Source of the DNA: Pseudomonas chlororaphis subsp. chlororaphis
GTDB lineage: Bacteria > Pseudomonadota > Gammaproteobacteria > Pseudomonadales > Pseudomonadaceae
NCBI RefSeq assembly: GCF_003945765.1
Contig: NZ_CP027712.1
Span: 1,736,001-1,800,000, forward strand
Length of the DNA stretch: 64,000 nucleotides
Direction: 5' to 3'
Below the pieces are notes generated by a model, which was given only the letters and a program-made list of their open reading frames with translations, was not told where the DNA came from and did no database searches. Each line of letters starts with the position of its first letter. Position 1 is the stretch's first letter. Of the stretch, positions 1 to 64,000 are shown one piece after another. Both the position numbers and the translations under genes were made by a program.

Positions 1-1
1 C

Positions 2-571
2 CTCGACTGGGGCCTGCCCAAGGACCTGCTGCTGCCGTACTCCGAGGAAAAGCGCCAGCTGACCGCCGGTGAGTATTGCGTGGTGCACGTCTACCTCGAC
101 AAGCACACTCGTCGCATCACTGCCACAGCCCGTCTGGACCGCTACCTGGACAAGGCTCCGGTGACCTACAAGGTCGGCCAGGAAGTCGATCTGCTGGTGG
201 CCGAGAGCACCGACATGGGCTTCAAGGCGATCATCAACAACAAGCACTGGGGCCTGATCCACAAGAACGAAGTGTTCAAGTTCCTGCGTCCGGGCAAACA
301 GGAAAAGGGTTTCATCAAAGAGATCCGCGCCGACGGCAAGATCAGCCTCAGCCTGCAACCGGTGGGCGAAGAACTGGCCAGCAGCCTGAACGCGAAGATC
401 CTCGCCAAGTTGCGGGAAAACAATGGCACCCTGCCGGTCAGCGACAAGAGCGATCCGACGGTGATCAGTGGTCTGTTCGGCGTCAGCAAGGGCAACTTCA
501 AGAAGGCCATCGGTGCCTTGTACAAGAATGGCCAGATCATTATTCATGCCGACCGCATTGAACTGACCTGA
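2..571 (+). CDS. cvfB: CvfB-type S1 RNA-binding protein, 5'-truncated by the window edge
   Basis: The reading frame is open from the first base of the window and runs to a TGA at 569-571, so only the C-terminal part (about 189 residues) is present. It contains the end of one S1-like OB fold and a second one (VGQEVDLLVAEST, then INNKHWGLIHKNEVF), followed by a winged-helix tail (VISGLFGVSKGNFKKAIGAL). This order matches the CvfB/YitL family, whose members bind RNA and affect virulence or stress traits in other bacteria. The role in Pseudomonas is not defined. An internal GTG at 80 could be mistaken for a start, but the frame continues upstream with family-like sequence (LDWGLPKDLLLPYSEEKRQL). 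A strong terminator follows at 643-674. Confidence 0.85.
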   Translation, partial: LDWGLPKDLLLPYSEEKRQLTAGEYCVVHVYLDKHTRRITATARLDRYLDKAPVTYKVGQEVDLLVAESTDMGFKAIINNKHWGLIHKNEVFKFLRPGKQEKGFIKEIRADGKISLSLQPVGEELASSLNAKILAKLRENNGTLPVSDKSDPTVISGLFGVSKGNFKKAIGALYKNGQIIIHADRIELT

Positions 572-642
572 TTCGTTCCTCCCTGGCGTAGTTGCGGTCG
601 AAGAACCTTCGGCGGCGCTAACGACCCACGGGGCTGTCCGAA

Positions 643-674
643 AAACCGCTGCCGGAACCGGCAGCGGTTTTTTA
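643..674 (+). terminator. Rho-independent terminator after the CvfB-like gene
   Basis: A perfect GC-rich stem (AACCGCTGCCGG with CCGGCAGCGGTT, 645-670) is followed by a run of T. It lies about 75 bases after the stop codon. Confidence 0.85.
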
Positions 675-1015
675 TTGCCTTTTTTCCTGGCTGCGTTGAA
701 GGACGTCAGAGTCGGCGTCTTCGATCGTTGTCATGGCCGATGTATACAGTTTCAAGCCATTCCTGATGCACTGATATCAGGCAGTCGTGCACAGCCAGTG
801 GGCATGTCTGCCGCTGATCCCGGCTGCTGATCATCGTTATGTAGTCAAGGCCCAGCCCTTGATGGACAAGCGATCCACGCCGTTCGCCTACAGGTTTTTC
901 CGGTATGGCACGCATTCTGCGTAGCGCTTCGTATACAACTCATGCCGGCTCCCGTACGCAGTGTGGTCGCAAGGTCAATCGCGGGGGCAGGGCCTGTCCA
1001 ATAAGGAGCCTTGCA

Positions 1016-2464
1016 ATGACCGAGCAACTACCCAAGGGCTACAGCCCGCGCTTGTACAACCAGGACCTGGGGCCGCTGCCGCAGAAGTGGAACTGGTACA
1101 ACATCTTCGCCTTCTGGATGAGCGACGTGCACAGCGTCGGCGGTTATGTGTTCGCCGCCAGCCTGTTCGCCCTCGGGCTGGCCAGCTGGCAAGTGCTGGT
1201 GGCCCTGCTGGCGGGGATCTGCATCGTGCAACTGATCGCCAACCTGGTGGCCAGGCCCAGCCAGCAGGCGGCGGTGCCATACCCGGTGATCTGCCGGCTG
1301 GCGTTCGGTGTATTCGGGGCGAATATCCCGGCGGTGATTCGCGGCCTGATCGCGGTGGCCTGGTATGGGATCCAGACCTACCTGGCGTCCAGCGCCCTGA
1401 TCATTGTGGTGCTGCGCTTTTTCCCGGCCATGGCGGCCTATGCCGAGCCGCATTTTGCCGGGCTGTCCTACCTGGGCTGGTTCGGTTTCCTGGCGCTGTG
1501 GCTGGTCCAGGCCCTGGTGTTCTGGGCCGGCATGGAGTCGATCCGGCGCTTTATCGACTGGGCGGGGCCGGTGGTCTACGCGGTGATGTTCCTCCTCGCC
1601 GGCTGGATCGTCTGGAAGGCCGGCTGGAGCAACATCAGCTTCACCCTGGGGGAGAAGTCGCTGTCGGGCTGGCAGGCATTCGGCCAGGTGATCGTCGCCA
1701 CGGCGCTGGTGGTGTCCTACTTCTCCGGGCCGACCCTGAACTTCGGTGACTTCAGCCGCTACTGCCGCAGCATGCAGGATGTACGACGCGGCAACTTCTG
1801 GGGGCTGCCGGTGAACTTCCTGGCGTTCTCCCTGGTGACCGTGGTCATTGTCTCCGGCACTCTGCCGGTGTTCGGTGAAATGCTCCATGACCCGATCGCC
1901 ACGGTGGCGCGGATCGACAACGACGTTGCGGTGCTGCTCGGCGCCTTCGCTTTTGTCACCGCTACCGTCGGCATCAACATCGTCGCCAACTTCGTCTCGC
2001 CGGCCTTCGACTTCGCCAACGTCGCTCCGAGCCGGATCAGCTGGCGCACGGGCGGCATGATCGCGGCCCTGGCCTCGATCTTCATCACCCCCTGGAACCT
2101 GTTCAACAACCCCCAGGTAATCCACTACACCCTCGACGTGCTGGCCGCCTTTATCGGCCCGCTGTTCGGCATTCTGCTGGTGGACTACTACCTGATCAAA
2201 AAGCAGCAGATCGATATCGACGCGCTGTTCAACGACGGCCCGGACGGGCGTTATTACTACAGCGGCGGAGTCAACTGGACCGCGGTCAAGGCGCTGGTGC
2301 CGGCGACCCTGATGGGCGTGGCGATCACCTTCACGCCGGCGCTGCAGCCGATGGCCAACTTCGCCTGGTTCACCGGGTGTTTCCTCGGTGGCGCGCTGTT
2401 TTTTCTCCTCGCGCGCCGTGAGGCCCTGCCATCCCTGAGGCTGAGCCCGACGGCGTCGAGCTGA
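1016..2464 (+). CDS. NCS1-family nucleobase/hydantoin:cation symporter
   Basis: An inner-membrane permease of 482 residues with about 12 hydrophobic segments. The N-terminal motif LGPLPQKWNWYNIFAFWMSDVHSVG and the central SYFSGPTLNFGDFSRY are typical of the NCS1 family (Mhp1, CodB, PucI type), which takes up purines, pyrimidines, allantoin or hydantoins with Na+ or H+. The frame is open further upstream, but ATG 1016 has a good ribosome site (AAGGAG, 1003-1008) and begins the conserved part. It stands alone: a terminator lies before it and a hairpin at 2544-2563 follows. The substrate cannot be read from the sequence. A second NCS1 permease lies at 8772-10283 in a different context. Confidence 0.87.
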   Translation: MTEQLPKGYSPRLYNQDLGPLPQKWNWYNIFAFWMSDVHSVGGYVFAASLFALGLASWQVLVALLAGICIVQLIANLVARPSQQAAVPYPVICRLAFGVFGANIPAVIRGLIAVAWYGIQTYLASSALIIVVLRFFPAMAAYAEPHFAGLSYLGWFGFLALWLVQALVFWAGMESIRRFIDWAGPVVYAVMFLLAGWIVWKAGWSNISFTLGEKSLSGWQAFGQVIVATALVVSYFSGPTLNFGDFSRYCRSMQDVRRGNFWGLPVNFLAFSLVTVVIVSGTLPVFGEMLHDPIATVARIDNDVAVLLGAFAFVTATVGINIVANFVSPAFDFANVAPSRISWRTGGMIAALASIFITPWNLFNNPQVIHYTLDVLAAFIGPLFGILLVDYYLIKKQQIDIDALFNDGPDGRYYYSGGVNWTAVKALVPATLMGVAITFTPALQPMANFAWFTGCFLGGALFFLLARREALPSLRLSPTASS

Positions 2465-2543
2465 CGGTACGGCCAGGAAAAGGTCTTTTCCAGGCGTCTT
2501 TTTCTGTCCGTTTGGTTGATAATCGACAACACATCCATTCTTC

Positions 2544-2570
2544 GCCCCGGACCGGTTCCGGGGCTTTGTC
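2544..2570 (+). terminator. Likely terminator after the NCS1 permease
   Basis: The stem GCCCCGGA/TTCCGGGGC (2544-2563) is followed by TTTGTCGTTT, a weak T-tract. It separates the permease from the EamA gene. Confidence 0.6.
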
Positions 2571-2619
2571 GTTTCTGTCGAGTAACTGCCATGTCTATGA
2601 ATCTGCCCGAGGGGCTGCG

Positions 2620-3543
2620 GTGAGTATCGAGCGGCGCAGCGCCGACGGTTTTGCACTGCAAGTGATGTTGGGGCTGTGCCTGATCTGGGGCGTGCAGCAG
2701 GTGATGATCAAGTGGGCCGCGGCGGATATCGCGCCGGTGATGCAGGCGGCTGCGCGTTCGGGCATTTCGGCGCTGCTGGTGGCCTTGCTGATGTGCTGGA
2801 AGGGCGGCTGGTCGCAGATCGGCAGTACCTGGCGCGGCGGCTTGCTGGCCGGCAGCCTGTTTGGCCTGGAGTTCCTGTTTATCGCCGAAGGGCTCAAGCT
2901 CACCAGCGCGGCGCACATGTCGGTGTTTCTCTATACCGCGCCGATCTTCACCGCGCTGGGGGTGAACTGGCTGCTGCCCAGCGAGCGCCTCAGACCCTTG
3001 CAGTGGCTGGGGATTCTACTGGCGTTCATCGGCATTGGCGTGGCCTTCGCCGGTGGCATTTCGCTGGATAACCTGGACACGCGCATGCTGCTTGGCGACG
3101 CCCTGGGTGTGCTGGCCGGCCTGGCCTGGGGCGCGACCACGGTGGTGGTGCGCGCGTCGCGCTTGTCCGAGGCGCCAGCGACCCTGACCCTGTTCTATCA
3201 GCTGATCGTCGGTTTTGTCGGCCTGCTGCTGATCGCCGTGCTGAGCGGCCAGGTCACCCATGTCAGCCTGACCCCGGTGGCGGTGGCCAGCGTGCTGTTC
3301 CAGGGGCTGGTGGTGTCCTTTTTCAGCTACCTGACCTGGTTCTGGCTGCTGCGCCGTTACCTGGCCGCCAACCTGGCGGTGTTTTCCTTCATGACGCCGC
3401 TGTTCGGTGTCACCTTCGGGGTCCTGTTGCTGGGCGAACCCCTGAGCCTCAATTTCGTCATTGGCGCGGTGCTGGTGTTGCTGGGCATCACCTTCGTCAG
3501 CGCCGAACAGTGGCTGCGCCGGCGGATCCGCAGCCTGCTGTAA
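2620..3543 (+). CDS. EamA/DMT-family membrane transporter
   Basis: About 307 residues with ten hydrophobic segments arranged as two EamA repeats (LGLCLIWGVQQVMIKWAAADI near the start; the second repeat begins near LGDALGVLAGLAWG). DMT proteins of this type usually export amino acids or other small metabolites; the substrate is unknown. The start is uncertain. I chose GTG 2620, preceded by GAGGGG (2609-2614), because it lies just before the first membrane segment and after the upstream hairpin. The frame also opens further upstream through the terminator, which is unlikely to be translated. A tiny ORF (ATG 2591, TGA 2621-2623) overlaps the GTG start. Confidence 0.85.
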   Translation: MSIERRSADGFALQVMLGLCLIWGVQQVMIKWAAADIAPVMQAAARSGISALLVALLMCWKGGWSQIGSTWRGGLLAGSLFGLEFLFIAEGLKLTSAAHMSVFLYTAPIFTALGVNWLLPSERLRPLQWLGILLAFIGIGVAFAGGISLDNLDTRMLLGDALGVLAGLAWGATTVVVRASRLSEAPATLTLFYQLIVGFVGLLLIAVLSGQVTHVSLTPVAVASVLFQGLVVSFFSYLTWFWLLRRYLAANLAVFSFMTPLFGVTFGVLLLGEPLSLNFVIGAVLVLLGITFVSAEQWLRRRIRSLL

Positions 3544-3551
3544 TCCCAGGC

Positions 3552-4712
3552 TCAGGCTGTGGCGTGGCATTCCCGGGCAAGCGGTTGTTGCCTCAACAGC
3601 AAGCCCCCCGCCAGCAGCAGGCTGCTGCCGGCGACGATCAGCGCCGGTTGCAGGCTACCGCTGAAATGGCTGCTCAGGGCCGCCAGCAGTGGCCCGCTCA
3701 ACTGGCCCATGGCGAAGCAGGCCGTGAGCAAACCGGCGTTGCGCTGGGCCGCATGGGGCGCCAACTCCCGCGAGCGCTGCATCACCAACTGCATGCAGGC
3801 CAGGAACGGCGCGCCGCAAAGAATCACCCCCAGCGCCAGGCCGGCGCCACTGCCCAGCAGACAGGCGAAGACCCCGGCGGCTTGCAGCCACAAGGTCGCC
3901 ATCAGCCAGTGACGGGTGGCGTTCGGGCTGTATCGGCGCAGGCTGACCAGCCCCACGCCGATGGCCGCCGCCAGACCGAAGCACGGCCAGAACAGGTCGG
4001 CCTGCCATTGCCCTTGAAAGCGTGCGCTGGCCATCTGTGACAGGAAGGTTGCCGGGATGATGTAACCCAGGCCGTACAGCGCATAAATCAGCCCGAGGCG
4101 GGGGATGCCGCTGTGGTTCGAGGCGTGTGGCATCTGGGAGGTCAGTGCAGGCATGGCGGGTTGCGGCAGGATCGGCAGGATCACCAGCAGCATCAGCAGG
4201 CCGGCCGCGGCGTACACCAGCCACAGGGTCGCGGAGCTTTGCCCCAGCAGGTTTGAGCCCAGGGCCAGCAGGCCGGTGAGGAAAATCCCCAGCCCGGGCC
4301 CGGCAAACACCAGGGCGCCCAGGCGTGGCCGGCCGGCGGCCAGGGCCAGCGACTGGCTCAGGGCGGCGATCATCACCATCACCCAGGCACTGGCCACGCC
4401 GGTGCCGAAGCGCAATACCGAATGCGCCCAGAAGCCGCCGGCCCAGAACGAGGCCAGGGTCAGCAGCACGCACAGCCACAGCCCACCCAACAGACGCCGG
4501 CGAACCTGGGCCGGGCGGCGGGCGAACATGGCATCCAGCGCGCCGATGAAATACCCCAGATAGTTGGCGGCGGCGATCAGGCCAGTGTCGGTCAGGTCGA
4601 CCTGGCCTTCGCTCAGCAAGTGCGGCAGTTGCGGGGTGAGGGCGAAGCGACCGATGCCCATGGCCATCATCAGGGCAATGAAACTGGCGAGTAAGCGAAT
4701 CAGCGGTGACAT
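3552..4712 (-). CDS. YbfB/YjiJ-family MFS transporter
   Basis: A 386-residue inner-membrane protein with about 12 transmembrane segments. The opening, with ALMMAMGIGRFALTPQLPHL, is the signature of the YbfB/YjiJ MFS group, whose substrates are not known. It is divergent from the LysR regulator starting at 4817 and shares a 104-base AT-rich intergenic region with it, the usual layout of a LysR gene and its target. It ends 8 bases from the convergent EamA gene. No promoter consensus was assigned. Confidence 0.87.
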   Translation of the reverse strand: MSPLIRLLASFIALMMAMGIGRFALTPQLPHLLSEGQVDLTDTGLIAAANYLGYFIGALDAMFARRPAQVRRRLLGGLWLCVLLTLASFWAGGFWAHSVLRFGTGVASAWVMVMIAALSQSLALAAGRPRLGALVFAGPGLGIFLTGLLALGSNLLGQSSATLWLVYAAAGLLMLLVILPILPQPAMPALTSQMPHASNHSGIPRLGLIYALYGLGYIIPATFLSQMASARFQGQWQADLFWPCFGLAAAIGVGLVSLRRYSPNATRHWLMATLWLQAAGVFACLLGSGAGLALGVILCGAPFLACMQLVMQRSRELAPHAAQRNAGLLTACFAMGQLSGPLLAALSSHFSGSLQPALIVAGSSLLLAGGLLLRQQPLARECHATA

Positions 4713-4816
4713 GGTCCGGGCTCCGTCGAAGAGGCGATGAACGTCAGGCTAGGACTGATTGACTTTCTATAAAAATGAATAATATTAAGCAACTTGTTCG
4801 CTTTTGGAGAATGGTC

Positions 4817-5698
4817 GTGGAGTTCAGCCAGTTGCGCATCTTCCAGGCGGTCGCCGAGGAAGGTTCCATCACTCGGGCGGCCGAGCGCTTGCATCGGGTG
4901 CCGTCCAACCTGTCGACGCGGCTCAAGCAACTGGAAGAGCAACTGGGGGTCGAGCTGTTCCTGCGGGAACGGCAGCGGCTGCAACTGTCGCCGGCGGGCA
5001 AGGTGCTGCTCGATTACGCCGCGCGCCTGTTTGCCCTGCGCGATGAGGCCCATGGGGCGGTGCAGGGCGGTCAGCCGGCCGGGGATTTCGTACTGGGCAC
5101 CATGTACAGCACGGCAGCGATTCAATTACCGGCGCTGCTGGCGCGTTACCACCGCGCCTACCCGGCGGTGAACCTGCAGGTGCAATCGGCGCCCAGCAGC
5201 GAGTTGCTCGAAGGCTTGCTGGCCGGGCGCCTGGATGCAGTGCTGGTGGACGGCCCGCTGGAGCTGGCCAGCCTGGATGGGGTGCCGCTGTGCAATGAAA
5301 AGCTGGTGTTGATCAGCGAAGCGGACCACCCGCCGATCCGCAGTGCCCGGGATGTCGAAGGGCGCGCGGTATTTACCTTTCGCCGTGGCTGCTCGTACCG
5401 CCTGCGCCTGGAGTCCTGGTTCGCCCACTACCAAGCGGCCATGGGACGGGCGATAGAAATCGAGTCCTATCAGGGGATGCTGGCTTGCGTGATTGCCGGG
5501 TCCGGAGTGGCGCTGATGTCGGCGTCGATGCTCGCCAGCCTGCCCGGTCGCGAGAGCGTGGCGGTTCACCCGCTGGCCGAGCCATTCGCCAGTGCCACCA
5601 CCTGGCTGATGTGGCGCAAGGGCATGCTCGGCGCCAACCTCAATGCCTGGATCGAGCTGCAACAGGCGAGTCAGACGGATCAGCGGGCGACGGCCTGA
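4817..5698 (+). CDS. LysR-family regulator, PtrR/YneJ-like
   Basis: About 293 residues: an N-terminal winged helix-turn-helix (FSQLRIFQAVAEEGSITRAAERLHRVPSNLSTRLKQLE) and a LysR substrate-binding domain. RVPSNLSTR in the recognition helix and ESYQGMLACVIAGSGVALM near the end closely match what I remember of E. coli PtrR (YneJ), a putrescine-linked regulator. The target may differ here, because the divergent neighbour is a YbfB-type MFS gene. GTG 4817 is preferred because GGAG at 4806-4809 is correctly spaced. ATG 4811 sits almost on the ribosome site, and ATG 4775 would add a non-conserved leader. Confidence 0.87.
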   Translation: MEFSQLRIFQAVAEEGSITRAAERLHRVPSNLSTRLKQLEEQLGVELFLRERQRLQLSPAGKVLLDYAARLFALRDEAHGAVQGGQPAGDFVLGTMYSTAAIQLPALLARYHRAYPAVNLQVQSAPSSELLEGLLAGRLDAVLVDGPLELASLDGVPLCNEKLVLISEADHPPIRSARDVEGRAVFTFRRGCSYRLRLESWFAHYQAAMGRAIEIESYQGMLACVIAGSGVALMSASMLASLPGRESVAVHPLAEPFASATTWLMWRKGMLGANLNAWIELQQASQTDQRATA

Positions 5699-5836
5699 AA
5701 TGGGCTGGCTGATTCGGATTAATCCGGTAACAGATCATTGCTATCCGGGGGGAGCACTGGGCGAAAGTTAGCGCTATTATCAGAGCGAAGCGGCTTTAGA
5801 ACCCAGCCGCCAGGCACGACCCTTAAGGGGGGCACT

Positions 5837-5965
5837 ATGAAAGAGAAACTGCAAAACTGGCTTCACGACCTCGGGGTCGCACTGGGGCTGATCGAGCCGC
5901 CATTGCAGCCGGTGCCAATCCGCACAGACGACGAACAACGGCGTCGGCAACAGCGTCGCCGCTAA
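5837..5965 (+). CDS. Small basic-tailed hypothetical protein (42 aa)
   Basis: A short ORF starting at ATG 5837 behind an AAGGGGGG-type ribosome site. It encodes an N-terminal amphipathic helix (MKEKLQNWLHDLGVALGL), a proline-rich link (EPPLQPVPIR) and a strongly basic end (DDEQRRRQQRRR). The clean ribosome site, Pseudomonas-like codon use and isolated position support a real gene. I do not recognise the family. The basic tail could bind nucleic acid or acidic surfaces, but that is a guess. Confidence 0.6.
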   Translation: MKEKLQNWLHDLGVALGLIEPPLQPVPIRTDDEQRRRQQRRR

Positions 5966-6117
5966 CCATCGGCTCGGGAATGGGGCAGGCATCCAGCCTG
6001 CTCCCGTCACTTTTCAGCCGCGCGAGGGCAGGTTCACTCGCGAACGGTTGCCGCCTTCTGATCCAAACCAGTCACCCCGCACGCAACCCGCCCATGGTGC
6101 TTGGCGCCGTGGAGTTT

Positions 6118-6369
6118 TCAGTGCCGTGAAATCTTCAGCAGAAACCGGCTCAAGTCATTGGCGCTGTTCGCTGCCTTGAGCATCTGGTCTTCTTCGTGGG
6201 TGAAGGCGGTCAGTCCAAACTGATCTTCCAGGTGGAAGATCAGGTCCTCGATATCCTGCTTGTCCAACCCCAGCTCCTGCAGGCTCACATTGTCGGCAAA
6301 TCCGTCGTTGCCATCCAGCAGGCGGCTGATGAAGTCATGCACGGCTTGTCGGACTTCAGCTCTTTTCAT
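6118..6369 (-). CDS. Acyl-carrier-protein-like small protein lacking the carrier serine
   Basis: An 83-residue acidic protein with the four-helix pattern of acyl carrier proteins. LQELGLDKQDIEDLIFHLEDQFGL aligns with the ACP helix-II region (LGLDSLDxVELIxxLEEEFxI), but the phosphopantetheine serine of DSL is replaced: here the sequence is D-K-Q. It therefore probably cannot be charged as a normal carrier. Start 6369 (MKRAEVRQ) is preceded by AAAAGAG; a further ATG at 6399 would add ten basic residues. It has no obvious partner and lies downstream of the MBL hydrolase gene on the same strand, 72 bases away. Confidence 0.72.
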   Translation of the reverse strand: MKRAEVRQAVHDFISRLLDGNDGFADNVSLQELGLDKQDIEDLIFHLEDQFGLTAFTHEEDQMLKAANSANDLSRFLLKISRH

Positions 6370-6441
6370 CTTGGCTCTTTTCGCCAGGGGCCTGCGCATG
6401 GTCTTTGAAGCGGGCGCGATTGTGTGCAGTACAGCACAGCT

Positions 6442-7167
6442 TCATGGGTGCCGGCGGATCCAATCCTCGATCATCCTGCGCAGCTGCGTTCCCGAAAAAC
6501 TGCCGAAATGGCCGCCATGCACAGTCTGCACCGGCAGCTGGTACAGGCGTCTCAGGCTGGCAGCGTAGTCCTCCAGGTTGGAGTGATAGGCGTCTTCGAC
6601 CAACGGGCCGTCGTAGATGATGTCGCCGCTGAACAGGGTGCCGCTGGCGGCTTCCCAGAGGCTGATCCCCCCGGGGGAATGGCCGGGCGTATGCAGCACC
6701 TGGAGGCTACGGTTGCCCAGGTCGAGCACGTCGCCTTCCTCGATCAGGCGCGTCGCCGGGGCGGCCTTGACCCGATATTCGGCGTAGCACAGCGGGCAAT
6801 CCGGCTGGGCCTCGAACATCGCGTCGCCAACGTAGGCGGCCGACAAGGTATTGGCCCCGTCAGGCGCGGCGAGGATCTGCGCCTCGGCCGGGTGCACCAG
6901 GCGTTCGGGGAATTCGTGATGCCCGGCGATATGGTCGAAATGGCAATGGCTGGCCACCGCCAGCAACGGCCGTTCGGTGAGCCAGGGCAACTGTTCGCGC
7001 AAGCTGACCAGGCCGGAGCCGCTGTCCAGCAGCAGGTCCCTGTCGCGACCCTGGATATGCCACAGGTTGCAGCGATAGAACGGCCGGATATAGGGCTCGT
7101 GGATCAGCCGAATCCCGTCTCTCAGGCTTCTGACTTCGAACCAGCGGTCGCGGCTGACAATCTTCAT
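6442..7167 (-). CDS. MBL-fold metallo-hydrolase
   Basis: A 241-residue protein with the metallo-beta-lactamase zinc site: SHCHFDHIAGHHEF (HxHxDH), HTPGHSPGGISL for the next histidine, and FSGDIIYDGPLVED for the bridging aspartate. This group includes glyoxalase II-like and lactonase-like hydrolases; the substrate is unknown. A strong ribosome site (GGAGGAAA) precedes ATG 7167. Upstream, the hairpin and A/T tract at 7185-7218 end only 18 bases from the start codon, leaving no room for a separate downstream promoter. Expression probably depends on read-through from the transporter genes of the gbu cluster. Confidence 0.87.
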   Translation of the reverse strand: MKIVSRDRWFEVRSLRDGIRLIHEPYIRPFYRCNLWHIQGRDRDLLLDSGSGLVSLREQLPWLTERPLLAVASHCHFDHIAGHHEFPERLVHPAEAQILAAPDGANTLSAAYVGDAMFEAQPDCPLCYAEYRVKAAPATRLIEEGDVLDLGNRSLQVLHTPGHSPGGISLWEAASGTLFSGDIIYDGPLVEDAYHSNLEDYAASLRRLYQLPVQTVHGGHFGSFSGTQLRRMIEDWIRRHP

Positions 7168-7184
7168 CGGCTTTCCTCCAGGCG

Positions 7185-7218
7185 AAAAAAAACGGGTGCA
7201 GCCACCGACGCTGCACCC
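7185..7218 (-). terminator. Terminator/attenuator between the SSS transporter and the MBL hydrolase
   Basis: Read on the minus strand, a stem GGGTGCAGC/GCTGCACCC (7194-7218) is followed by eight T (7185-7192). It lies 33 bases after the SSS stop codon and just before the ribosome site of the MBL gene. Confidence 0.8.
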
Positions 7219-7251
7219 GCCGAAGAAAAATGTACGGCGTCTGACCTGAGG

Positions 7252-8631
7252 TTAGATCGCGTTGGCCAGGGTTGCCGGGCGACGAGACAACAGGCTCACC
7301 ACCACGAAGCTGATCAGGCCGACAGCCAGGCTGTAGTAGATCGGGGTGTTGGCGTCCAGGCCGTCCTTGAACATGAACGCCAGCGCGGTGAGGAAACCCA
7401 GGCCCATGCTGGCGATGGCGCCGGCGGTGGTCGCGCGTTTCCAGAAGATCGCCCCGATCAGCGGGATCAGCATGCCGCCCACCAGCAGGTTATAGGCCAG
7501 GGTCAGGGCGCTGATCACGTCGTTGACCACCAGGGCGATGCCCAGGACCACGATGCCGGTCAGCAGGGTGAACAGGCGGTTGATCCCCAGGCTCGACTGC
7601 TTGCCGCCACGCAGCTTGGGCAACAGGTCTTCGGTCAGGGTGGTGGAGGCGGCCAGCAGGCCGGCGCTGGCGGTGGACATCATGGCGGCCAGGGCCGCGG
7701 CGATCACCAGGCCACGGATGCCGTCCGGCAGCGAAGCTTTGACGATGGCGGCGAAGGCGTTGTTGACGTTGTCCAGGTCCGGCAGCAAGACATGCGCGGC
7801 CATGCCGATCAGGGCACAGGCCAGACCGTAGAGGATGCAGTAGAGGCCGGCGACGGTGCCTGCGTATTGCGCGACTTTTTCGGTCTTGGCGGTGAACACC
7901 CGTTGCCAGATGTCCTGGCCGATCAGGATGCCGAAGAAGTAGATCATGAAGTAGGTGACGATGGTGTCCCAGCCGATGGTGGTGAAGCTGAAGCTGGACG
8001 CCGGCAGCTTGGCCACCAGCTCATCCCAGCCGCCGACGCGGTACAGGCAGATCGGCAGCAGGATGAACATCAGGCCGACGGTCTTGATCACGAACTGGAC
8101 GATGTCGGTCAGGGTCAGCGACCACATGCCGCCGATCGCCGAATAAATCACCACCACGCCGCCGCCCAGCAGCACCGAAATCCAGAACGGCAGGCCGAAT
8201 AGCACTTGCAGCACGGTGCCGATGGCGAGGATCGAGGTCACGCCGATCATCAGCGCGTAGGCCAGCATGATCACCGCGCTGGCCTGGCGGGCCATCGGGT
8301 TGTAGCGTTTTTCCAGGACCTGGGTAACGGTGAAGATCCGCAGCTTGAGCAGCGGTTTGGCCAGCAGCAGGTTGAGGGCGATGATGCCCAGGCCCAGCGC
8401 CGCGCACAGCCAGAAGCCGGAGATGCCGTGGACATAGCCCAGGCGCACGGTGCCGACGGTGGAGGCACCGCCCAGCACGGTGGCGGCCATGGTGCCCATG
8501 TACAGGGTCGGGCCCAGGTTGCGGCCGGCTACCAGGTAGTCCTCGTGGGTCTTGGCCTTGCGCATGCCGTAATAGCCGAGCACCAGCATGCCGGCGGCGT
8601 AGATGAGTACGACGAATAGATCTAAAGCCAT
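7252..8631 (-). CDS. Sodium:solute symporter (SSS family)
   Basis: A 459-residue inner-membrane protein with about 13 hydrophobic segments and SSS features (YYGMRKAKTHEDYLVAGRNLGP near the start, MMSTASAGLLAASTTLTEDLL in the middle). ATG 8631 (MALDLF) has GGAGA just upstream. It is the last transporter in the minus-strand gbu cluster, the position I recall for PA1418 in P. aeruginosa beside guanidinobutyrase. It is therefore a candidate importer of 4-guanidinobutyrate or a related compound, inferred from context only. A 140-base gap with a repeat separates it from the NCS1 gene upstream. Confidence 0.87.
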   Translation of the reverse strand: MALDLFVVLIYAAGMLVLGYYGMRKAKTHEDYLVAGRNLGPTLYMGTMAATVLGGASTVGTVRLGYVHGISGFWLCAALGLGIIALNLLLAKPLLKLRIFTVTQVLEKRYNPMARQASAVIMLAYALMIGVTSILAIGTVLQVLFGLPFWISVLLGGGVVVIYSAIGGMWSLTLTDIVQFVIKTVGLMFILLPICLYRVGGWDELVAKLPASSFSFTTIGWDTIVTYFMIYFFGILIGQDIWQRVFTAKTEKVAQYAGTVAGLYCILYGLACALIGMAAHVLLPDLDNVNNAFAAIVKASLPDGIRGLVIAAALAAMMSTASAGLLAASTTLTEDLLPKLRGGKQSSLGINRLFTLLTGIVVLGIALVVNDVISALTLAYNLLVGGMLIPLIGAIFWKRATTAGAIASMGLGFLTALAFMFKDGLDANTPIYYSLAVGLISFVVVSLLSRRPATLANAI

Positions 8632-8670
8632 GATGGCGTGTCTCCGATTGTCTTTCTTATAGTGGCTTGC

Positions 8671-8759
8671 TGTAGAAGCGAGGCTTGCCGCAATCAAGGC
8701 GACGCGGTCTGGCGGACCCGTCGTGTGAGGCGTGATTGCCGGCGAGCCTGCCGCTACAG
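8671..8759. repeat. Imperfect intergenic inverted repeat (REP-like)
   Basis: TGTAGAAGCGAGGCTTGCCG at 8671-8690 and GCGAGCCTGCCGCTACAG at 8742-8759 resemble the arms of other 'gcgaggcttgcc...ctacag' elements in this window but are more diverged. It lies between two codirectional transporter genes. Confidence 0.5.
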
Positions 8760-8771
8760 GTCATGCTTGAG

Positions 8772-10283
8772 TCAGGCGGCTTGGCGCATGACCGGTTTAC
8801 CGAGCGAATCCGTGCTCTTGCTGCGTGGATCGTTGGGGCCGTAGACCGCGGCCGGCTCCGGGAACAGGTTGAGCAGGGCCAGGTACACCAGCGAGGCCAG
8901 GCCCAGGGTCACCGGCAGGCTGATATCGATGCCGTCGGCCAGGTTGCCCAGCGGACCGACGAACTGCCCGGGCAGGTTGACGAAGCACAGGCCGACCAGC
9001 GCGCTGGGGATCCAGGCCCCCAGGCCACGCCAGTTCCAGCCGTGCTGGAACCAGTAGCGGCCACCTTGCTCGCCACGGGTGAAGACTTGCAGGTCGTCCG
9101 GGCAGTAGAAGCCGCGACGCACCAGCAGGCCGATCAGCATGATCACCATCCACGGGGTGGTGCAGGTGATGATCAGCACGGCGAAGGTCGACGCGCTCTG
9201 CACCAGGTTGGCGGCGAAGCGCCCGATGAAGATGAAGGCGATCGACAGCACGCCGATCAGCAAGGTCGCCTTGACCCGCGACAGCACCCGCGGGAACACG
9301 CTGGACATGTCCAGGCCGGTGCCATACAGCGAGGTGGTGCCGGTGGACATGCCGCCGATCACCGCGATCAGGCACACCGGCAGGAAGAACCAGCTCGGCG
9401 AGACTGCCAGCAGGCCGCCGACGTAGTTGTTGGCGGCGATGTAGTCGGGCGCCTTGATCGCCACGATGGTGGCGGTGGCCAGGCCGAACAGGAAGGGAAT
9501 CAGGGTGGCGATCTGGGCGGCGATCACTGCCAGCATGATCCGGCCTTTCGGCGTTTCGCGGGGGATGTAGCGCGACCAGTCGCCGAGGAACGCGCCGAAG
9601 GAAATCGGGTTGCTCATGGCCACCAGCGCGGCACCGATGAAGGCCGCCCAGAAACCCGCCTGGCCGAGGGCCAGGGTACCGGCGAACTGGCTGTCGAAGG
9701 CCGGCGCGAAGGCGAAGATCCCCAGCAGGAACAGCAGGCTCGCCGCCCAGACGGCAATGCGGTTGACCCACAGCATGAAGCGGAAGCCGTAGATGCACAC
9801 CGTCAGTACCAGGATCGCGAACAGGCCGTAGGCCAGGCCCAGGGTCAGGTCGGTTTCCGGCAGGTCGACCAGGCGCTTGGCGCCGCCCACCAGGGCGTCC
9901 CCCGAACTCCATACGGAGAGGGAGAAGAAGGCGATGGCGGTCAGCAACGACAGGAACGAGCCGACGATCCGCCCGTGCACGCCGAAGTGCGCACCGGAAG
10001 AGACGGCGTTGTTGGTGCCGTTGATCGGCCCGAACAGGCCCATCGGCGCGAGGATCAATGCCCCCAGGATCACGCCCAGCACGATCGCCCAGACACCCGC
10101 CTGGAAGGACAGGCCGAACAGCACCGGGAAACTGCCGAGCACGGCGGTGGCGAAGGTATTGGCGCCGCCGAAGATCAGGCGAAACAGGTCGCTGGGCCGG
10201 GCGTCGCGTTCATGGTCGGGGATCTGTTCGACCCCATTCGTTTCGATGCTGCTAAGGCTTTTTTCTTTGTTGTTGTTATTCAT
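8772..10283 (-). CDS. NCS1-family permease (cytosine/purine permease-like) in the gbu cluster
   Basis: A 503-residue permease with a hydrophilic N-terminus (MNNNNKEKSLSSIETNG) and about 12 membrane segments. FGGANTFATAVLGSFPVLFGLSF and MSNPISFGAFLGDWSRY resemble CodB-type NCS1 transporters. Its position between the NTF2-like gene (10338) and the SSS gene repeats the P. aeruginosa order PA1418-PA1421, so uptake of a guanidino compound or its product is plausible but not shown. It differs clearly from the other NCS1 protein at 1016-2464. The next gene upstream ends 55 bases before its start. Confidence 0.87.
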   Translation of the reverse strand: MNNNNKEKSLSSIETNGVEQIPDHERDARPSDLFRLIFGGANTFATAVLGSFPVLFGLSFQAGVWAIVLGVILGALILAPMGLFGPINGTNNAVSSGAHFGVHGRIVGSFLSLLTAIAFFSLSVWSSGDALVGGAKRLVDLPETDLTLGLAYGLFAILVLTVCIYGFRFMLWVNRIAVWAASLLFLLGIFAFAPAFDSQFAGTLALGQAGFWAAFIGAALVAMSNPISFGAFLGDWSRYIPRETPKGRIMLAVIAAQIATLIPFLFGLATATIVAIKAPDYIAANNYVGGLLAVSPSWFFLPVCLIAVIGGMSTGTTSLYGTGLDMSSVFPRVLSRVKATLLIGVLSIAFIFIGRFAANLVQSASTFAVLIITCTTPWMVIMLIGLLVRRGFYCPDDLQVFTRGEQGGRYWFQHGWNWRGLGAWIPSALVGLCFVNLPGQFVGPLGNLADGIDISLPVTLGLASLVYLALLNLFPEPAAVYGPNDPRSKSTDSLGKPVMRQAA

Positions 10284-10337
10284 GATCTGCTCCGATCACT
10301 AGGGCGCGCTCATCGTGCGTGAGCGTCACCTTTCTGG

Positions 10338-10760
10338 CTAAGGGGGTGGCAGCCCTTCCGGCATTGCGGACAAATGTTCGTGGCAGGCCAGCCATAGGCC
10401 TTGTTGTTGTGTGCCGGACCCTTGTTTACAAAAAACAATGGTCTCGCGCTCCTGGCTGAAGTGTTGCTCCCCTTGCATGCGCAGCTCGGTGGCGACGTCA
10501 TGAATGAATACCGCGGTGTCCCCCTGCAGGCTGACAAACGCGTTGCTCGAGGTGCAGGACAGCACCTCGAAGCCGTCCTCGCGACGCCAGCTGTCCCACA
10601 GCACCTGGTAGGCGTCGCGGGACAGCAGGGGTTGGGCGAGGGTGTGGAAGACGAAGCTGGCGTCGGTGCTGAATGCACCGAAGTAGGCTTCGCGATCGTT
10701 ACGGGCGAAGGCCTCCACCAGCTCGGCGGCGGCTTTGAGGACCTGCTCGCGCTCGCTCAT
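10338..10760 (-). CDS. NTF2-like/SnoaL-like (DUF4440-type) protein
   Basis: A 140-residue cytoplasmic protein with the cone-shaped NTF2-like fold pattern: helix EREQVLKAAAELVEAFARNDREAYFGAFSTDASF, then WRREDGFEVLSCTSSNAFVSLQGDTAVFIHDVATE. Such proteins are small enzymes or ligand binders. It starts 9 bases after gbuA stops (10770), so the two are cotranscribed. In P. aeruginosa PA1420 lies in the same place. A role in guanidinobutyrate use is inferred from this conserved pairing only. Confidence 0.8.
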   Translation of the reverse strand: MSEREQVLKAAAELVEAFARNDREAYFGAFSTDASFVFHTLAQPLLSRDAYQVLWDSWRREDGFEVLSCTSSNAFVSLQGDTAVFIHDVATELRMQGEQHFSQERETIVFCKQGSGTQQQGLWLACHEHLSAMPEGLPPP

Positions 10761-10769
10761 GGCCGGGCC

Positions 10770-11720
10770 TCAGCGACGCGCCACGCCCGGCAGCACGCAG
10801 AGCATTTCGTACAGCAGGTTGGCGCCCAGCAGCGAGGTGTTGCCGGTGGTGTCGTACGGCGGCGAGACTTCTACCAGATCGCAGCCGACCAGGTCGAGGC
10901 CCTGGCAGCCACGGACGATCTCGATCGCCTGGATGGTGGTCAGGCCGCCGATTTCCGGGGTGCCGGTGCCTGGTGCCCAGGCCGGGTCGATGCCGTCGAT
11001 GTCGAAGCTCAGGTACACCGGGCCGTCGCCGACTTTCGCCCGTACTTCGGCCATCAGCGGGTCCAGCGACTTGTGCCAGCACTCTTCGGCCTGCACCACG
11101 CGAAAGCCCTGCTTGCGGCTCCAGTTGAAGTCTTCGGCGGTGTAGCCCTGGGCGCGCAGGCCGATCTGCACCACGCGGTCGCAGTCCAGCAGGCCTTCTT
11201 CGACGGCGCGGCGGAAGGTGGTGCCGTGGGCGATCTTCTCGCCGAACATATGATCGTTGACATCGGCGTGGGCGTCGATGTGCACCAGGCCGACCTTGCC
11301 GTGTTTCCTGTGGATGGCGCGCAGGATCGGCAGGGTAATGGTGTGGTCGCCGCCCAGGGTCAGCGGGATCACGTTGTGCTCGAGGATGCCGTCATAGGCT
11401 TCTTCGATGATGCGCACGGCGTCCAGCAGGTTGAAGGTGTTGATCGCCACGTCGCCGATGTCGGCCACGTTCAGCGAGTCGAAGGGCGCGGCGCCGGTGG
11501 CCATGTTGTATGGACGGATCATCACCGATTCGGCGCGGATTTCACGGGGCCCGAAGCGGGTGCCGGCGCGCAGCGAGGTGCCGATGTCCAGCGGTACGCC
11601 GACGAAGGCGGCATCCAGGCCGGCCGGGGTAGGTACATGGGGAAGACGCATCATGGTGGCGATGCCGCCGAAGCGCGGCATTTCGTTGCCGCCCAGTGGT
11701 TGGTGGAGAATCTTGTCCAC
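10770..11720 (-). CDS. gbuA: Guanidinobutyrase (ureohydrolase)
   Basis: Hydrolyses 4-guanidinobutyrate to 4-aminobutyrate and urea, a step of arginine decarboxylase/dehydrogenase-linked catabolism, in the cytoplasm. The 316-residue protein carries the binuclear Mn motifs of the arginase/agmatinase family: LGGDHTITLP, HIDAHADVNDH and SFDIDGIDPAWAPGTGTPE. Its start (MDKILHQPLGGNEMPRFGGIATMMRLPH) is nearly what I recall of P. aeruginosa GbuA (PA1421), which favours guanidinobutyrase over agmatinase. It heads the minus-strand operon and is divergent from gbuR. A LysR-type inverted repeat lies at 11842-11867. Confidence 0.93.
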   Translation of the reverse strand: MDKILHQPLGGNEMPRFGGIATMMRLPHVPTPAGLDAAFVGVPLDIGTSLRAGTRFGPREIRAESVMIRPYNMATGAAPFDSLNVADIGDVAINTFNLLDAVRIIEEAYDGILEHNVIPLTLGGDHTITLPILRAIHRKHGKVGLVHIDAHADVNDHMFGEKIAHGTTFRRAVEEGLLDCDRVVQIGLRAQGYTAEDFNWSRKQGFRVVQAEECWHKSLDPLMAEVRAKVGDGPVYLSFDIDGIDPAWAPGTGTPEIGGLTTIQAIEIVRGCQGLDLVGCDLVEVSPPYDTTGNTSLLGANLLYEMLCVLPGVARR

Positions 11721-11841
11721 GGGATTGGCCTCATCGTTGTTTTATTTATGGGGTTTGTGGCGCGGCAATGACTGCCGGCGAAACCGAGTGGGGCCGATTC
11801 TGCGAAATGTAGTGGGCAGGAAGAATCGCTACGGGCAAATA

Positions 11842-11867
11842 CTTAGTTCAGATTTTTCTAAACTAAG
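11842..11867. promoter_or_regulatory. Candidate GbuR (LysR-type) operator
   Basis: A 7-bp perfect inverted repeat, CTTAGTT (11842-11848) and AACTAAG (11861-11867), with a 12-base AT-rich centre. It lies 122 bases upstream of the gbuA start codon. Dyads of this size upstream of the target of a divergent LysR gene are the usual recognition sites. Binding is inferred. Confidence 0.5.
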
Positions 11868-11928
11868 GGCGGGTGTAAAGGATAGACTCTGGCCCAGTGA
11901 GAGCGGCACTGCCCGGACCAGAGATCAT

Positions 11929-11978
11929 TCGCGGGCAAGCCTCGCTCCTACAGAAGCAGGAGCGAGGCTTGCCCGCGA
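11929..11978. repeat. REP-type palindrome, perfect 21-bp arms
   Basis: Arms at 11929-11949 (TCGCGGGCAAGCCTCGCTCC...) and 11958-11978 are perfect reverse complements around an 8-base loop. The same sequence recurs, more or less complete, at 39009, 43455, 51175 and 56494. It sits inside the gbuA-gbuR intergenic region. Confidence 0.85.
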
Positions 11979-12093
11979 TTGGCCGCACAGCGGTCATAAT
12001 CGGCGCCGCGACGCTGTTCATGAAGGAACGCCAATGAGGTCTGGATGACCCTGACACCCGATCCCCGTTGTCGATTTTCCTTGTGGAGCTCCC

Positions 12094-12987
12094 ATGGCCA
12101 ACGCTTTACCTGATCTGAAACTATTGCGCATCTTCGTCAGCGTGGTGCGGCATCAGGGGTTCGCCAATGCCCAGCACGAACTGAACCTCTCCACGTCGGC
12201 CATCAGCACCTATATGAGCCAGCTCGAGTCGGCCCTGGGGCTGGTCCTGTGCCACCGTGGCCGCGGCGGTTTCAGCCTGACCAGCAAGGGCGAGTTGTTC
12301 CACCAGGAAACCCTGCGCCTGCTGGGCGAGCTGGAGGGTTTCGAGCAGTACGCCGCGGCGCTCAAGGGCGAACTGCGTGGCACTCTCAACCTGGGAGTGA
12401 TCGACTCGACGGTGAGCGACAAGGCCCTGCCGTTCGCCGAAGCCATCGGCGCCTACAGCCAGGAACACCCGGCGGTGCATTTGCACCTGTCGGTACTCAG
12501 CCCCTACGAATTGCAGCTCGGCGTGCAGGACAACCGCCTGGACCTGGCCATCGGTGCGTTCTCCACGCGCATGAGCGGGCTGGTGTACATGCCGCTGTAC
12601 CGCGAGCAGCACTGGCTGTATTGCAGCAGCCGGCACCCGCTGTTCAACGAGCGGCGCATCCCCGAGCAAGTGATCACCCAGCAGCGCATGGTCGGCCGTG
12701 GCTACTGGAGCCAGGCCGAACTGGCGCGCCACGGCTTCAAGCACAGCGCGGCGACAGTGGAGAGCATGGAGGCGCAGTTGATCCTGGTGCTGTCCGGCGC
12801 CTATATCGGCTACCTGCCGGAGCATTACGCCCAGGCCTGGGCCGACAAGGGCGACTTGCGCGTGCTGCTGCCGGCGACCTTCGGCTATCAGGCACCGTTT
12901 TCGATGATCGTGCGTCGCGGCCGTAGCCGTGAGCCGCTGATCCAGACGTTCCGCGACCTGCTCAAGGCGCAGCTCAACCAGGCCTGA
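12094..12987 (+). CDS. gbuR: LysR-family regulator of guanidinobutyrase
   Basis: A 297-residue LysR protein: N-terminal winged helix (LKLLRIFVSVVRHQGFANAQHELNLSTSAISTYMSQLE) and a substrate-binding domain starting near LRGTLNLGVIDSTVSD. It is divergent from gbuA, as gbuR (PA1422) is in P. aeruginosa, where it is required for induction of gbuA by 4-guanidinobutyrate. ATG 12094 has GTGGAG upstream. A candidate operator lies at 11842-11867. Its stop codon is 10 bases from tapT, so the two are probably cotranscribed. Confidence 0.88.
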   Translation: MANALPDLKLLRIFVSVVRHQGFANAQHELNLSTSAISTYMSQLESALGLVLCHRGRGGFSLTSKGELFHQETLRLLGELEGFEQYAAALKGELRGTLNLGVIDSTVSDKALPFAEAIGAYSQEHPAVHLHLSVLSPYELQLGVQDNRLDLAIGAFSTRMSGLVYMPLYREQHWLYCSSRHPLFNERRIPEQVITQQRMVGRGYWSQAELARHGFKHSAATVESMEAQLILVLSGAYIGYLPEHYAQAWADKGDLRVLLPATFGYQAPFSMIVRRGRSREPLIQTFRDLLKAQLNQA

Positions 12988-12997
12988 GGAGGCGCCC

Positions 12998-13609
12998 ATG
13001 TCGAGAATTCAATGCCCGCGTTGCCTGCGCCCGAAAACCCATTGCCTGTGCCCGCTGATTCCACGGCTGGACAGCCGCACCCGGATCCTGCTGTTGCAGC
13101 ATCCCAGTGAAGTGAACCACGCGCTGAACACCGCGCGGCTGGCGGCGTTGGGGTTGAACAATGCCGAGTTGATCGTTGGCGAGGTGTTTGCCGATCTGCC
13201 GAAGCTGTTGAACTGTCCCGGGTATCAGGCGCGCCTGCTGTTCCCGGCGGAGGACGCGCAGCCGTTGCAGGCCTATTCCAGCGTGCCGGACGAGCAGCCC
13301 TTGCTGCTGGTGGTGCCCGACGGTACCTGGCGCAAGGCGCGCAAGTTGCTGCACCTCAATCCGCTGCTGGCCGCGTTGCCCCGGGTGACCCTGGCCGAAG
13401 GCACGGTGTCCCGTTACCGGCTGCGCAAGGCGCCCGGGCCGGGGGCCTTGTCGACCATCGAGGCCATCGTCCAGGCCCTGCAAGTCCTGGAGGCTCCGGC
13501 CACGTTCGCGCCCTTGCTGAAGCCCTTCGAGGCCTTGATCGACGGACAGATCGCGGCAATGGGCGAAGACACCTACCAACGTAACCACCAACAGACAAAA
13601 GACCTGTAG
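12998..13609 (+). CDS. tapT: DTW-domain tRNA-uridine aminocarboxypropyltransferase
   Basis: A 203-residue protein of the DTW family (E. coli TapT/YfiP), which transfers a 3-amino-3-carboxypropyl group from SAM to uridine-47 of tRNA. The Cys-rich N-terminus (CPRCLRPKTHCLCP), the family core with VVPDGTWRKARKLL (DTW appears as GTW) and SRYRLRKAPGPGALSTIEA are present. It starts 10 bases after gbuR behind GAGGAGG. Its TAG stop codon (13607-13609) falls within the start of an intergenic repeat (CTGTAGCC...), so the repeat supplies the end of the gene. Confidence 0.85.
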   Translation: MSRIQCPRCLRPKTHCLCPLIPRLDSRTRILLLQHPSEVNHALNTARLAALGLNNAELIVGEVFADLPKLLNCPGYQARLLFPAEDAQPLQAYSSVPDEQPLLLVVPDGTWRKARKLLHLNPLLAALPRVTLAEGTVSRYRLRKAPGPGALSTIEAIVQALQVLEAPATFAPLLKPFEALIDGQIAAMGEDTYQRNHQQTKDL

Positions 13610-13739
13610 CCGCTGCCGCAGGCTGCGATCGACCGCGAAGCGGGCGCCGATCCAGGCGGCGTGGTCTTTCAGAAGGTACGCGGTGTCAGGCCCAGGGGCC
13701 GCTGCGCGCCCCGGCGCAGCCTGCGGCAGCGGCTACAGG
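13604..13739. repeat. Inverted pair of 'gtagccgctgccgcaggctgcg' elements
   Basis: The left arm starts at CTGTAGCCGCTGCCGCAGGC (13604) and the right arm ends with GCCTGCGGCAGCGGCTACAG, with about 95 bases between. It fills the convergent gap between tapT and the HlyD-family gene and overlaps the tapT stop codon. The same family occurs at 45465, 52767 and 63273. Confidence 0.8.
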
Positions 13740-13747
13740 TCGGTGTA

Positions 13748-15103
13748 TCAGCGCTCGCGCATCGCCTCGGTCCGCGCCTTGAGCACCGGCTTGAGCAGGT
13801 AGTCGAGCACGCTTTTCTCGCCGGTGATGATGTCTACCGTGGCGACCATGCCGGGGATGATCAGCAGCGGCTTGAGGTCGCCGCCCAGGTGGTTCTTGTC
13901 GGTGCGCACCTGGATCAGATAGAAACTGTTGCCCTTGTCGTCGGCGATGGTGTCGGCGCCGATCAGTTCCAGCTTGGCGCTCAGGCCACCGTAGATGGTG
14001 TAGTCGTAGGCGCTGAACTTGACCATGGCTTTCTGCCCGGGATGGAGGAAGGCCACGTCCTGTGGCCGCACCTTGGCCTCGATCAGCAGGTTGTCCTCCA
14101 GCGGCACGATTTCCAGCATGTCGCTGCCCGGCTGGACCACGCCGCCGATGGTGTTGACCTTGAGCTGCTTGATCACCCCGTGCACCGGCGAAGTCACGGT
14201 GGTGCGGGTCACTCGGTCGTCGATGGCGATGCTCGAGGCGGTGATTTTCGACAGGTCGGTGCGTTTCTCGTTGAGTTCCTTGGCGGCATCGGAACGGAAG
14301 CCCTGTTCGGACTCGTCGATCTTGCTCCTGATTTCGTTGATCGCCGATTCCGCCCGGGGAATGGCCAGGGTCGTGGCATTCAGCGAGCCGCGGATTTCCA
14401 CCGCGCTGCGCTTGAGACGCAGGATCTCCACTGGTGACACCGCGCCGGTACTTACCAGCGGCGCCGACATGTTCATCTCCTGGTTGAGCAGGGCCAGGCT
14501 GGAGCTGAATTGCCCCTGTTTCGAACGGAATTCCGCCAGTTCCTGGGTCTTTTGCCGCAGCTGTTCGCTCAGGGTCCGCTGTTCGCTGGCCAGGCGGCGC
14601 TGGCGCTGCTCATACAGCGAGCGTTCGTCCTCCGCCACCTGGGGCGCCTTGGCCACCACTTCGTCAGACGGCTTGAACGGCCGGCCTTCGGCTTCGGCGG
14701 ACAGGCGTTCGACCTGGGCCATCAAGGCATAGCGGTCGGCCTCGCTTTCGCCCTTGTTCGACAGGAAGCGCGTGTCGTCCAGGCGCAGCAGGGTGTCGCC
14801 CTTGTTCACCATCTGCCCTTCGCGCACGAAGATCTCGGTGACGATGCCGCCTTCCAGGTTCTGCACCACCTGCACCTTGCTCGACGGGATGGCCTTGCCT
14901 TCGCCGGTGGTGACTTCCTGAAGCACCGCGAACTTGGCCCAGAGCAGGGCGCTGACGAGCAGTCCGGTGGTCAGCCAGACGACGATGCGCGAGCCGCGGG
15001 GCGAATCCTGCAGCGAGGCGCCGGCGGTTTCGGGCATGAACTCGCTTTCCGCGCTTTTGCGCAGGCTGGCGAAGTAGCCGCGTGATTGCGATGAGGCAGG
15101 CAT
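13748..15103 (-). CDS. lapC: HlyD-family type I secretion adaptor, LapC-like
   Basis: A 451-residue periplasmic adaptor joining the inner-membrane ABC exporter to the TolC-like channel. It has a short cytoplasmic N-terminus, one membrane segment (IVVWLTTGLLVSALLWAKFAVL), a biotinyl/lipoyl half-motif (GEGKAIPSSKVQVVQNLEGGIVTEIFVREG), a long coiled coil (about residues 120-270) and the C-terminal HlyD barrel with NTIGGVVQPGSDMLEIVP. ATG 15103 lies 10 bases after the stop of the ABC gene behind TAGGAG, so an in-frame start at 15154 inside lapB is unlikely. Last gene of the lapE-lapB-lapC-like operon. It may belong to a paralogous (Map-type) system. Confidence 0.87.
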   Translation of the reverse strand: MPASSQSRGYFASLRKSAESEFMPETAGASLQDSPRGSRIVVWLTTGLLVSALLWAKFAVLQEVTTGEGKAIPSSKVQVVQNLEGGIVTEIFVREGQMVNKGDTLLRLDDTRFLSNKGESEADRYALMAQVERLSAEAEGRPFKPSDEVVAKAPQVAEDERSLYEQRQRRLASEQRTLSEQLRQKTQELAEFRSKQGQFSSSLALLNQEMNMSAPLVSTGAVSPVEILRLKRSAVEIRGSLNATTLAIPRAESAINEIRSKIDESEQGFRSDAAKELNEKRTDLSKITASSIAIDDRVTRTTVTSPVHGVIKQLKVNTIGGVVQPGSDMLEIVPLEDNLLIEAKVRPQDVAFLHPGQKAMVKFSAYDYTIYGGLSAKLELIGADTIADDKGNSFYLIQVRTDKNHLGGDLKPLLIIPGMVATVDIITGEKSVLDYLLKPVLKARTEAMRER

Positions 15104-15113
15104 GGGGCGACTC

Positions 15114-17273
15114 CTAGACCGCCGCAGAGCCGACACGGCCCTTGCGCAGTGCATCGATGACCGCTTCTTTCGGCCCGTCGGCGACGATCCGCCCGTTGTC
15201 CAGGACCACCAGCCGCTCCACCAGGCTGAGCATCGAGGTGCGGTGGGTCACCAGCAGCAGGGTCTTGCCTTGCACCCAGGCGTGCAGGCGCTGGCGCAGG
15301 GCGTCTTCGCTGCTGTTGTCCATGGCGCTGGTGGGTTCGTCCAGGAGCATGATCGGCGGGTCCAGCAGCAGCGCTCGGGCCAGCAGCACGGCCTGGCGCT
15401 GGCCGCCGGACAGCAGCTGGCCACGCTCGCCCACCGGCCGGTCGAAGCCTTGGGGATGCTGGCGGGCCAGCTCGGTGACTCCGGTCAGCTCGGCGACCTC
15501 GAGCATGCGCGCATCGCTGATGTAGCGGGCGCCGAGGGTCAGGTTGTCGCGCAGGCTGCCGGCCAGCAGCGGCAGGTCGTGGGCGACATAGCCGATCTGC
15601 TGGCGCAGGTCGGCCACGTCCAGTTGGCGCAGGTCCAGGCCGTCCAGCAGCAACTGGCCTTCCTCGGGGGCATAGAAACCCATGACCAGGCGTCCCAGGG
15701 TGCTCTTGCCGGAGCCGCTGCGGCCGATGATGCCGATGCGTTCGCCGGGCTGCATGCTGAAGCTGATATTGCTCAGGGCCGCGGCATTCTGCCCCTGATA
15801 ACGGAAGGTCACCTGATTGAGCGCCAGCGCGCCTTGCAGTTGCGTGCGCTCCAGCGGGCGCTGGCGGGCATCGCGTTCCTGGGGCAAGGCCATCAGGGCG
15901 TCGGTGCTGCGCATGGTCAGTTGCGCCTGCTGGTAGCGGGTGATCAGCCCTGCGATCTGCCCCAGCGGCGCCAGGACCCGGCTGCCGAGCATGTAGGTGG
16001 CGACCAGCGCGCCGACGCTGAGGTTGCCGGCGATGATGCTGTAGACCCCGGCGACTATGGTCGCCATGCCGCAGAACTGCTGGATGAACAGGGTGCCGTT
16101 GGTGGCCAGGGCCGAGAGATTGCGCGCGTGGCTATCGAGGCGGGTGAGGGCGCCGTGGGTGCTTTCCCACCGGTGCTGGCGTTCGCTTTCGGCGCTGCAG
16201 GCCTTGAGGGTTTCCAGGCCGCCGAGGGTCTCGATCAGCAGCGCCTGGCGTTCGGCGCCCAGGCTCAGGCTCTTTTGCACGGTGTCGCGCAGGCGGGCCT
16301 GGATCAGCATGGCGAAGACGATGGTCAGGGGAAACGCCAGCAGCGGGATCACCACCAGCCAGCCGCCGAGCAGGCCGATCACCAGCAGCATCAGCACGGC
16401 GAAGGGCAGGTCGATCAGGCTGGTCAGGGTCACGGCGGTGAGAAACTCGCGCAGGCCCTGGAAGTCATGGATGCTCTGGGCGAAGCCGCCGATGGTCGCC
16501 GGCTTGGCTTTCATCGCCATGCCGGTGATGCGCTCGAACAGGGTGGCGGAGAGGATCACGTCGGTGCGCTTGCCGGCGCTGTCCAGCAGATGGGCGCGCA
16601 CCACTCGCAGCACCAGCTCGAAGCCGGTGCCGATCAACAGGCCGATGGCCAGCACCCAGAGGGTCGAGGTGGCCTGGTTGGGCACCACGCGGTCGTAGGT
16701 CTGCATGACGAACAGCGGCACCATCAACCCCAGGAGATTGATCAGCAGGCTGGCGAGGATCGCGTCGCTGTACAGCCAGCGCGAGAGTTTCAGGGTGTCG
16801 CGAAACCAGGCTTCGACCCGCGGCACCAGGGAATTGCGCAGTTCTTCCAGTTCGTGGCGTGGCCGGGCGAACAGCGCCTGGCCACTGTAGTCATCGTTCA
16901 GCTCCGCCTGGCTGACCCACTGCTCGCCGCCTTCGGCTTCGCTGGGCAGGATCAGCGCCTGGCCGTCATCGCCCCAGCGGCGCAGGACCGCACAGCGGCC
17001 ATGCTTGAGGATCAGCAGCACCGGCAGGTTGAGCCTGGAGATCGCCGACAGCTCACGCCGCAGCAGGCGGGCCTGCAGGCTGGCGCGGGCCGCGGCGCGG
17101 GGCAGCAGGTCCAGGCTCAGGCGTTGCTGGGCCAGAGGCAGCCCCGCGCTGAGGCTGGCCCGGCTGACGGTGCAGTCGTGCAGTTTGCAGAGGATCAACA
17201 ATCCGTCCAACAACGGGTCATCAAAGCTCAGGCGCGGATCGACGCCTGAGCTCCCGGGTTCCATGCTGGTCAC
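15114..17273 (-). CDS. lapB: Type I secretion ABC transporter (permease/ATPase), LapB-like
   Basis: A 719-residue inner-membrane exporter. An N-terminal C39-like domain (residues about 20-150, DDPLLDGLLILCKLHDCTVS) appears to lack a catalytic Cys in the usual context and so serves as a docking domain, as in LapB and HlyB. A six-helix membrane domain (about 170-440) precedes an ATPase with Walker A GRSGSGKST, signature LSGGQRQAV and Walker B IMLLDEPTSAMD. It lies 19 bases downstream of the outer-membrane component and 10 bases upstream of the adaptor. Its obvious substrate is the RTX adhesin encoded divergently at 19240-25614. Confidence 0.9.
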   Translation of the reverse strand: MTSMEPGSSGVDPRLSFDDPLLDGLLILCKLHDCTVSRASLSAGLPLAQQRLSLDLLPRAAARASLQARLLRRELSAISRLNLPVLLILKHGRCAVLRRWGDDGQALILPSEAEGGEQWVSQAELNDDYSGQALFARPRHELEELRNSLVPRVEAWFRDTLKLSRWLYSDAILASLLINLLGLMVPLFVMQTYDRVVPNQATSTLWVLAIGLLIGTGFELVLRVVRAHLLDSAGKRTDVILSATLFERITGMAMKAKPATIGGFAQSIHDFQGLREFLTAVTLTSLIDLPFAVLMLLVIGLLGGWLVVIPLLAFPLTIVFAMLIQARLRDTVQKSLSLGAERQALLIETLGGLETLKACSAESERQHRWESTHGALTRLDSHARNLSALATNGTLFIQQFCGMATIVAGVYSIIAGNLSVGALVATYMLGSRVLAPLGQIAGLITRYQQAQLTMRSTDALMALPQERDARQRPLERTQLQGALALNQVTFRYQGQNAAALSNISFSMQPGERIGIIGRSGSGKSTLGRLVMGFYAPEEGQLLLDGLDLRQLDVADLRQQIGYVAHDLPLLAGSLRDNLTLGARYISDARMLEVAELTGVTELARQHPQGFDRPVGERGQLLSGGQRQAVLLARALLLDPPIMLLDEPTSAMDNSSEDALRQRLHAWVQGKTLLLVTHRTSMLSLVERLVVLDNGRIVADGPKEAVIDALRKGRVGSAAV

Positions 17274-17292
17274 ATTGAAGTCCTCCGAGGAC

Positions 17293-18651
17293 TTAACGCA
17301 TCTCAGGCAGACGGGCTTCGCTCTTCACTTCGGTCTGGGCGATCGCTTCGGCTGGTACCACGACTTTTTCCTTGTTCAACAACTCGCCCATGTTCGCCAG
17401 CACGCGATACATCGAAAACTCCTCGGTGTAACGCACCTCGGTGTAGCGTCGGTTGGCGTTGTACAGCTCGTTTTCGCTGTCCAGCAGGTCGAGCAGGGTG
17501 CGCTGGCCGAGACCGAACTGGTCCTGGTAAGCGGCCCGTACGCGGGTGGTGGTTTCAGCGTATTCGCGAGCGGTGGGGGTCTGCTTCTTGGCGTTGAGCA
17601 TGGCGTTCCAGGCCAGGGTGATGTTCTCGTTGAGCATGCGCAGCGCGTTGTTGCGGATGTCCATGGCCTGGTTGATCTTGTGCGCGTCCGATTGCAGGCG
17701 GGCCTTGTCGCTGCCGCCGCGGAACAGGTTGTAGTTCATCACCACGCCCACTCGCCATTCATTGTCGTGGCCCTTGTCGCCCTGCACGTTGTCGTTGGCG
17801 CCCACCGCGGCCTCGGCATCGAAGCGTGGGTAGAACGGCGACTTGGCGACTTCGTACTGGCTCTCGGCCGCTTGCACGTCGGCCTGGGCCGATTTCAGGT
17901 AGGGGTTGTTCTCCAGCATGCTCTGCCGGGCATCCGGCAGGCTGGCGGGGATCTCGCCGCGCACCGAAGGCAGGCTTTCCAGTTCGTCGGGCATACGGCC
18001 CACGGCGCTGAAGAAGTTGGCCTCGGCGTCGGCCAGGTCGACCTGCGCCGTGTCGTAGTTGTTTTCCGCCAGGGCGCGACGGGCCTTGGACTGGTCGAGG
18101 TCGGCGGTGCTGCCGACGCCACGTTCGCTGCGCAGGCCGATCTGGTCGTTGACCCGCAGGTGCGCCTGCAGGTTGTTCTTGGCCAGGGTCACCAGTTCGC
18201 GGCGCTTGAGCACTTCCAGGTACACCTCGATGGTGCGCAGGGCTAGGCTCTCGGCGGTACCGCGGGTGTAGTAGGCCCGCGAGTTGGAGACCGACTGGGT
18301 CCGCCCGACTTCGTTGGCGGTATTGAAGCCGTCGAAGAGCATTTGCCGCAGGCGCAACTCCGACTGGGTATAGGTCAACGTCTCGGTGTGATGGTTGCCC
18401 AACGCGCGCGTGGTGGTGTTGTCGCTGTAGCCACGGCCATAGGCAGCATTCAGGTCCAGCGATGGATAGAAGCCCCCTTTGGCGACCTTGACGTCCTCAT
18501 CAGCCGACAGACGGTTGTTCTGGCTCGCGCGCAGTTCCGGGTGGTTGTCCAGCGTGCTTTGAATCGCCTCCGTCAGAGACATGGCTTGGGCCTGATGAAT
18601 GCAGGCCATGGCTAATAAAATCGCGCTACTGAGGGGGGTAAAAACGCGCAT
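17293..18651 (-). CDS. lapE: TolC-family outer-membrane channel, LapE-like
   Basis: A 452-residue outer-membrane efflux protein. ATG 18651 is correctly spaced from GGGAG, and MRVFTPLSSAILLAMACIHQAQA is a clear signal peptide. Two OEP repeats follow (SLTEAIQSTLDNHPELRASQNN; then a second around FYPRFDAEAAVGANDNVQGDKG), with FGLGQRTLLDLLDSENELYNANRRYTEVRY typical of the type I secretion TolC group. First gene of the minus-strand operon. Its promoter must lie in the 588-base region shared with the adhesin gene. In LapE-type systems the adhesin is held in this channel by its N-terminal plug until cleaved. Confidence 0.88.
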   Translation of the reverse strand: MRVFTPLSSAILLAMACIHQAQAMSLTEAIQSTLDNHPELRASQNNRLSADEDVKVAKGGFYPSLDLNAAYGRGYSDNTTTRALGNHHTETLTYTQSELRLRQMLFDGFNTANEVGRTQSVSNSRAYYTRGTAESLALRTIEVYLEVLKRRELVTLAKNNLQAHLRVNDQIGLRSERGVGSTADLDQSKARRALAENNYDTAQVDLADAEANFFSAVGRMPDELESLPSVRGEIPASLPDARQSMLENNPYLKSAQADVQAAESQYEVAKSPFYPRFDAEAAVGANDNVQGDKGHDNEWRVGVVMNYNLFRGGSDKARLQSDAHKINQAMDIRNNALRMLNENITLAWNAMLNAKKQTPTAREYAETTTRVRAAYQDQFGLGQRTLLDLLDSENELYNANRRYTEVRYTEEFSMYRVLANMGELLNKEKVVVPAEAIAQTEVKSEARLPEMR

Positions 18652-19239
18652 GAGGTACATCTCCCTGGTCCATGTATGGTGCTTTGCAGTCGCCAAAAAA
18701 ATGACGAACTTTATAGGTCAAACCGTTTCAGGCTTGTAACAACAGAGCTAAGAACATCCTGAGCGCAAGCTAAGAAGAATTTCTCATAAGGCTTATGCTG
18801 AAAAAAACTTATGCACTCTGTGAAATCCAGCACATTGTTCAGTTCGTAAGCCCCGTATTTATAGGCTCTAGAGGGCTTTTCAGGGGTTTGAAAAGGTTCA
18901 ACAAAATTTGCGACATAGGGCGGGAGAGGAGCGGTGGGGAGGGTGCGATACGGATTTTAAAGCGACATTTTTTTGTCACTTGCAGTGTTTGAATCCATGT
19001 CGCGACTTTCGCGGGAGGGCTGTCCGAAGCCTGAATGCGTTTGATTGCATTCGGTTTTGCCTTCGGCAGAAACAGCAGGCCAGCGAGGGACGAGCGAGAG
19101 GGAAGGCCGGTGCGCAGGTTCGACTGAGCAGCAATCAGCGAACCTTCAGGCTGGCGTTTCCCGTCGGTGACCCGATAACGCCATAGCACTTTTCCGTGCA
19201 ACCAGATGCCGATAGCGGTCGGCAGCGGAGGAAGTGCTC
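18652..19239. other. Divergent regulatory region between lapE-like and adhesin genes
   Basis: 588 bases with no convincing gene. The first 300 bases are AT-rich for this genome, with several promoter-like stretches (for example around 18775-18815). An imperfect dyad GCGACA-T-rich-TGTCAC lies at 18962-18979. The adhesin ribosome site (GGAGGAAG, 19227-19234) is at its end. A short plus-strand frame at 18795-18992 has no ribosome site or codon bias, so I do not call it. Confidence 0.5.
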
Positions 19240-22200
19240 ATGGCTAGGTTAATCGGTGTCGTCAGTAAGGTAATCGGGCAGGTGGTAGCGGTAGCGGCGG
19301 ATGGCAGCCGGCGCGTTCTGGTAGAAGGCGATCGTCTGTTTGCGGGGGATCAACTGGTGACCGGTGCGCAGGGCGCGGTAGCCGTGCATCTGCAGAACGG
19401 CCAGGAACTGACCCTCGGGCGCGACAGCAGCCTGCAATTGACCCCGCAACTGCTGGCGAACCAGGCGCCCCATGTGCAGGCTCCTGAAGTCTTGGCCCCC
19501 AGCGAGGCGCAACTGACCGATGTCGAGCAACTGCAGAAAGCCATCGCTGCCGGCGCCGACCCGACGCAGACTGGCGAAGCCACCGCGGCCGGCCCCGGTA
19601 CTACGGGTGGCACCGCTGGCGCCCTGGGTGGCGGGCATACCTTTGTACTGCTTGAAGAAGTCGCGGGTCGGGTCGAGCCGATCATTGGTTTCCCCACCGC
19701 GGGCTTCAATGGCATTCCCGAGTTCGTGCCTGAGCGGATTGCCGCGGTACCGCCTAGCGACGACGGCGGTATCGCGCCGCCACCGCCACCGAACAATCCG
19801 GTCACCCTGGGCGGCCTGTCGGTCGCCAATGGCGAGTTGACCCTCAGCGAAGCCAATCTGCCCCAAGGCTCGGCGAGCAATCCTGCGGCGCTGGTGCAGA
19901 ACGGTACCTTCAGTGTCTCCGCCCCCGACGGGCTGCTCAGCCTCAGCGTGGGCGGGATCGCCGTGGTCAGTGGCGGGGTGGCCGCCAGCTTCCCGCAGTC
20001 GATCACCACCGCCCTCGGCAACACCCTGACCATCACCGGTTTCGATCCTGCCACGGGTACGGTCAGCTACAGCTACACCCTGGTCGGCAACGAAATCCAT
20101 TCCGCCGCCGACGGTGCCAACAACCTGAGCGAACATTTCAGCGTGGTCGCCAGCGACAGTAATGGCGATTCGGCGAGCAACTCGCTGGATATCAACATCA
20201 CCGACGATGTGCCCCAGGCGTTCAACGACAGCAATGGCGTCGCCTCGGAAAGCCAACTGACCCTGAGCGGCAATGTCCTGACCAACGATGTGCAAGGCGC
20301 CGACCGGGTGCCCAGCGGACCGATCACTGCCGGCACCTTCAACGGCACCTACGGCACCCTGGTGCTGGCCGCCGACGGTACCTATACCTACACCGTGCAT
20401 ACCAGCGATCCGGCGTTCCTCGCGCTTCAGGGCGGCGGCAACGGTACGGACAGCTTCACCTATACCCTGACCGATGCCGACGGCGACAGCAGCACCGCCA
20501 ACCTGGTGTTGCAGGTGCACAACAACGACGACACGGTGGTGATTCAGGGCCTCAATGCCGAAGGCGGCGAAGTCACGGTCTACGAGAAGAACCTGACGGA
20601 TGGCAGCAGCCCGGATGCGGGCGCGTTGACCCAAAGCGGCACCTTCACCGTGACCGCGCTGGACGGCCTGCAGACCCTGACGGTCGGCGGGATCAACCTG
20701 GTGACGGGCGGGGTGGCCGCAGGCTTCCCGCAATCGGCGACCACGGCCTTGGGCAACACCTTGACCATCACGGGCTATAACGCCGCCACCGGGGTGATCA
20801 GCTACAGCTACACCCTGGCCGACAATGAGGCCCACCCGACGGCCAATGGCGCCAACAGCCTCAGCGAACACTTCAATGTGGTGGCGACCGATGCCGATGG
20901 CAGCACCGCCAGCGGTTCGCTGGATGTGAATGTGGTGGACGACCTGCCAACGGCAGTCGATGACAGCAATGGCGTGGCCTCGGAAAGCCAACTGGTGCTC
21001 AGCGGCAATGTGTTGACCAACGACGTGCAGGGCGCTGACCGCGTACCCACTGGCCCAGTGACCGCCGGTACCTTCACCGGTACCTATGGCACCCTCGTCC
21101 TCGCAGCCGATGGCACTTACACCTACACCCTCAACACCGCGGACGCCGACTTCAAGGCTTTGCAGGGCAATGGCAGCGCTACCGAGACCTTTGCCTACAC
21201 CATTACCGACGCCGACGGCGACTCGAGCACCGCCAACCTGGTGCTGAACATCCATAACAACGACGACGGCGTGACCCTCGATGGCCTGGATACCAACGGC
21301 GGCGAACTGACGGTCTACGAGAAAAACCTGGCGGACGGCAGCAGCCCGGATGCGGGCGCGTTGACCCAAAGCGGCACCTTCACCGTGACTGCGCTGGATG
21401 GCCTGCAGACCTTGACGGTCGGCGGGATCAACGTGGTGACGGGCGGGGTGGCTGCAGGCTTCCCGCAATCGGTGACCACGGCCTTGGGCAATACCCTGAC
21501 CATCACAGGCTACAACGCTGCCACCGGGGTGATCAGCTACAGCTACACCCTGACGGACAACGAGGATCACCCAACCGCCAATGGCGCCAACAGTCTCAGC
21601 GAACACTTCAATGTGGTGGCGACCGATGCCGATGGCAGTACCGCCAGCGGTTCGCTGGATGTGAATGTGGTGGACGACCTGCCAACGGCGGTCAATGACA
21701 GCAATGGCGTGGCCTCGGAAAGCCAGCTGGTGCTCAGCGGCAATGTGTTGACCAACGATGTGCAGGGCGCTGACCGCGTACCCACTGGCCCAGTGACCGC
21801 CGGTACCTTCACCGGTACCTATGGCACCCTGGTCCTCGCAGCCGATGGCACTTACACCTACACCCTCAACACCGCGGACGCCGACTTCAAGGCCTTGCAG
21901 GGCAATGGCAGCGCTACCGAGACCTTCGCCTACACCATCACCGACGCCGATGGAGACCCGAGCACCGCCAACCTAGTGCTGAACGTCCATAACAACGACG
22001 ACTGCGTGACCCTGCACTGCCTGGATATCGAGGGCGGCGAGTTGACGGTCTACGAGAAGCACCTCAGCGATGGCACCAGCCCCAACGCCCCGGCCTTGAC
22101 CCAGAGCGGCTTCTTCCTGGTCAACGCACCGGACGGCCTGCAAACCCTGACGGTGGGCGGGATCAACGTGGTAACGGGCGGAGTGGCCGCGAGCTTCCCG

Positions 22201-25200
22201 CAATCGATCCTGACGGCCTTGGGTAACGTGCTGACCATTACCGGCTACGACGCTAGCATCGGTGTCGTCGCCTACAGCTACACCCTGCTCGACAATGAAA
22301 GCCATCCGACGGGGCTGGGGGCCAACAGCATCGCCGAGCATTTCAATGTGTTCGCCAGCGATGGCGATGGCAGCAGCGCCTCTGGGGTGCTGGATGTGAA
22401 TATCGTCGATGACCTGCCCACCGCTCACCCTGATGTGGTGATGGCCGACGAAGGCACGACCCTCAGCGGCAACGTGCTGGGTAACGACATTGGTGGCGCC
22501 GATGGCCCGGCAATCACTGGCGCGGTGGTCGGCGTGCGTGCCGGCAGCGACACCTCGACCTCGGCCATTGGCGGCTTGAACACTACCATCAACGGCCTGT
22601 ATGGCACGCTGACCCTGGACGCCTTCGGCAACGCGACCTATCACAGCAATCCGAACTCGGTCACCGCTCCCGATTCAGAGGATGTGTTCGTCTACACCGT
22701 GCGTGACGCGGACGGCGATGAAAGCACCACCACCATCACCATCCAGATCTGCGGCAACGAACTCAGGGCGGTCACCGACCAGGACATTACTGTCTTCGAA
22801 AAGGCCCTGGACCTGAGCAAGGACGGCCAGGACCTGGCGTCCGGTACGGTGACCGGCAGTGACCCGGGCAATACCGGCGAAACCGCCACCGGCACCCTGG
22901 TCGGCTCGGTCACCGGCGGCAGCGGTGCGATTACCTACACCCTGGTCGGCAGCGCCACCGGTACTTACGGGCAGATCCTGCTCAACCCCGACGGCACCTA
23001 CCGCTACACCCTGACCTCGGCGCCGAAAACCTCGCCGAACGCCAACGACGGCCCGAACGTGCTGAGCGAAAGCTTCACCTACAAGGCTACTGACGCGGTG
23101 GGCAATACCACCACCAGCACCATCCAGATCAGCATCGTCGACGATGTGCCCCAGGCGGTCGCCAGCGAGCGGGCGGTCACTGCGCTGGAGGTCGATTCCA
23201 ACCTGCTGCTGGTGATCGACGTATCCGGCAGCATGGCCGACCCGTCGGGCGTCCCCGGCCTGTCGCGCCTGGAACTGGCCAAGCAGGCGATCAGCACCTT
23301 GCTCGACAAGTACGACGACATGGGCGATGTGAAGGTGCAGATCGTCACCTTCAGCAGCAGCGCCACGGACAAGACGCCGATCTGGGTCGATGTGGCGACG
23401 GCCAAGTCGATCATCGCCTCCCTGACCGCGGGCGGCGGCACCAACTACGATGCGGCCGTGGCCGTGGCGAAGCTGGCGTTTGTCACCAGTGGCCAGATCA
23501 GCGGGGCGCAGAACGTCGGTTATTTCTTCTCCGACGGCAAGCCCACCGATGGCCAGGAGATCGGCACCGCCGACGAGACCGCCTGGAAAGCCTTCCTCGA
23601 CGCCAATGGCATCAAGAACTATGCAATCGGCCTGGGCAGCGGTGTCAGCAACAGCAACCTCGACCCGCTGGCCTATGACGGCAGTACCCACATCGATACC
23701 AATGCCGTGGTGGTCACCGACCTGAACCAGCTCGACTCGGTGCTGGCCGGTACGGTACAGGGCACCCCGGTCACCGGCAGCCTGCTCGGCGAAGGTGGCT
23801 CGTTCGGCGCCGACGGCGGTTTCATCAAGACCCTGGTGGTTGATGGCACCACCTACACCTATGACCCCAACGGCAATAGCAACCAGGGCTCGCTAAGCTT
23901 CAGCGGCGGGGTCAACCACGGCACCTTCAATACCCTGGACAACAGCCTCAGCATCGCCACCAACAACGGCGGCACACTGGTGGTGAAACTCGACACCGGC
24001 GATTACACCTACACCTCGCAGAAAGTCACCAGCGTGGTGCTGACCGAGACAGTCGGCTTCACCGCCAGCGATAACGACGGCGACCTGGCCAGCTCGACCC
24101 TGGTGGTCAAGGTCAATCCGAACGCGGCGCCGGTGGCGGGCGACGACCACATCATCACCAACATTCTGTCGGGTACTATCGTGGTGCCGGCCGATGCCCT
24201 GCTGGCCAACGACAGTGATGCCAACGGCGATCCGCTGACGGCCGCGCCGACCAGTTTCAACACCGGCTGGCTGTCCCCAGGGGCGGACTTTACCGCCGGC
24301 AGCCTGCAGACCATCGGCTTCACCGGAGGGTCCAGCCAGACCCTGACCATCGCCCGGGCCTCGTTCAACGCCAATACGGCGGCGATGACGGCCGCGGTGG
24401 TGATCAGCGGCTTCCTGGGCAGCATCAACAACGGCAATGACAACGACGAGGATGTGATCAGCGTCAACCTGAAGCAGGGCGAGACCCTGAACCTGGATCA
24501 CAACCTGACGGCGGGCCGGGTGGGCATGGAGTACGCCTTCAATGGCGGGGCCTACACCGCGATTGCCGACGGTGGCTCGTTCACCGCGGGGGCGGACGGC
24601 ACCTACCAGATCCACATCACCAACCTGACCAACCCCAGCGGCGGCAACGCCAATGGTTCGGAAAACTACCAGCTGACCATGACCGTCAACTACGCGGGCG
24701 GCCAGGAATCCACGCCGGATTACCACGGCACTTACACCGCCAGCGACAGCCATGGCGGCAGCGACAGCGCGGCGGTGAGCATCAGCTATCAGGACGGCCA
24801 TACCCTGACCGGTACTGCTGGCGACGATGTGCTGCTGGCCGGCAGTGGCGATAACCTGATCAATGCCGGCGACGGCAACGACGTGCTCGTCGCCGGCAGC
24901 GGCAACAACACCTTGCACGGCGACGCGGGTAACGACCTGCTGTTCGGCGGTCCGGGCAACGACCTGCTCAACGGCGGCACGGGCAACGACACCGCCAGCT
25001 ACGCCCATGCCAGCGCCGGGGTCACGGTCGACCTCTCGCTGCTCGGTGCGCAGAACACCGGTGGCGCCGGGACCGATACCCTGACCGCCATCGAAAACCT
25101 GGTGGGCTCCAACTACAACGACACCCTGACCGGCGACAGCAACGCCAACATCATCACCGGCGGCCTGGGCAACGATGTGCTCAACGGCGGTGGCGGCGAC

Positions 25201-25614
25201 GACCTGTTGATCGGCGGGATGGGCAACAACACCCTGACCGGTGGCAGCGGCAGCGACACCTTCCAGTGGCAGCAGGGCAACAGCGGGCATGACCTGGTCA
25301 CCGACTTCACGCCGGGTATCGACAAACTCGACCTGTCGCAACTGTTGCAGGGCGAGAGCGCCAGCAGCGCATCGCTGGATGATTACCTGCACTTCACGGT
25401 CACTGGCAGCGGTCCGTCACTGATCACCAGTATCGACGTCAGCGCGGCGGCGGGGGCCTCGCCGACCCAGACCATCGATCTGGCCGGGGTCAACCTGGCG
25501 GAGCACTACGGGGTGACGCCGGGCGCGGGCGGAGTGATCGCGGGTGGCGCGGATACCGCGACCATCATCAACGGCATGCTCAACGACCATTCGTTGAAGG
25601 TCGATACCGTCTGA
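19240..25614 (+). CDS. Large LapG-cleavable RTX adhesin with retention module, VWA domain and T1SS signal
   Basis: A 2,124-residue secreted surface adhesin. Residues 1-105 form the retention module that blocks the TolC channel (MARLIGVVSKVIGQVVAVAADG). T115-A116-A117-G118 (EATAAGPG) is the expected LapG cleavage site. Four repeats of about 245 residues follow (VCBS/cadherin-like, 19792 to about 22760; copies 2 and 3 nearly identical). A VWA domain with MIDAS residues DVSGS lies near 1327-1331, with GGGTNYDAA and FSDGKPTDG. RTX nonapeptides (GDDVLLAGSGDN, GNDLLNGGTGND) lie near 1855-2005, and a T1SS C-terminal signal (GSDTFQW, VTDFTPGIDKLDLSQLL) ends the protein. It is smaller than classical LapA. 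ATG 19240 has the strong GGAGGAAG site. LapA versus MapA-like identity is unresolved. Confidence 0.9.
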   Translation: MARLIGVVSKVIGQVVAVAADGSRRVLVEGDRLFAGDQLVTGAQGAVAVHLQNGQELTLGRDSSLQLTPQLLANQAPHVQAPEVLAPSEAQLTDVEQLQKAIAAGADPTQTGEATAAGPGTTGGTAGALGGGHTFVLLEEVAGRVEPIIGFPTAGFNGIPEFVPERIAAVPPSDDGGIAPPPPPNNPVTLGGLSVANGELTLSEANLPQGSASNPAALVQNGTFSVSAPDGLLSLSVGGIAVVSGGVAASFPQSITTALGNTLTITGFDPATGTVSYSYTLVGNEIHSAADGANNLSEHFSVVASDSNGDSASNSLDINITDDVPQAFNDSNGVASESQLTLSGNVLTNDVQGADRVPSGPITAGTFNGTYGTLVLAADGTYTYTVHTSDPAFLALQGGGNGTDSFTYTLTDADGDSSTANLVLQVHNNDDTVVIQGLNAEGGEVTVYEKNLTDGSSPDAGALTQSGTFTVTALDGLQTLTVGGINLVTGGVAAGFPQSATTALGNTLTITGYNAATGVISYSYTLADNEAHPTANGANSLSEHFNVVATDADGSTASGSLDVNVVDDLPTAVDDSNGVASESQLVLSGNVLTNDVQGADRVPTGPVTAGTFTGTYGTLVLAADGTYTYTLNTADADFKALQGNGSATETFAYTITDADGDSSTANLVLNIHNNDDGVTLDGLDTNGGELTVYEKNLADGSSPDAGALTQSGTFTVTALDGLQTLTVGGINVVTGGVAAGFPQSVTTALGNTLTITGYNAATGVISYSYTLTDNEDHPTANGANSLSEHFNVVATDADGSTASGSLDVNVVDDLPTAVNDSNGVASESQLVLSGNVLTNDVQGADRVPTGPVTAGTFTGTYGTLVLAADGTYTYTLNTADADFKALQGNGSATETFAYTITDADGDPSTANLVLNVHNNDDCVTLHCLDIEGGELTVYEKHLSDGTSPNAPALTQSGFFLVNAPDGLQTLTVGGINVVTGGVAASFPQSILTALGNVLTITGYDASIGVVAYSYTLLDNESHPTGLGANSIAEHFNVFASDGDGSSASGVLDVNIVDDLPTAHPDVVMADEGTTLSGNVLGNDIGGADGPAITGAVVGVRAGSDTSTSAIGGLNTTINGLYGTLTLDAFGNATYHSNPNSVTAPDSEDVFVYTVRDADGDESTTTITIQICGNELRAVTDQDITVFEKALDLSKDGQDLASGTVTGSDPGNTGETATGTLVGSVTGGSGAITYTLVGSATGTYGQILLNPDGTYRYTLTSAPKTSPNANDGPNVLSESFTYKATDAVGNTTTSTIQISIVDDVPQAVASERAVTALEVDSNLLLVIDVSGSMADPSGVPGLSRLELAKQAISTLLDKYDDMGDVKVQIVTFSSSATDKTPIWVDVATAKSIIASLTAGGGTNYDAAVAVAKLAFVTSGQISGAQNVGYFFSDGKPTDGQEIGTADETAWKAFLDANGIKNYAIGLGSGVSNSNLDPLAYDGSTHIDTNAVVVTDLNQLDSVLAGTVQGTPVTGSLLGEGGSFGADGGFIKTLVVDGTTYTYDPNGNSNQGSLSFSGGVNHGTFNTLDNSLSIATNNGGTLVVKLDTGDYTYTSQKVTSVVLTETVGFTASDNDGDLASSTLVVKVNPNAAPVAGDDHIITNILSGTIVVPADALLANDSDANGDPLTAAPTSFNTGWLSPGADFTAGSLQTIGFTGGSSQTLTIARASFNANTAAMTAAVVISGFLGSINNGNDNDEDVISVNLKQGETLNLDHNLTAGRVGMEYAFNGGAYTAIADGGSFTAGADGTYQIHITNLTNPSGGNANGSENYQLTMTVNYAGGQESTPDYHGTYTASDSHGGSDSAAVSISYQDGHTLTGTAGDDVLLAGSGDNLINAGDGNDVLVAGSGNNTLHGDAGNDLLFGGPGNDLLNGGTGNDTASYAHASAGVTVDLSLLGAQNTGGAGTDTLTAIENLVGSNYNDTLTGDSNANIITGGLGNDVLNGGGGDDLLIGGMGNNTLTGGSGSDTFQWQQGNSGHDLVTDFTPGIDKLDLSQLLQGESASSASLDDYLHFTVTGSGPSLITSIDVSAAAGASPTQTIDLAGVNLAEHYGVTPGAGGVIAGGADTATIINGMLNDHSLKVDTV
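19792..22760 (+). repeat. Four tandem ~735-bp direct repeats inside the adhesin gene
   Basis: Units begin near 19792, 20527, 21262 and 21997, a 735-base (245-codon) period. Each runs from 'NNDD.V...GL...GGELTVYEKNL' to 'DGDSSTANLVLN'. Units 2 and 3 are almost identical over their length; units 1 and 4 are diverged. Such near-identity suggests recent duplication or gene conversion, and repeat number may vary or be collapsed in assembly. Confidence 0.85.
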
Positions 25615-25676
25615 GGCCCGGCGGGCCCGGCGCCTGCCTCGACTGAGGTTGGCGCCGGGGCTGTGCGGGGAAGGGG

Positions 25677-27617
25677 CTACATCGGTTCCGGTGGGCCGAT
25701 CAGCCGCCCCATGACCCCGAACAGGCCCAGGGCCTTGAGGGTGTCCAGTTCGCCCTGGGTTTCGACCCGTTCGGCGATCAGCGGCAGGTCGATGCTGTGG
25801 GTGGCGCGAAATATCGCCTCGATGAACAGCTGTTTGTCGCTTTGCCGGTCGATGTCGCGGATGTAGCTGCCATCGACTTTCAGGTAGGCCAGGCCGAGGT
25901 GGGCGAGGTTGCCGATCTGGCTGAAGTTGCCGCCGAAATGCTGCAGGCCGATCCGGTAGCCGCTGTCCCGCAGGCGCTGGCTCAATTGCTGCAGCTCGCT
26001 GGCGGAGGGCAGTTGGCGTTCGTCGATTTCCAGGGTCAGTAACTTGGCCAGGTCGGGCAGGGCCTTGAGCTGGTCGAGGATCCGCCGCAACGCGTCGGGG
26101 TCGCGCAGGGTGCTGCCAGACAGGCTCAGGGCCAGCGGCCAGGCATGCTCGAGCAGATAATCCAGGGTGTGTTCGAGCATGGCCAGGTCGAAGCGCGACG
26201 ACCAGCCCAGGCGCTCGATCCACGGCAGGAAATGCCCGGCGGCAATGGCTTCGCCCTGCGGGTCGAGCAAGCGCGCCAGCACTTTGTGATGCAGCACTTC
26301 GCTGGTGTCGACGCACTGCACCACCGGTTGGAAATACAATTTCAACTTGCCGTTGCTCAGGGCGTCGTCGATCCAGGCGCGCCAGTCATGCTGCGGCTGG
26401 CTGGGGCCGGCGGCGAACTCCTGCAGCAATACCCAGGGACGCTCGGGGTGCTGCTGGGCCTGTGCCAGCGCCTGGTCCAGGCGCAACCAGACGCCGCTTA
26501 GCGGGTCGCCGGGCCGGTAGGCGACTATGCCCAGGTGCGCCACCGGTGTGCAGTCGCTGGCCCCGGTCAGGCGCAGGTTCTCCAGGGTGGCGCTGATTTC
26601 CATGGCCAGGCGCTCGGCGCCGCGGCTGTCCAGGCTCGGTGTCAGCAGGCTGAATTCGCCGCCGCGATTGCGCGCCGCCAGCCAGTGGCGTCGGTCGGCC
26701 TGGGCGCTGATGCGTTTGAGCAGATCGCCGATGCTCTTGATCAGGGCGTCCGTGCGCTGGCCACCCAGGCGCTGGTTCAGGCCACTGAGGTCATTGACCC
26801 GCAGCATCAGCAGATAACCATCGCCACTCTGCTCGTTGAGCAGCAACTGATCGCCGAGCTGTTCGTCCAGCAGGCGCCGGTTGGCCAGGCCGGTCAGGCT
26901 GTCCTGATAGGACTCGGCCCGCAGTTTCTCGCTGCGCGCGGCCTCTTCGGCGAACAGGGCTTTGAGTTTTTCCACCATCTGGTTCATGGCCAGGACCACC
27001 CGCTTGAGCTCGGGCGTGCGCGGCACCGTCGGCAGGCTGAGGAACTCGCGGTGGCTGATGGCTTCGGCCTGCCTGACCATGGCGTCCAGCGGTCGCAACT
27101 GGCGCCGCAGTAGCCAGCCGCCGAACACCGCGCTGAGCAAGCCGCACACCAGCAGCCAGAGCAGGCTGCCGACGCTGCTGTCCCAGAGCCTGGCCAGGGC
27201 GAACTGCGGGTTGCTCAGCACTTCCACCCGCGCCACCTGTTCCCAGCCACGCATGACCAGAGCGTCGCCACCCTGCGGGCGCAGGCTCACCAGCCTGACG
27301 AACCATTGGGGTACGCCCTCGATCCTGGCAGGCACCGAACGCTCCAGCAGAATGCTTTCGTCTTCGATGTTCACCACCCGGATGCTGTTGTAGTAGCCGC
27401 TGTCGAAGACCGAACTGACCATCAGTTCCATCATCGCCGGGTCGTCGACCTGGCTGGTCAGGGACAGGCCCAGGGCGGTGGCCGCATCCTGGGCGTGGGA
27501 GCGCAGCTGGTTGAGCATCTGCTCGCGGGAGCTTTCCAGGCTGACAAAAAAACTGCCGCTGAAGGCCACCAGCAGGAACAGGCAGATGGCGATGAACAGT
27601 TGCTTGAGTAGCGACAT
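25677..27617 (-). CDS. lapD: LapD-like c-di-GMP receptor with degenerate GGDEF and EAL domains
   Basis: A 646-residue inner-membrane receptor. TM1 (LFIAICLFLLVAFSGSFFVSLES), a periplasmic LapD/MoxY domain (about 25-150), TM2 (VGSLLWLLVCGLLSAVFGGWLL), a HAMP linker, a GGDEF domain with RGGEF, and an EAL domain in which the EAL glutamate is replaced (KVLARLLDP). Loss of the catalytic residues fits a c-di-GMP-binding receptor that sequesters LapG rather than an enzyme. It lies 18 bases downstream of the LapG-like gene and is convergent with the adhesin. It looks clearly LapD-like but rather diverged from the P. fluorescens LapD I remember, so it may serve a second adhesin system. Confidence 0.87.
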   Translation of the reverse strand: MSLLKQLFIAICLFLLVAFSGSFFVSLESSREQMLNQLRSHAQDAATALGLSLTSQVDDPAMMELMVSSVFDSGYYNSIRVVNIEDESILLERSVPARIEGVPQWFVRLVSLRPQGGDALVMRGWEQVARVEVLSNPQFALARLWDSSVGSLLWLLVCGLLSAVFGGWLLRRQLRPLDAMVRQAEAISHREFLSLPTVPRTPELKRVVLAMNQMVEKLKALFAEEAARSEKLRAESYQDSLTGLANRRLLDEQLGDQLLLNEQSGDGYLLMLRVNDLSGLNQRLGGQRTDALIKSIGDLLKRISAQADRRHWLAARNRGGEFSLLTPSLDSRGAERLAMEISATLENLRLTGASDCTPVAHLGIVAYRPGDPLSGVWLRLDQALAQAQQHPERPWVLLQEFAAGPSQPQHDWRAWIDDALSNGKLKLYFQPVVQCVDTSEVLHHKVLARLLDPQGEAIAAGHFLPWIERLGWSSRFDLAMLEHTLDYLLEHAWPLALSLSGSTLRDPDALRRILDQLKALPDLAKLLTLEIDERQLPSASELQQLSQRLRDSGYRIGLQHFGGNFSQIGNLAHLGLAYLKVDGSYIRDIDRQSDKQLFIEAIFRATHSIDLPLIAERVETQGELDTLKALGLFGVMGRLIGPPEPM

Positions 27618-27635
27618 TCGGCACTCCTTGTCGGA

Positions 27636-28343
27636 TCAGCCATTACCCACCGTGAAGCCCTCGTCCCGCATCTTTTTCAGGACGTCCTGCCAGCGCGAGA
27701 GTTTTTTCGGGTCGATGCTGCGCGTGTCGCCAGCCGCTCCGGTCAGGTACAGCCCCTCGGCATTGAAGGCGTATACCGGGTTCGGATCCTGGCGCTGGGC
27801 GGCGGAACGAATGTCGCTGCTGAGGTTGTCCAGTATCAGCGGTCCGGCGCCGGGGCTGGGGTAATAGGCCAGGACCATGTGCGGCCGGTTGCCGCGCCTG
27901 GCCTTGACGTAAGTGAGGCGCAGTTTGTCGCTGGAGACCCCCAGGCTGCGCAAGCTGAAATACTTGGCCAGTGCATAGTCCTCGCAATCCCCGGCGCCCT
28001 TGAGCAGGGCCTCGATCGGCGTGGCCCAATAATCGCTCTGCTGCCAGGTGCGCTGGTCCTCCTTGAAGCTCAGTTGCTGGTTGAAGAAGCGGTTGATGGC
28101 ATTCAGTTGTTCGTATTCCGCTCGCCCGGTCAGGTCCTGCAATAACTGGTTCCAGGCCTCGAGACGCTCCCGGGCCGGGCCCAGGACCTGATGACGGTAC
28201 TCGAAGGTGCTCAGGGCGGAAACGAATTCCCAGTTCGCCCGCACATTGCCCGGGTCGGTCCACAAACAGACCAGCAACAGCGACCAGCCGGCCAGCCGAA
28301 ACCGGAGCAGTGTCCATTCGGGGCGACGCGAACGTGCGGGCAT
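27636..28343 (-). CDS. lapG: LapG-like periplasmic transglutaminase-type cysteine protease
   Basis: A 235-residue protein with an N-terminal signal/anchor segment (FRLAGWSLLLVCLWTDPGNVRA). The catalytic triad of the DUF920/bacterial transglutaminase-like family is intact: C120 (GAGDCEDYALAK), H155 (NRPHMVLAYY) and D172 (LILDNLSSD). LapG cuts the adhesin after a TAAG-type motif and releases it from the surface when c-di-GMP is low. The target motif is present in the adhesin at residues 115-118. First gene of the lapG-lapD pair; a TTG or other start nearer the signal peptide cannot be excluded. Confidence 0.88.
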   Translation of the reverse strand: MPARSRRPEWTLLRFRLAGWSLLLVCLWTDPGNVRANWEFVSALSTFEYRHQVLGPARERLEAWNQLLQDLTGRAEYEQLNAINRFFNQQLSFKEDQRTWQQSDYWATPIEALLKGAGDCEDYALAKYFSLRSLGVSSDKLRLTYVKARRGNRPHMVLAYYPSPGAGPLILDNLSSDIRSAAQRQDPNPVYAFNAEGLYLTGAAGDTRSIDPKKLSRWQDVLKKMRDEGFTVGNG

Positions 28344-28451
28344 GGCGGGCTGCTCGAATGCAGGTTTCTGAAGTCTAGGCGGTATTTTTCGCGAGCATGG
28401 GCAACTGGTCGGGTTGCCACGAACGGAGGAAGGCGGCGCGCAGGGCCGGGT

Positions 28452-28847
28452 TCAAGGCTTGTGCAGGGTCTTCTGGCGCAGGATGTAGATCGTCACCAGC
28501 ACCGCGCTGGTCAGCATGAAGCCGCGGGCCCAGGGCAGGGGCACCAGGTAGCAGGACAGGCCGATGCTCAGCCACATCAGGCCGATGGCGTAGACCTTGC
28601 CTTTGAGCGGGATACCGTGGCCGTCCAGGTAATCGCGGATCCACGGGCCGAGCCGCGGATGTTCCACCAGCCACCGATAGAAGCGCGGCGAACTGCGGGC
28701 AAAGCAGGCGGCGGCCAGTAGCAGGAAGGGGGTAGTGGGCAATACCGGGAGGAAGATACCGGTCACCCCCAGCACTACGCTCAGCCAGCCGATGGCCAGC
28801 AGAACGTAACGCAGGATCAGGGGGCGGTTGCCTATGGGCTTGGCCAT
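28452..28847 (-). CDS. DUF454 (YbaN-family) inner-membrane protein
   Basis: A 131-residue protein with three or four hydrophobic helices. LGVTGIFLPVLPTTPFLLLAAACFARSSPRFYRWL is the hallmark of the YbaN/DUF454 family, whose function is unknown. It lies 10 bases downstream of the YecA-family gene, so the two are probably cotranscribed. I recall the same DUF454-yecA-recQ neighbourhood in P. putida next to a TolC gene. Confidence 0.87.
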   Translation of the reverse strand: MAKPIGNRPLILRYVLLAIGWLSVVLGVTGIFLPVLPTTPFLLLAAACFARSSPRFYRWLVEHPRLGPWIRDYLDGHGIPLKGKVYAIGLMWLSIGLSCYLVPLPWARGFMLTSAVLVTIYILRQKTLHKP

Positions 28848-28857
28848 AGGCGGTGAC

Positions 28858-29445
28858 TCAGTGGTGACGGGGCTTGAGAATGGCCGGTTTTTCGTCCGGC
28901 GCGTTGCACAGCAGGTACAGCGCGGTCAGGGCTTCCGGGATCTGCACGATCATGTCGTCCATCAGGTTGGCATCGCTGGCGATGTCGGAGAACTCGGGTT
29001 GTTCGTCGAACAGACCGGAGCCGACCATGATCGGCAGAAGCATCTCGCTGACTTCTTCCTCGGCGGTTTCGAACCAGGCCGCTTCGCGCAGGAACACGCC
29101 TTCCATGAAACCGATGCACCAGCCGCGCAGGTCGGAGTCGTCCGGCTCGTCGCCGAGGTCGAGGTCGCATGGCAGCTCGAACTCTTCGTCAGAGGCCAGT
29201 TGGCGGGCGATGTGGGCCTTGAGGGCGATCAGGGTGGACTCGATCTCTTCGCGCTGGGCGGCGTCGCTGTAGTGCGGCTCCTCGGCGAACAGGGCGTCGA
29301 TCCACTCACGGTCGGGAACGCTTTCGGAACAGATGGACAGCGCAGTCAGGTAGCCGTGGGCGGCCACATAGTCCAGCGCCTCGTCATGCAGCTCATCGGC
29401 GTCGAGGAAGGCTTGCAGGCGGGTTAATTGCTCAGCGAAGGACAT
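28858..29445 (-). CDS. YecA/YgfB-family (UPF0149) protein
   Basis: A 195-residue acidic, mostly helical protein. The family pattern is visible in FLDADELHDEALDYVAAHGYLTALSICSE and LRGWCIGFMEGVFLREAAWF. Function is unknown. ATG 29445 (MSFAEQLTRLQ) is preferred over an in-frame start at 29574, because the extra 43 residues lack family character and the upstream region holds the recQ promoter area. It is divergent from recQ, with DUF454 downstream. Confidence 0.87.
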   Translation of the reverse strand: MSFAEQLTRLQAFLDADELHDEALDYVAAHGYLTALSICSESVPDREWIDALFAEEPHYSDAAQREEIESTLIALKAHIARQLASDEEFELPCDLDLGDEPDDSDLRGWCIGFMEGVFLREAAWFETAEEEVSEMLLPIMVGSGLFDEQPEFSDIASDANLMDDMIVQIPEALTALYLLCNAPDEKPAILKPRHH

Positions 29446-29719
29446 TGAAGGACTACCTTGGGAATAAACGATGCTGAATTCTAGGCCTTCTTGAGCGCCC
29501 AGGCCAGCCGCAGCGCAGATTTGCGCGCTTCTAAAGGTTACCAGCGGTCCATTGTCGGCGCCCTTCGCCGGCAAGTGCTCGGGTATACTTGCGCGTTTTG
29601 TGATGCCCGGCAGGCGTCATGACGGTCCAGGAAAAGTCCGCTAACGGATTTGTCAGTGAAAACCGTGGTCTTTTCGGCCAGCCTGCGCACAGGGATTTCA
29701 GCGATTTTTGGAGTTTTTC

Positions 29720-31846
29720 ATGCTCGAACAGGCTCAACGCGTCCTCAAGGACATCTTCGGCTACGACAGTTTCCGTGGCCGCCAAGGTGCGATCATTGAG
29801 CGTGTGGCCAGTGGCGGCGACGCCCTGGTACTGATGCCTACCGGCGGCGGCAAGTCATTGTGCTTCCAGGTCCCGGCCCTGCTGCGCGAAGGCCTGGCGG
29901 TGGTGGTTTCGCCATTGATCGCGCTGATGGACGATCAGGTCGCGACCCTGGAGGAACTCGGGGTCGCCGCGGCGGCGTTGAACTCCACCCTGAGCGCCGA
30001 ACAGCAGCGCGACCTGGCCGCGCGCATCCGGCGGGGCGAGGTGAAGATGCTGTACCTGGCGCCGGAGCGCCTGGTGCAGCCGCGGATGCTGGCGTTCCTG
30101 CAGAACCTCGACATCGCCCTGTTCGCCATCGACGAGGCGCATTGCGTGTCCCAGTGGGGGCATGATTTCCGTCCGGAGTACCTGCAACTGGGCCAGCTGG
30201 CGGAAATGTTCCCCCAGGTGCCGCGCATCGCCCTGACCGCCACCGCCGACAAGCGTACCCGCGAGGAAATCGTCAATCGCCTGCACCTGCAGGATGCCGA
30301 GCGTTTCCTCTCCAGTTTCGACCGTCCGAACATCTTCTATCGCATCGTTCCCAAGGAGCAGCCGCGCAAGCAGTTGCTGGCGTTCCTCAGCGAACGGCGC
30401 AGCGACGCCGGTATCGTCTATTGCCTGTCGCGCAAGAAGGTCGACGAGGTTGCCGCCTTCCTCTGCGAGCAGGGCTTTCCGGCGCTGCCGTATCACGCCG
30501 GGTTGCCCAGCGAGCTGCGGGCCTATCACCAGAAGCGTTTCCTCAACGAGGAAGGGCTGATCATGGTCGCGACCATCGCTTTCGGCATGGGCATCGACAA
30601 ACCCAACGTGCGCTTCGTGGCGCACCTGGACCTGCCCAAGTCCCTCGAGGCCTATTATCAGGAAACCGGGCGTGCCGGGCGTGACGGCCTGCCTGCCGAT
30701 GCCTGGATGGCCTACGGCCTGCAGGACGTGCTGATGCTCAAGCAGATGCTGCAGAACTCCGAGGGCGACGAACGCCACAAACGCCTGGAGCAGCACAAGC
30801 TCGATGCCATGCTGGCGCTGTGCGAGGAAACCCGCTGCCGGCGCCAGACCCTGCTGGCCTATTTCGACGAAGACATGCCACAGCCATGCGGCCATTGCGA
30901 CAACTGCGTCGACGGCGTGCAGACCTGGGATGCCACTGAGCCGGCGCGCCAGGCGCTGTCGGCGATCTATCGCACCGGCCAGCGGTATGGCGTCGGCCAC
31001 CTGGTGGACGTGCTGCTGGGCAAGGACACGGAAAAGGTCCGCAGCTTCGGCCATCAGCATCTTTCCGTGTTCGGCGTGGGCAAGGCGCGCAGCGAAGGCG
31101 AATGGCGCTCGCTGTTCCGCCAACTGGTGGCCCGCGGCCTGGCCGACATCGATCTGGAAGGCTACGGCGGCCTGCGTCTGAGCGACAGCTGCCGGCCGCT
31201 GCTCAAGGGCGAGGTGAGCCTGGAGCTGCGCCGCGACATAAAGCCGCAGACCGCCGCCAAGAGCAGCACCAGCCAGGCCAGCCAACTGGTACGTGGCGAA
31301 GAGCGCGAACAGTGGGAAGCCTTGCGCGCCTTGCGGCGCAAGCTGGCGGAAGAACATGGCGTGCCGCCCTATGTCATTTTCCCCGATTCCACCCTGCTGG
31401 AAATGCTCCGCAGCCAGCCCGGCTCCCTGGCGGAAATGGCCCGGGTCAGCGGCGTCGGCGCGCGCAAGCTGGAGCGCTACGGCGAGGCATTCCTCGAAGT
31501 GTTGGGCGGCCAGGTGGAGGCGCCGAAAGTGGTGGCCGATATCCGCCACGAGCTGATTACCCTGGCCCGCGCCGGCATGACGCCACTGCAGATCGCTGGG
31601 CAATTGCAGTGCTCGGAAAAGAACGTTTACACGATGCTCGCCGAAGCCGTGGGCAAGCAGCAGTTGTCTCTGGAACAGGCGCTGGATCTGCCGGAAGACC
31701 TGCTCGGCGAGATTCAGGACGCCTTTCTCGATGGCGAAGGCGAGCTGCCCTCGGTGAGCGAAGTGGCCGAGCTGTTTGCCGGTCGCGTGCCGGAAGGCGT
31801 GCTGTATTGCGTGCGTGCGGCGCTGGAATCGGAATTCGAGATGTGA
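29720..31846 (+). CDS. recQ: ATP-dependent DNA helicase RecQ
   Basis: A 3'-5' SF2 helicase for recombination and fork repair, 708 residues. Walker A TGGGKSL, the DEAH box ([17 protein letters not shown]), RecQ motifs up to [10 protein letters not shown], a Zn-binding RQC region ([24 protein letters not shown]) and an HRDC domain (about 520-600) are all visible, plus a C-terminal helical extension common in Pseudomonas RecQ. ATG 29720 follows GGAG. It is divergent from the YecA-family gene; a TATACT hexamer at 29584-29589 could be its -10 element. Confidence 0.95.
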
Positions 31847-31970
31847 GTCCCACGGCGGCAAGATGTAACGATTCAGTTCATGCCAAACCTTGCCACTCGG
31901 CAACTGTCATGCTTAGCTGACTAATAATTAGTTTTTCTTAATTTTCAGTCTACTAACTCATGAGTTGTTT

Positions 31971-32405
31971 ATGCCGTTAACCGATCAACACCGTTTTGGC
32001 ATGCAGTTGGCGCAGATGTCCCGAGGCTGGCGCGCCGAACTGGATCGCCGTCTGGCCGGACTTGGCCTGTCCCAGGCCCGCTGGCTGGTGCTGCTGCACC
32101 TCGCCCGTTTCGATGAAGCCCCGACCCAGCGTGAACTTGCCCAGAGTGTCGGCGTCGAAGGACCTACCCTGGCGCGGCTGCTCGACAGCCTGGAAACCCA
32201 GGGTTTGGTGCAACGGCAGTCGGTGGTCGAGGATCGCCGGGCGAAGAAGATCGTTCTGTGCGCCCCGGCGCTGCCCTTGATCGAACAGATCGAAACCATC
32301 GCCACAGCCCTGCGCAGTGAATTGTTCGTCGGTGTCGATGAAGAGGATATGCGGGTATGCATGCGGGTTCATGCGCATATCCTGGCCAATCTGGAAAAGT
32401 CTTGA
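31971..32405 (+). CDS. MarR-family regulator
   Basis: A 144-residue regulator with the MarR winged helix: SQARWLVLLHLARFDEAPTQRELAQSVGVEGPTLARLLDSLETQGLVQRQSVVEDRRAKKI, containing the recognition helix and the wing DRRAK. The closest remembered match by context is PA3341, which also lies between recQ and the FimV-like gene. The ribosome site before ATG 31971 is weak (GAG). An AT-rich promoter region (31921-31960) precedes it. Its targets are unknown. Confidence 0.87.
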   Translation: MPLTDQHRFGMQLAQMSRGWRAELDRRLAGLGLSQARWLVLLHLARFDEAPTQRELAQSVGVEGPTLARLLDSLETQGLVQRQSVVEDRRAKKIVLCAPALPLIEQIETIATALRSELFVGVDEEDMRVCMRVHAHILANLEKS

Positions 32406-32534
32406 GGCATAACTAGCGCCGCGGATTTTTGAGCTACCGACACCGGCGGACTATAAGAAATACCAGGTCCACAGCGGCATGCGCAGCCAGCGTATCGCCG
32501 CTGTGGTCGCTTTCGGTCCTCAAAAAGGGTGCTC

Positions 32535-33770
32535 ATGTTCCAGAGTCTGCTGGCCGCTCTGCGCGGTTTCGTCGGGTCGTCCTGGGTGGCGAAGAATCGT
32601 TCCTTGTTTCTTCTGCCGGTGCTGGCGGCCTTGTATTCGTCCCTGGCCTCGGCGGTGGGTCTGGGTGAAATCACCGTGCATTCGGCGCTGAACCAGCCGC
32701 TGGAGGCGGAGATCGCCCTGGTGCAGGCGCAAGGCCTGGAGGAGGGCGAGTTGTCGGTCAGCCTGGCGACGGCCGGCGAGTTCAAGCAGGCCGGTATCGA
32801 GCGCTTGCCGTTTCTCGAAGATTTGCGTTTTACCCAGGTTCTGCAGGGCGAGCGCAGGGTGATCCGGGTGGTGTCGAGCAAGCCGGTGAACGAGCCGTTC
32901 CTGGATTTCCTGCTGCAGGTGAACCAGGCCAATGGCCGGCAGTTGCGCGAGTACACGCTGCTGATCGATCCCCCGGGAAGCCCCGAGATAGTGCCGGTTC
33001 CGCTCAGGGAGGTAGCAAAACCCGAACCGGCGATTGCCACCCAGGCGCCATCTACGGCGGTCAAGGTGAGCGATCCTGCGGCCGGACAATTGGCGCAAGC
33101 CCTGCAGGCCAACCAGCAATTGCAGGACCAGGCCCAAGAGCTGCGCAACACACTGCAGCAGCGGGACGAACAACTGGCGCGCCAGCAGCAACAGCTGGTG
33201 GAGCTGCAACGTCAGTTGGCCGAAGCCCGGAGCAAGCCTGCCGATCATCCTGCCCCGGCGCCCGGGGCCGCGACACCCACCGCCGCCAGCCCACCCCAGC
33301 CAGCCGAACAGGCCCCGGAGACTGATGAAGGCTCGAATCCCTGGCTGATGCTTGCTGCCTTGCTGTTGACGGCCTGGCTGGTGGTGTTGGTCGTGCGTCG
33401 CCGTCGTCAGTCCGCCGCCGTACCGGAGGCACAGATGGCCCCCGAGAGTCGGCCCACACGAACGCTGGCCAGTGCTGTGACGACGGTGGCAGCCCAGGAG
33501 TCGTTCAGATCAACGCCCCCTGTCGCTCCGGTACAGCCCGTGGCAGGAGATCGGTTGGCTGATCGCGAGCCGTCGATCGATGTCGACTGGGACCTGATCG
33601 CACCTTCCGAGCCCTCCAGCGCTCCGGCGTCCCCTACCGCAGCACCGGCGCCATTCAATGCCGATTCGATCGTCTGGCGCCTTGAGGAGCCAGACGAACC
33701 GGGCTCCGGCACCCAGGCCGAAGCCGAGTCGAAGGCCAAGCCTCAGAACGTCTGGCCCAAGTTGAGGTAG
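32535..33770 (+). CDS. Short FimV-like membrane protein
   Basis: A 411-residue protein with the FimV N-terminal domain (LGEITVHSALNQPLEAEIALVQAQGLEEGELSV...), a coiled coil at about 175-240 (ELRNTLQQRDEQLARQQQQLVELQRQL), a proline/alanine linker, one membrane segment (WLMLAALLLTAWLVVLVV) and an acidic cytoplasmic tail. Full FimV is about twice as long, with a LysM domain and a C-terminal TPR domain, neither seen here. It matches the position of PA3340 and may be a reduced polar or envelope factor. Its last 28 bases overlap the convergent plpD gene. Confidence 0.82.
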   Translation: MFQSLLAALRGFVGSSWVAKNRSLFLLPVLAALYSSLASAVGLGEITVHSALNQPLEAEIALVQAQGLEEGELSVSLATAGEFKQAGIERLPFLEDLRFTQVLQGERRVIRVVSSKPVNEPFLDFLLQVNQANGRQLREYTLLIDPPGSPEIVPVPLREVAKPEPAIATQAPSTAVKVSDPAAGQLAQALQANQQLQDQAQELRNTLQQRDEQLARQQQQLVELQRQLAEARSKPADHPAPAPGAATPTAASPPQPAEQAPETDEGSNPWLMLAALLLTAWLVVLVVRRRRQSAAVPEAQMAPESRPTRTLASAVTTVAAQESFRSTPPVAPVQPVAGDRLADREPSIDVDWDLIAPSEPSSAPASPTAAPAPFNADSIVWRLEEPDEPGSGTQAEAESKAKPQNVWPKLR

Positions 33771-35935
33771 ACCGCTTTCTGGTTGTCGTCGTTGATGCCG
33801 TAACTGAAATTCAGCGGCCCCAGCGGCGTGTCGAAACCAAGGAAGATGCTGGCGGCGTTGATGTAGCCACTGTCGAACTCGTTGTCGTTGTTCCAGGCGC
33901 GCCCCCGCTCCAGGGAGCCGCCGATATACAGCGGGAAGTCCAGGGGCAGGTAGGAGCGGGGTGTCAGTCGCCGGTAGTAGACGCCCCGCATCAGGCTGAC
34001 GTTCTGGCCCGAGAGCGCATCCTGGCGGAAACCCGACAGCTGGCGGGCGCCGCCAAGCACGAAGCTTGAGGTCACCACTTCGGCCTCATCCAGGGTCCGG
34101 CCATACCGACCGCCGAGGATAAAGGTGTTCGGGCCGCTGCTCAGGGCCTTGTCCAGCTTGAACTCCCACTGCCGGTAGCGCTTGTCCGAGCCCAGGCTGG
34201 GTTCGAACTGGCGCAGCGACAGGCCGATGTCCTCGCCCGCGTGGGGGAAGTAGACATTGTCCAGGGAGTCGAACGAGTAGCGCAGTTCGTAGTAGCCCTC
34301 GTTGAAGCTTTCGCTGGGCAGGTCCTGGTCGCCGACGCGGACATCGGCCTTGCCCCAGGCCTCGCCGACACCGAAGCGGATCTCGCCGCTGTTACCGATC
34401 TGGCGCCCGATATTGAGGCCGAAACCGTAGCGCTCCAGGCGGTATTCGGCGATCGGGTCGTTATCCAGCACGGCTTCGATGTTCTGCGACTCGATGCCGA
34501 TGTAAGGCGCGATGAAGTAGCGCGAGCCGACATCCAATGGTTGATAGAACTCGCTGTAGAGCTCCTGCTGATCACCGATCTGCACCCGGGTCAGCCATTC
34601 GGCGCCGAGGCTGTTGATGCCGTTGACCCGGTAGCTGGCGCCCAGGTTGAAGGCGCTGTCGCCGCGCATGTCGTCGGACAGGTTCAGCCCCAGGCGCAGG
34701 TAGTCGGTGCCGCTGCGTTTGCCCCGGGCGTTGATCACCAGGGTGTGGTCATTGCCCTTGTGGACCACGCGGTATTGCACCTGCTCGAAGTAGTCCAGGC
34801 CATACAGCGTGCCCATGTCGGTCTGCAGCCGGCCCAGGTCCAGAGGCTCGCCGATGTGCTGGCGGATGTAGTAACGGATCACGTCGTCGCTGACCTTCGA
34901 ATCGTTTTCCACCCGGATCGCAGTGATGATCGGGGTGCGTTGGCTGGGCGTGCGCGCGGCGCTGAGTTCGGCATCCATCGGTTCGGCCCGGCGCAGCGGT
35001 GCCAGGCGGGCGTCGAGGATGCGGGTGGCGCGGTAGCCGGCGTCGATCATTTCCTGGGCGCGGCCGAAGTCGGTGACCCCGAAGCTGGCCAAGGGCGGCT
35101 GGATCAGCACGTCATTCTTGTGCAGGGTCGCCAGTTGTTCCTCGGAGTTGCGCCGGGTCATCAGGGTGATCGACTGGTTCAGCACATCGACCACGGTCGC
35201 CAACTGCTGACGCGAGCGCAACGGGGTGCCGATGTCGACCACGATGGCGATGTCCACGCCCATGTCGCGGGCCACATCCAGCGGAATGTTGTCGGTCATG
35301 CCACCGTCCACCAGCAGCCGGCCATCCATTTCCACCGGGGCGAACACCGCCGGGATCGACATGCTGGCGCGAATCACCCGGGGCAGGTGGCCCTTGCGGA
35401 ACACTACTTTCTCGCCGCTGGCGATGTCGGTGGCGACCGCGCGGAAGGGGATCGGCAGCTTGTCGAAGTCCCGGGTATCGCTGGCGTGGGCCAGCATGCT
35501 TTCCAGCAGCAGCGCCAGGTTCTGGCCCTGGATGACCCCCAGCGGCAGGCCGAGGCTGCCGTCGTCGCGGAAGCTGAGTTTCTGTTTCACCAGGAAGTCG
35601 CGGTCATCCTGCTTGCGACGAAACGGTATGTCTTCCCGGGGGGGCGCGTCGGACAGCGCCTGTTGCCAGTCGATGCTCAGGGCCAGTTTTTCCAGCTCGT
35701 CGATCTTGTAGCCCGAGGCGTACAGCCCGCCGATCACCGCGCCCATGCTGGTGCCGGCAATCGCATCGATCTTCACGCCTTGCTCCTCCAGGGCCTTGAG
35801 CACGCCGATATGCGCCAGGCCACGGGCGGCGCCGCCGGACAACACCAGGCCGATCTTCGGCCGTGGTGCTTCGGCGGCGTGCAAGAACACGGGGAGCAAA
35901 CACAGGAGCAGGCAGGACAGCAAACGACGCATCAT
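33743..35935 (-). CDS. plpD: PlpD-type patatin-like phospholipase with outer-membrane barrel (type Vd secretion)
   Basis: A 730-residue self-secreting lipase. Signal peptide (RRLLSCLLLCLLPVFLHAAEA), patatin domain with oxyanion loop GGAARG, nucleophile S63 in GTSMG and catalytic D210 in DGGMTDN, then a POTRA domain (about 325-410, IRYYIRQHIGEPLDLGRLQTD) and a 16-strand barrel ending in the outer-membrane signature LGQTF. P. aeruginosa PlpD (PA3339) has the same architecture and about the same length and shows phospholipase A1 activity. It overlaps the FimV-like gene tail to tail. Confidence 0.93.
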   Translation of the reverse strand: MMRRLLSCLLLCLLPVFLHAAEAPRPKIGLVLSGGAARGLAHIGVLKALEEQGVKIDAIAGTSMGAVIGGLYASGYKIDELEKLALSIDWQQALSDAPPREDIPFRRKQDDRDFLVKQKLSFRDDGSLGLPLGVIQGQNLALLLESMLAHASDTRDFDKLPIPFRAVATDIASGEKVVFRKGHLPRVIRASMSIPAVFAPVEMDGRLLVDGGMTDNIPLDVARDMGVDIAIVVDIGTPLRSRQQLATVVDVLNQSITLMTRRNSEEQLATLHKNDVLIQPPLASFGVTDFGRAQEMIDAGYRATRILDARLAPLRRAEPMDAELSAARTPSQRTPIITAIRVENDSKVSDDVIRYYIRQHIGEPLDLGRLQTDMGTLYGLDYFEQVQYRVVHKGNDHTLVINARGKRSGTDYLRLGLNLSDDMRGDSAFNLGASYRVNGINSLGAEWLTRVQIGDQQELYSEFYQPLDVGSRYFIAPYIGIESQNIEAVLDNDPIAEYRLERYGFGLNIGRQIGNSGEIRFGVGEAWGKADVRVGDQDLPSESFNEGYYELRYSFDSLDNVYFPHAGEDIGLSLRQFEPSLGSDKRYRQWEFKLDKALSSGPNTFILGGRYGRTLDEAEVVTSSFVLGGARQLSGFRQDALSGQNVSLMRGVYYRRLTPRSYLPLDFPLYIGGSLERGRAWNNDNEFDSGYINAASIFLGFDTPLGPLNFSYGINDDNQKAVYLNLGQTF

Positions 35936-36003
35936 GGATCTCGGGGCGAGCGATAAAGGCGGCTATTATAACGACGCCCTTGAGCCCAGGAGTCGGCAGC
36001 ACC

Positions 36004-36291
36004 ATGTCAGAACGTAAACCCGAAGTGGTCATCACCTATTGCACCCAGTGCCAGTGGCTGCTGCGCGCCGCCTGGCTGGCCCAGGAACTGCTGAGCACCT
36101 TCAGCGACGACCTGGGCAAGGTGTCCCTGGAACCGGCTACCGGCGGCACGTTCCGCATTACCTGCGACGGCGTACAGATCTGGGAGCGCAAGGCCGATGG
36201 CGGTTTTCCCGAAGCCAAGGTGCTCAAGCAGCGGGTGCGCGACCAGATCGATCCGCAGCGCGACCTCGGCCACAACGACCGCACTCAGTGA
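36004..36291 (+). CDS. SelT/SelW/SelH (Rdx)-family protein
   Basis: A 95-residue thioredoxin-fold protein with the redox motif CTQC at its start (EVVITYCTQCQWLLRAAWLAQELL), in the place of the CxxU of selenoprotein W, plus the family core GGTFRITCDGVQIWERKADGGFPEAKVLKQRVRD. A redox function is presumed; partners are unknown. ATG 36004 has AGGAG about ten bases upstream. It is divergent from plpD and overlaps the convergent EamA gene by 7 bases. Confidence 0.87.
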   Translation: MSERKPEVVITYCTQCQWLLRAAWLAQELLSTFSDDLGKVSLEPATGGTFRITCDGVQIWERKADGGFPEAKVLKQRVRDQIDPQRDLGHNDRTQ

Positions 36292-37175
36292 GACGCGACT
36301 TCCGCCACTGGCGCTTTTTTGCTTGAGCCGGACAGGCTGCTGGAGACCACGATGGCGAGGATGATCAAGACGCCGCCGATCAGCATGCGCAGCGTCGGCG
36401 TCTCGTTGAACAGCAGCCAGGCCACGGTGATCCCGTAGACCGGCTCCAGGGCGAACACCACCGCCGCGGTACGGGCCTTGATCACCGCGAGGCTGGCGAC
36501 GAACAGACTGTGGGCCAGGCCGGTGCAGAAGATGCCGAGCAGGCTGATCCACAACCAGTCGAGGGCCCGGACCTCGCTCAGCCCTGGGGCCGCCACCGGC
36601 AGCAAGCACAAGGCAACCACCACGTTCTGGCACAGCGCCGCCTGCACCGCCGGGATGCGCGCGGAACTGGCGCGATTGTTCAGTGACAGCAGGGCGAACA
36701 GCAGACCCGATCCCACGGCCCAGAGCAGCCCGCTGGTGGCTTCGCTGGCGAGGTCGAAGTCCGGCGTGACCAGCACCAGGCCGACGCTGACCAGGGCCAC
36801 CAGGACGATCTCGTTGAGGCGGATCCGCTCACGAAAGATCAGCCCCTCAAGGATCACCGTGAAGGCCGGGAAGCTGGCGAAGCCCAGGGTGGCGATGGCC
36901 ACGCCGGCGACTTTCACCGCGATGAAGAAACTCACCCAGTGCCCGGCCAGCAGCAGGCCGCTGAGCAACAGGCGCCACCCGTCCGTGGCCTGCAGCCGTT
37001 GCCAGCGGATGCTGCTGGCGCAGCGGGCGAAAAACGCCAGGGCGAGCACCGCGAACGCCGCGCGACCAAAGACGATGATGGCCGGCGAAGCGGCGGCGAG
37101 TTTGCCGAATACACCGGTGAGGCCGAACATCAATGCGCCGATATGCAGGGCGCCAAGGGCAGTACGCGGAGTCAT
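36285..37175 (-). CDS. EamA/DMT-family transporter
   Basis: A 296-residue protein with ten membrane helices in two EamA repeats (HIGALMFGLTGVFGKLAAASPAIIVFGRAAFA; second from LLWAVGSGLLFALLSLNNR). FVASLAVIKARTAAVVFALEPVYGI is the usual end-of-repeat motif. Probably a metabolite exporter. The substrate is unknown. It is convergent and overlapping with the SelW-like gene, and is preceded by an AraC regulator transcribed in the same direction, which could control it. Confidence 0.87.
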   Translation of the reverse strand: MTPRTALGALHIGALMFGLTGVFGKLAAASPAIIVFGRAAFAVLALAFFARCASSIRWQRLQATDGWRLLLSGLLLAGHWVSFFIAVKVAGVAIATLGFASFPAFTVILEGLIFRERIRLNEIVLVALVSVGLVLVTPDFDLASEATSGLLWAVGSGLLFALLSLNNRASSARIPAVQAALCQNVVVALCLLPVAAPGLSEVRALDWLWISLLGIFCTGLAHSLFVASLAVIKARTAAVVFALEPVYGITVAWLLFNETPTLRMLIGGVLIILAIVVSSSLSGSSKKAPVAEVASH

Positions 37176-37269
37176 TTCAATCCTTCAAAACGGTTGAGCG
37201 GAGCGGTGCCAGTCTAAAAGCCTGGGCAGGACCCGGTCTGTCGCGATCCTCGCGTTTTTTGTCGACAGC

Positions 37270-38028
37270 CTAGCGCTGACCTGTCGCGCGCCGCAGCTTG
37301 CCGGGGGAGACGCCGAACTCGCGCAGCACCGCGGCGGCGAAGGCGCTCTGGGAGCTGTAGCCGACGCGGCTGGCGATTTCGCCGATGGGCAGTGCCGAAT
37401 CGCGCAACAGCCCGGCGGCCATGTGCAGGCGCCGGCTGCGGATGTAGTCCATCGGCGTCTGCCCGCATTCGGCGACAAACCGCGCATGCAGGCGAGCGCT
37501 GGACAGTCCGGCGATTTGCGCCAGGTCGGCCACTTGCAGCGGATGGGCGGCGTGTTTATCGATATGGGCATTCAAGGCCGCATAGGGCAGGCGTCGGCCG
37601 CCGACACTGGCGGGGCTGGCCTGGTTGAGGCTGGCCAGCAACAGCACGGCGCCTTGCTGGGCAATCAGCGGGTCGTTGACCGGGCTGCCGGCGAGCCAGT
37701 TGACCAGCTGGCTCTGCGCCGTATCCAGGGGCAGGCGCCCAGGGTTGTCGAGCAGGCGGCGACTGGCATCGGCGTGATCGCCCAGCGACTGCAGCAGCCA
37801 ATGTTCGTCGGGCACGTCGAGCACCAGGCAGCGACTGCCGTTGGGGCTGCCGCAGGCATGATGGGCGCCGGAAGGCACCACCACGAAGCTCTGCTGGACC
37901 ACCTGGCTGCCCTGGCCGTCGACCTCGAAGTCGAGCTGGCCCGACAGGCCGAACACCAGTTGCGCGTGTTCGTGGCTGTGGACGATCAGGTCGTGGCTGT
38001 ATTGGCGTAGCGTGAGGATCGGTCTCAT
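37270..38028 (-). CDS. AraC-family regulator with cupin-type N-terminus
   Basis: A 252-residue regulator. N-terminal cupin (HSHEHAQLVFGLSGQLDFEVDGQG) and two C-terminal helix-turn-helix motifs (LQVADLAQIAGLSSARLHARFVAECGQTPMDYIRSRRL and LPIGEIASRVGYSSQSAFAAAVLREFGVSPGKLR). ATG 38028 has AAGGAG upstream; an in-frame ATG at 38109 adds 27 unlikely residues. It is followed by the EamA transporter gene 94 bases downstream on the same strand, a common regulator-exporter pairing, but the ligand is unknown. Confidence 0.88.
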   Translation of the reverse strand: MRPILTLRQYSHDLIVHSHEHAQLVFGLSGQLDFEVDGQGSQVVQQSFVVVPSGAHHACGSPNGSRCLVLDVPDEHWLLQSLGDHADASRRLLDNPGRLPLDTAQSQLVNWLAGSPVNDPLIAQQGAVLLLASLNQASPASVGGRRLPYAALNAHIDKHAAHPLQVADLAQIAGLSSARLHARFVAECGQTPMDYIRSRRLHMAAGLLRDSALPIGEIASRVGYSSQSAFAAAVLREFGVSPGKLRRATGQR

Positions 38029-38160
38029 CGCAGTCTCCTTGGCAGAACGGCAGTCTACACCGGCGGCCCGGGCTTCAGCGTTGTCATCGGACTGCCGTAT
38101 TTCTGTCACAGGCGATTAATCGCTGGGGCGCAAGCTCGCAGAAAATGCAGGAGCGTGCCC

Positions 38161-38982
38161 ATGACCAGTGCCGAACTCGCCAGACCCAGCCGTAAACAAC
38201 GCGTGCGCACCCTGTGGATTTCCGATGTGCATCTGGGCACCCGGGACTGCCAGGCGGAGCATCTGTCGCAGTTCCTCAAGGGCTATCACGCCGACCGGAT
38301 CTACCTGGTCGGCGACATCATCGACGGCTGGAAGCTGCGCGGCGGCATGTACTGGCCCCAGGCACACACCAACGTCATCCGCCGCCTGCTGACCATGAGC
38401 AAGCGCGGCACCGAGGTGATCTATGTCACCGGCAACCACGACGAATTCCTGCGCCGTTATTCGAAGCTGATCCTGGGCAATATCCAGTTGGTGGACGAGG
38501 CGGTGCACGTCACAGCCGACGGCCGGCACCTGCTGGTGATCCATGGCGACCAGTTCGATGTCATCACCCGCTACCATCGCTGGCTGGCCTTTCTCGGCGA
38601 CTCGGCCTACGAGTTCACCCTGACCCTCAATCGCTGGCTGAATCACTGGCGGGCGCGCTACGGCTACGGTTACTGGTCGTTGTCGGCCTACCTCAAGCAC
38701 AAGGTCAAGACCGCGGTCAGCTTTATCAGCGACTTCGAGGAAGCCATCGCTCACGAATGCGTGAAGCGCGAGTTGCACGGCGTGGTGTGCGGGCACATTC
38801 ACCATGCCGAGATCCGCAAGGTCGGCGAGGTGGACTACCTCAACTGCGGGGATTGGGTCGAGTCGTGCACCGCCCTGATCGAGCATTGGGACGGCACCAT
38901 CGAGCTGTATCGCCTGGCCGATGCCCAGGCGCGGGAGGCGCAGCGCAAGGCCGAACTGGCCAAGGTCGCGGAGCTGGCTTGA
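38161..38982 (+). CDS. Calcineurin-like metallophosphoesterase (LpxH-like UDP-diacylglucosamine pyrophosphatase family)
   Basis: A 273-residue cytoplasmic enzyme with the full set of dimetal motifs: SDVHLG, GDIIDGW, GNHDEF, HGDQFD and GHIHHAE. It resembles the group often annotated as UDP-2,3-diacylglucosamine diphosphatase, but is longer than classical LpxH and sits outside any lipid A operon, so the substrate may differ. ATG 38161 follows AGGAG. A REP element lies downstream before the convergent HD-domain gene. Confidence 0.82.
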   Translation: MTSAELARPSRKQRVRTLWISDVHLGTRDCQAEHLSQFLKGYHADRIYLVGDIIDGWKLRGGMYWPQAHTNVIRRLLTMSKRGTEVIYVTGNHDEFLRRYSKLILGNIQLVDEAVHVTADGRHLLVIHGDQFDVITRYHRWLAFLGDSAYEFTLTLNRWLNHWRARYGYGYWSLSAYLKHKVKTAVSFISDFEEAIAHECVKRELHGVVCGHIHHAEIRKVGEVDYLNCGDWVESCTALIEHWDGTIELYRLADAQAREAQRKAELAKVAELA

Positions 38983-39008
38983 GGCTTTGGTCGCCTGATC
39001 TGACGTTA

Positions 39009-39083
39009 TCGCGGGCAAGCCTCGCTCCTACAGATGCCGCGTACCCTGTAGGAGCGAGCGGCGGCGATCCGACTTGCCCGCGA
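39009..39083. repeat. REP-type inverted repeat with asymmetric insertion
   Basis: Outer arms TCGCGGGCAAG/CTTGCCCGCGA and inner arms CTCGCTCCTACAG/CTGTAGGAGCGAG match the 11929 family. The right half carries an extra 'cggcggcgatccga' segment that recurs at 51255 and 56501. Confidence 0.8.
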
Positions 39084-39101
39084 TAGCTTGCGCAGCAGGC
39101 C

Positions 39102-39692
39102 TCAGGCCGGTGCGTGTTCCTTTATGGCCGCCTTGTAGATCGAGCTTTTCGGCTGGGCGAACAGGCGTTCGAGCATGGGTTCGAAAAAGCTCAGGGGCAG
39201 GCTGTCGTAGTCTGGATCGAACGCCGCGGCGTCGTACTTGGCACAGAACTCGGCGGTCTGCAGATACAGCGGGTGGTCCTTGAATTGTTCGCGCAGGTGC
39301 CGGTCCATGCCCAGGTGATGGAAGAAGTAGTAGCCCTGGAAGATCCCGTGCTTCTCCACCATCCACAGGTTCTCGGGGCTGACGAAGGGCTTGAGGATCG
39401 CCGCGGCGATGTCCGGGTGATTGTAGGAACCCAGGGTGTCGCCGATGTCGTGGAGCAGGGCACAGACCACGTATTCCTCGTCGCGGCCGTCATGCCAGGC
39501 CCGGCTGGCGGTTTGCAGCGAGTGGGTCAGGCGGTCCACCGGGAAGCCGCCAAAATCGCCCTCGAGCAACTTCAGGTGCGCCACGATGCGCGCCGGCAAC
39601 TGCTTGGCGTAGGCACTGAAGTCCGCGGCGATGATCGCCCAGTCTTCCTGGGTGCCATCCTTCATGTGGGTGAAACGGGCGTGAGCGTTCAT
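39102..39692 (-). CDS. HD-domain protein with a diiron-type ligand set
   Basis: A 196-residue cytoplasmic HD-fold protein. Apparent metal ligands are H57 (LTHSL), H81-D82 (LLHDIGD), H92 (YNHPD), H115 (VEKHG) and D154 (KYDAAAF). This H...HD...H...H...D pattern is that of HD proteins with two metals, including mixed-valent diiron oxygenases (PhnZ, MIOX) as well as phosphohydrolases. YYFFHHLGMDRHLRE and AFDPDYDSLPLSFFEP look family-specific. ATG 39692 follows GAGGA. Its neighbour at 39791 is a Mpo1-like (DUF962) protein, also from a metal-oxygenase family. Confidence 0.8.
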   Translation of the reverse strand: MNAHARFTHMKDGTQEDWAIIAADFSAYAKQLPARIVAHLKLLEGDFGGFPVDRLTHSLQTASRAWHDGRDEEYVVCALLHDIGDTLGSYNHPDIAAAILKPFVSPENLWMVEKHGIFQGYYFFHHLGMDRHLREQFKDHPLYLQTAEFCAKYDAAAFDPDYDSLPLSFFEPMLERLFAQPKSSIYKAAIKEHAPA

Positions 39693-39790
39693 CGGCCATC
39701 CTCTTGTTGTTTTTTGTGCAACGATGGGAGTCTATGCCCTGGATCCAATCCTGCACTGGCTGTGCAGGACGGCTTGCTGTCCGGCCAGGC

Positions 39791-40102
39791 CTAGAACGGC
39801 ACCTTGCCGGTCAGCATGTCGCGGTACATGACGAAATCGCCCACAAGGCTGTAGAGCGGATGCTGGAAGGTGGCTGGGCGGTTTTTCTCGAAGAAGAAAT
39901 GACCGACCCAGGCGAAGCTGTAGCCGGCCACCGGCAGGGCCAGCAGCAATAGCCAGGCGCCTTTGCCGATGGCGAAGGCGAGGATGAAGATCACCAGGGT
40001 CGTGCCCACGAAGTGCAGGCGGCGGCAAGTGCTGTTGCTGTGTTCGCTCAGGTAATACGGATAGAACTCGGCGAAGCTATTGAATTGCTTGATGTTATCC
40101 AC
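39791..40102 (-). CDS. DUF962/Mpo1-like membrane protein
   Basis: A 103-residue protein of the DUF962 family. EFYPYYLSEHSNSTCRRLHFVGT and SFAWVGHFFFEKNRPATFQHPLYSLVGDFVMYRDML carry the conserved histidines; two hydrophobic helices lie between. The yeast member Mpo1 is an Fe-dependent dioxygenase in alpha-oxidation of 2-hydroxy fatty acids. I chose the GTG start at 40102 (VDNIKQFNSF) because family proteins begin there. An ATG at 40177 would extend it by 25 residues. It is 98 bases upstream of the HD-domain gene on the same strand and divergent from the AraC-type gene. Confidence 0.83.
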   Translation of the reverse strand: MDNIKQFNSFAEFYPYYLSEHSNSTCRRLHFVGTTLVIFILAFAIGKGAWLLLLALPVAGYSFAWVGHFFFEKNRPATFQHPLYSLVGDFVMYRDMLTGKVPF

Positions 40103-40264
40103 GACTGCGATCTCTGTGGTTGTTGTTCTGCCAGCGGGATGCTCTGCGGGGAGCTTATTTGAGTCTAGAGTCATCAATGGCTGGGGCCAGTGACAATAGG
40201 CGCCACTTTAGTATCCTTGGGAAATCGGCCGTGGCATGCGGCTCATCATGTAAAAGAACCCACC

Positions 40265-41326
40265 ATGAGCGAACGAACGACTTCTGCAAGCTGGGCGATG
40301 GGAATTGTCAAAGCTCTGGAGATGGACGGCCTGGATTGCCGTGCATTGTTCAAGCTGGTCGGGCTCGACTATGCCGCGCTGGACGACCCGGACGCACGCT
40401 TCCCCCAGGACTCGATGACGCGTCTCTGGCAGCGTGCGGTGGAGCAGTCCGGCAACCCGGCGATCGGCCTGAACATGGGCAAGGTGGTGCGACCGGCCTC
40501 CTTCAACGTGGCCGGGTATGCCCTGATGTCCAGTCGTACCCTGGCCGAGGGTTTCCAGCGTTTGGTGCGCTATCAGCGGATCATCGCGGAAAGTGCTGAT
40601 CTGAGTTTCCGACTTTTACCTGAAGGTTATGCGCTGATTCTGACGGTGCACGGCGATCATCTGCCGCCGACCCGGCAAAGTGCCGAGGCTTCGCTGGCCT
40701 GTGCGCTGGCGCTGTGTGGCTGGCTGACCGGGCGTACGCTGCAGCCGCGCCAGGTCCTGATGCAGGGGGCGGTGCCGGTCGATCTGGAGCCCTACAAGCA
40801 GGCGTTTCATGCGCCGCTGGTGTTCAACGCGCCTTACGATGGATTGATTTTCGAGCGGGCCGATATGGAGGCGCCGTTGCCGACCGCCAATGAAGCCATG
40901 GCGCGGCTGCATGACCGCTTCGCCGGTGAGTACCTGGCGCGCTTCTCCGAAAGTCGGGTGACGCACAAGGCGCGCCAGGCGCTGTGCCGGTTGTTGCCCC
41001 AGGGCGAGCCGAAGCGCGAAGCCGTGGCCCAGACCCTGCACCTGTCCCAGCGCACCCTGCAACGGCGTCTGCAGGAGGAGGGCACCAGTTTCCAGACCCT
41101 GCTCGACGACACCCGGCGTGAGCTGGCCGAGCAGTACCTGGCGCAGCCGAGCATGACCCTGCTGGAGATTGCCTATCTGTTGGGGTTTGCCGACCCGAGC
41201 AATTTTTTCCGCGCTTTCCGCCGCTGGTTCGATGCCACGCCCGGCGAATACCGGGCGCGATTGCAGGAGTCCGGGGCCGCTGTCAGTGACGCCAGAATGC
41301 CGGAATACACAGCACGAATACGGTGA
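40265..41326 (+). CDS. AraC-family regulator, OruR-like
   Basis: A 353-residue regulator with an arabinose-binding-like N-terminal domain (DUF4974-free, 'Arabinose_bd' type: GNPAIGLNMGKVVRPASFNVAGYALMSS) and a C-terminal double helix-turn-helix (EAVAQTLHLSQRTLQRRLQEEGTSFQTLL and MTLLEIAYLLGFADPSNFFRAFRRWFDATPGEYR). The N-terminus (SERTTSASWAMGIVKALEMDGLDCRALF) closely resembles the OruR regulator of ornithine use as I recall it (PA0831). The C-terminal tail overlaps the convergent trkH gene by 44 bases. Confidence 0.87.
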   Translation: MSERTTSASWAMGIVKALEMDGLDCRALFKLVGLDYAALDDPDARFPQDSMTRLWQRAVEQSGNPAIGLNMGKVVRPASFNVAGYALMSSRTLAEGFQRLVRYQRIIAESADLSFRLLPEGYALILTVHGDHLPPTRQSAEASLACALALCGWLTGRTLQPRQVLMQGAVPVDLEPYKQAFHAPLVFNAPYDGLIFERADMEAPLPTANEAMARLHDRFAGEYLARFSESRVTHKARQALCRLLPQGEPKREAVAQTLHLSQRTLQRRLQEEGTSFQTLLDDTRRELAEQYLAQPSMTLLEIAYLLGFADPSNFFRAFRRWFDATPGEYRARLQESGAAVSDARMPEYTARIR

Positions 41327-42737
41327 TGATTTCCAACCGGCCGAGCAGCATGCCCAGGGACAGAATCCACTTGGCGGCGTCCGGCAGGGTGGCGAAGTTG
41401 CCGGCCGGGCCGATGGTTTCGCCCAGGCCCGGGCCGACCCCCGACACCGTACTGGCCGCGCCGGTCAGGGCGGTCATCCAGTCCACACCCAGCAGCGACA
41501 GCGCCAGGGCGATCACACAGATGGTGATGGCGAAGAAGAACGAGAAGGTCAGGATCGAACGGACGATTTCCTCGTCGAGACGGTGACCGTTGTACTTCTG
41601 CTTGATCACCGCGCGCGGGTGGATCAGCTGGTTCAAGTTGGCCTTGAGCAGGATATAGGCGACCTGGAAGCGGAAGATCTTGATCCCGCCGGCGGTCGAG
41701 CCGGAACAGCCGCCGACGAAGCCCAGGTAAAAGAACAGCATCAGCGAGAAGTTGCCCCACAGGCTGTAGTCGCCCAGGGCGAAACCGGTGGTGGTGACCA
41801 CCGAGGTGACGTTCAGCGCAACGTGACGCAGGGCTTCCAGCCAATGCAGCTGGGTGGTCCACCAGTACCAGGTGCCGAGCACCAGCCAGGTCACCAGCAG
41901 CATCCCGAGCAGGCCCTGGACCTGCTGGTCCTTGATCAGCGCCCGGCGGTTGCCGCGCAGGGTGGCGACGTACAGGGTGAACGGCAGGCTGCCGAGGATC
42001 ATCACCACCACCGCCACCCAGTGCACCGCCGGTTGCGGCCAGTGCGCCAGCGAGCTGTCGGACGTGGAGAAGCCGCCGGTGGAAATCGCCGACATCGCAT
42101 GGTTGATCGCGTCGAACAGGCTCATCCCGGCCCACCAGAAGGCCAGGCTGCCGAGAATGGTGATGCCGACATAGGCCGCCACGATCAGCCGCGCCACCAT
42201 GTGCGAGCGCGGCATGACCTTTTCCGAGCGGTCCGAGGATTCGGTCTGGAACAGGCGCATGCCACCGATGCGCAGCAGCGGCAGGATCGCCACCGCCATG
42301 CCGATGAAGCCGATGCCGCCGAGCCAGTGCAGCAGGGAACGCCACATCAGGATGCCCGGCGACATGTTGTCCAGGCCGCTGAGCACGGTGGCGCCGGTGG
42401 CGGTGATGCCGGACATGCTTTCAAAGAACGAGTCGGTGTAGCTGATGTGCTGGGTCAGCAAAAACGGCAGGGCGGCGAAGATGCACACCACCAGCCAGCT
42501 GGACACCGTCAGCAGGTACATGTCCCGCGGACGCAGGTGCACATGTTCCGGGCGCCCCGGTATCACCAGGGCCAGGCCGGCGACGAAGGTGATCATGCTG
42601 GCCCAGAGGAACGACGGCAGGTCGCCGGTGCGTTCGAACAGCACCAGCGTCGCCATCGGAATGACCATGGCGATGGCCAGGGTGATCAGGAAAATGCCGA
42701 TGATGAAACCAATGATCCGTAGGGTCGGCAACGCCAT
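41283..42737 (-). CDS. trkH: Trk-type potassium uptake channel subunit
   Basis: A 484-residue inner-membrane K+ translocating subunit; works with the cytosolic TrkA gate encoded elsewhere. The four selectivity-filter loops are visible: SGITATGATVL, AISTGGFSTSD, VTTTGFALGD and STVSGVGPGL. ATG 42737 (MALPTLRIIGF) is right for the family; the frame is open upstream through the nitroreductase gene, but that is not coding. It is divergent from the nitroreductase gene and overlaps the OruR-like gene at the 3' end. I recall trkH beside the cpx genes in P. aeruginosa too (PA3210). Confidence 0.93.
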   Translation of the reverse strand: MALPTLRIIGFIIGIFLITLAIAMVIPMATLVLFERTGDLPSFLWASMITFVAGLALVIPGRPEHVHLRPRDMYLLTVSSWLVVCIFAALPFLLTQHISYTDSFFESMSGITATGATVLSGLDNMSPGILMWRSLLHWLGGIGFIGMAVAILPLLRIGGMRLFQTESSDRSEKVMPRSHMVARLIVAAYVGITILGSLAFWWAGMSLFDAINHAMSAISTGGFSTSDSSLAHWPQPAVHWVAVVVMILGSLPFTLYVATLRGNRRALIKDQQVQGLLGMLLVTWLVLGTWYWWTTQLHWLEALRHVALNVTSVVTTTGFALGDYSLWGNFSLMLFFYLGFVGGCSGSTAGGIKIFRFQVAYILLKANLNQLIHPRAVIKQKYNGHRLDEEIVRSILTFSFFFAITICVIALALSLLGVDWMTALTGAASTVSGVGPGLGETIGPAGNFATLPDAAKWILSLGMLLGRLEIITVFVLCIPAFWRH

Positions 42738-42857
42738 GAGGTCCGCTCGGGGCTGATAAGGAGGGCGCCATTCTACCTGCGGCGCAGAGCATGTAAACCG
42801 GCACCCGGAAGGCACTTCCCGGTAGAATGGCCGGACATTTTTTTCAGGAGGTGGCCG

Positions 42858-43424
42858 ATGGAGGCTCTCGACGCATTGCTCAACCGTGTTTCCGTACCGC
42901 GTCTGGTGGACCCGGCGCCGACGGCGGCGCAACGCGAAGCGCTGTTCGCGGCGGCATTGCGCGCCCCGGATCATGGCCAGTTGCGGCCGTGGCGCTTTCT
43001 GACGGTGGAAGGCGCGGCCCGCGAGCAGTTGGGCGAGCTGCTGGTGGAAGCGGTGCAATTGCAGGGGGGCGAAGTGACCCAGGCGGCCCTGGACAAGGCC
43101 CGTGCCATGCCATTGCGCGCGCCGTTGGTGGTGGTTGTGGTGGCTCGCCTGCAGGAACACGTCAAGGTGCCGAAGTCGGAGCAACGGCTGGCGGCCGGCT
43201 GTGCCGCCCATGGCATCCTGCTGGCGGCCTATGCCCAGGGTATCGGTGCGGTGTGGCGTACCGGCGAGCTGTCCTATTCGCCCCATGTCGCCAAGGGCCT
43301 TGGCCTGGGCGAAGGTGAAGAAATCATCGCCTTCCTGTACCTGGGCACGCCGCTGAACGAGCCACGGGTCGCGCCCAAGGTGGATACGGCGGAGTTCGTC
43401 AGCGCCTGGTCGGGCAAGGCCTGA
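42858..43424 (+). CDS. Nitroreductase-family protein (YdjA-type)
   Basis: A 188-residue FMN-binding nitroreductase of the small YdjA group: FAAALRAPDHGQLRPWRFLTVEG gives the flavin-binding start, and CAAHGILLAAYAQGIGAVWRTG and EIIAFLYLGTP the C-terminal signatures. It reduces nitro or quinone substrates with NAD(P)H; the natural substrate is unknown. It is single and has GGAGG before ATG 42858. A compact REP palindrome follows at 43455-43487. Confidence 0.87.
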   Translation: MEALDALLNRVSVPRLVDPAPTAAQREALFAAALRAPDHGQLRPWRFLTVEGAAREQLGELLVEAVQLQGGEVTQAALDKARAMPLRAPLVVVVVARLQEHVKVPKSEQRLAAGCAAHGILLAAYAQGIGAVWRTGELSYSPHVAKGLGLGEGEEIIAFLYLGTPLNEPRVAPKVDTAEFVSAWSGKA

Positions 43425-43454
43425 TCCTAGAGTCGCGGTGTAGCGGATAGCCAA

Positions 43455-43487
43455 TCGCGGGCAAGCCTCGCTCCGACTTGCCCGCGA
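43455..43487. repeat. Compact REP palindrome
   Basis: TCGCGGGCAAG and CTTGCCCGCGA arms with only 11 bases between, a deleted version of the 11929 element. It lies between the nitroreductase and cpxA stop codons. Confidence 0.75.
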
Positions 43488-43493
43488 AGCTTT

Positions 43494-44834
43494 TCAGGCC
43501 TGGGCAGTAACGCCTGGCACCAACGGCAACTCCAGGCTGGCGATAAAACCACCCTGCGGATGATTGTCCAGGTTCAGGCTGCCGCCATGGCGTTCCGCGG
43601 CGCGTCGGGCGATGGCCAGGCCCAGCCCGTGACCCGGCGCGGTCTGGCCCGGGGCGCGGTAAAAGGGTTCCCCCAGCTGGCGCAAATGTTCGGCCTTCAC
43701 ACCGGGGCCGTGATCGCGGACGCTGAGCACGATCCTGTCCCCCTGACGCAATGCCTGTACTTCGATCGGCTGTCCGGCCGGGTTGAAGCGCTGGGCATTG
43801 CGCAGCAGATTGTCCACCGCCCGCTCGATCATGGTCGGCCAGCCCTTGAGGCTGAGTTGCGATTCGGCCTGGATGTTCACTGGCTGTTCCGGGCAGGCCA
43901 GTTGGGCATCCTTCTGCAGGTTATCGAGCAGGGCGTTGAGGTCCACCTCTTCGGCGCTGGCGTTGTCGGCATCGACCCGGGCCAGCACCAGGATTTCGCT
44001 GATCAGCGCTTCCAGGCGATCACACTCGCGGGTCAGGCGCGGCCACAGGCGCTCGCGCTCCTCGACCGTGGCGCGCTCGGCCAGCGCCAGGGCGATGCGC
44101 AGGCGCGCCAGCGGCGAGCGCAGCTCGTGGGAGACGTCGCGCAGCAGTTGGCGCTGGCTGCCGATCAGGCTTTGCAGGCGCGAGCCCATGCGGTTGAAGT
44201 CCTTGGCCAGTACGCCGAACTCGTCGCGGCGGGCGGCCAGGCGGGCCAGGCTGTTCTGTTGGTAGGTGGCCTGTCCCAGGTCATGCACCGCACCGCGTAA
44301 ACGGCTGAGGGGGCGGGTGATGGACAGGGTCACCAGCAGGCTGAACAGGGTCAGCACCACCAGCGCGATGGTCAGGGCACTCAGCGGCCACAGCAGGCTG
44401 TCGCGGTGCCAGGCGTCCAGTTCCGGATGGGGGATGCGGTAGATCAGCAGGTAGGTCTCGCCGGTTTTCGGGCTGGTGTATTCGGCGGTCAGGCGCCGCC
44501 AGGGCAGGCGCCGGTCATCGTTGTTCTGCCGGGCCTCCAAGGCGGCCGCGCGGCGTGGGAAGGTGCCACGGACCACCGGGTCGCCGGCGTCGTTGAGCAC
44601 TTGCACGTTGACGTGATACTGGTGCTTGCGCTGCTCCAGGATCTCCTGGGCGGCGTCTTCGCCTTGTTCTTCGTAGGTGCGCGTCCACTCTTCGGCCAGG
44701 GTATTGAGGCCCGGATGGCGACTGAGGATCCAGGCATCCTGGTTCAGCATGTGGCCAAGCAGAATCGACAGCCCTGCAACCAGGGTGATGGCCAGCCAGA
44801 AGCTGGCGAGGATGCGCCAGAACAATGAACGCAC
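43494..44834 (-). CDS. cpxA: Envelope-stress sensor histidine kinase, CpxA-like
   Basis: A 446-residue membrane kinase: TM1 (SFWLAITLVAGLSILLGHML), a periplasmic domain (about 30-150), TM2 (LWPLSALTIALVVLTLFSLLVTL), HAMP, H-box DVSHELRSPLARLR, N-box DNLLRNAQRFNP and G-boxes DHGPGV and GHGLGLAI. It phosphorylates the regulator encoded at 45594-46271 upstream on the same strand. In P. aeruginosa the same cpxR-cpxP-cpxS order is PA3204-PA3206. A hairpin separates it from cpxP and may reduce its expression. Confidence 0.88.
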   Translation of the reverse strand: MRSLFWRILASFWLAITLVAGLSILLGHMLNQDAWILSRHPGLNTLAEEWTRTYEEQGEDAAQEILEQRKHQYHVNVQVLNDAGDPVVRGTFPRRAAALEARQNNDDRRLPWRRLTAEYTSPKTGETYLLIYRIPHPELDAWHRDSLLWPLSALTIALVVLTLFSLLVTLSITRPLSRLRGAVHDLGQATYQQNSLARLAARRDEFGVLAKDFNRMGSRLQSLIGSQRQLLRDVSHELRSPLARLRIALALAERATVEERERLWPRLTRECDRLEALISEILVLARVDADNASAEEVDLNALLDNLQKDAQLACPEQPVNIQAESQLSLKGWPTMIERAVDNLLRNAQRFNPAGQPIEVQALRQGDRIVLSVRDHGPGVKAEHLRQLGEPFYRAPGQTAPGHGLGLAIARRAAERHGGSLNLDNHPQGGFIASLELPLVPGVTAQA

Positions 44835-44851
44835 GGGAAGTCCTCAAACAA

Positions 44852-44880
44852 GGAAAGCCCAGTGGGAGCGCCACTGGGCT
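44852..44880 (-). terminator. Intercistronic hairpin between cpxP and cpxA
   Basis: AGCCCAGTGG (44856-44865) pairs perfectly with CCACTGGGCT (44871-44880). On the minus strand it is followed by TTTCC, so it is a weak terminator or mRNA-stability element. Confidence 0.55.
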
Positions 44881-44900
44881 GTGGGATAAGCGCTAAAGCA

Positions 44901-45338
44901 TTATTGCGCTTTTTGCGGCTGTTGCGCTTTCCAGGCCTTGAACTCAGCCCATTCGGCGCGGCGCTCGGCGTGTTTCTTCTGGATGGCGTCAAACTCTTTC
45001 TGCTGTTCCGGCTTGAGCAGGGCGCGGATATCGGCTTCGGTTTTCTGGCGCTTGGCGGCGATCTCGTCCTTCATGGCTTTCTGGTCGGCCGGCGACAGTT
45101 TTTCCAGGTACTTCTGCACCAGCTGCTTGCGCTCGTGCATCTGCTCACCCATCAGATTGCGGATCTGCTGGCGCTGTTCGTGGCTCAGGTCCAGCTGGCT
45201 GTAAGGGCCTTTGCCCCGCATGTGTTCGCTGTGGCGCGGGCCATCCATCGGCCCCATGGGGCCTGCGCCTTCCGGCATGGCCATGGCCACGGTCGGCAGG
45301 GCGGCGGCGAACATCAGAGCGATCAGGGTCTTGCGCAT
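44901..45338 (-). CDS. cpxP: Spy/CpxP-family periplasmic chaperone
   Basis: A 145-residue periplasmic protein. ATG 45338 starts a signal peptide (MRKTLIALMFAAALPTVAMA) after a GGAG-type site. The mature helical protein carries two LTxxQ-like repeats in diverged form (LDLSHEQRQQIRNLM, LSPADQKAMKDE, ALLKPEQQKEFD) and a Lys/Gln-rich C-terminus. CpxP/Spy proteins bind misfolded proteins and inhibit CpxA. It lies between cpxR and cpxA, 255 bases after cpxR with a repeat in the gap, so it probably has its own promoter. Confidence 0.85.
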   Translation of the reverse strand: MRKTLIALMFAAALPTVAMAMPEGAGPMGPMDGPRHSEHMRGKGPYSQLDLSHEQRQQIRNLMGEQMHERKQLVQKYLEKLSPADQKAMKDEIAAKRQKTEADIRALLKPEQQKEFDAIQKKHAERRAEWAEFKAWKAQQPQKAQ

Positions 45339-45464
45339 GGTGTATCTCCTTGTCTCATTCCCGGTCAGTTCCGGATGTGTGCAGATTACGCAGAGCAAGG
45401 TCAGCGGCGGTCAGCGAAGGGTAAAGCTTGGGTAAAGACGTTTTTTGGCGAAACTGACATAACC

Positions 45465-45574
45465 CCTGTAGCCGCTGCCGAGCCCGCGAGGCGGCGAACG
45501 ACCGGTACGCTCGCGGGGATCTTGCGAATGCAGGACGGCGGCGCCCTATCGCAGCCTGCGGCAGCGGCTGCAGG
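45465..45574. repeat. Inverted pair of 'gtagccgctgccg' elements
   Basis: The left arm CCTGTAGCCGCTGCCG (45465) and right arm ...GCCTGCGGCAGCGGCTGCAGG (to 45574) are of the 13604 family, with a different middle part. It fills the cpxR-cpxP gap. Confidence 0.75.
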
Positions 45575-45593
45575 ACCAGGGATCAGTTCAGAG

Positions 45594-46271
45594 TCAGAGG
45601 CTGTAGTAGTAGCCGCGGCTGCGCAGGGCGACGATGCGCGGGCGGCCGTCGGGGTGCGGGCCGATCTTCTTGCGCAGGTTGCTGACGTGCATGTCCAGGC
45701 TGCGGTCGTACAGGGTCAACTTGCGGCCCAGGGCGATCTGCGCCAGTTCCTGCTTGTCCAGCGGTTCGCCCGGTTGCTTGAGCAAGGCTTCCAGCAGGCG
45801 GCTTTCGGAAACGGTGAGGGTGATGTCCTGTTCGTCGATGCTGACCACGCCGCGCACCGGGCTGAAACACAGGTCGCCCAGCTCCATCTGGCTGGACACC
45901 GCGGTCGGGTGGCTGCGGCGCAGCACAGCGCGCAGGCGGGCGGTCAGTTCACGCGGATCGCAGGGTTTGGCCAGGTAGTCGTCGGCGCCCAGCTCCAGGC
46001 CGAGGATGCGGTCCAGGGGCTCGCCGCGGGCCGAGAGCATCAGCACCGGCAAGTCCGGGTGGTCGCTGCGCAGTTGCTTGAGCAGTTCCAGGCCGCTGCC
46101 GTCGGGCAGCATCACGTCCAGCACCACCGCCGCCGGGGCGTGATCGGCCAGGGCGCGACGGGCGCTCAGGCCATCGTGGCAGGCCCGTACCTGAAAACCC
46201 TCCTGGCCCAGCCAGCTGGTCAGGAGCTCGCAGAGCTCCTGGTCATCGTCAATCAGTAACAGGTCGCTCAT
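45594..46271 (-). CDS. cpxR: OmpR-family response regulator, CpxR-like
   Basis: A 225-residue regulator: receiver domain (LLIDDDQELCELLTSWL, phospho-acceptor D in AVVLDVMLPDGSG, LMLSARGEPLDRILGLELGADDYLAKP) and a C-terminal winged helix (LTVSESRLLEALLKQPGEPLDKQELA ... YDRSLDMHVSNLRKKIG). Partner of the CpxA-like kinase at 43494-44834. ATG 46271. It controls envelope-stress genes, probably including the adjacent cpxP. Confidence 0.9.
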   Translation of the reverse strand: MSDLLLIDDDQELCELLTSWLGQEGFQVRACHDGLSARRALADHAPAAVVLDVMLPDGSGLELLKQLRSDHPDLPVLMLSARGEPLDRILGLELGADDYLAKPCDPRELTARLRAVLRRSHPTAVSSQMELGDLCFSPVRGVVSIDEQDITLTVSESRLLEALLKQPGEPLDKQELAQIALGRKLTLYDRSLDMHVSNLRKKIGPHPDGRPRIVALRSRGYYYSL

Positions 46272-46278
46272 GAATCAC

Positions 46279-46689
46279 TCAATTTAGCCATTGTCGACGC
46301 TTTCTATGTCCACCACTGGCGAAGATACCGCAGAGCAGGGCCAATAGCGCTACCCCGGCGCCGGTGACGAACCACTGTTGCTGATCGGTCAGCAGGCGCG
46401 GCACGGAACTGGCCTGGACTTCGCGCAGTTGCAGCTTGAGGCGCTGATTCTCCTGGCGCAGGCGGCTCAGCTGGGCGCTTTCGCGCTCGCTGTCGGCTCC
46501 CTGCAATTGCCGGGTCAGCTCTTCACGCTGGCGCTCGCTGTCTTTGAGGCGCTGCTGCAATTCGTTGATCTGGCTGCCGGCACTCAGGGACAAAGGCGTC
46601 GAGTGCCCAGGGTCCGTGGTTTCTTCGGCGGAGGCACTCGCCCCGATCGTTAACATGACCAACAACAGGCACAACAGACCTTGGCGCAT
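46279..46689 (-). CDS. Coiled-coil membrane protein of unknown function (PA3203-like position)
   Basis: A 136-residue protein: signal peptide (MRQGLLCLLLVMLTIGASASA), a coiled coil (INELQQRLKDSERQREELTRQLQ to about residue 95) and one C-terminal membrane segment (WFVTGAGVALLALLCGIFASG) with a basic end (GGHRKRRQW). This is the layout of the TIGR04211/YgiM family, but no SH3 domain is visible. ATG 46689 starts the signal peptide; an ATG at 46737 would spoil it. It ends 7 bases upstream of cpxR on the same strand, so it probably belongs to the cpx operon. Confidence 0.75.
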   Translation of the reverse strand: MRQGLLCLLLVMLTIGASASAEETTDPGHSTPLSLSAGSQINELQQRLKDSERQREELTRQLQGADSERESAQLSRLRQENQRLKLQLREVQASSVPRLLTDQQQWFVTGAGVALLALLCGIFASGGHRKRRQWLN

Positions 46690-46799
46690 CGCAACTCCTG
46701 ATTCCAATCGAGTGTTGGGCAGGTTGTCGGCAGTCAAACGAGAATAATGAGCGATTGAGAGCGCGATGAACCGATAAGGTTCACCGCGGGGGAGAGGAT

Positions 46800-47099
46800 T
46801 TACGGCAGGACTTGCTTGAACGGCTTGACCACGACGTTGGCATAGACACCGGCGGCGACGTAAGGGTCGGCGTCGGCCCAGGCCTGGGCGGCGCTCAGCG
46901 AGTCGAATTCGGCGACGATCAGGCTGCCGGTGAAACCCGCGGCGCCAGGATCATTGCTGTCGACGGCAGGGTGTGGCCCGGCCAGTACCACGCGACCTTC
47001 GGCCTTGAGCTGCTGCAACCGCTCCAGATGCGCCGGGCGCGCGGCCAGGCGGTTTTCCAGGGAGTTGGCGACGTCTGTAGCAATGATTGCGTAAAGCAT
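46800..47099 (-). CDS. YciI-family protein
   Basis: A 99-residue ferredoxin-like-fold protein. [44 protein letters not shown] and the C-terminal [24 protein letters not shown] match the YciI family (dimeric, possible small enzymes). It lies 1 base downstream of yciB. The pair yciB-yciI is conserved in many gammaproteobacteria; the function of YciI is not settled. Confidence 0.9.
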
Positions 47100-47100
47100 G

Positions 47101-47697
47101 TCAGTCCTCGGTTTTCGACGTGGTGGGTTCGGTGTCGTGAAGATGGCGCGACAGGTAGATGCCCTGGCCGACCAGGAACAGCACGGTCATGCCCAGGCTG
47201 CCGAAGACCTTGAAGTCGACCCAGATGCTCTGGAAGGTGAAGGCGACGAACAGGTTGGCGGCGCCGCAGAACAGGAAGAAGGCGATCCAGGCGATGTTCA
47301 GGCGGGTCCAGACCGGATCCGGCAGGCTCAGCGCGTGGCCCATGATGCGCTTGATCAGCAGGCGGTCGCCGATGAAATGGCTGCCGATAAAGGCCAGGGC
47401 GAACAGCCAGTTGACCACCGGCGCTTTCCACTTGAGGAAGGTCTCGCTGTGGAAGGCCAGGGTCAGGCTGCCGAACACCAGGCAGGCGACCAGGGTCAGC
47501 CACTGGCTTTTCTCCAGCTTGCGCTGGGAGATGAACAGCGCGCCGTAGACCACCAGGGAACTGATGATCAACACCGCCGTGGCGCTGTAGATACCGCCTA
47601 CGGTCAGTTGTTGACCGGCAATGTCGACGACTCGGGGATCGATTTTGTAGACGATGAAAAACAGGAACAGCGGGATGAAGTCGATGAATTGTTTCAC
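47101..47697 (-). CDS. yciB: Septation protein A family (YciB/IspA)
   Basis: A 198-residue inner-membrane protein with five or six helices: [19 protein letters not shown] is the family start, and [21 protein letters not shown] a typical helix. YciB links envelope synthesis and cell division in enterobacteria. GTG 47697 is chosen because the family starts at (V/M)KQF; longer in-frame starts run into the divergent PHP gene. It is divergent from the PHP-domain gene with less than 100 bases between. Confidence 0.9.
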
Positions 47698-47784
47698 AGT
47701 GGCAGCCAGAAGCAGGATGTGGCGGCATAATAACAAACATCCATGGTAGCGAAAGCGCCAGCTGACTTGAGGTTGAACAGTCCC

Positions 47785-48648
47785 GTGAATGTTGATTTGC
47801 ACTGCCACAGCACGGCCTCCGATGGCGCCCTGGCGCCCGCGGCTCTGGTTGCGCGTGCGTTCGAGAAAGGCGTGCGAGTCCTGGCCCTGACCGATCATGA
47901 CACCCTGGAAGGCCTCGACGAGGCGCGCCTGGCGGCCCATGAACTGGGCATGCAACTGGTCAATGGCGTCGAATTGTCCTGCACCTGGGGTGGGGCGACC
48001 ATTCATGTGCTGGGCTACGGCTTCGACGTCAATGCGCCGTCATTGGTCGAAGCCATCGGCAAATTGCACGACGGTCGCTGGCTGCGGTCCGAAGAAATAA
48101 GCCGCAAGCTGGCGCTCAAAGGCATGCCGGGCGCCCTCGAAGGGGCCCGGGCGATCCAGCAGGAACTGGGCGACAGCGGCAATGCGCCGGCCCGGCCGCA
48201 CTTCGCCGATTACCTGGTGCGCGCCGGTTTCGTGAAGGACCGCGCCGAAGCTTTTCGCAAATGGCTGGGGGCTGGCAAGCTGGGCGACGTCAAGCAGCAC
48301 TGGCCGACCCTCGAGGAAACCGTCGAGACGTTGCGCGCGGCGGGGGCCTGGGTCAGCCTGGCGCATCCCTGGCATTACGATTTCACCCGCAGCAAACGTC
48401 GCCGCCTGATTGCCGACTATATTCAAGCAGGTGGCCACGCGATCGAGGTGGTCAACGGCCATCAACCCGCCGAGCAGGTGGGCAGCCTGGCCATCCTTGC
48501 TCGGGAGTTCGGTCTGCTGGTGAGCGCCGGCAGTGATTTTCATGGCCCTGGAGGCTGGTCCGAGATAGGCGAGTATCGCCCTGTTCCGGAGGATCTGCCG
48601 CCGCTCTGGTGTCGGTTCAAACATGACCCAATTATTGCCGCCGTCTGA
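47785..48648 (+). CDS. PHP-domain phosphoesterase (RNase AM / nucleoside 3',5'-bisphosphate phosphatase type)
   Basis: A 287-residue enzyme of the YciV/TrpH family, which removes nucleotides from RNA 5' ends or hydrolyses 3',5'-bisphosphonucleotides. Metal motifs are [37 protein letters not shown] and [15 protein letters not shown] 47785 (VNVDLHCHS) fits the family start. ATG 47743 in the same frame lacks a ribosome site and would add 14 residues. It overlaps the region before the YciO-type gene, with which it is probably cotranscribed. Confidence 0.87.
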
Positions 48649-48661
48649 ACAGGTAGAGAAT

Positions 48662-49291
48662 GTGAGTCAATTTTTCCAGATTCATCCGGAAAACCCGCAA
48701 CCGCGCCTGATCAAACAGGCTGTCGAAATCATCCGCTCAGGGGGCGTGGTGATCTACCCGACCGACTCGTCCTACGCCATTGGCTGCCAGATCGGCGACA
48801 AGAGTGCGGTCGAGCGCGTGCGGCGTCTGCGGCAACTGGATGACAAACACAACTTCGCGCTGATCTGCAGCGACCTGTCGCAGTTGGGCCTGTTCGCCAA
48901 GATCGATACCGGCACCTTTCGCCTGCTCAAGGCGCATCTGCCAGGGCCTTATACCTTCATCCTCAACGCCACCCGCGAAGTGCCACGGCTGTTGCTGCAC
49001 CCGAAGAAACGCACCATCGGCCTGCGGGTGCCGAGCCATCCGATCGCCCTGGCGCTGCTGGCCGAACTCGGCGAGCCGCTGATGAGCGTCAGCCTGATCA
49101 TGCCCGGCGAAACCGAGCCGATGAACGACCCTTATGAAATGCGCCAACTGCTCGAGCATCAGGTCGACCTGATCATCGATGGCGGTTTTGGCGGCATCAT
49201 GGCCTCCACCGTGATCAACCTGGCCGATGGCGAGCCGGAAGTGATCCGTATCGGCTGCGGCGACCCGGCTCCCTTCATGGTCGAGGCCTGA
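48662..49291 (+). CDS. YrdC/Sua5-fold protein, YciO-type
   Basis: A 209-residue protein with the YrdC fold (KQAVEIIRSGGVVIYPTDSSYAIGCQIGDKSAVERVRRLRQLDDKHNF; GPYTFILNATREVPRLL; GLRVPSHPIALALL). YrdC/Sua5 makes threonylcarbamoyl-AMP for t6A in tRNA; the YciO branch has weak or unclear activity. Length and neighbours (yciB, PHP gene, scpA) fit YciO. GTG 48662 follows AGGTAGAGA and begins MSQFFQIHPENPQ as in YciO; a longer frame from 48623 overlaps the upstream gene. Confidence 0.87.
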   Translation: MSQFFQIHPENPQPRLIKQAVEIIRSGGVVIYPTDSSYAIGCQIGDKSAVERVRRLRQLDDKHNFALICSDLSQLGLFAKIDTGTFRLLKAHLPGPYTFILNATREVPRLLLHPKKRTIGLRVPSHPIALALLAELGEPLMSVSLIMPGETEPMNDPYEMRQLLEHQVDLIIDGGFGGIMASTVINLADGEPEVIRIGCGDPAPFMVEA

Positions 49292-50110
49292 ATGTCCGCA
49301 GTGGAACACGTCGACGACCAGGCCGGAGCGCAGCAGGAGCTGCCCTTTGCGATGGTCTATGGCCAGGCGGTCATGGAAATGCCGCTGGACCTGTACATCC
49401 CGCCGGACGCCCTGGAAGTCTTTCTCGAAGCCTTCGAAGGCCCGCTCGACCTGCTGCTGTACCTGATTCGCAAACAGAACATCGACATCCTCGACATCCC
49501 GGTGGCGGAAATCACCCGCCAGTACATGGGCTATGTCGAATTGATGCAGTCGGTGCGCCTGGAGCTGGCCGCCGAATACCTGGTGATGGCGGCCATGCTT
49601 GCCGAGATCAAGTCGCGCATGCTGTTGCCGCGCTCGGCCGAGGTGGAAGAGGAGGAGGAAGACCCGCGCGCCGAACTGATCCGTCGCCTGCAGGAGTACG
49701 AGCGCTTCAAGGCCGCCGCCGAAGGCATCGACGGCCTGAGCCGGGTCGGTCGCGACGTCATAGTGCCCAAGCTCGACGCCCCGGAAGCCCGGGCGCGCAA
49801 GCTGCTGCCGGATGTCGCCCTGGAAGAGGTGCTGATGTCCATGGCCGAGGTGTTGCGCCGTGGCGACATGTTCGAAAGCCATCAGGTCAGTCGCGAGGCG
49901 CTGTCCACCCGCGAGCGCATGAGCGAGGTGCTGGAGCGGCTCAAGGGCGGTGGTTTTGTGCCCTTTGTCGAGCTGTTCACCGCGCAAGAAGGACGCCTGG
50001 GGGTGGTGGTGACCTTCATGGCGATCCTCGAGCTGGTCAAGGAATCCCTGGTCGAGCTGGTACAGAATGAGCCCTTCACGGCTATCCATGTGCGTGCACG
50101 AGCCGAATAA
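49292..50110 (+). CDS. scpA: Segregation and condensation protein A
   Basis: The kleisin subunit of the SMC-ScpAB complex for chromosome segregation. Residues 29 onward carry the family core (PPDALEVFLEAFEGPLDLLLYLIRKQNIDILDIPVAEITRQYMGYV, AAEYLVMAAMLAEIKSRMLLP). The C-terminal winged helix is at FVPFVELFTAQEGRLGVVVTFMAILELVKESL. 272 residues. The ATG at 49292 is next to the upstream stop codon; a later ATG at 49352 is possible. It is 12 bases upstream of scpB. Confidence 0.92.
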   Translation: MSAVEHVDDQAGAQQELPFAMVYGQAVMEMPLDLYIPPDALEVFLEAFEGPLDLLLYLIRKQNIDILDIPVAEITRQYMGYVELMQSVRLELAAEYLVMAAMLAEIKSRMLLPRSAEVEEEEEDPRAELIRRLQEYERFKAAAEGIDGLSRVGRDVIVPKLDAPEARARKLLPDVALEEVLMSMAEVLRRGDMFESHQVSREALSTRERMSEVLERLKGGGFVPFVELFTAQEGRLGVVVTFMAILELVKESLVELVQNEPFTAIHVRARAE

Positions 50111-50122
50111 CGAGCTGAAACA

Positions 50123-51157
50123 ATGAATCTGAATGAACCCCGCGAGCTGGCGCCACTGCTTGAAGCCTTTCTGTTGGCCTCGGGAAAACCGCAATCCATG
50201 GAGCGCCTGTTCGAACTTTTCGAGGAAGGCGAGCGGCCGGACCCCGCGGTCTTCAAGAAGGCCCTGACCATTCTGGGCAAGTCCTGCGAGGGGCGGGCCT
50301 TCGAACTCAAGGAAGTGGCCTCCGGTTATCGCCTGCAGGTGCGGGAAAAGTTCGCGCCCTGGGTCGGCCGGCTGTGGGAAGAACGGCCCCAGCGCTACTC
50401 CCGGGCGATGCTGGAAACCCTGGCGCTGATTGCTTACCGCCAGCCGATCACCCGTGGCGAGATCGAGGATGTGCGGGGCGTGGCGGTCAACAGCCAGATC
50501 GTCAAGACCTTGCTGGAGCGCGAGTGGATTCGGGTGGTTGGCTACCGTGACGTGCCGGGCAAGCCGGCGATGTTCGCCACCACCAAGGCGTTTCTCGATC
50601 ACTTCAACCTGAAGAACCTCGACGACCTGCCGCCGCTGGCCGAGCTGCGTGAGATCGAGACCGAGCCGGTCCTCGACTTCGACGACGTGCCGGTGCCCGC
50701 CAGCCTGCAAGCCCTGGCCGACGCCAGCGCCGAACCGGAAGAGCCGAAGGAAGAGACCAGTTTCCACACCTTGCTGCTGGAGCTGGACTCGATGGAGGAG
50801 GGGATCAAGACCGACTTCGACGATCTGCATCGCGATGGCGCGGTCGAGTCGTCCGGGGACGATGTTATTGCCGGCACCGAGGTGGACGCCGAGATCAGGG
50901 CCGAAGCGCACACCCGTGCCGAAGCCGAAGCCGAAACCGAAGTACAAGTCGAGCACGATACCGAACTCGAAGTGGACGCCGACGACGAACAGGAAGTCGA
51001 TGACGATGTGCTCGGCGTCGCCGAAGCCCGCGCCAAGCTGCTGGCCGCCGTGGCGGCACTGGAACCGCCGGCTCCGTCGCTGAGCGACGAAGAGGCCGAA
51101 GCCCTGGCGCTGGCCGAGGCCATCGAGAACGAAAGACGCCTGCAGGAAGACGACTGA
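50123..51157 (+). CDS. scpB: Segregation and condensation protein B with a long acidic tail
   Basis: Partner of ScpA in the condensin complex. Residues 1-180 form the usual tandem winged helices (LAPLLEAFLLASGKPQSMERLFELF; ETLALIAYRQPITRGEIEDVRGVAVNSQIVKTLLEREWIRVVGYRDVPGKPAMFATT). The rest, to residue 344, is a low-complexity Glu/Asp/Ala-rich tail (for example AEAEAETEVQVEHDTELEVDADDEQEVDDD), making it much longer than typical ScpB. Overlapping transcription with scpA is likely. A REP pair follows. Confidence 0.9.
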   Translation: MNLNEPRELAPLLEAFLLASGKPQSMERLFELFEEGERPDPAVFKKALTILGKSCEGRAFELKEVASGYRLQVREKFAPWVGRLWEERPQRYSRAMLETLALIAYRQPITRGEIEDVRGVAVNSQIVKTLLEREWIRVVGYRDVPGKPAMFATTKAFLDHFNLKNLDDLPPLAELREIETEPVLDFDDVPVPASLQALADASAEPEEPKEETSFHTLLLELDSMEEGIKTDFDDLHRDGAVESSGDDVIAGTEVDAEIRAEAHTRAEAEAETEVQVEHDTELEVDADDEQEVDDDVLGVAEARAKLLAAVAALEPPAPSLSDEEAEALALAEAIENERRLQEDD

Positions 51158-51174
51158 ACCAGGCCTCTAGGCCT

Positions 51175-51282
51175 CTGTAGGAGCGAGGCTTGCCCGCGAT
51201 CGGCAACGCCAGGATATGCCTGGCACACCGCATCAGCCTTTATCGCGGGCAAGCCGGATCGCCGCCCGCTCGCTCCTACAGG
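51175..51282. repeat. REP-type inverted pair
   Basis: CTGTAGGAGCGAGGCTTGCC (51175) and ...TCGCGGGCAAGC...CGCTCGCTCCTACAG (to 51282) face each other across about 60 bases. The right arm carries the 'cggatcgccgcccg' insertion also seen at 39009 and 56494. Confidence 0.8.
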
Positions 51283-51477
51283 TCAGGCGCCCACTGTCGG
51301 GCTGCCACCGGCCAGCGGAAAAATCGGTAGGCCACCACTTATCGGCTAGTCTCTGATGCGCAACCGACGCCATGAGCGTATGATTCGCGACCCTTTGGCG
51401 ATCCCTTCGCCACAAGACCTGTTTTTATTACCGTTCAGGCCGCTCAAGCCTGAATCGACACACCGGGAGGTGCCCAG

Positions 51478-52692
51478 ATGAGTGAAGATCAGCAAGACCA
51501 ACAGGAAATCGGCCCAGCAGGCGAAAAGCTGCAGAAAGTCCTCGCCCGTATCGGCGTCGGCTCGCGCCGTGACGTAGAGTCCTGGATCAGCCAGGGCCGG
51601 ATCAAGGTCAATGGCAAAGAGGCCACCCTTGGCCTGCGCGTCGACCTGCACGACGCCATCTCCATCGATGGCAAGGTGATCAAGCGCGAAGAGGCGTCCG
51701 AATCGGTCCGCCGCGTGATCATGTACAACAAGCCCGATGGCGAAATCTGCACCCGTGACGACCCGGAAGGCCGTCCGACCGTGTTCGACAAGCTGCCGCG
51801 TCCGCGAGAAGGCCGCTGGATCAATATCGGTCGCCTCGACATCAACACCACTGGCTTGCTGATGTTCACCACCGACGGTGAGCTGGCCAACCGCCTGATG
51901 CACCCGTCCTATGAAATGGACCGTGAGTACGCGGTACGTGTGCGTGGCGAAGTCGACGACGAGATGATCGAGCGCCTGAAAGCCGGCGTGATGCTCGAAG
52001 ACGGCCCGGCCAAGTTCACTGACATCCAGCAGGCGCCCGGTGGTGAAGGTTTCAACCACTGGTACCACTGCGTGGTGATGGAAGGCCGCAACCGTGAAGT
52101 GCGTCGCCTGTGGGAATCCCAGGGCCTGGTGGTCAGCCGCCTGAAGCGCGTGCGTTTCGGTCCGGTGTTTCTCAACTCCGACCTGCCGATGGGCCGCTGG
52201 CGCGAAATGAGCCAGTACGAAGTGGACGTCCTCAGCGCCGAGGTTGGCCTGACGCCGGTGGCGATGCCGCAGCTCAACGCCAAGAGCAAGGACAAGCTGG
52301 AACGCATGCAGCGCAAATCCTCGCGCCCGGTGGGCAAGAGCGAGCGCGTGCGGACTCTGCGTCCGGCCCATGGCGCGCCTGCCGCCGGTGCCCCGCGCCC
52401 GTCGCGCGAGCCGCAGATCGAAGGCGAGCGTCCAGGCCGCAAACCTGCGCCACGCCAGGATGGCGAGCGCGCTCCACGGGCGCCGCGTCCGGCTGCCGGT
52501 CGGGGTGAGTCGGGTCGTGGCACGCCAGTGGCGGATCGTCCGAGCGACACCAAGCGCCCGGCCAAGCCAGCGCCGAAGTCCAAGCGTCCGGGCATCGTCC
52601 TGGTCGACAAGGACGCACCGTCGGGCAAGCGCCGTGGCGCTCCGGCCGGTTCCGGCCAGCGCCCGGGGTTCGGTCGCCGCAAGCCCGAGTGA
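51478..52692 (+). CDS. rluB: 23S rRNA pseudouridine-2605 synthase with a basic tail
   Basis: Modifies U2605 of 23S rRNA. S4-like RNA-binding domain at the start (EKLQKVLARIGVGSRRDVESWISQGRIKVNGKEA) and the RsuA/RluB catalytic motif GRLDINTTGLLMFTTDGELANRLMHP with the catalytic aspartate, followed by EGRNREVRRLWESQGL. After about residue 275 comes a Lys/Arg/Pro-rich disordered tail (such as RPGRKPAPRQDGERAPRAPRP). 404 residues. ATG 51478 follows GGGAGG. A strong bidirectional terminator lies downstream. Confidence 0.93.
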   Translation: MSEDQQDQQEIGPAGEKLQKVLARIGVGSRRDVESWISQGRIKVNGKEATLGLRVDLHDAISIDGKVIKREEASESVRRVIMYNKPDGEICTRDDPEGRPTVFDKLPRPREGRWINIGRLDINTTGLLMFTTDGELANRLMHPSYEMDREYAVRVRGEVDDEMIERLKAGVMLEDGPAKFTDIQQAPGGEGFNHWYHCVVMEGRNREVRRLWESQGLVVSRLKRVRFGPVFLNSDLPMGRWREMSQYEVDVLSAEVGLTPVAMPQLNAKSKDKLERMQRKSSRPVGKSERVRTLRPAHGAPAAGAPRPSREPQIEGERPGRKPAPRQDGERAPRAPRPAAGRGESGRGTPVADRPSDTKRPAKPAPKSKRPGIVLVDKDAPSGKRRGAPAGSGQRPGFGRRKPE

Positions 52693-52724
52693 GGCAGCCT
52701 TGAGCTGCAAGCTGTAAGCGACAA

Positions 52725-52760
52725 GAAAAAACGCCAACCTCAGGGTTGGCGTTTTTTTTG
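52725..52760 (+). terminator. Bidirectional terminator between rluB and the M29-like gene
   Basis: The stem AACGCCAACC/GGTTGGCGTT is flanked by A6 on the left and T8 on the right, so it can act for rluB on the plus strand and for the convergent M29-like gene on the minus strand. Confidence 0.88.
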
Positions 52761-52766
52761 CCTCTA

Positions 52767-52797
52767 TGTAGCCGCAGGCTGCGCCAGCGGCTACAGG
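52767..52797. repeat. Minimal 'gtagccgcaggctgcg' palindrome
   Basis: TGTAGCCGC...GCGGCTACA arms with a short centre (52767-52797), a deleted form of the 13604 family. It ends 1 base before the M29-like gene stop codon region. Confidence 0.7.
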
Positions 52798-52798
52798 C

Positions 52799-53758
52799 TC
52801 AGAACACGAACCTGCCATCGAACACCGGCTTGTCGTCCAGCGCCAGCACCCCGCTGGCAAAGATCAGGTCCAGGTGATGGCTGCCCTTGGCGCCACCGCC
52901 CAGCCCCAGGTGCAGGCCGCAATGGCGCTCCTCGAAACCCGAGTTGCGCGCGTAGAGGTCTTTCACCCCTTCGTTGGTGCCGATGCCCAGCTCTTCGATG
53001 CGCCGGTTGGACGGGTTGGCATCCAGGTATTTGTTGAAGTCCTCCGCCAGCCCCGGCACGTCGGTGGCGATGCGGCTGATGGTGGAGTTCTCGATCCACA
53101 ATTCCAGCGGTGATTGCAGCACGCCGTACTTGCGCGCGAAGGGAATGGTGCCGAGGAAGGTGCCGACGAATTTCACCCGGCCATTGATGGCCTCGCTGTG
53201 GCTGGCGATTTCTCCGGGCGCCAGGTCGTAGTTGCCCACGCCGTTGATGTTGGTCCACTTCTTGATGCTGTCCAGCGGCGCTTCGAAGTACGAGCCGTGG
53301 TCGTCGCGAAAGCTCAGGGTGGTGGCCTCGGACATATGCTGGATCAGGGTCGCGTTGAGCTCGGCGATGCGTTGCGGCTCGACGCTGAAGGTGTCGTAGA
53401 AGTAGTCGCCGTAGTCCTTGAACAGCAGCGACTTCTTCCAGTTCTCGGCCATCACGCCCTGCAGCGCCTGGATGAACTCGGGGCCTTGCGGGCGGGGCGG
53501 CGAGAGGGTGGAGGAGTCGTAGAAGAAGATATACAGATCGCAGTCGGCGATGGCCTGGGCCAGCGCCGAGGTGGGTTCGAGGTCGAGACGCAGGGCTGTG
53601 AAACTGAAGGGGTCACCGGCCTGCTCGATGATGGCGGCGCTGGTGGCGGCATATTCGGCGGTGTGGCCGATCAGGACCCTGGCGTTCTGGCGCTCGGCCA
53701 GGGCCGGGTGGTGTTCGAGGTAGTAAAGGAAATGCCGGATGGCAGCGGTGTTGTCCAT
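52799..53758 (-). CDS. M29-metallopeptidase-like protein (short form), downstream of a peptide gene
   Basis: A 319-residue protein that resembles the C-terminal two-thirds of M29 aminopeptidases (AmpS/PepS, usually about 410 residues). Candidate metal residues can be aligned: E183 (APGEIASHSEAINGRV), E255 or E256 (RRIEELGIGTNEGV), H283 (CGLHLGLGGG), and H295 with D297 (SHHLD). An intact site suggests a working metallopeptidase, but the N-terminal half (about 1-150) is not recognisable. It has a strong ribosome site (GGGAGGA) before ATG 53758. It follows a 45-codon peptide gene by 70 bases with a hairpin between, and shares the rluB terminator. Cytoplasmic, with no signal peptide. Processing of the adjacent peptide is a hypothesis. 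Confidence 0.72.
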   Translation of the reverse strand: MDNTAAIRHFLYYLEHHPALAERQNARVLIGHTAEYAATSAAIIEQAGDPFSFTALRLDLEPTSALAQAIADCDLYIFFYDSSTLSPPRPQGPEFIQALQGVMAENWKKSLLFKDYGDYFYDTFSVEPQRIAELNATLIQHMSEATTLSFRDDHGSYFEAPLDSIKKWTNINGVGNYDLAPGEIASHSEAINGRVKFVGTFLGTIPFARKYGVLQSPLELWIENSTISRIATDVPGLAEDFNKYLDANPSNRRIEELGIGTNEGVKDLYARNSGFEERHCGLHLGLGGGAKGSHHLDLIFASGVLALDDKPVFDGRFVF

Positions 53759-53786
53759 GGATCCTCCCTGACAGACAGCGGATGGA

Positions 53787-53816
53787 GGCAGGGGCGACCG
53801 CCGGGCCGCTCCTGCC
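53787..53816 (-). promoter_or_regulatory. Intercistronic hairpin between peptide gene and M29-like gene
   Basis: GGCAGGGGCG (53787-53796) and CGCTCCTGCC (53807-53816) form a ten-base-pair stem with one mismatch. On the minus strand no T-tract follows, so it may stabilise the upstream peptide message or attenuate the downstream gene. Confidence 0.5.
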
Positions 53817-53828
53817 TGAAGGCCCTTT

Positions 53829-53966
53829 TTACAAGGGCCACATCGCCGTGCCGAACGGTACTACCGCGTCGGCCTGCATCATTTCCACCGCGGCCTCGTG
53901 GGTCGCTGCTTCAAACCAATCGTCCAGTTGCAGTTCAGTGTCCAAGTCTTTTTCCAGTGCTTGCAT
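53829..53966 (-). CDS. 45-residue peptide, possible RiPP-like precursor or small protein
   Basis: A short ORF with a clear ribosome site (TAGGAG, 7 bases before ATG 53966) that opens a two-gene unit with the M29-like gene. The peptide has an acidic helical N-terminus (MQALEKDLDTELQLDDWFEA), a middle AATHEAAVEMMQADA and a hydrophobic, uncharged C-terminus AVVPFGTAMWPL. This split between an acidic leader and a non-polar end recalls ribosomal peptide precursors, but no modifying enzyme other than the peptidase-like gene is nearby. It could also be a subunit or leader peptide. The upstream region is AT-rich. I do not recognise the family. Confidence 0.6.
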   Translation of the reverse strand: MQALEKDLDTELQLDDWFEAATHEAAVEMMQADAVVPFGTAMWPL

Positions 53967-54072
53967 CGTGAATCTCCTAGATGACTTTTTCGGATAAAAG
54001 CAGTCGGTGAGACGGCTCGGGCGTTCTACGGGGAGTGCTTGAAAGCCCCAGCTGCTCAATGTGGCCGCTCGG

Positions 54073-54097
54073 CTTGCCGGGGGTGTGGTCCGGCAAG
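54073..54097 (-). promoter_or_regulatory. 5' leader hairpin of the peptide gene
   Basis: CTTGCCGG (54073-54080) pairs perfectly with CCGGCAAG (54090-54097). It would lie near the 5' end of a message starting from the promoter at 54106-54134. Confidence 0.45.
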
Positions 54098-54105
54098 TGG
54101 CTGGA

Positions 54106-54134
54106 AACCTAGTCCAGGGTTTTTTGAAATGCAA
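54106..54134 (-). promoter_or_regulatory. Candidate sigma-70 promoter of the peptide/M29-like unit
   Basis: On the minus strand TTGCAT and TAGGTT are separated by 17 bases, within a strongly AT-rich stretch (54120-54240). Transcription would start near 54098, about 130 bases before the peptide start codon. Confidence 0.4.
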
Positions 54135-54299
54135 AAAAATAATTGAATTATTTTTATTGAACTTTTTGTTCTGTTTTTGCGCTGGAAAATTATCAAGAAA
54201 AAACAAAAAGCTGAGCGAGCAGACAGATAAAAAAGCGCTGGCCGTCAATTTGCAGTCGCCGATGTCACTGATCTGAAGTGGAAAAAATACGTTCCGCCT

Positions 54300-54319
54300 T
54301 GTAAAGAAATGCTTACGAA
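54300..54319. promoter_or_regulatory. Candidate PhhR/TyrR-type box upstream of the aroP leader
   Basis: TGTAAAGAAATGCTTACGAA has the layout of the TyrR consensus (TGTAAA-N6-TTTACA). It shares GTAAAG and TTACGAA in the same positions with the site upstream of phhA at 61514-61533. A second dyad, CGATTC-ATC-GAATCG, follows at 54331-54345. It most likely serves the plus-strand aroP leader, but lies between two divergent units. Confidence 0.55.
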
Positions 54320-54491
54320 AAACCCGCTATCGATTCATCGAATCGACCCTTGTTCGGCGCTGTAAGAAAAACCTTCCGTTGTTGCCTCGATACGGCCCGC
54401 CGCCGGGCTCCAAGCCGCTTGTTCCGCGGCCTCAAGGCAGGTGTGATGCAGCCCATGCCTGTGTGCAGGTGCATAACAAGAAGGAGGCGCA

Positions 54492-54641
54492 ATGAACGCC
54501 GTGGCTCACCTCAACCGATTCCCTCCGAAGGGCGATTGCTGTCGTACCTTCGTCGACGACCCCGACGGGGCTGTCCCGAACCTTGCCGCCGATGCCGAGC
54601 ATCGAGTTGGCCCCGTGCGATTCCGGCACCCGACGCGCTGA
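54492..54641 (+). CDS. 49-residue ORF with a near-perfect ribosome site in the aroP leader
   Basis: ATG 54492 is preceded by AAGGAGG (54481-54487), a full anti-16S match at short spacing. The product is hydrophilic with a Cys pair (KGDCCRTFVDDPDGAVP) and a basic end (RHPTR); it has no signal or membrane segment. GC3 is fairly high. The Shine-Dalgarno strength argues for translation. It is either a small protein or a leader ORF for downstream control. No family is recognised. Confidence 0.4.
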   Translation: MNAVAHLNRFPPKGDCCRTFVDDPDGAVPNLAADAEHRVGPVRFRHPTR

Positions 54642-54651
54642 TAAGCCGCGT

Positions 54652-54680
54652 CTGGCGGCAGGGAGTCAGGGGTGTACAAT
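54652..54680 (+). promoter_or_regulatory. Candidate sigma-70 promoter upstream of the leader peptide and aroP
   Basis: CTGGCG and TACAAT are 17 bases apart. TACAAT is followed by a GC-rich discriminator (GCGCGGC), as in growth-rate-controlled promoters. Transcription would start near 54687, giving about 320 bases of leader before aroP. Confidence 0.45.
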
Positions 54681-54884
54681 GCGCGGCGTTTTAACTGTGA
54701 CCCAACTGCGTATCCGCGCATTTTGCGCCCCAACGACTGGTTTCGACGCGTGACGAGCCCTGGCTCGAATGCTCGAGACACGCTCCCAAGGCCAATAATC
54801 TCAAGGCTATCCGCCTTGTTCACTCCGCCGCGTCACAAGCGTGGTGGGTTCGATTTCGTCACAGATAAAAACAACAGGTGACGC

Positions 54885-54947
54885 ATGACCGTTAAACAAA
54901 CGCTGAACTCCTGGTGCCTGCGCTGGGGTTTGATCCGCGCTGCTTAA
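54885..54947 (+). CDS. 20-residue leader peptide with two Trp codons upstream of aroP
   Basis: ATG 54885 follows AGGTGA and encodes MTVKQTLNSWCLRWGLIRAA, with Trp codons at 54912 and 54924, then TAA. It ends 59 bases before the aromatic amino-acid permease start. Two Trp in 20 residues just upstream of an AroP gene is what a tryptophan-sensing leader would show. No classical terminator is visible between; only a small AGCC/GGCT hairpin follows the stop. Function is inferred. Confidence 0.5.
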   Translation: MTVKQTLNSWCLRWGLIRAA

Positions 54948-55006
54948 GCCTGCTGTCGGCTGCAACGTCTATCGAACATCATCAAACCTTGCGTGAGACC
55001 CTTTTC

Positions 55007-56428
55007 ATGAGTGGACAAAACTCGCATTCAGGCGAGCTGAAGCGCGGCCTGAAAAATCGCCATATTCAACTGATCGCCCTGGGCGGCGCGATCGGTACCG
55101 GACTGTTCCTGGGCTCCGCCGGCGTGCTCAAGTCGGCCGGGCCGTCGATGATCCTCGGCTACGCCATCTGCGGCTTCATCGCCTTCATGATCATGCGCCA
55201 GCTCGGCGAGATGATCGTCGAAGAGCCGGTGGCCGGTTCCTTCAGCCATTTCGCGCACAAGTACTGGGGCGGTTTCGCCGGTTTCCTGTCGGGCTGGAAC
55301 TGCTGGATTCTGTACATCCTGGTGGGTATGTCGGAGCTGACCGCGGTCGGCAAGTACGTGCACTACTGGTGGCCGGACGTGCCGACCTGGGCCTCGGCCG
55401 CGGCGTTCTTCGTGCTGATCAACCTGATCAACCTGGCCAACGTCAAAGTCTTCGGTGAAGCCGAGTTCTGGTTCGCGATCATCAAGGTGGTGGCCATCGT
55501 CGGCATGATTGCCCTGGGCAGCTACCTACTGGTCAGCGGTCACGGCGGCCCACAGGCTTCGGTGAGCAACCTGTGGGAGCACGGCGGGTTCTTCCCCAAT
55601 GGCGTCAGCGGCCTGGTGATGGCCATGGCGATCATCATGTTCTCCTTCGGTGGCCTGGAGATGCTCGGGTTTACCGCGGCCGAGGCCGACAAGCCGAAGA
55701 CCGTAATTCCCAAGGCCATCAACCAGGTGATCTACCGCATCCTGATTTTCTACATCGGTGCCCTGGTCGTGCTGTTGTCCCTGACCCCATGGAACAGTCT
55801 GCTGGAAACCCTGAATGCCTCCGGCGATGCCTACAGCGGCAGCCCGTTCGTCCAGGTGTTCTCGATGCTGGGCAGCGATACCGCGGCGCACATCCTCAAC
55901 TTCGTGGTCCTGACCGCGGCCTTGTCGGTGTACAACAGCGGCACCTACTGCAACAGTCGCATGCTGCTGGGCATGGCCGAGCAGGGCGACGCACCGAAAG
56001 TCCTGGCGAAGATCGACAAGCGCGGCGTGCCGGTGATGTCGATCCTGGCCTCGGCGGTGGTGACCTTCGTTGCCGTGGTGCTCAACTACCTGATCCCGCA
56101 GCACGCCCTGGAGCTGCTGATGTCGCTGGTGGTCGCGACCCTGGTGATCAACTGGGCGATGATCAGCTACTCGCACTTCAAGTTCCGCCAGCACATGAAC
56201 CGCACGAAACAATCGCCGCTGTTCAAGGCGCTGTGGTACCCCTACGGCAACTACGTCTGCCTGGCGTTCGTGGTGTTCATCCTTGGCATCATGCTGATGA
56301 TCCCGGGCATCCAGATCTCGGTGTACGCGATTCCGGTGTGGGTCGCCTTCATGTGGGTCTGCTACGGCATCAAGAACAAGCGCAGCGCGCAGCACGCGCT
56401 GCAGGTCGCCAGTTCTTCGGCGAAGTAA
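55007..56428 (+). CDS. aroP: Aromatic amino-acid permease
   Basis: A 473-residue APC-family inner-membrane symporter with 12 helices. [85 protein letters not shown] and [17 protein letters not shown] closely match E. coli AroP/PheP, so it should import Phe, Tyr and Trp. ATG 55007 starts the conserved part; longer frames run into the leader. A long leader with a PhhR-type box and two short ORFs lies upstream, suggesting control by aromatic amino acids together with phhABC. A terminator follows at 56447-56473. Confidence 0.9.
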
Positions 56429-56446
56429 CGCCAGCGCGACAACGAC

Positions 56447-56473
56447 AAACCCGGCCTTGGCCGGGTTTTTTGT
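56447..56473 (+). terminator. Terminator after aroP
   Basis: AAACCCGGCC/GGCCGGGTTT stem with a four-base loop at most, followed by T5. Confidence 0.88.
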
Positions 56474-56493
56474 GGGCGCCAGGATTGCTTGGC

Positions 56494-56591
56494 AGCGAGC
56501 GGGCGGCGATCCGACTTGCCCGCGATCCGCGAAGCGGCCATCCAGCGGGTTGCCAAAACGGGCGCCATCGCCAACAAGCCTCGCTCCTACG
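56494..56591. repeat. REP-type element, rearranged
   Basis: GCGAGCGGGCGGCGATCCGACTTGCCCGCGATC (first 33 bases from 56494) matches the right half of the 39009 element, and AAGCCTCGCTCCTACGG at 56577-56591 a second arm. The middle part is unrelated. Confidence 0.65.
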
Positions 56592-56645
56592 GGAGGCAGT
56601 ACGATTCGCGGTATCCTGAGCGCCCTGAAAGCGGATGCCTTTTCC

Positions 56646-57059
56646 ATGCTGGTGATTTCCAACAACGTGCATCTGCCGGATGCCGAGATCGAGTTGACCG
56701 CCATTCGCGCGCAAGGCGCGGGTGGGCAGAACGTCAACAAGGTCTCCAGCGCGGTGCACCTGCGCTTCGACATTCCGGCCTCGTCGCTGCCGCCGTTCTA
56801 CAAGGAGCGGCTGCTGGCGCTGCGCGACAGTCGCATTACCAGCGACGGGGTGATCGTCATCAAGGCCCAGCAATACCGGACCCAGGAACAGAACCGCGCC
56901 GATGCCCTGGAGCGTCTGGTGGAGCTGATCCTCAGTGCCATCAAGGTGGAGAAGAAGCGCCGGCCGACCAAGCCGACCCTGGGCTCGAAGACCCGGCGCC
57001 TGGAGTCCAAGAGCAAGCGCGGCAACATCAAGGCCGGTCGCGGCAAGGTCGACTACTAA
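56646..57059 (+). CDS. arfB: Alternative ribosome-rescue factor / peptidyl-tRNA hydrolase
   Basis: A 137-residue release-factor-like protein (YaeJ). The catalytic GGQ motif is in [24 protein letters not shown], and the C-terminal basic tail that enters the empty mRNA channel is clear ([35 protein letters not shown]). It releases peptides from ribosomes stalled without a stop codon. ATG 56646 is chosen because family proteins start M(L)VISNNV; the frame is open upstream without family character. Its last four bases overlap the convergent MFS gene. Confidence 0.92.
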
Positions 57060-58255
57060 CGCTCGCCGCGCTCCTCGCGATACTTCGGCGCCAGGCGGTA
57101 CAGGTAGAGGCTCAGCAGCAAACCGCTGCAGGCGGCGAGGGCGGCGAACAGGAAGATCGAGGCAAAACCGAAACCGGCGGCGATCGCCCCGGCCAGCGGT
57201 CCGGTGATTCCCAGCGACAGGTCGATGAACAGCGAGTAGGCACCCACCGCCGCGCCACGGCTGGAGGCGGGAACCAGGTTGACCGCTTCCACCCCCAGCG
57301 CCGGGAACACCAGGGAGAAGCCGAAGCCGCTCAACGCCGCGCCGGCCAGCGCCCAATGGGCATCCGGCGCCAGCCACAACAGCAACAGGCCCAGGGTTTC
57401 CACCGACAGACAGGCGATTGCCACGCGAAAGCCGCCGAGGCGGTTGATCAGGTTGCCGAACAGCAGGCGCGCGCCGATAAAGCTGGCACCGAACAGGCTC
57501 AGGCACAGCACTGCGTTGGACCAGTTCTGCGTGGCGTAATACAGGGTGATGAAGGTGGCGATGGTGCCAAAGCCGATCGAGCCCAGGGCCAGGCCGCAGC
57601 CGTGGGGGAATACCCGGCCCAGGACATGGATAAATGGCAAGCGCTCGCCGGCGACGATCGGCGCCGCCAGTTTCGGCCAGGCCAGCGCCAGGCCCAGGAG
57701 CGCCAGGAGGATGATGCTCACGCCCATGCTCCACAGCCCCAGGCGATCCACCAGCAACACCCCCAGCGGCGCGCCGACGGCCAGCGCGCCATAGCTGGCG
57801 ATGCCGTTCCAGGAAATCACCTTGGCGGTGTTCTGCGCGCCGACGCGGCCGATGCCCCAGCCGATGGAGCCCGAGCCCACCAGGCTCTCGGCGCTGCCCA
57901 GCACCAGGCGCCCGACCAGCAGGCTGGCCAGGCTCAGCACCGGCAAGCTGTGCAGCCATGCCGACAACAGCATGAACACCCCGCTCAGGCCGCAGCCGGC
58001 CAGGCCGTACATCACCGCGCGCTTGCTGCCCAGGTTGTCGATGATCTTCCCGGCATAGGGGCGGCTGAGCAGGGTGGCCAGGTATTGCACGCTGATCACC
58101 AGCCCGGCGATCACCGCGCCAAAGCCCAGTTCGCTGTGCACGTAGCCCGGCAGCACGGCCAGGGGGATGCCGATGTTCAGGTAGCCGATAAAGGTGAAAA
58201 GTACGATGGAGACGACTTGCAGCGTGACCGCCAAGGGGCGCTGGGTATCTGGCAT
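57056..58255 (-). CDS. MFS transporter
   Basis: A 399-residue protein with 12 membrane segments and the MFS loop motif ([24 protein letters not shown]). The N-terminus ([41 protein letters not shown]) resembles the YfcJ/YhhS-type group of efflux proteins with poorly known substrates. Single gene, convergent and overlapping with arfB by 4 bases. Confidence 0.87.
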
Positions 58256-58368
58256 GGGAAAGGTCCACGGACGCGGCAGAGATAGATAGGCTGCTTATGA
58301 TACCGAGGGTTGAAACGATTCAGGTGGAGAAATCGATGCCCATCCGCACTTTTTTGCGCGCGGCAGGC

Positions 58369-58551
58369 TCAGGCTTTTACAGGGGCCAGCAATTGCGTGG
58401 TGACCAGGGCGGCCAGGGCGTTTTCCTGGGTGCCGAAGCGCGCCAGCAGGGCGGCCTGTTTTTCCGGCGTCAGGCGGTTCCAGATCTCGATCATCTTTTC
58501 GGCGGTGCCGATCAGCACGCTGGCTTGGGTTTCGCTGAAGGCGTCGGTCAT
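58369..58551 (-). CDS. Small helical hypothetical protein (60 aa)
   Basis: A 60-residue soluble protein, mostly helical: MTDAFSETQASVLIGTAEKMIEIWNRLTPEKQAALLARFGTQ... ending LLAPVKA. Good codon use and an ordered amphipathic pattern support a gene, though the ribosome site is weak (GCCTCC before ATG 58551). I do not recognise the family. A second small gene lies 80 bases upstream on the same strand. Confidence 0.6.
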   Translation of the reverse strand: MTDAFSETQASVLIGTAEKMIEIWNRLTPEKQAALLARFGTQENALAALVTTQLLAPVKA

Positions 58552-58632
58552 GGAGGCGGTTCTCGAAAGCGGGTTTCAGGCGGTGTGGAAAGCGCATCAA
58601 AGAGCGCTTTCCACACGGTCTGGGTGTTGCGG

Positions 58633-58764
58633 TCAGTCTTCGCTGTCGGCCTTGTGACCGGGTGCGGCTTCTTTCGGCTCGGGCTGTTGGGCGCCGGCTT
58701 GTTGCGGGGTTGTCTGCTCAGTTTCGTGCAGGCTTGGGAAGGGGAGATTAGGAATCTCGTGCAT
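58633..58764 (-). CDS. Small Pro/Gln/Glu-rich protein (43 aa)
   Basis: ATG 58764 follows GAGGAG at good spacing. The 43-residue product is disordered-looking (IPNLPFPSLHETEQTTPQQ, then AGAQQPEPKEAAPGHKADSED). It lies upstream of the 60-residue protein gene and behind an AT-rich promoter region (58780-58880). No family is recognised. Confidence 0.5.
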   Translation of the reverse strand: MHEIPNLPFPSLHETEQTTPQQAGAQQPEPKEAAPGHKADSED

Positions 58765-58921
58765 GTTCGTTGCTCCTCGCAAGGTCTGTTTTTTAAATCG
58801 CTGGGTAGATCCGCGCTTTTAAAAAGCCTGGGCAGGATACAGCACTGGAAATGACAAAAAGATTTTTATCACGGCTTTTAGGATGAAAGGAGTTTCATCG
58901 GGCGGGGGATCGTTGAAGAGC

Positions 58922-58981
58922 ATCGCGAGCAAGCTTGCTCCTACAGGCAGGTGCTTTTGTAGGAGCGAGCTTGCTCGCGAT
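58922..58981. repeat. REP variant 'atcgcgagcaagcttgctcctac'
   Basis: Arms ATCGCGAGCAAGCTTGCTCC (58922-58941) and its near reverse complement ending at 58981 face each other around 'acaggcaggtgcttttgt'. It sits just after the aminotransferase stop codon and may end that transcript. Confidence 0.8.
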
Positions 58982-58988
58982 CAGGGTG

Positions 58989-60182
58989 TCACTTGCAGAC
59001 TTCGGCGATGGCTTCGGCCAGCAGGTCCAGGCGGGTGGCGTCGATACCGGCGACGTTGGCCCGGCCGGAGCTGACCATGTACACGCTGTGCTGGTTGCGC
59101 AACTTGGCGACCTGTTCCGGCGTCAGGCCGGTGTAGGAGAACATCCCGCGTTGCACGCCGATATGGGCGAAGCGCTCGGCCAGGCCGAAGGGTTGCAGCG
59201 CCTCCACCAGGCCTGAACGCAACTGGGCGATGCGCAGGCGCATGGCTTCCACTTCGTCGGCCCAGAGGCTTTTCAGCTCCGGGTCGCCAAGGATGGTGGC
59301 GACCACCGCGGCGCCGTGATCCGGCGGGGTGGACCACAGGTTGCGGGCGATGTGGGCCAGCTGGCTGCGTACGTCCAGCAGCTTTTCCGCGTCCCGGGTG
59401 CAGACGATCAGCGCGCCGGTACGGTCGCGGTACAGGCCGAAGTTCTTCGAGCAGGAACTGGTGATCAGCAGCTCGGGCAGTTCGGCCGCGAACAGGCGGA
59501 CCGCCCAGGCATCCTGCTCCAGGCCGTCGCCGAAGCCCTGGTAGGCGAAGTCGATCAGCGGCAGCAGGTTGCGGCTGCGCACCACGTCCAGCACCCGATG
59601 CCAGTCGTCGTGGCTCAGGTCGAAACCGGTGGGGTTGTGGCAGCAAGCGTGCAACAGCACCACGTCGCCCTTGGGCACCTGGTTCAGGGTCGCCAGCATG
59701 GCCTCGACGTCGAGGCGGTTGTCGCTGCCGACGTAAGGGTAGTGGCTGACCTGGATGCCGGCGGCGGCAAAGATGGTTTCGTGGATCGGCCAGGTTGGAT
59801 TGCTCAACCACACGCCACGGCCCGGCAGGCAGTGGGCGATGAAGTCGGCGCTCAGGCGCAGCGCGCCGGTGCCGCCCGGGGTCTGGGTGGCGCCGGCGCG
59901 GCGTTCGGCGATCAGTTGCGAATCGGCGCCCAGCACCAGTTCATTGATCACCTTGCCAAAGGCCGCGTCGCCGTGGCCGCCGATGTAGATCTTGGTGGTC
60001 TGCCGGTCGACCAGGCGCTGCTCGGCCAGCTTGACCGACCGAGGGATCGGCGTCAGGCCCTGGGAATCCTTGTAGACACCGACGCCGAGGTCGAACTTGC
60101 GTGGGTTGCTGTCCGACGCATAGGCCTCCATCAGGCCAAGAATCGGGTCGCCGGGTACTCGGCCTATGGCGTCGAAATGCAT
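58989..60182 (-). CDS. phhC: Aromatic amino-acid aminotransferase
   Basis: A 397-residue PLP enzyme of the class I aspartate/tyrosine aminotransferase family. It transaminates tyrosine (and phenylalanine) after PhhA. Motifs: GVGVYKDSQGLTPIPRSV, CCHNPTGFDLSHDDW, DFAYQGFGDG and the PLP lysine in SSCSKNFGLYRDRTG; the substrate arginine is in YMVSSGRANVAG. It is translationally coupled to phhB: the phhB stop and phhC start share an A (TAATG at 60180-60184). Last gene of phhABC. Confidence 0.92.
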   Translation of the reverse strand: MHFDAIGRVPGDPILGLMEAYASDSNPRKFDLGVGVYKDSQGLTPIPRSVKLAEQRLVDRQTTKIYIGGHGDAAFGKVINELVLGADSQLIAERRAGATQTPGGTGALRLSADFIAHCLPGRGVWLSNPTWPIHETIFAAAGIQVSHYPYVGSDNRLDVEAMLATLNQVPKGDVVLLHACCHNPTGFDLSHDDWHRVLDVVRSRNLLPLIDFAYQGFGDGLEQDAWAVRLFAAELPELLITSSCSKNFGLYRDRTGALIVCTRDAEKLLDVRSQLAHIARNLWSTPPDHGAAVVATILGDPELKSLWADEVEAMRLRIAQLRSGLVEALQPFGLAERFAHIGVQRGMFSYTGLTPEQVAKLRNQHSVYMVSSGRANVAGIDATRLDLLAEAIAEVCK

Positions 60183-60538
60183 TACTTGCGTCCTTCTGCG
60201 GTCTTGGCCACTTCGTCGGTGCGAGCGGCCATGATGAAGTCGTTGCGGTGCAGGCCCTTGATGGAGTGGCTCCACCAGGTCACGGTGACCTTGCCCCATT
60301 CGGTGAGTAGGCCAGGATGATGACCTTCTGCCTCGGAAATTTCACCCATTGCGTTGGTAAAGGCCAGGGCGAACTTGAAGTTTTTGAACAGGAAGACTTT
60401 TTCCAGTTGCATGACGCCATCGCGCACTTCGATGTTCCAGTCGGGGATCTGCTTGATCAGTACCGGCAGTTCTTCGTCGCTGACTTGTGGAGCATCGGCG
60501 CGGCAGGCTTCGCAATGGGCTTGGTTGAGAGCGGTCAT
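60182..60538 (-). CDS. phhB: Pterin-4a-carbinolamine dehydratase
   Basis: A 118-residue enzyme that recycles the tetrahydropterin cofactor of phenylalanine hydroxylase. [41 protein letters not shown] carries the family's catalytic histidines (EGHHP and H in WSHSIKGLH). It lies 69 bases downstream of phhA and overlaps phhC. Confidence 0.93.
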
Positions 60539-60607
60539 GGTGGGTTCCTGAAATCGGTTCTTGTTGGAAATTACGGGTTTTATGAGCGCCGCGCGAGGGC
60601 AGGGCGC

Positions 60608-61399
60608 TCAGGCCGCCTTGGGTTTGGGCGGAAACTTGGGTGCGTGCAGGCCCATCTGCATGCCCTGGTGCACCAGGGCCATGATGTCTTCATGGGCCAG
60701 GTCGAACAGGCGCTTGAGGTTGGGCAGCACAAAGTAGAGGGGTTGCAGGATGTCGATGCGGTACGGGGTGCGCATCGCTTCCAGCGGGTCGAAGGCCTGG
60801 TGCTCGGGCACGTCCGACAGGCAGTAGACGGTTTCCTTCGGCGAGGAGAGGATGCCGCCGCCGTAGATGCGCTGGCCTTGCGGGGTGTCCAGCAGGCCGA
60901 ACTCGATGGTCATCCAGTACAGGCGCGCCAGGTACACCCGTTCTTCCTTGGTGGCCTGCAGGCCGAGCTTGCCGTAGGTGTGGGTGAATTCGGCGAACCA
61001 GGGGTTGGTCAGCAGCGGGCAGTGGCCAAAGATCTCGTGGAAGATGTCCGGCTCTTGCAGGTAGTCCAGTTCTTCGCGGGTACGAATAAAGGTCGCGACC
61101 GGAAACTGTTTGCTGGCGAGCAATTCGAAGAAGGTCTGGAAGGGAATCAGCGCCGGCACCCGCGCGACCTGCCAGCCGGTGGTTGCGCCCAGCACCTTGT
61201 TGATTTCGCCCAGCTGCGGGATGCGGTCGTGGGGCAGGCCGAGTTTCTCGATGCCGTCCAGGTATTCCTGGCACGCGCGACCCTCGATCACTTTCAGTTG
61301 ACGGGTGATCAGGGTGTTCCACACCGCGTGTTCTTCATCGGGGTAGTGGATAAAACCTTGCGCGTCGGGCTCGCGGGCCACGTACTGCGTCTGCTTCAT
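60608..61399 (-). CDS. phhA: Phenylalanine-4-hydroxylase
   Basis: A 263-residue tetrahydropterin- and Fe(II)-dependent monooxygenase converting Phe to Tyr. The iron ligands are H121 and H126 (FHEIFGHCPLL) and E166 (WMTIEFGLL). First gene of the phhABC operon, divergent from the regulator phhR. A PhhR-type box lies at 61514-61533, about 115 bases before the start codon. Confidence 0.95.
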   Translation of the reverse strand: MKQTQYVAREPDAQGFIHYPDEEHAVWNTLITRQLKVIEGRACQEYLDGIEKLGLPHDRIPQLGEINKVLGATTGWQVARVPALIPFQTFFELLASKQFPVATFIRTREELDYLQEPDIFHEIFGHCPLLTNPWFAEFTHTYGKLGLQATKEERVYLARLYWMTIEFGLLDTPQGQRIYGGGILSSPKETVYCLSDVPEHQAFDPLEAMRTPYRIDILQPLYFVLPNLKRLFDLAHEDIMALVHQGMQMGLHAPKFPPKPKAA

Positions 61400-61513
61400 G
61401 CTGCTCTCCTGTCAGGGGCTGCTTCTTGTTATCAGTTGACGCTAGAGATAACCCAAGGTTGCAGCCCATGCAGCAGGTTGACGTGAACGTAATGGGCGGA
61501 TCAGGGGTGATTT

Positions 61514-61533
61514 CGTAAAGTTTTCGTTACGAA
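61514..61533. promoter_or_regulatory. Candidate PhhR/TyrR-type box upstream of phhA
   Basis: CGTAAAGTTTTCGTTACGAA is an inverted repeat (arms TTCGTAA/TTACGAA including the preceding TT) with the TyrR-box spacing. It matches the box at 54300-54319 at 15 of 20 positions by eye. It lies between phhA and phhR. Confidence 0.65.
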
Positions 61534-61581
61534 AGCATCGCGGGGCCGCTAATACTGAGAATAGTCGATTTGAAAAGGCCG

Positions 61582-61592
61582 GTGACTGTCAC
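61582..61592. promoter_or_regulatory. Small perfect dyad in the phhA-phhR gap
   Basis: GTGAC-T-GTCAC, 113 bases upstream of the phhR start. It could be a regulator half-site or promoter element; no further support. Confidence 0.25.
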
Positions 61593-61704
61593 ATAATCTT
61601 GACGATTATCTGCGTCACACCGCAGAAAGTTTTTGTCGGACGGTGTCAAAAACGCCGCTTTCTGGCATTCACGCCCTCCATTACCTGTCTCGGGCCTTCC
61701 TTCT

Positions 61705-63270
61705 ATGCGTATCAAAGTCCACTGCCAGAATCGCATCGGCATCCTGCGCGACATTCTCAACCTGCTGGTGGAGTACGGCATCAACGTGGCCCGGGGTGAG
61801 GTGGGCGGCGAACATGGCAATGCCATCTACCTGCATTGCCCGAACCTGATCAATCTGCAGTTCCAGGCATTGCGGCCGAAGTTCGAGTCGATCGCCGGGG
61901 TGTTCGGGGTCAAGCGGGTCGGGCTGATGCCCAGCGAGCGGCGGCACATGGAACTCAATGCGCTGCTTGGGGCCCTGGAGTTTCCGGTGTTGTCCATCGA
62001 CATGGGCGGTTCCATTGTCGCCGCCAACCGCGCGGCGGCGCAGCTGTTGGGCGTGCGGGTGGACGAGGTGCCGGGGATTCCACTGTCGCGCTATGCCGAG
62101 GATTTCGACCTGCCGGAACTGGTACGGGCCAACAAATCGCGGATCAACGGCCTGCGGGTCAAGGTCAAGGGTGACGTGTTCCTGGCGGACATCGCGCCGC
62201 TGCAATCGGAGCACGACGACAGCGAGGCCATGGCCGGCGCGGTGCTGACGCTGCACCGCGCGGACCGGGTCGGCGAGCGCATCTATAACGTGCGCAAGCA
62301 GGAGCTGCGTGGCTTCGACAGCATCTTCCAGAGCTCGAAAGTCATGGCCGCGGTGGTCCGCGAAGCACGACGCATGGCACCGCTGGACGCGCCGCTGCTG
62401 ATCGAGGGGGAGACTGGCACCGGCAAGGAACTGCTGGCGCGCGCCTGCCACCTGGCCAGCCCGCGCGGGCAATCGCCGCTGATGGCGCTCAACTGCGCTG
62501 GCCTGCCGGAATCCATGGCCGAGACCGAGCTGTTCGGCTACGGGCCGGGGGCCTTCGAAGGTGCGCGGGCCGAAGGCAAGCTCGGGCTGCTGGAACTGAC
62601 TGCTGGCGGCACACTGTTTCTCGACGGGGTGGGGGAGATGAGCCCGCGCTTGCAGGTCAAGCTCCTGCGTTTTCTGCAGGACGGCTGCTTCCGTCGGGTC
62701 GGTAGCGACGAAGAGGTGTACCTGGACGTGCGGGTGATCTGTGCGACCCAGGTCGACTTGTCCGAGTTGTGCGCCCGCGGCGAGTTCCGCCAGGATTTGT
62801 ATCACCGCCTCAACGTCTTGTCGTTGCACATCCCGCCGCTGCGCGAGTGCCTCGACGGCCTGACACCGCTGGTGGAGCACTTCCTCGACCAGGCCAGCCG
62901 GCAGATCGGCTGCGCCTTGCCCAGGCTGGCGCCGGCGGCCATGGAGCGCCTCAGCCATTACCATTGGCCGGGCAACGTGCGGCAGCTGGAAAACGTGCTG
63001 TTCCAGGCGGTGTCCCTGTGCGACGGCGGCACGGTCAAGGCCGAGCACATCCGCCTGCCGGACTATGGCGTGCGCCAACCCCTTGGTGACTTCTCCCTGG
63101 AAGGCGGGCTCGACGAAATCGTCGGGCGCTTCGAAAAGGCGGTGCTCGAACGCCTGTATTCCGAGCACCCCAGCAGCCGCCAGTTGGGCAAGCGCCTGGG
63201 CGTGTCGCACACCACCATCGCCAACAAACTGCGCGAATACGAAGTCGGCAAAAACACCGACGAAAACTGA
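61705..63270 (+). CDS. phhR: TyrR-like regulator of aromatic amino-acid catabolism
   Basis: A 521-residue regulator of the NtrC superfamily with TyrR layout: ACT domain (MRIKVHCQNRIGILRDILNLLVEYGINVARGEV), PAS domain (about 80-190), AAA+ domain with Walker A EGETGTGKE and Walker B GGTLFLDGVGEM, and a C-terminal helix-turn-helix (LGKRLGVSHTTIANKLREY). The sigma-54 contact loop, GAFTGA in true activators, reads GAFEGA. It activates phhABC and other aromatic-catabolism genes in Pseudomonas. ATG 61705 starts the ACT domain, matching TyrR. Confidence 0.93.
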   Translation: MRIKVHCQNRIGILRDILNLLVEYGINVARGEVGGEHGNAIYLHCPNLINLQFQALRPKFESIAGVFGVKRVGLMPSERRHMELNALLGALEFPVLSIDMGGSIVAANRAAAQLLGVRVDEVPGIPLSRYAEDFDLPELVRANKSRINGLRVKVKGDVFLADIAPLQSEHDDSEAMAGAVLTLHRADRVGERIYNVRKQELRGFDSIFQSSKVMAAVVREARRMAPLDAPLLIEGETGTGKELLARACHLASPRGQSPLMALNCAGLPESMAETELFGYGPGAFEGARAEGKLGLLELTAGGTLFLDGVGEMSPRLQVKLLRFLQDGCFRRVGSDEEVYLDVRVICATQVDLSELCARGEFRQDLYHRLNVLSLHIPPLRECLDGLTPLVEHFLDQASRQIGCALPRLAPAAMERLSHYHWPGNVRQLENVLFQAVSLCDGGTVKAEHIRLPDYGVRQPLGDFSLEGGLDEIVGRFEKAVLERLYSEHPSSRQLGKRLGVSHTTIANKLREYEVGKNTDEN

Positions 63271-63272
63271 AT

Positions 63273-63409
63273 CCTGTAGCCGCTGCCGCAGGCTGCGATC
63301 GGCTGCGCAGCAGGCGCCAGACCTTAAGTCTGCGATCGGGGCGAGGTCATGCGTTGCCAGCCTTGCGAGTCCTGCGGCCTCGATCGCAGCCTGCGGCAAC
63401 GGCTACAGG
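63273..63409. repeat. Inverted pair of 'gtagccgctgccgcaggctgcgatc' elements
   Basis: CCTGTAGCCGCTGCCGCAGG (63273-63292) faces GCAGCCTGCGGCAACGGCTACAGG (ending 63409, last 20 bases are CCTGCGGCAACGGCTACAGG). It lies 3 bases after the phhR stop. The rest of the gap to flgF (63410-63560) shows nothing I can assign. Confidence 0.8.
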
Positions 63410-63561
63410 AGCAGCGGCGAGGCAGGGGAGTGCCCTGGAGGCCGAGGCTTGCCGTAAGCGGCATATCTGCGCCGGTTTTTCGTCTTTGACACAATCGCCC
63501 GATTCCCTTCGAACGCCCTCAAGCTCCCGGATTTCCTGCCTTCGGCCGCCCGCAAAACAAG

Positions 63562-63578
63562 TTGGTGCGCTTATTGCT
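63562..63578 (+). promoter_or_regulatory. Sigma-54 promoter of the flgF operon
   Basis: TTGGTGCGCTTATTGCT matches the -24/-12 consensus (TTGGCACG-N4-TTGCT) with the invariant GG (63564-63565) and GC (63576-63577) ten bases apart. The flgF start is 57 bases downstream. RpoN control of flgFGHIJKL is established in P. aeruginosa. Confidence 0.8.
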
Positions 63579-63634
63579 TATGGCTCAGCAGTACAGCGGT
63601 GGACGGCAAACGTCCGACATGCAGAGGAAAGACT

Positions 63635-64000
63635 GTGGACAAGTACCTTTATGTGGCCATGACCGGTGCCAGCCAGAATGCGCTGGCGCAAAAGGCGCAT
63701 GCCAACAACCTGGCGAACATCTCCACCAACGGTTTCCAGCGCGACCTGGAGCAGGCGCGTTCGATGCCGGTGTTTGGTGACAGCTTTCCGGCGCGGGCCT
63801 TTGCCATGTCCGAACGGCCGGCTACCGATTTCACCCCTGGCTCGCTGGTGGAAACCGGTCGCGACCTCGACGTGGCGGTCAGCGGCAATGGCTGGATCGC
63901 CGTGCAGACCCCGGAGGGCGGTGAAAGCTACGTGCGCACCGGCAGCCTGAACATCGACGCCCTGGGCGTGTTGCGCGCCGGCAACGGCATGCCGGTGATC
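63635..64000 (+). CDS. flgF: Flagellar proximal-rod protein FlgF, 3'-truncated by the window edge
   Basis: The first 122 codons of a flagellar basal-body rod protein. The N-terminal rod signature is intact (VDKYLYVAMTGASQNALAQKAHANNLANISTNGFQRDLEQA), followed by DFTPGSLVETGRDLDVAVSGNGWIAVQTPEGGESYVRTGSLNIDALG, which separates FlgF from FlgG. GTG 63635 follows AGAGGAAA; ATG 63659 is too late for the conserved start. A sigma-54 promoter lies upstream, so this is the first gene of its operon, with flgG expected next. Confidence 0.93.
   Translation, partial: MDKYLYVAMTGASQNALAQKAHANNLANISTNGFQRDLEQARSMPVFGDSFPARAFAMSERPATDFTPGSLVETGRDLDVAVSGNGWIAVQTPEGGESYVRTGSLNIDALGVLRAGNGMPVI

Follow-up and report, generated by a model that had tools for sequence, protein, structure and literature searches.

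Among described proteins with a partner peptide, the nearest relatives of the protein studied here are CgnB and CgnE of crocagin biosynthesis. According to PMC10070186, both bind the precursor peptide, no aminopeptidase activity was observed for either, and good turnover requires three proteins together; when the oxygenase CgnC was left out, CgnB yielded no product. According to the same paper, CgnB lacks the dimer-forming part of the M29 aminopeptidases, and its metal ligands are Glu161, Glu252, Glu274, His280, His291 and Asp293. Single-copy homologues are also reported there; these occur in several classes, always keep the metal site, and have had precursors mined beside them.

Two other kinds of protein share this fold. 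The M29 aminopeptidases AmpT, AmpS and PepS (2ayi, 1zjc, 4icq/4icr/4ics) resemble our protein in the fold of their catalytic part and in the type of ligand set. The 2,5-dihydroxypyridine dioxygenase NicX (7cup, 7cn3) is closer to it than CgnB and CgnE are by overall fold; to our knowledge, NicX has no partner peptide. The Fe(II) ligands of NicX, as given in PMC7910607, are H265, S302, H318 and D320. A literature search found no paper linking M29 proteins with RiPP precursors in Pseudomonas or Burkholderia, or NicX with M29. Among the other matches listed, judged by titles and the beginnings of abstracts, only PMC10070186 describes relatives with a partner peptide.

Here we describe a peptide gene and a metalloprotein gene that lie together in a 64,000-nucleotide stretch of Pseudomonas chlororaphis DNA, which we call the window. 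The original prediction for this locus knew of no described system of such make-up. That view needs revision, as CgnB and CgnE are short M29-like precursor binders with reported single-copy homologues (PMC10070186). The pair is a stripped-down relative of CgnB with its own precursor family and without an oxygenase in the same apparent transcript.

Organization of the two-gene unit

Both genes lie on the minus strand of the window. A 45-residue precursor-like peptide is encoded by the ATG-initiated ORF MQALEKDLDTELQLDDWFEAATHEAAVEMMQADAVVPFGTAMWPL (53829..53966), preceded by the ribosome site TAGGAG (53974..53979), which was read directly and has similar counterparts in relatives. A gap of 70 nt separates the peptide gene from the gene of the 319-residue CgnB/M29-like protein (52799..53758). 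This gap holds an RNA hairpin on the minus strand (53786..53817), recognized by alignment and folding, and a directly read ribosome site for the second gene, GGGAGG (53763..53768). Beyond the second gene, a terminator stem at about 52726..52759 (z −6.27; no strand assigned) is common to the pair and to a convergent RluB-like gene. The small ORF with its ribosome site, the intervening stem, the second ribosome site and the shared terminator had all been predicted, and each was accurate when read again.

An upstream promoter had been predicted as well. A promoter-like block, TTTTTTTGCA...CTAGGTT (54106..54139, minus strand), includes TTGCAT-17-TAGGTT (54134-54106, minus strand) and is conserved in 22 aligned upstream stretches; a promoter consensus scan listed no site on the minus strand. 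The prediction thus gains conservation and lacks a call by the scanner, and we consider a promoter of the pair at this position plausible. Shortly after the block lies a possible 5’ UTR stem, CTTGCCGG...CCGGCAAG (54073-54097, minus strand), which is visible in many loci and missing or altered in others.

The peptide is a gene under strong purifying selection

The peptide lies 58–93 nt upstream of the enzyme in 93 of 94 loci with enzyme sequence, the exception (L014) having only a scrap of the enzyme. In all 93 loci with a full enzyme the peptide frame is open, despite synonymous sites that differ by 33% on average, and its openness is therefore beyond chance. The 93 loci contribute 83 distinct DNA sequences for the peptide, with a mean synonymous difference of 0.33 and an overall dN/dS of 0.10. 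By segment, dN/dS was 0.40 for codons 2–10, 0.095 for codons 11–21, 0.027 for codons 22–32 and 0.033 for codons 33–45, with the first residues of the four peptides that are one residue shorter (4/93) counted in a shifted register. The original prediction had set against itself the outcome of a peptide without purifying selection; selection is present. We conclude that the peptide is a real gene under strong purifying selection.

Peptide length varies from 37 to 45 residues across lineages, with a tail that is nearly unchanging. The N-terminal part is acidic (net charge about −9, by count) and the C-terminal block is ADAVVPFGTAMWPL. Residues 36–44 (VPFGTAMWP) are identical in 93/93 loci of the Pseudomonas set, and an alignment of 12 sequences from different lineages keeps M1, L14, W17, M30, A34, P37, T40, A41 and W43. 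These nine residues are also found, by reading, in a further peptide outside that alignment (G1483). After the invariant Trp the residues vary: Pro followed by Leu, Met, Phe, Val or Ile, or Pro, Ala-Val or Ala. The 12 aligned peptides contain no Tyr, and so the C-terminal Tyr-Trp core of crocagin does not occur in them. This pattern fits the layout that had been predicted, of an acidic leader and a non-polar core, with the border between them a putative one.

Neither Pfam nor NCBIfam returned a row for the peptide. The strings VPFGTA, FGTAMWP and FGTALWP were found in no paper by the literature search; the supplements of PMC10070186 may list the family.

The enzyme retains a putative CgnB-type metal site on a predicted M29-like fold

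With 319 residues, the enzyme is 78–94 residues shorter than the M29 chains matched by fold (397–413 residues), in agreement with the predicted shortfall of about 90. Pfam gave no PF02073 (M29) row for it, and matched the same model to a control protein (L181) at 3e-12; the one Pfam row for the enzyme was sub-threshold (WbqC, E 0.2), and NCBIfam returned none. In a profile search of the PDB the best match was CgnB (6zsv), a weak one (E 0.017) that is collinear over the metal motif. A single sequence and a shallow profile gave no CgnB match in the PDB search.

Five of the six CgnB ligands align directly, with E256, E277, H283, H295 and D297, and the sixth, E183, was placed by a GE(I/V)A motif. 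Of 154 distinct sequences, 153 or all 154 have the same residue at each of these six putative ligands; the single deviation is a gap that covers H295 and D297. By this alignment the dinuclear ligand set of CgnB type appears intact, as had been claimed for the M29 ligands. The mononuclear Fe(II) set of NicX, in contrast, is not kept: an invariant Glu (E256) stands at the position of NicX H265, in a comparison that did not align the S302 position residue by residue. Because the CgnB ligands are kept and the NicX His265 position is a Glu, the metal site would be of the CgnB/M29 kind.

Fold searches used a structural model of moderate quality only (pLDDT 68.2, pTM 0.55); a first AlphaFold model, which was poor (pLDDT 55.7), was left out. 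All 12 Foldseek matches at E ≤ 1e-3 were NicX, M29 aminopeptidases, CgnB or CgnE, and the best whole-length match was NicX, which is also of similar length. The fold match is clear, and an M29-like fold is accordingly what the model predicts. Activity as an M29 peptidase finds no such support, given that the Pfam M29 model does not match and that no aminopeptidase activity was seen for CgnB and CgnE (PMC10070186).

CgnB (6zsv) and CgnE (6zsu) share further features with the enzyme. They have an M29-like fold, a length of about 317 residues and no Pfam family, and CgnB has a dinuclear metal site; both stand beside a short precursor with a conserved end that includes Trp. The differences from the crocagin system are equally plain. 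The genome studied here has a single copy of the enzyme gene and no second CgnB/E copy, and no CgnC-type oxygenase or other cluster gene shares its apparent transcript; the leader is acidic, whereas that of CgnA is basic, and the core is AVVPFGTAMWP(L) rather than Ile-Tyr-Trp. Since it has neither the Tyr-Trp core nor a linked oxygenase, the pair is not a crocagin pathway.

Peptide and enzyme occur together and are lost together

A search of 298 Pseudomonas genomes gave peptide matches in 105 and matches to the enzyme profile in 108. Comparison of the two lists placed the peptide and the enzyme (beyond scraps) in the same 105 genomes. In the three extra genomes (G034, G199 and G271; loci L154, L155 and L156) the peptide search found nothing and only scraps of the enzyme are left at the RluB site, a joint loss of the two genes. 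In G237, which is among the 105, the peptide is intact and the enzyme frame changes close to the C-terminus. The prediction that the two genes go together therefore stands, within the genus and in the pairs outside it described below, and the widespread enzyme without peptide that had been named as counter-evidence was looked for and, in the 298 Pseudomonas genomes, is represented by the three sets of scraps only. Among 80 named Pseudomonas loci, 75 have an RluB-like gene close to the pair and five had no match for it in the stretch examined, indicating that the unit is largely inherited in place within Pseudomonas.

Outside Pseudomonas, the pair is frequent in the genus of genome G633, which we call Burkholderia on the strength of an almost identical pair in three named records of that genus. 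The enzyme profile matched 51 of 65 genomes of this genus; reading of the rows assigned type 1 to 49 genomes and type 2 to 5 (four had both), and left one genome with a fragment only. The peptide was present in 27/27 type 1 loci read, with the tail AVVPFGTALW(P/A)V; these loci represent 24 of the 49 genomes and the three named records. All five type 2 loci (5/5) have the peptide, with the tail AVIPFATALWA. In a family (f33) that we provisionally call enterobacteria-like, 4 of 198 genomes matched the enzyme and three of these four have the peptide. It is upstream of the enzyme in two (G1059 and G990), and in the third (G941) it begins 275 nt after the enzyme stop codon on the same strand; in all other peptide-positive loci it is upstream. 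The contig of the fourth genome (G606) ends at the enzyme end, with no such peptide upstream of the enzyme and none genome-wide below E 1. A further family, f243, came to light through the peptide alone and has the peptide in 1/1 case. The tails of non-Pseudomonas pairs (Burkholderia, f33 and this further family) resemble AVVPFGTAMWPL.

Broader searches added few cases. A peptide-profile search of 360 genomes of the class returned the genome studied here, one spurious match and one new case, G1483, in which the peptide is followed by an enzyme up to 55% identical to those of Pseudomonas. The spurious match, in G1362 (E 0.009), was dropped, as it lies inside a 626-aa frame. In 398 genomes of the phylum and 250 of the order of G633, the close cases beyond Pseudomonas were G606 and G633; more distant enzyme relatives were found as well, and this peptide was not seen beside those inspected. 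Three distant relatives, 20–25% identical (L152:8350-9471, minus strand; L153:7501-8631, plus strand; L173:6954-8159, plus strand), have a C-terminal extension with a CCG motif and no clear peptide of the present family adjoining; that of L152 is near a cupin, a DmpG-like aldolase and an acetaldehyde dehydrogenase. A pattern scan of viral contigs confirmed no relative.

In the enzyme tree, Burkholderia type 2 joined the enzyme of L214 (G990, family f33) with support of 100/100, and both have tails ending ...AVIPFATALWA. The tree carries a long-branch warning; the match of tail type to enzyme type is independent of it. Tail type thus travels with enzyme type.

The intergenic hairpin is maintained

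We compared 28 aligned gaps, chosen from 82 distinct ones, and found that 11 of the 12 base pairs of the hairpin change on both sides. Pairing was kept in 93.8% of cells, compared with 75.9% in shuffles (0/500 as high) and 27–54% for slid partners. A stem also folds in four gaps of other genera (L177, L213, L214 and L215), with modest z values of −1.6 to −2.2. Folding energy alone was unremarkable in the window (z −1.44; 20/200 shuffles as good), and Rfam gave three rows only, all far below gathering scores. From the covariation we conclude that the hairpin is maintained by evolution. In the window no U-run follows the stem and the enzyme ribosome site is outside it, features that would favor dosage control or 3’-end protection over sequestration.

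Neighboring genes and candidate third components

The neighbors in the window are genes for a pseudouridine synthase, ScpB, an amino acid permease, an RF-1-like protein and an MFS protein, none of which is in the same apparent transcript. No protease, oxygenase or methyltransferase was found in the apparent transcript of the pair, either in the window or in two Burkholderia type 1 loci for which ORFs were listed. The B. arboris locus (L177) has an MFS gene, a GNAT gene and a gene for an AraC-type regulator nearby; the B. stagnalis locus (L179) has another GNAT gene and one for an aldehyde dehydrogenase. Apart from GNAT genes, which are of different kinds, no neighbor common across genera was seen. 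Of 18 non-Pseudomonas loci searched, 9 have a GNAT gene in the stretch around the pair (L172, L177, L178, L179, L212, L214, L221, L222 and L223). It was not counted in the unit, as orientations differ and the genes form at least three sequence groups; GNATs are common, and the proximity may be due to chance. Among the three of six type 2 loci for which ORFs were listed, a TPR-repeat gene follows the enzyme, and in L214 the TPR gene is followed by a weak 2OG-Fe(II) oxygenase match (24.2 bits, cut-off 27); the stretches concerned are L214:7499-9872, L215:7455-8918 and L218 at about 7540-8963, all plus strand.

Homologues of the 2OG-Fe(II) oxygenase-like gene near the G990 pair were present in 9 of 14 chosen pair-positive genomes and 1 of 6 pair-negative ones (one-sided Fisher 0.07); a weak link may exist, and an oxygenase encoded elsewhere may assist the pair. 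The gene was rejected as an obligatory third component because it is missing in five pair-positive genomes (G010, G020, G633, G941 and G1140).

Separately, a 20-residue ORF, MTVKQTLNSWCLRWGLIRAA (54885-54947, plus strand), lies 59 nt before the amino acid permease gene of the window (ATG at 55007; PF00324). Of 77 Pseudomonas loci with the permease gene, 63 have a close variant such as MTVVNKLNSWCLRWGLIGAA within the 300 nt before it. With its two Trp codons, the ORF looks like an attenuation leader peptide.

Discussion

The observations to be explained are the pairing of the two genes, their co-occurrence and co-decay, purifying selection acting on the peptide, the relationship by fold, the kept metal residues and the hairpin. 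We think it probable that the pair is a minimal RiPP-like unit, consisting of a precursor and a CgnB-type protein that binds its leader and uses metals on its tail. The precursor encoded by the small gene would consist of a leader, acidic and probably helical (L-x-x-W ... V-x-M-M), and of a short core at the C-terminus, A-V-V-P-F-G-T-A-M-W, with one or two residues after it. The product of the second gene would be a protein of CgnB type that has an M29-like fold and keeps its ligands for two metals; the leader may dock on this protein so that the metals could act near Trp43, on the part of the tail that surrounds the invariant Thr-Ala-(Met/Leu)-Trp. The hairpin after the precursor gene probably stabilizes or partly ends the transcript, and would give more precursor than enzyme. 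We infer the leader/core split, the binding, the reaction, the release and the role of the product.

Docking of the leader and action of the metals are favored by the near-invariance of both tail and metal site, by the co-movement of tail and enzyme types and by kinship to precursor-binding proteins. Several points count against the RiPP-like unit. In crocagin, CgnB without CgnC gave no product (PMC10070186), the core here has no Tyr-Trp and the leader is acidic where that of CgnA is basic, no protease, oxygenase or methyltransferase shares the apparent transcript, the profile match to CgnB is weak (E 0.017) and the model is moderate (pLDDT 68.2).

The same pairing and co-decay would suit a complex as well as a precursor, so the peptide could be an unmodified small-protein partner (a subunit, an inhibitor or a metal-loading aid) with its tail in the active site of an enzyme that acts on another substrate. 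The absence of a linked release protease and the presence among the fold relatives of NicX, which acts on a small molecule, are in keeping with such a role. We nevertheless judge it unlikely: among described proteins with a partner peptide, the closest relatives bind precursors (PMC10070186), and a covarying hairpin would point to unequal dosage and away from a 1:1 complex. A regulatory role, in which the 45-residue ORF is a TnaC-like leader peptide and the hairpin mediates its control of the enzyme gene by ribosome arrest or attenuation, would account for the Trp-Pro-x-stop ending of the Pseudomonas tail, for a hairpin soon after the peptide stop codon and for the position of the well conserved residues (11–45), most of which would sit in the ribosome tunnel. 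It is very unlikely nonetheless. The G941 peptide starts 275 nt downstream of the enzyme stop codon on the same strand and so cannot be a 5’ leader of the enzyme, the enzyme ribosome site is outside the covarying stem, the stem in the window has no U-run after it, and L14 and W17, in the N-terminal half, are kept between genera.

The remaining alternatives concern the chemistry of the protein. A true aminopeptidase or other peptidase with the neighboring peptide as its substrate, trimmed or degraded to make or destroy a signal, for example, would have the fold of the M29 aminopeptidases and a dinuclear-site ligand set, as this protein appears to have. We give this even less weight, however, because Pfam M29 does not match, CgnB and CgnE of the same layout showed no aminopeptidase activity, and the protein falls 78–94 residues short of the matched M29 chains much as CgnB does, which is without the dimer-forming part (both from PMC10070186). 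Least credible of all is a NicX-like ring-cleaving dioxygenase of small-molecule catabolism with an incidental peptide: the invariant E256 replaces NicX H265, the dinuclear set is kept instead, and a peptide that co-occurs with the enzyme in Pseudomonas and beyond is not incidental.

Returning to the minimal RiPP-like unit, a lone CgnB-type protein without an oxygenase could possibly carry out a new change beside the invariant Trp, such as cleavage, cyclization or another backbone reaction. We put this forward tentatively, with rather less than even confidence. The result would be a small Trp-bearing product that is common across the P. fluorescens group and Burkholderia and moves between orders as a two-gene cassette.

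A natural pair of one precursor and one protein offers a two-component setting in which to test what CgnB-type proteins do by themselves. The pair also names a precursor family that is common to many soil and plant-associated strains of Pseudomonas, Burkholderia and some related bacteria.
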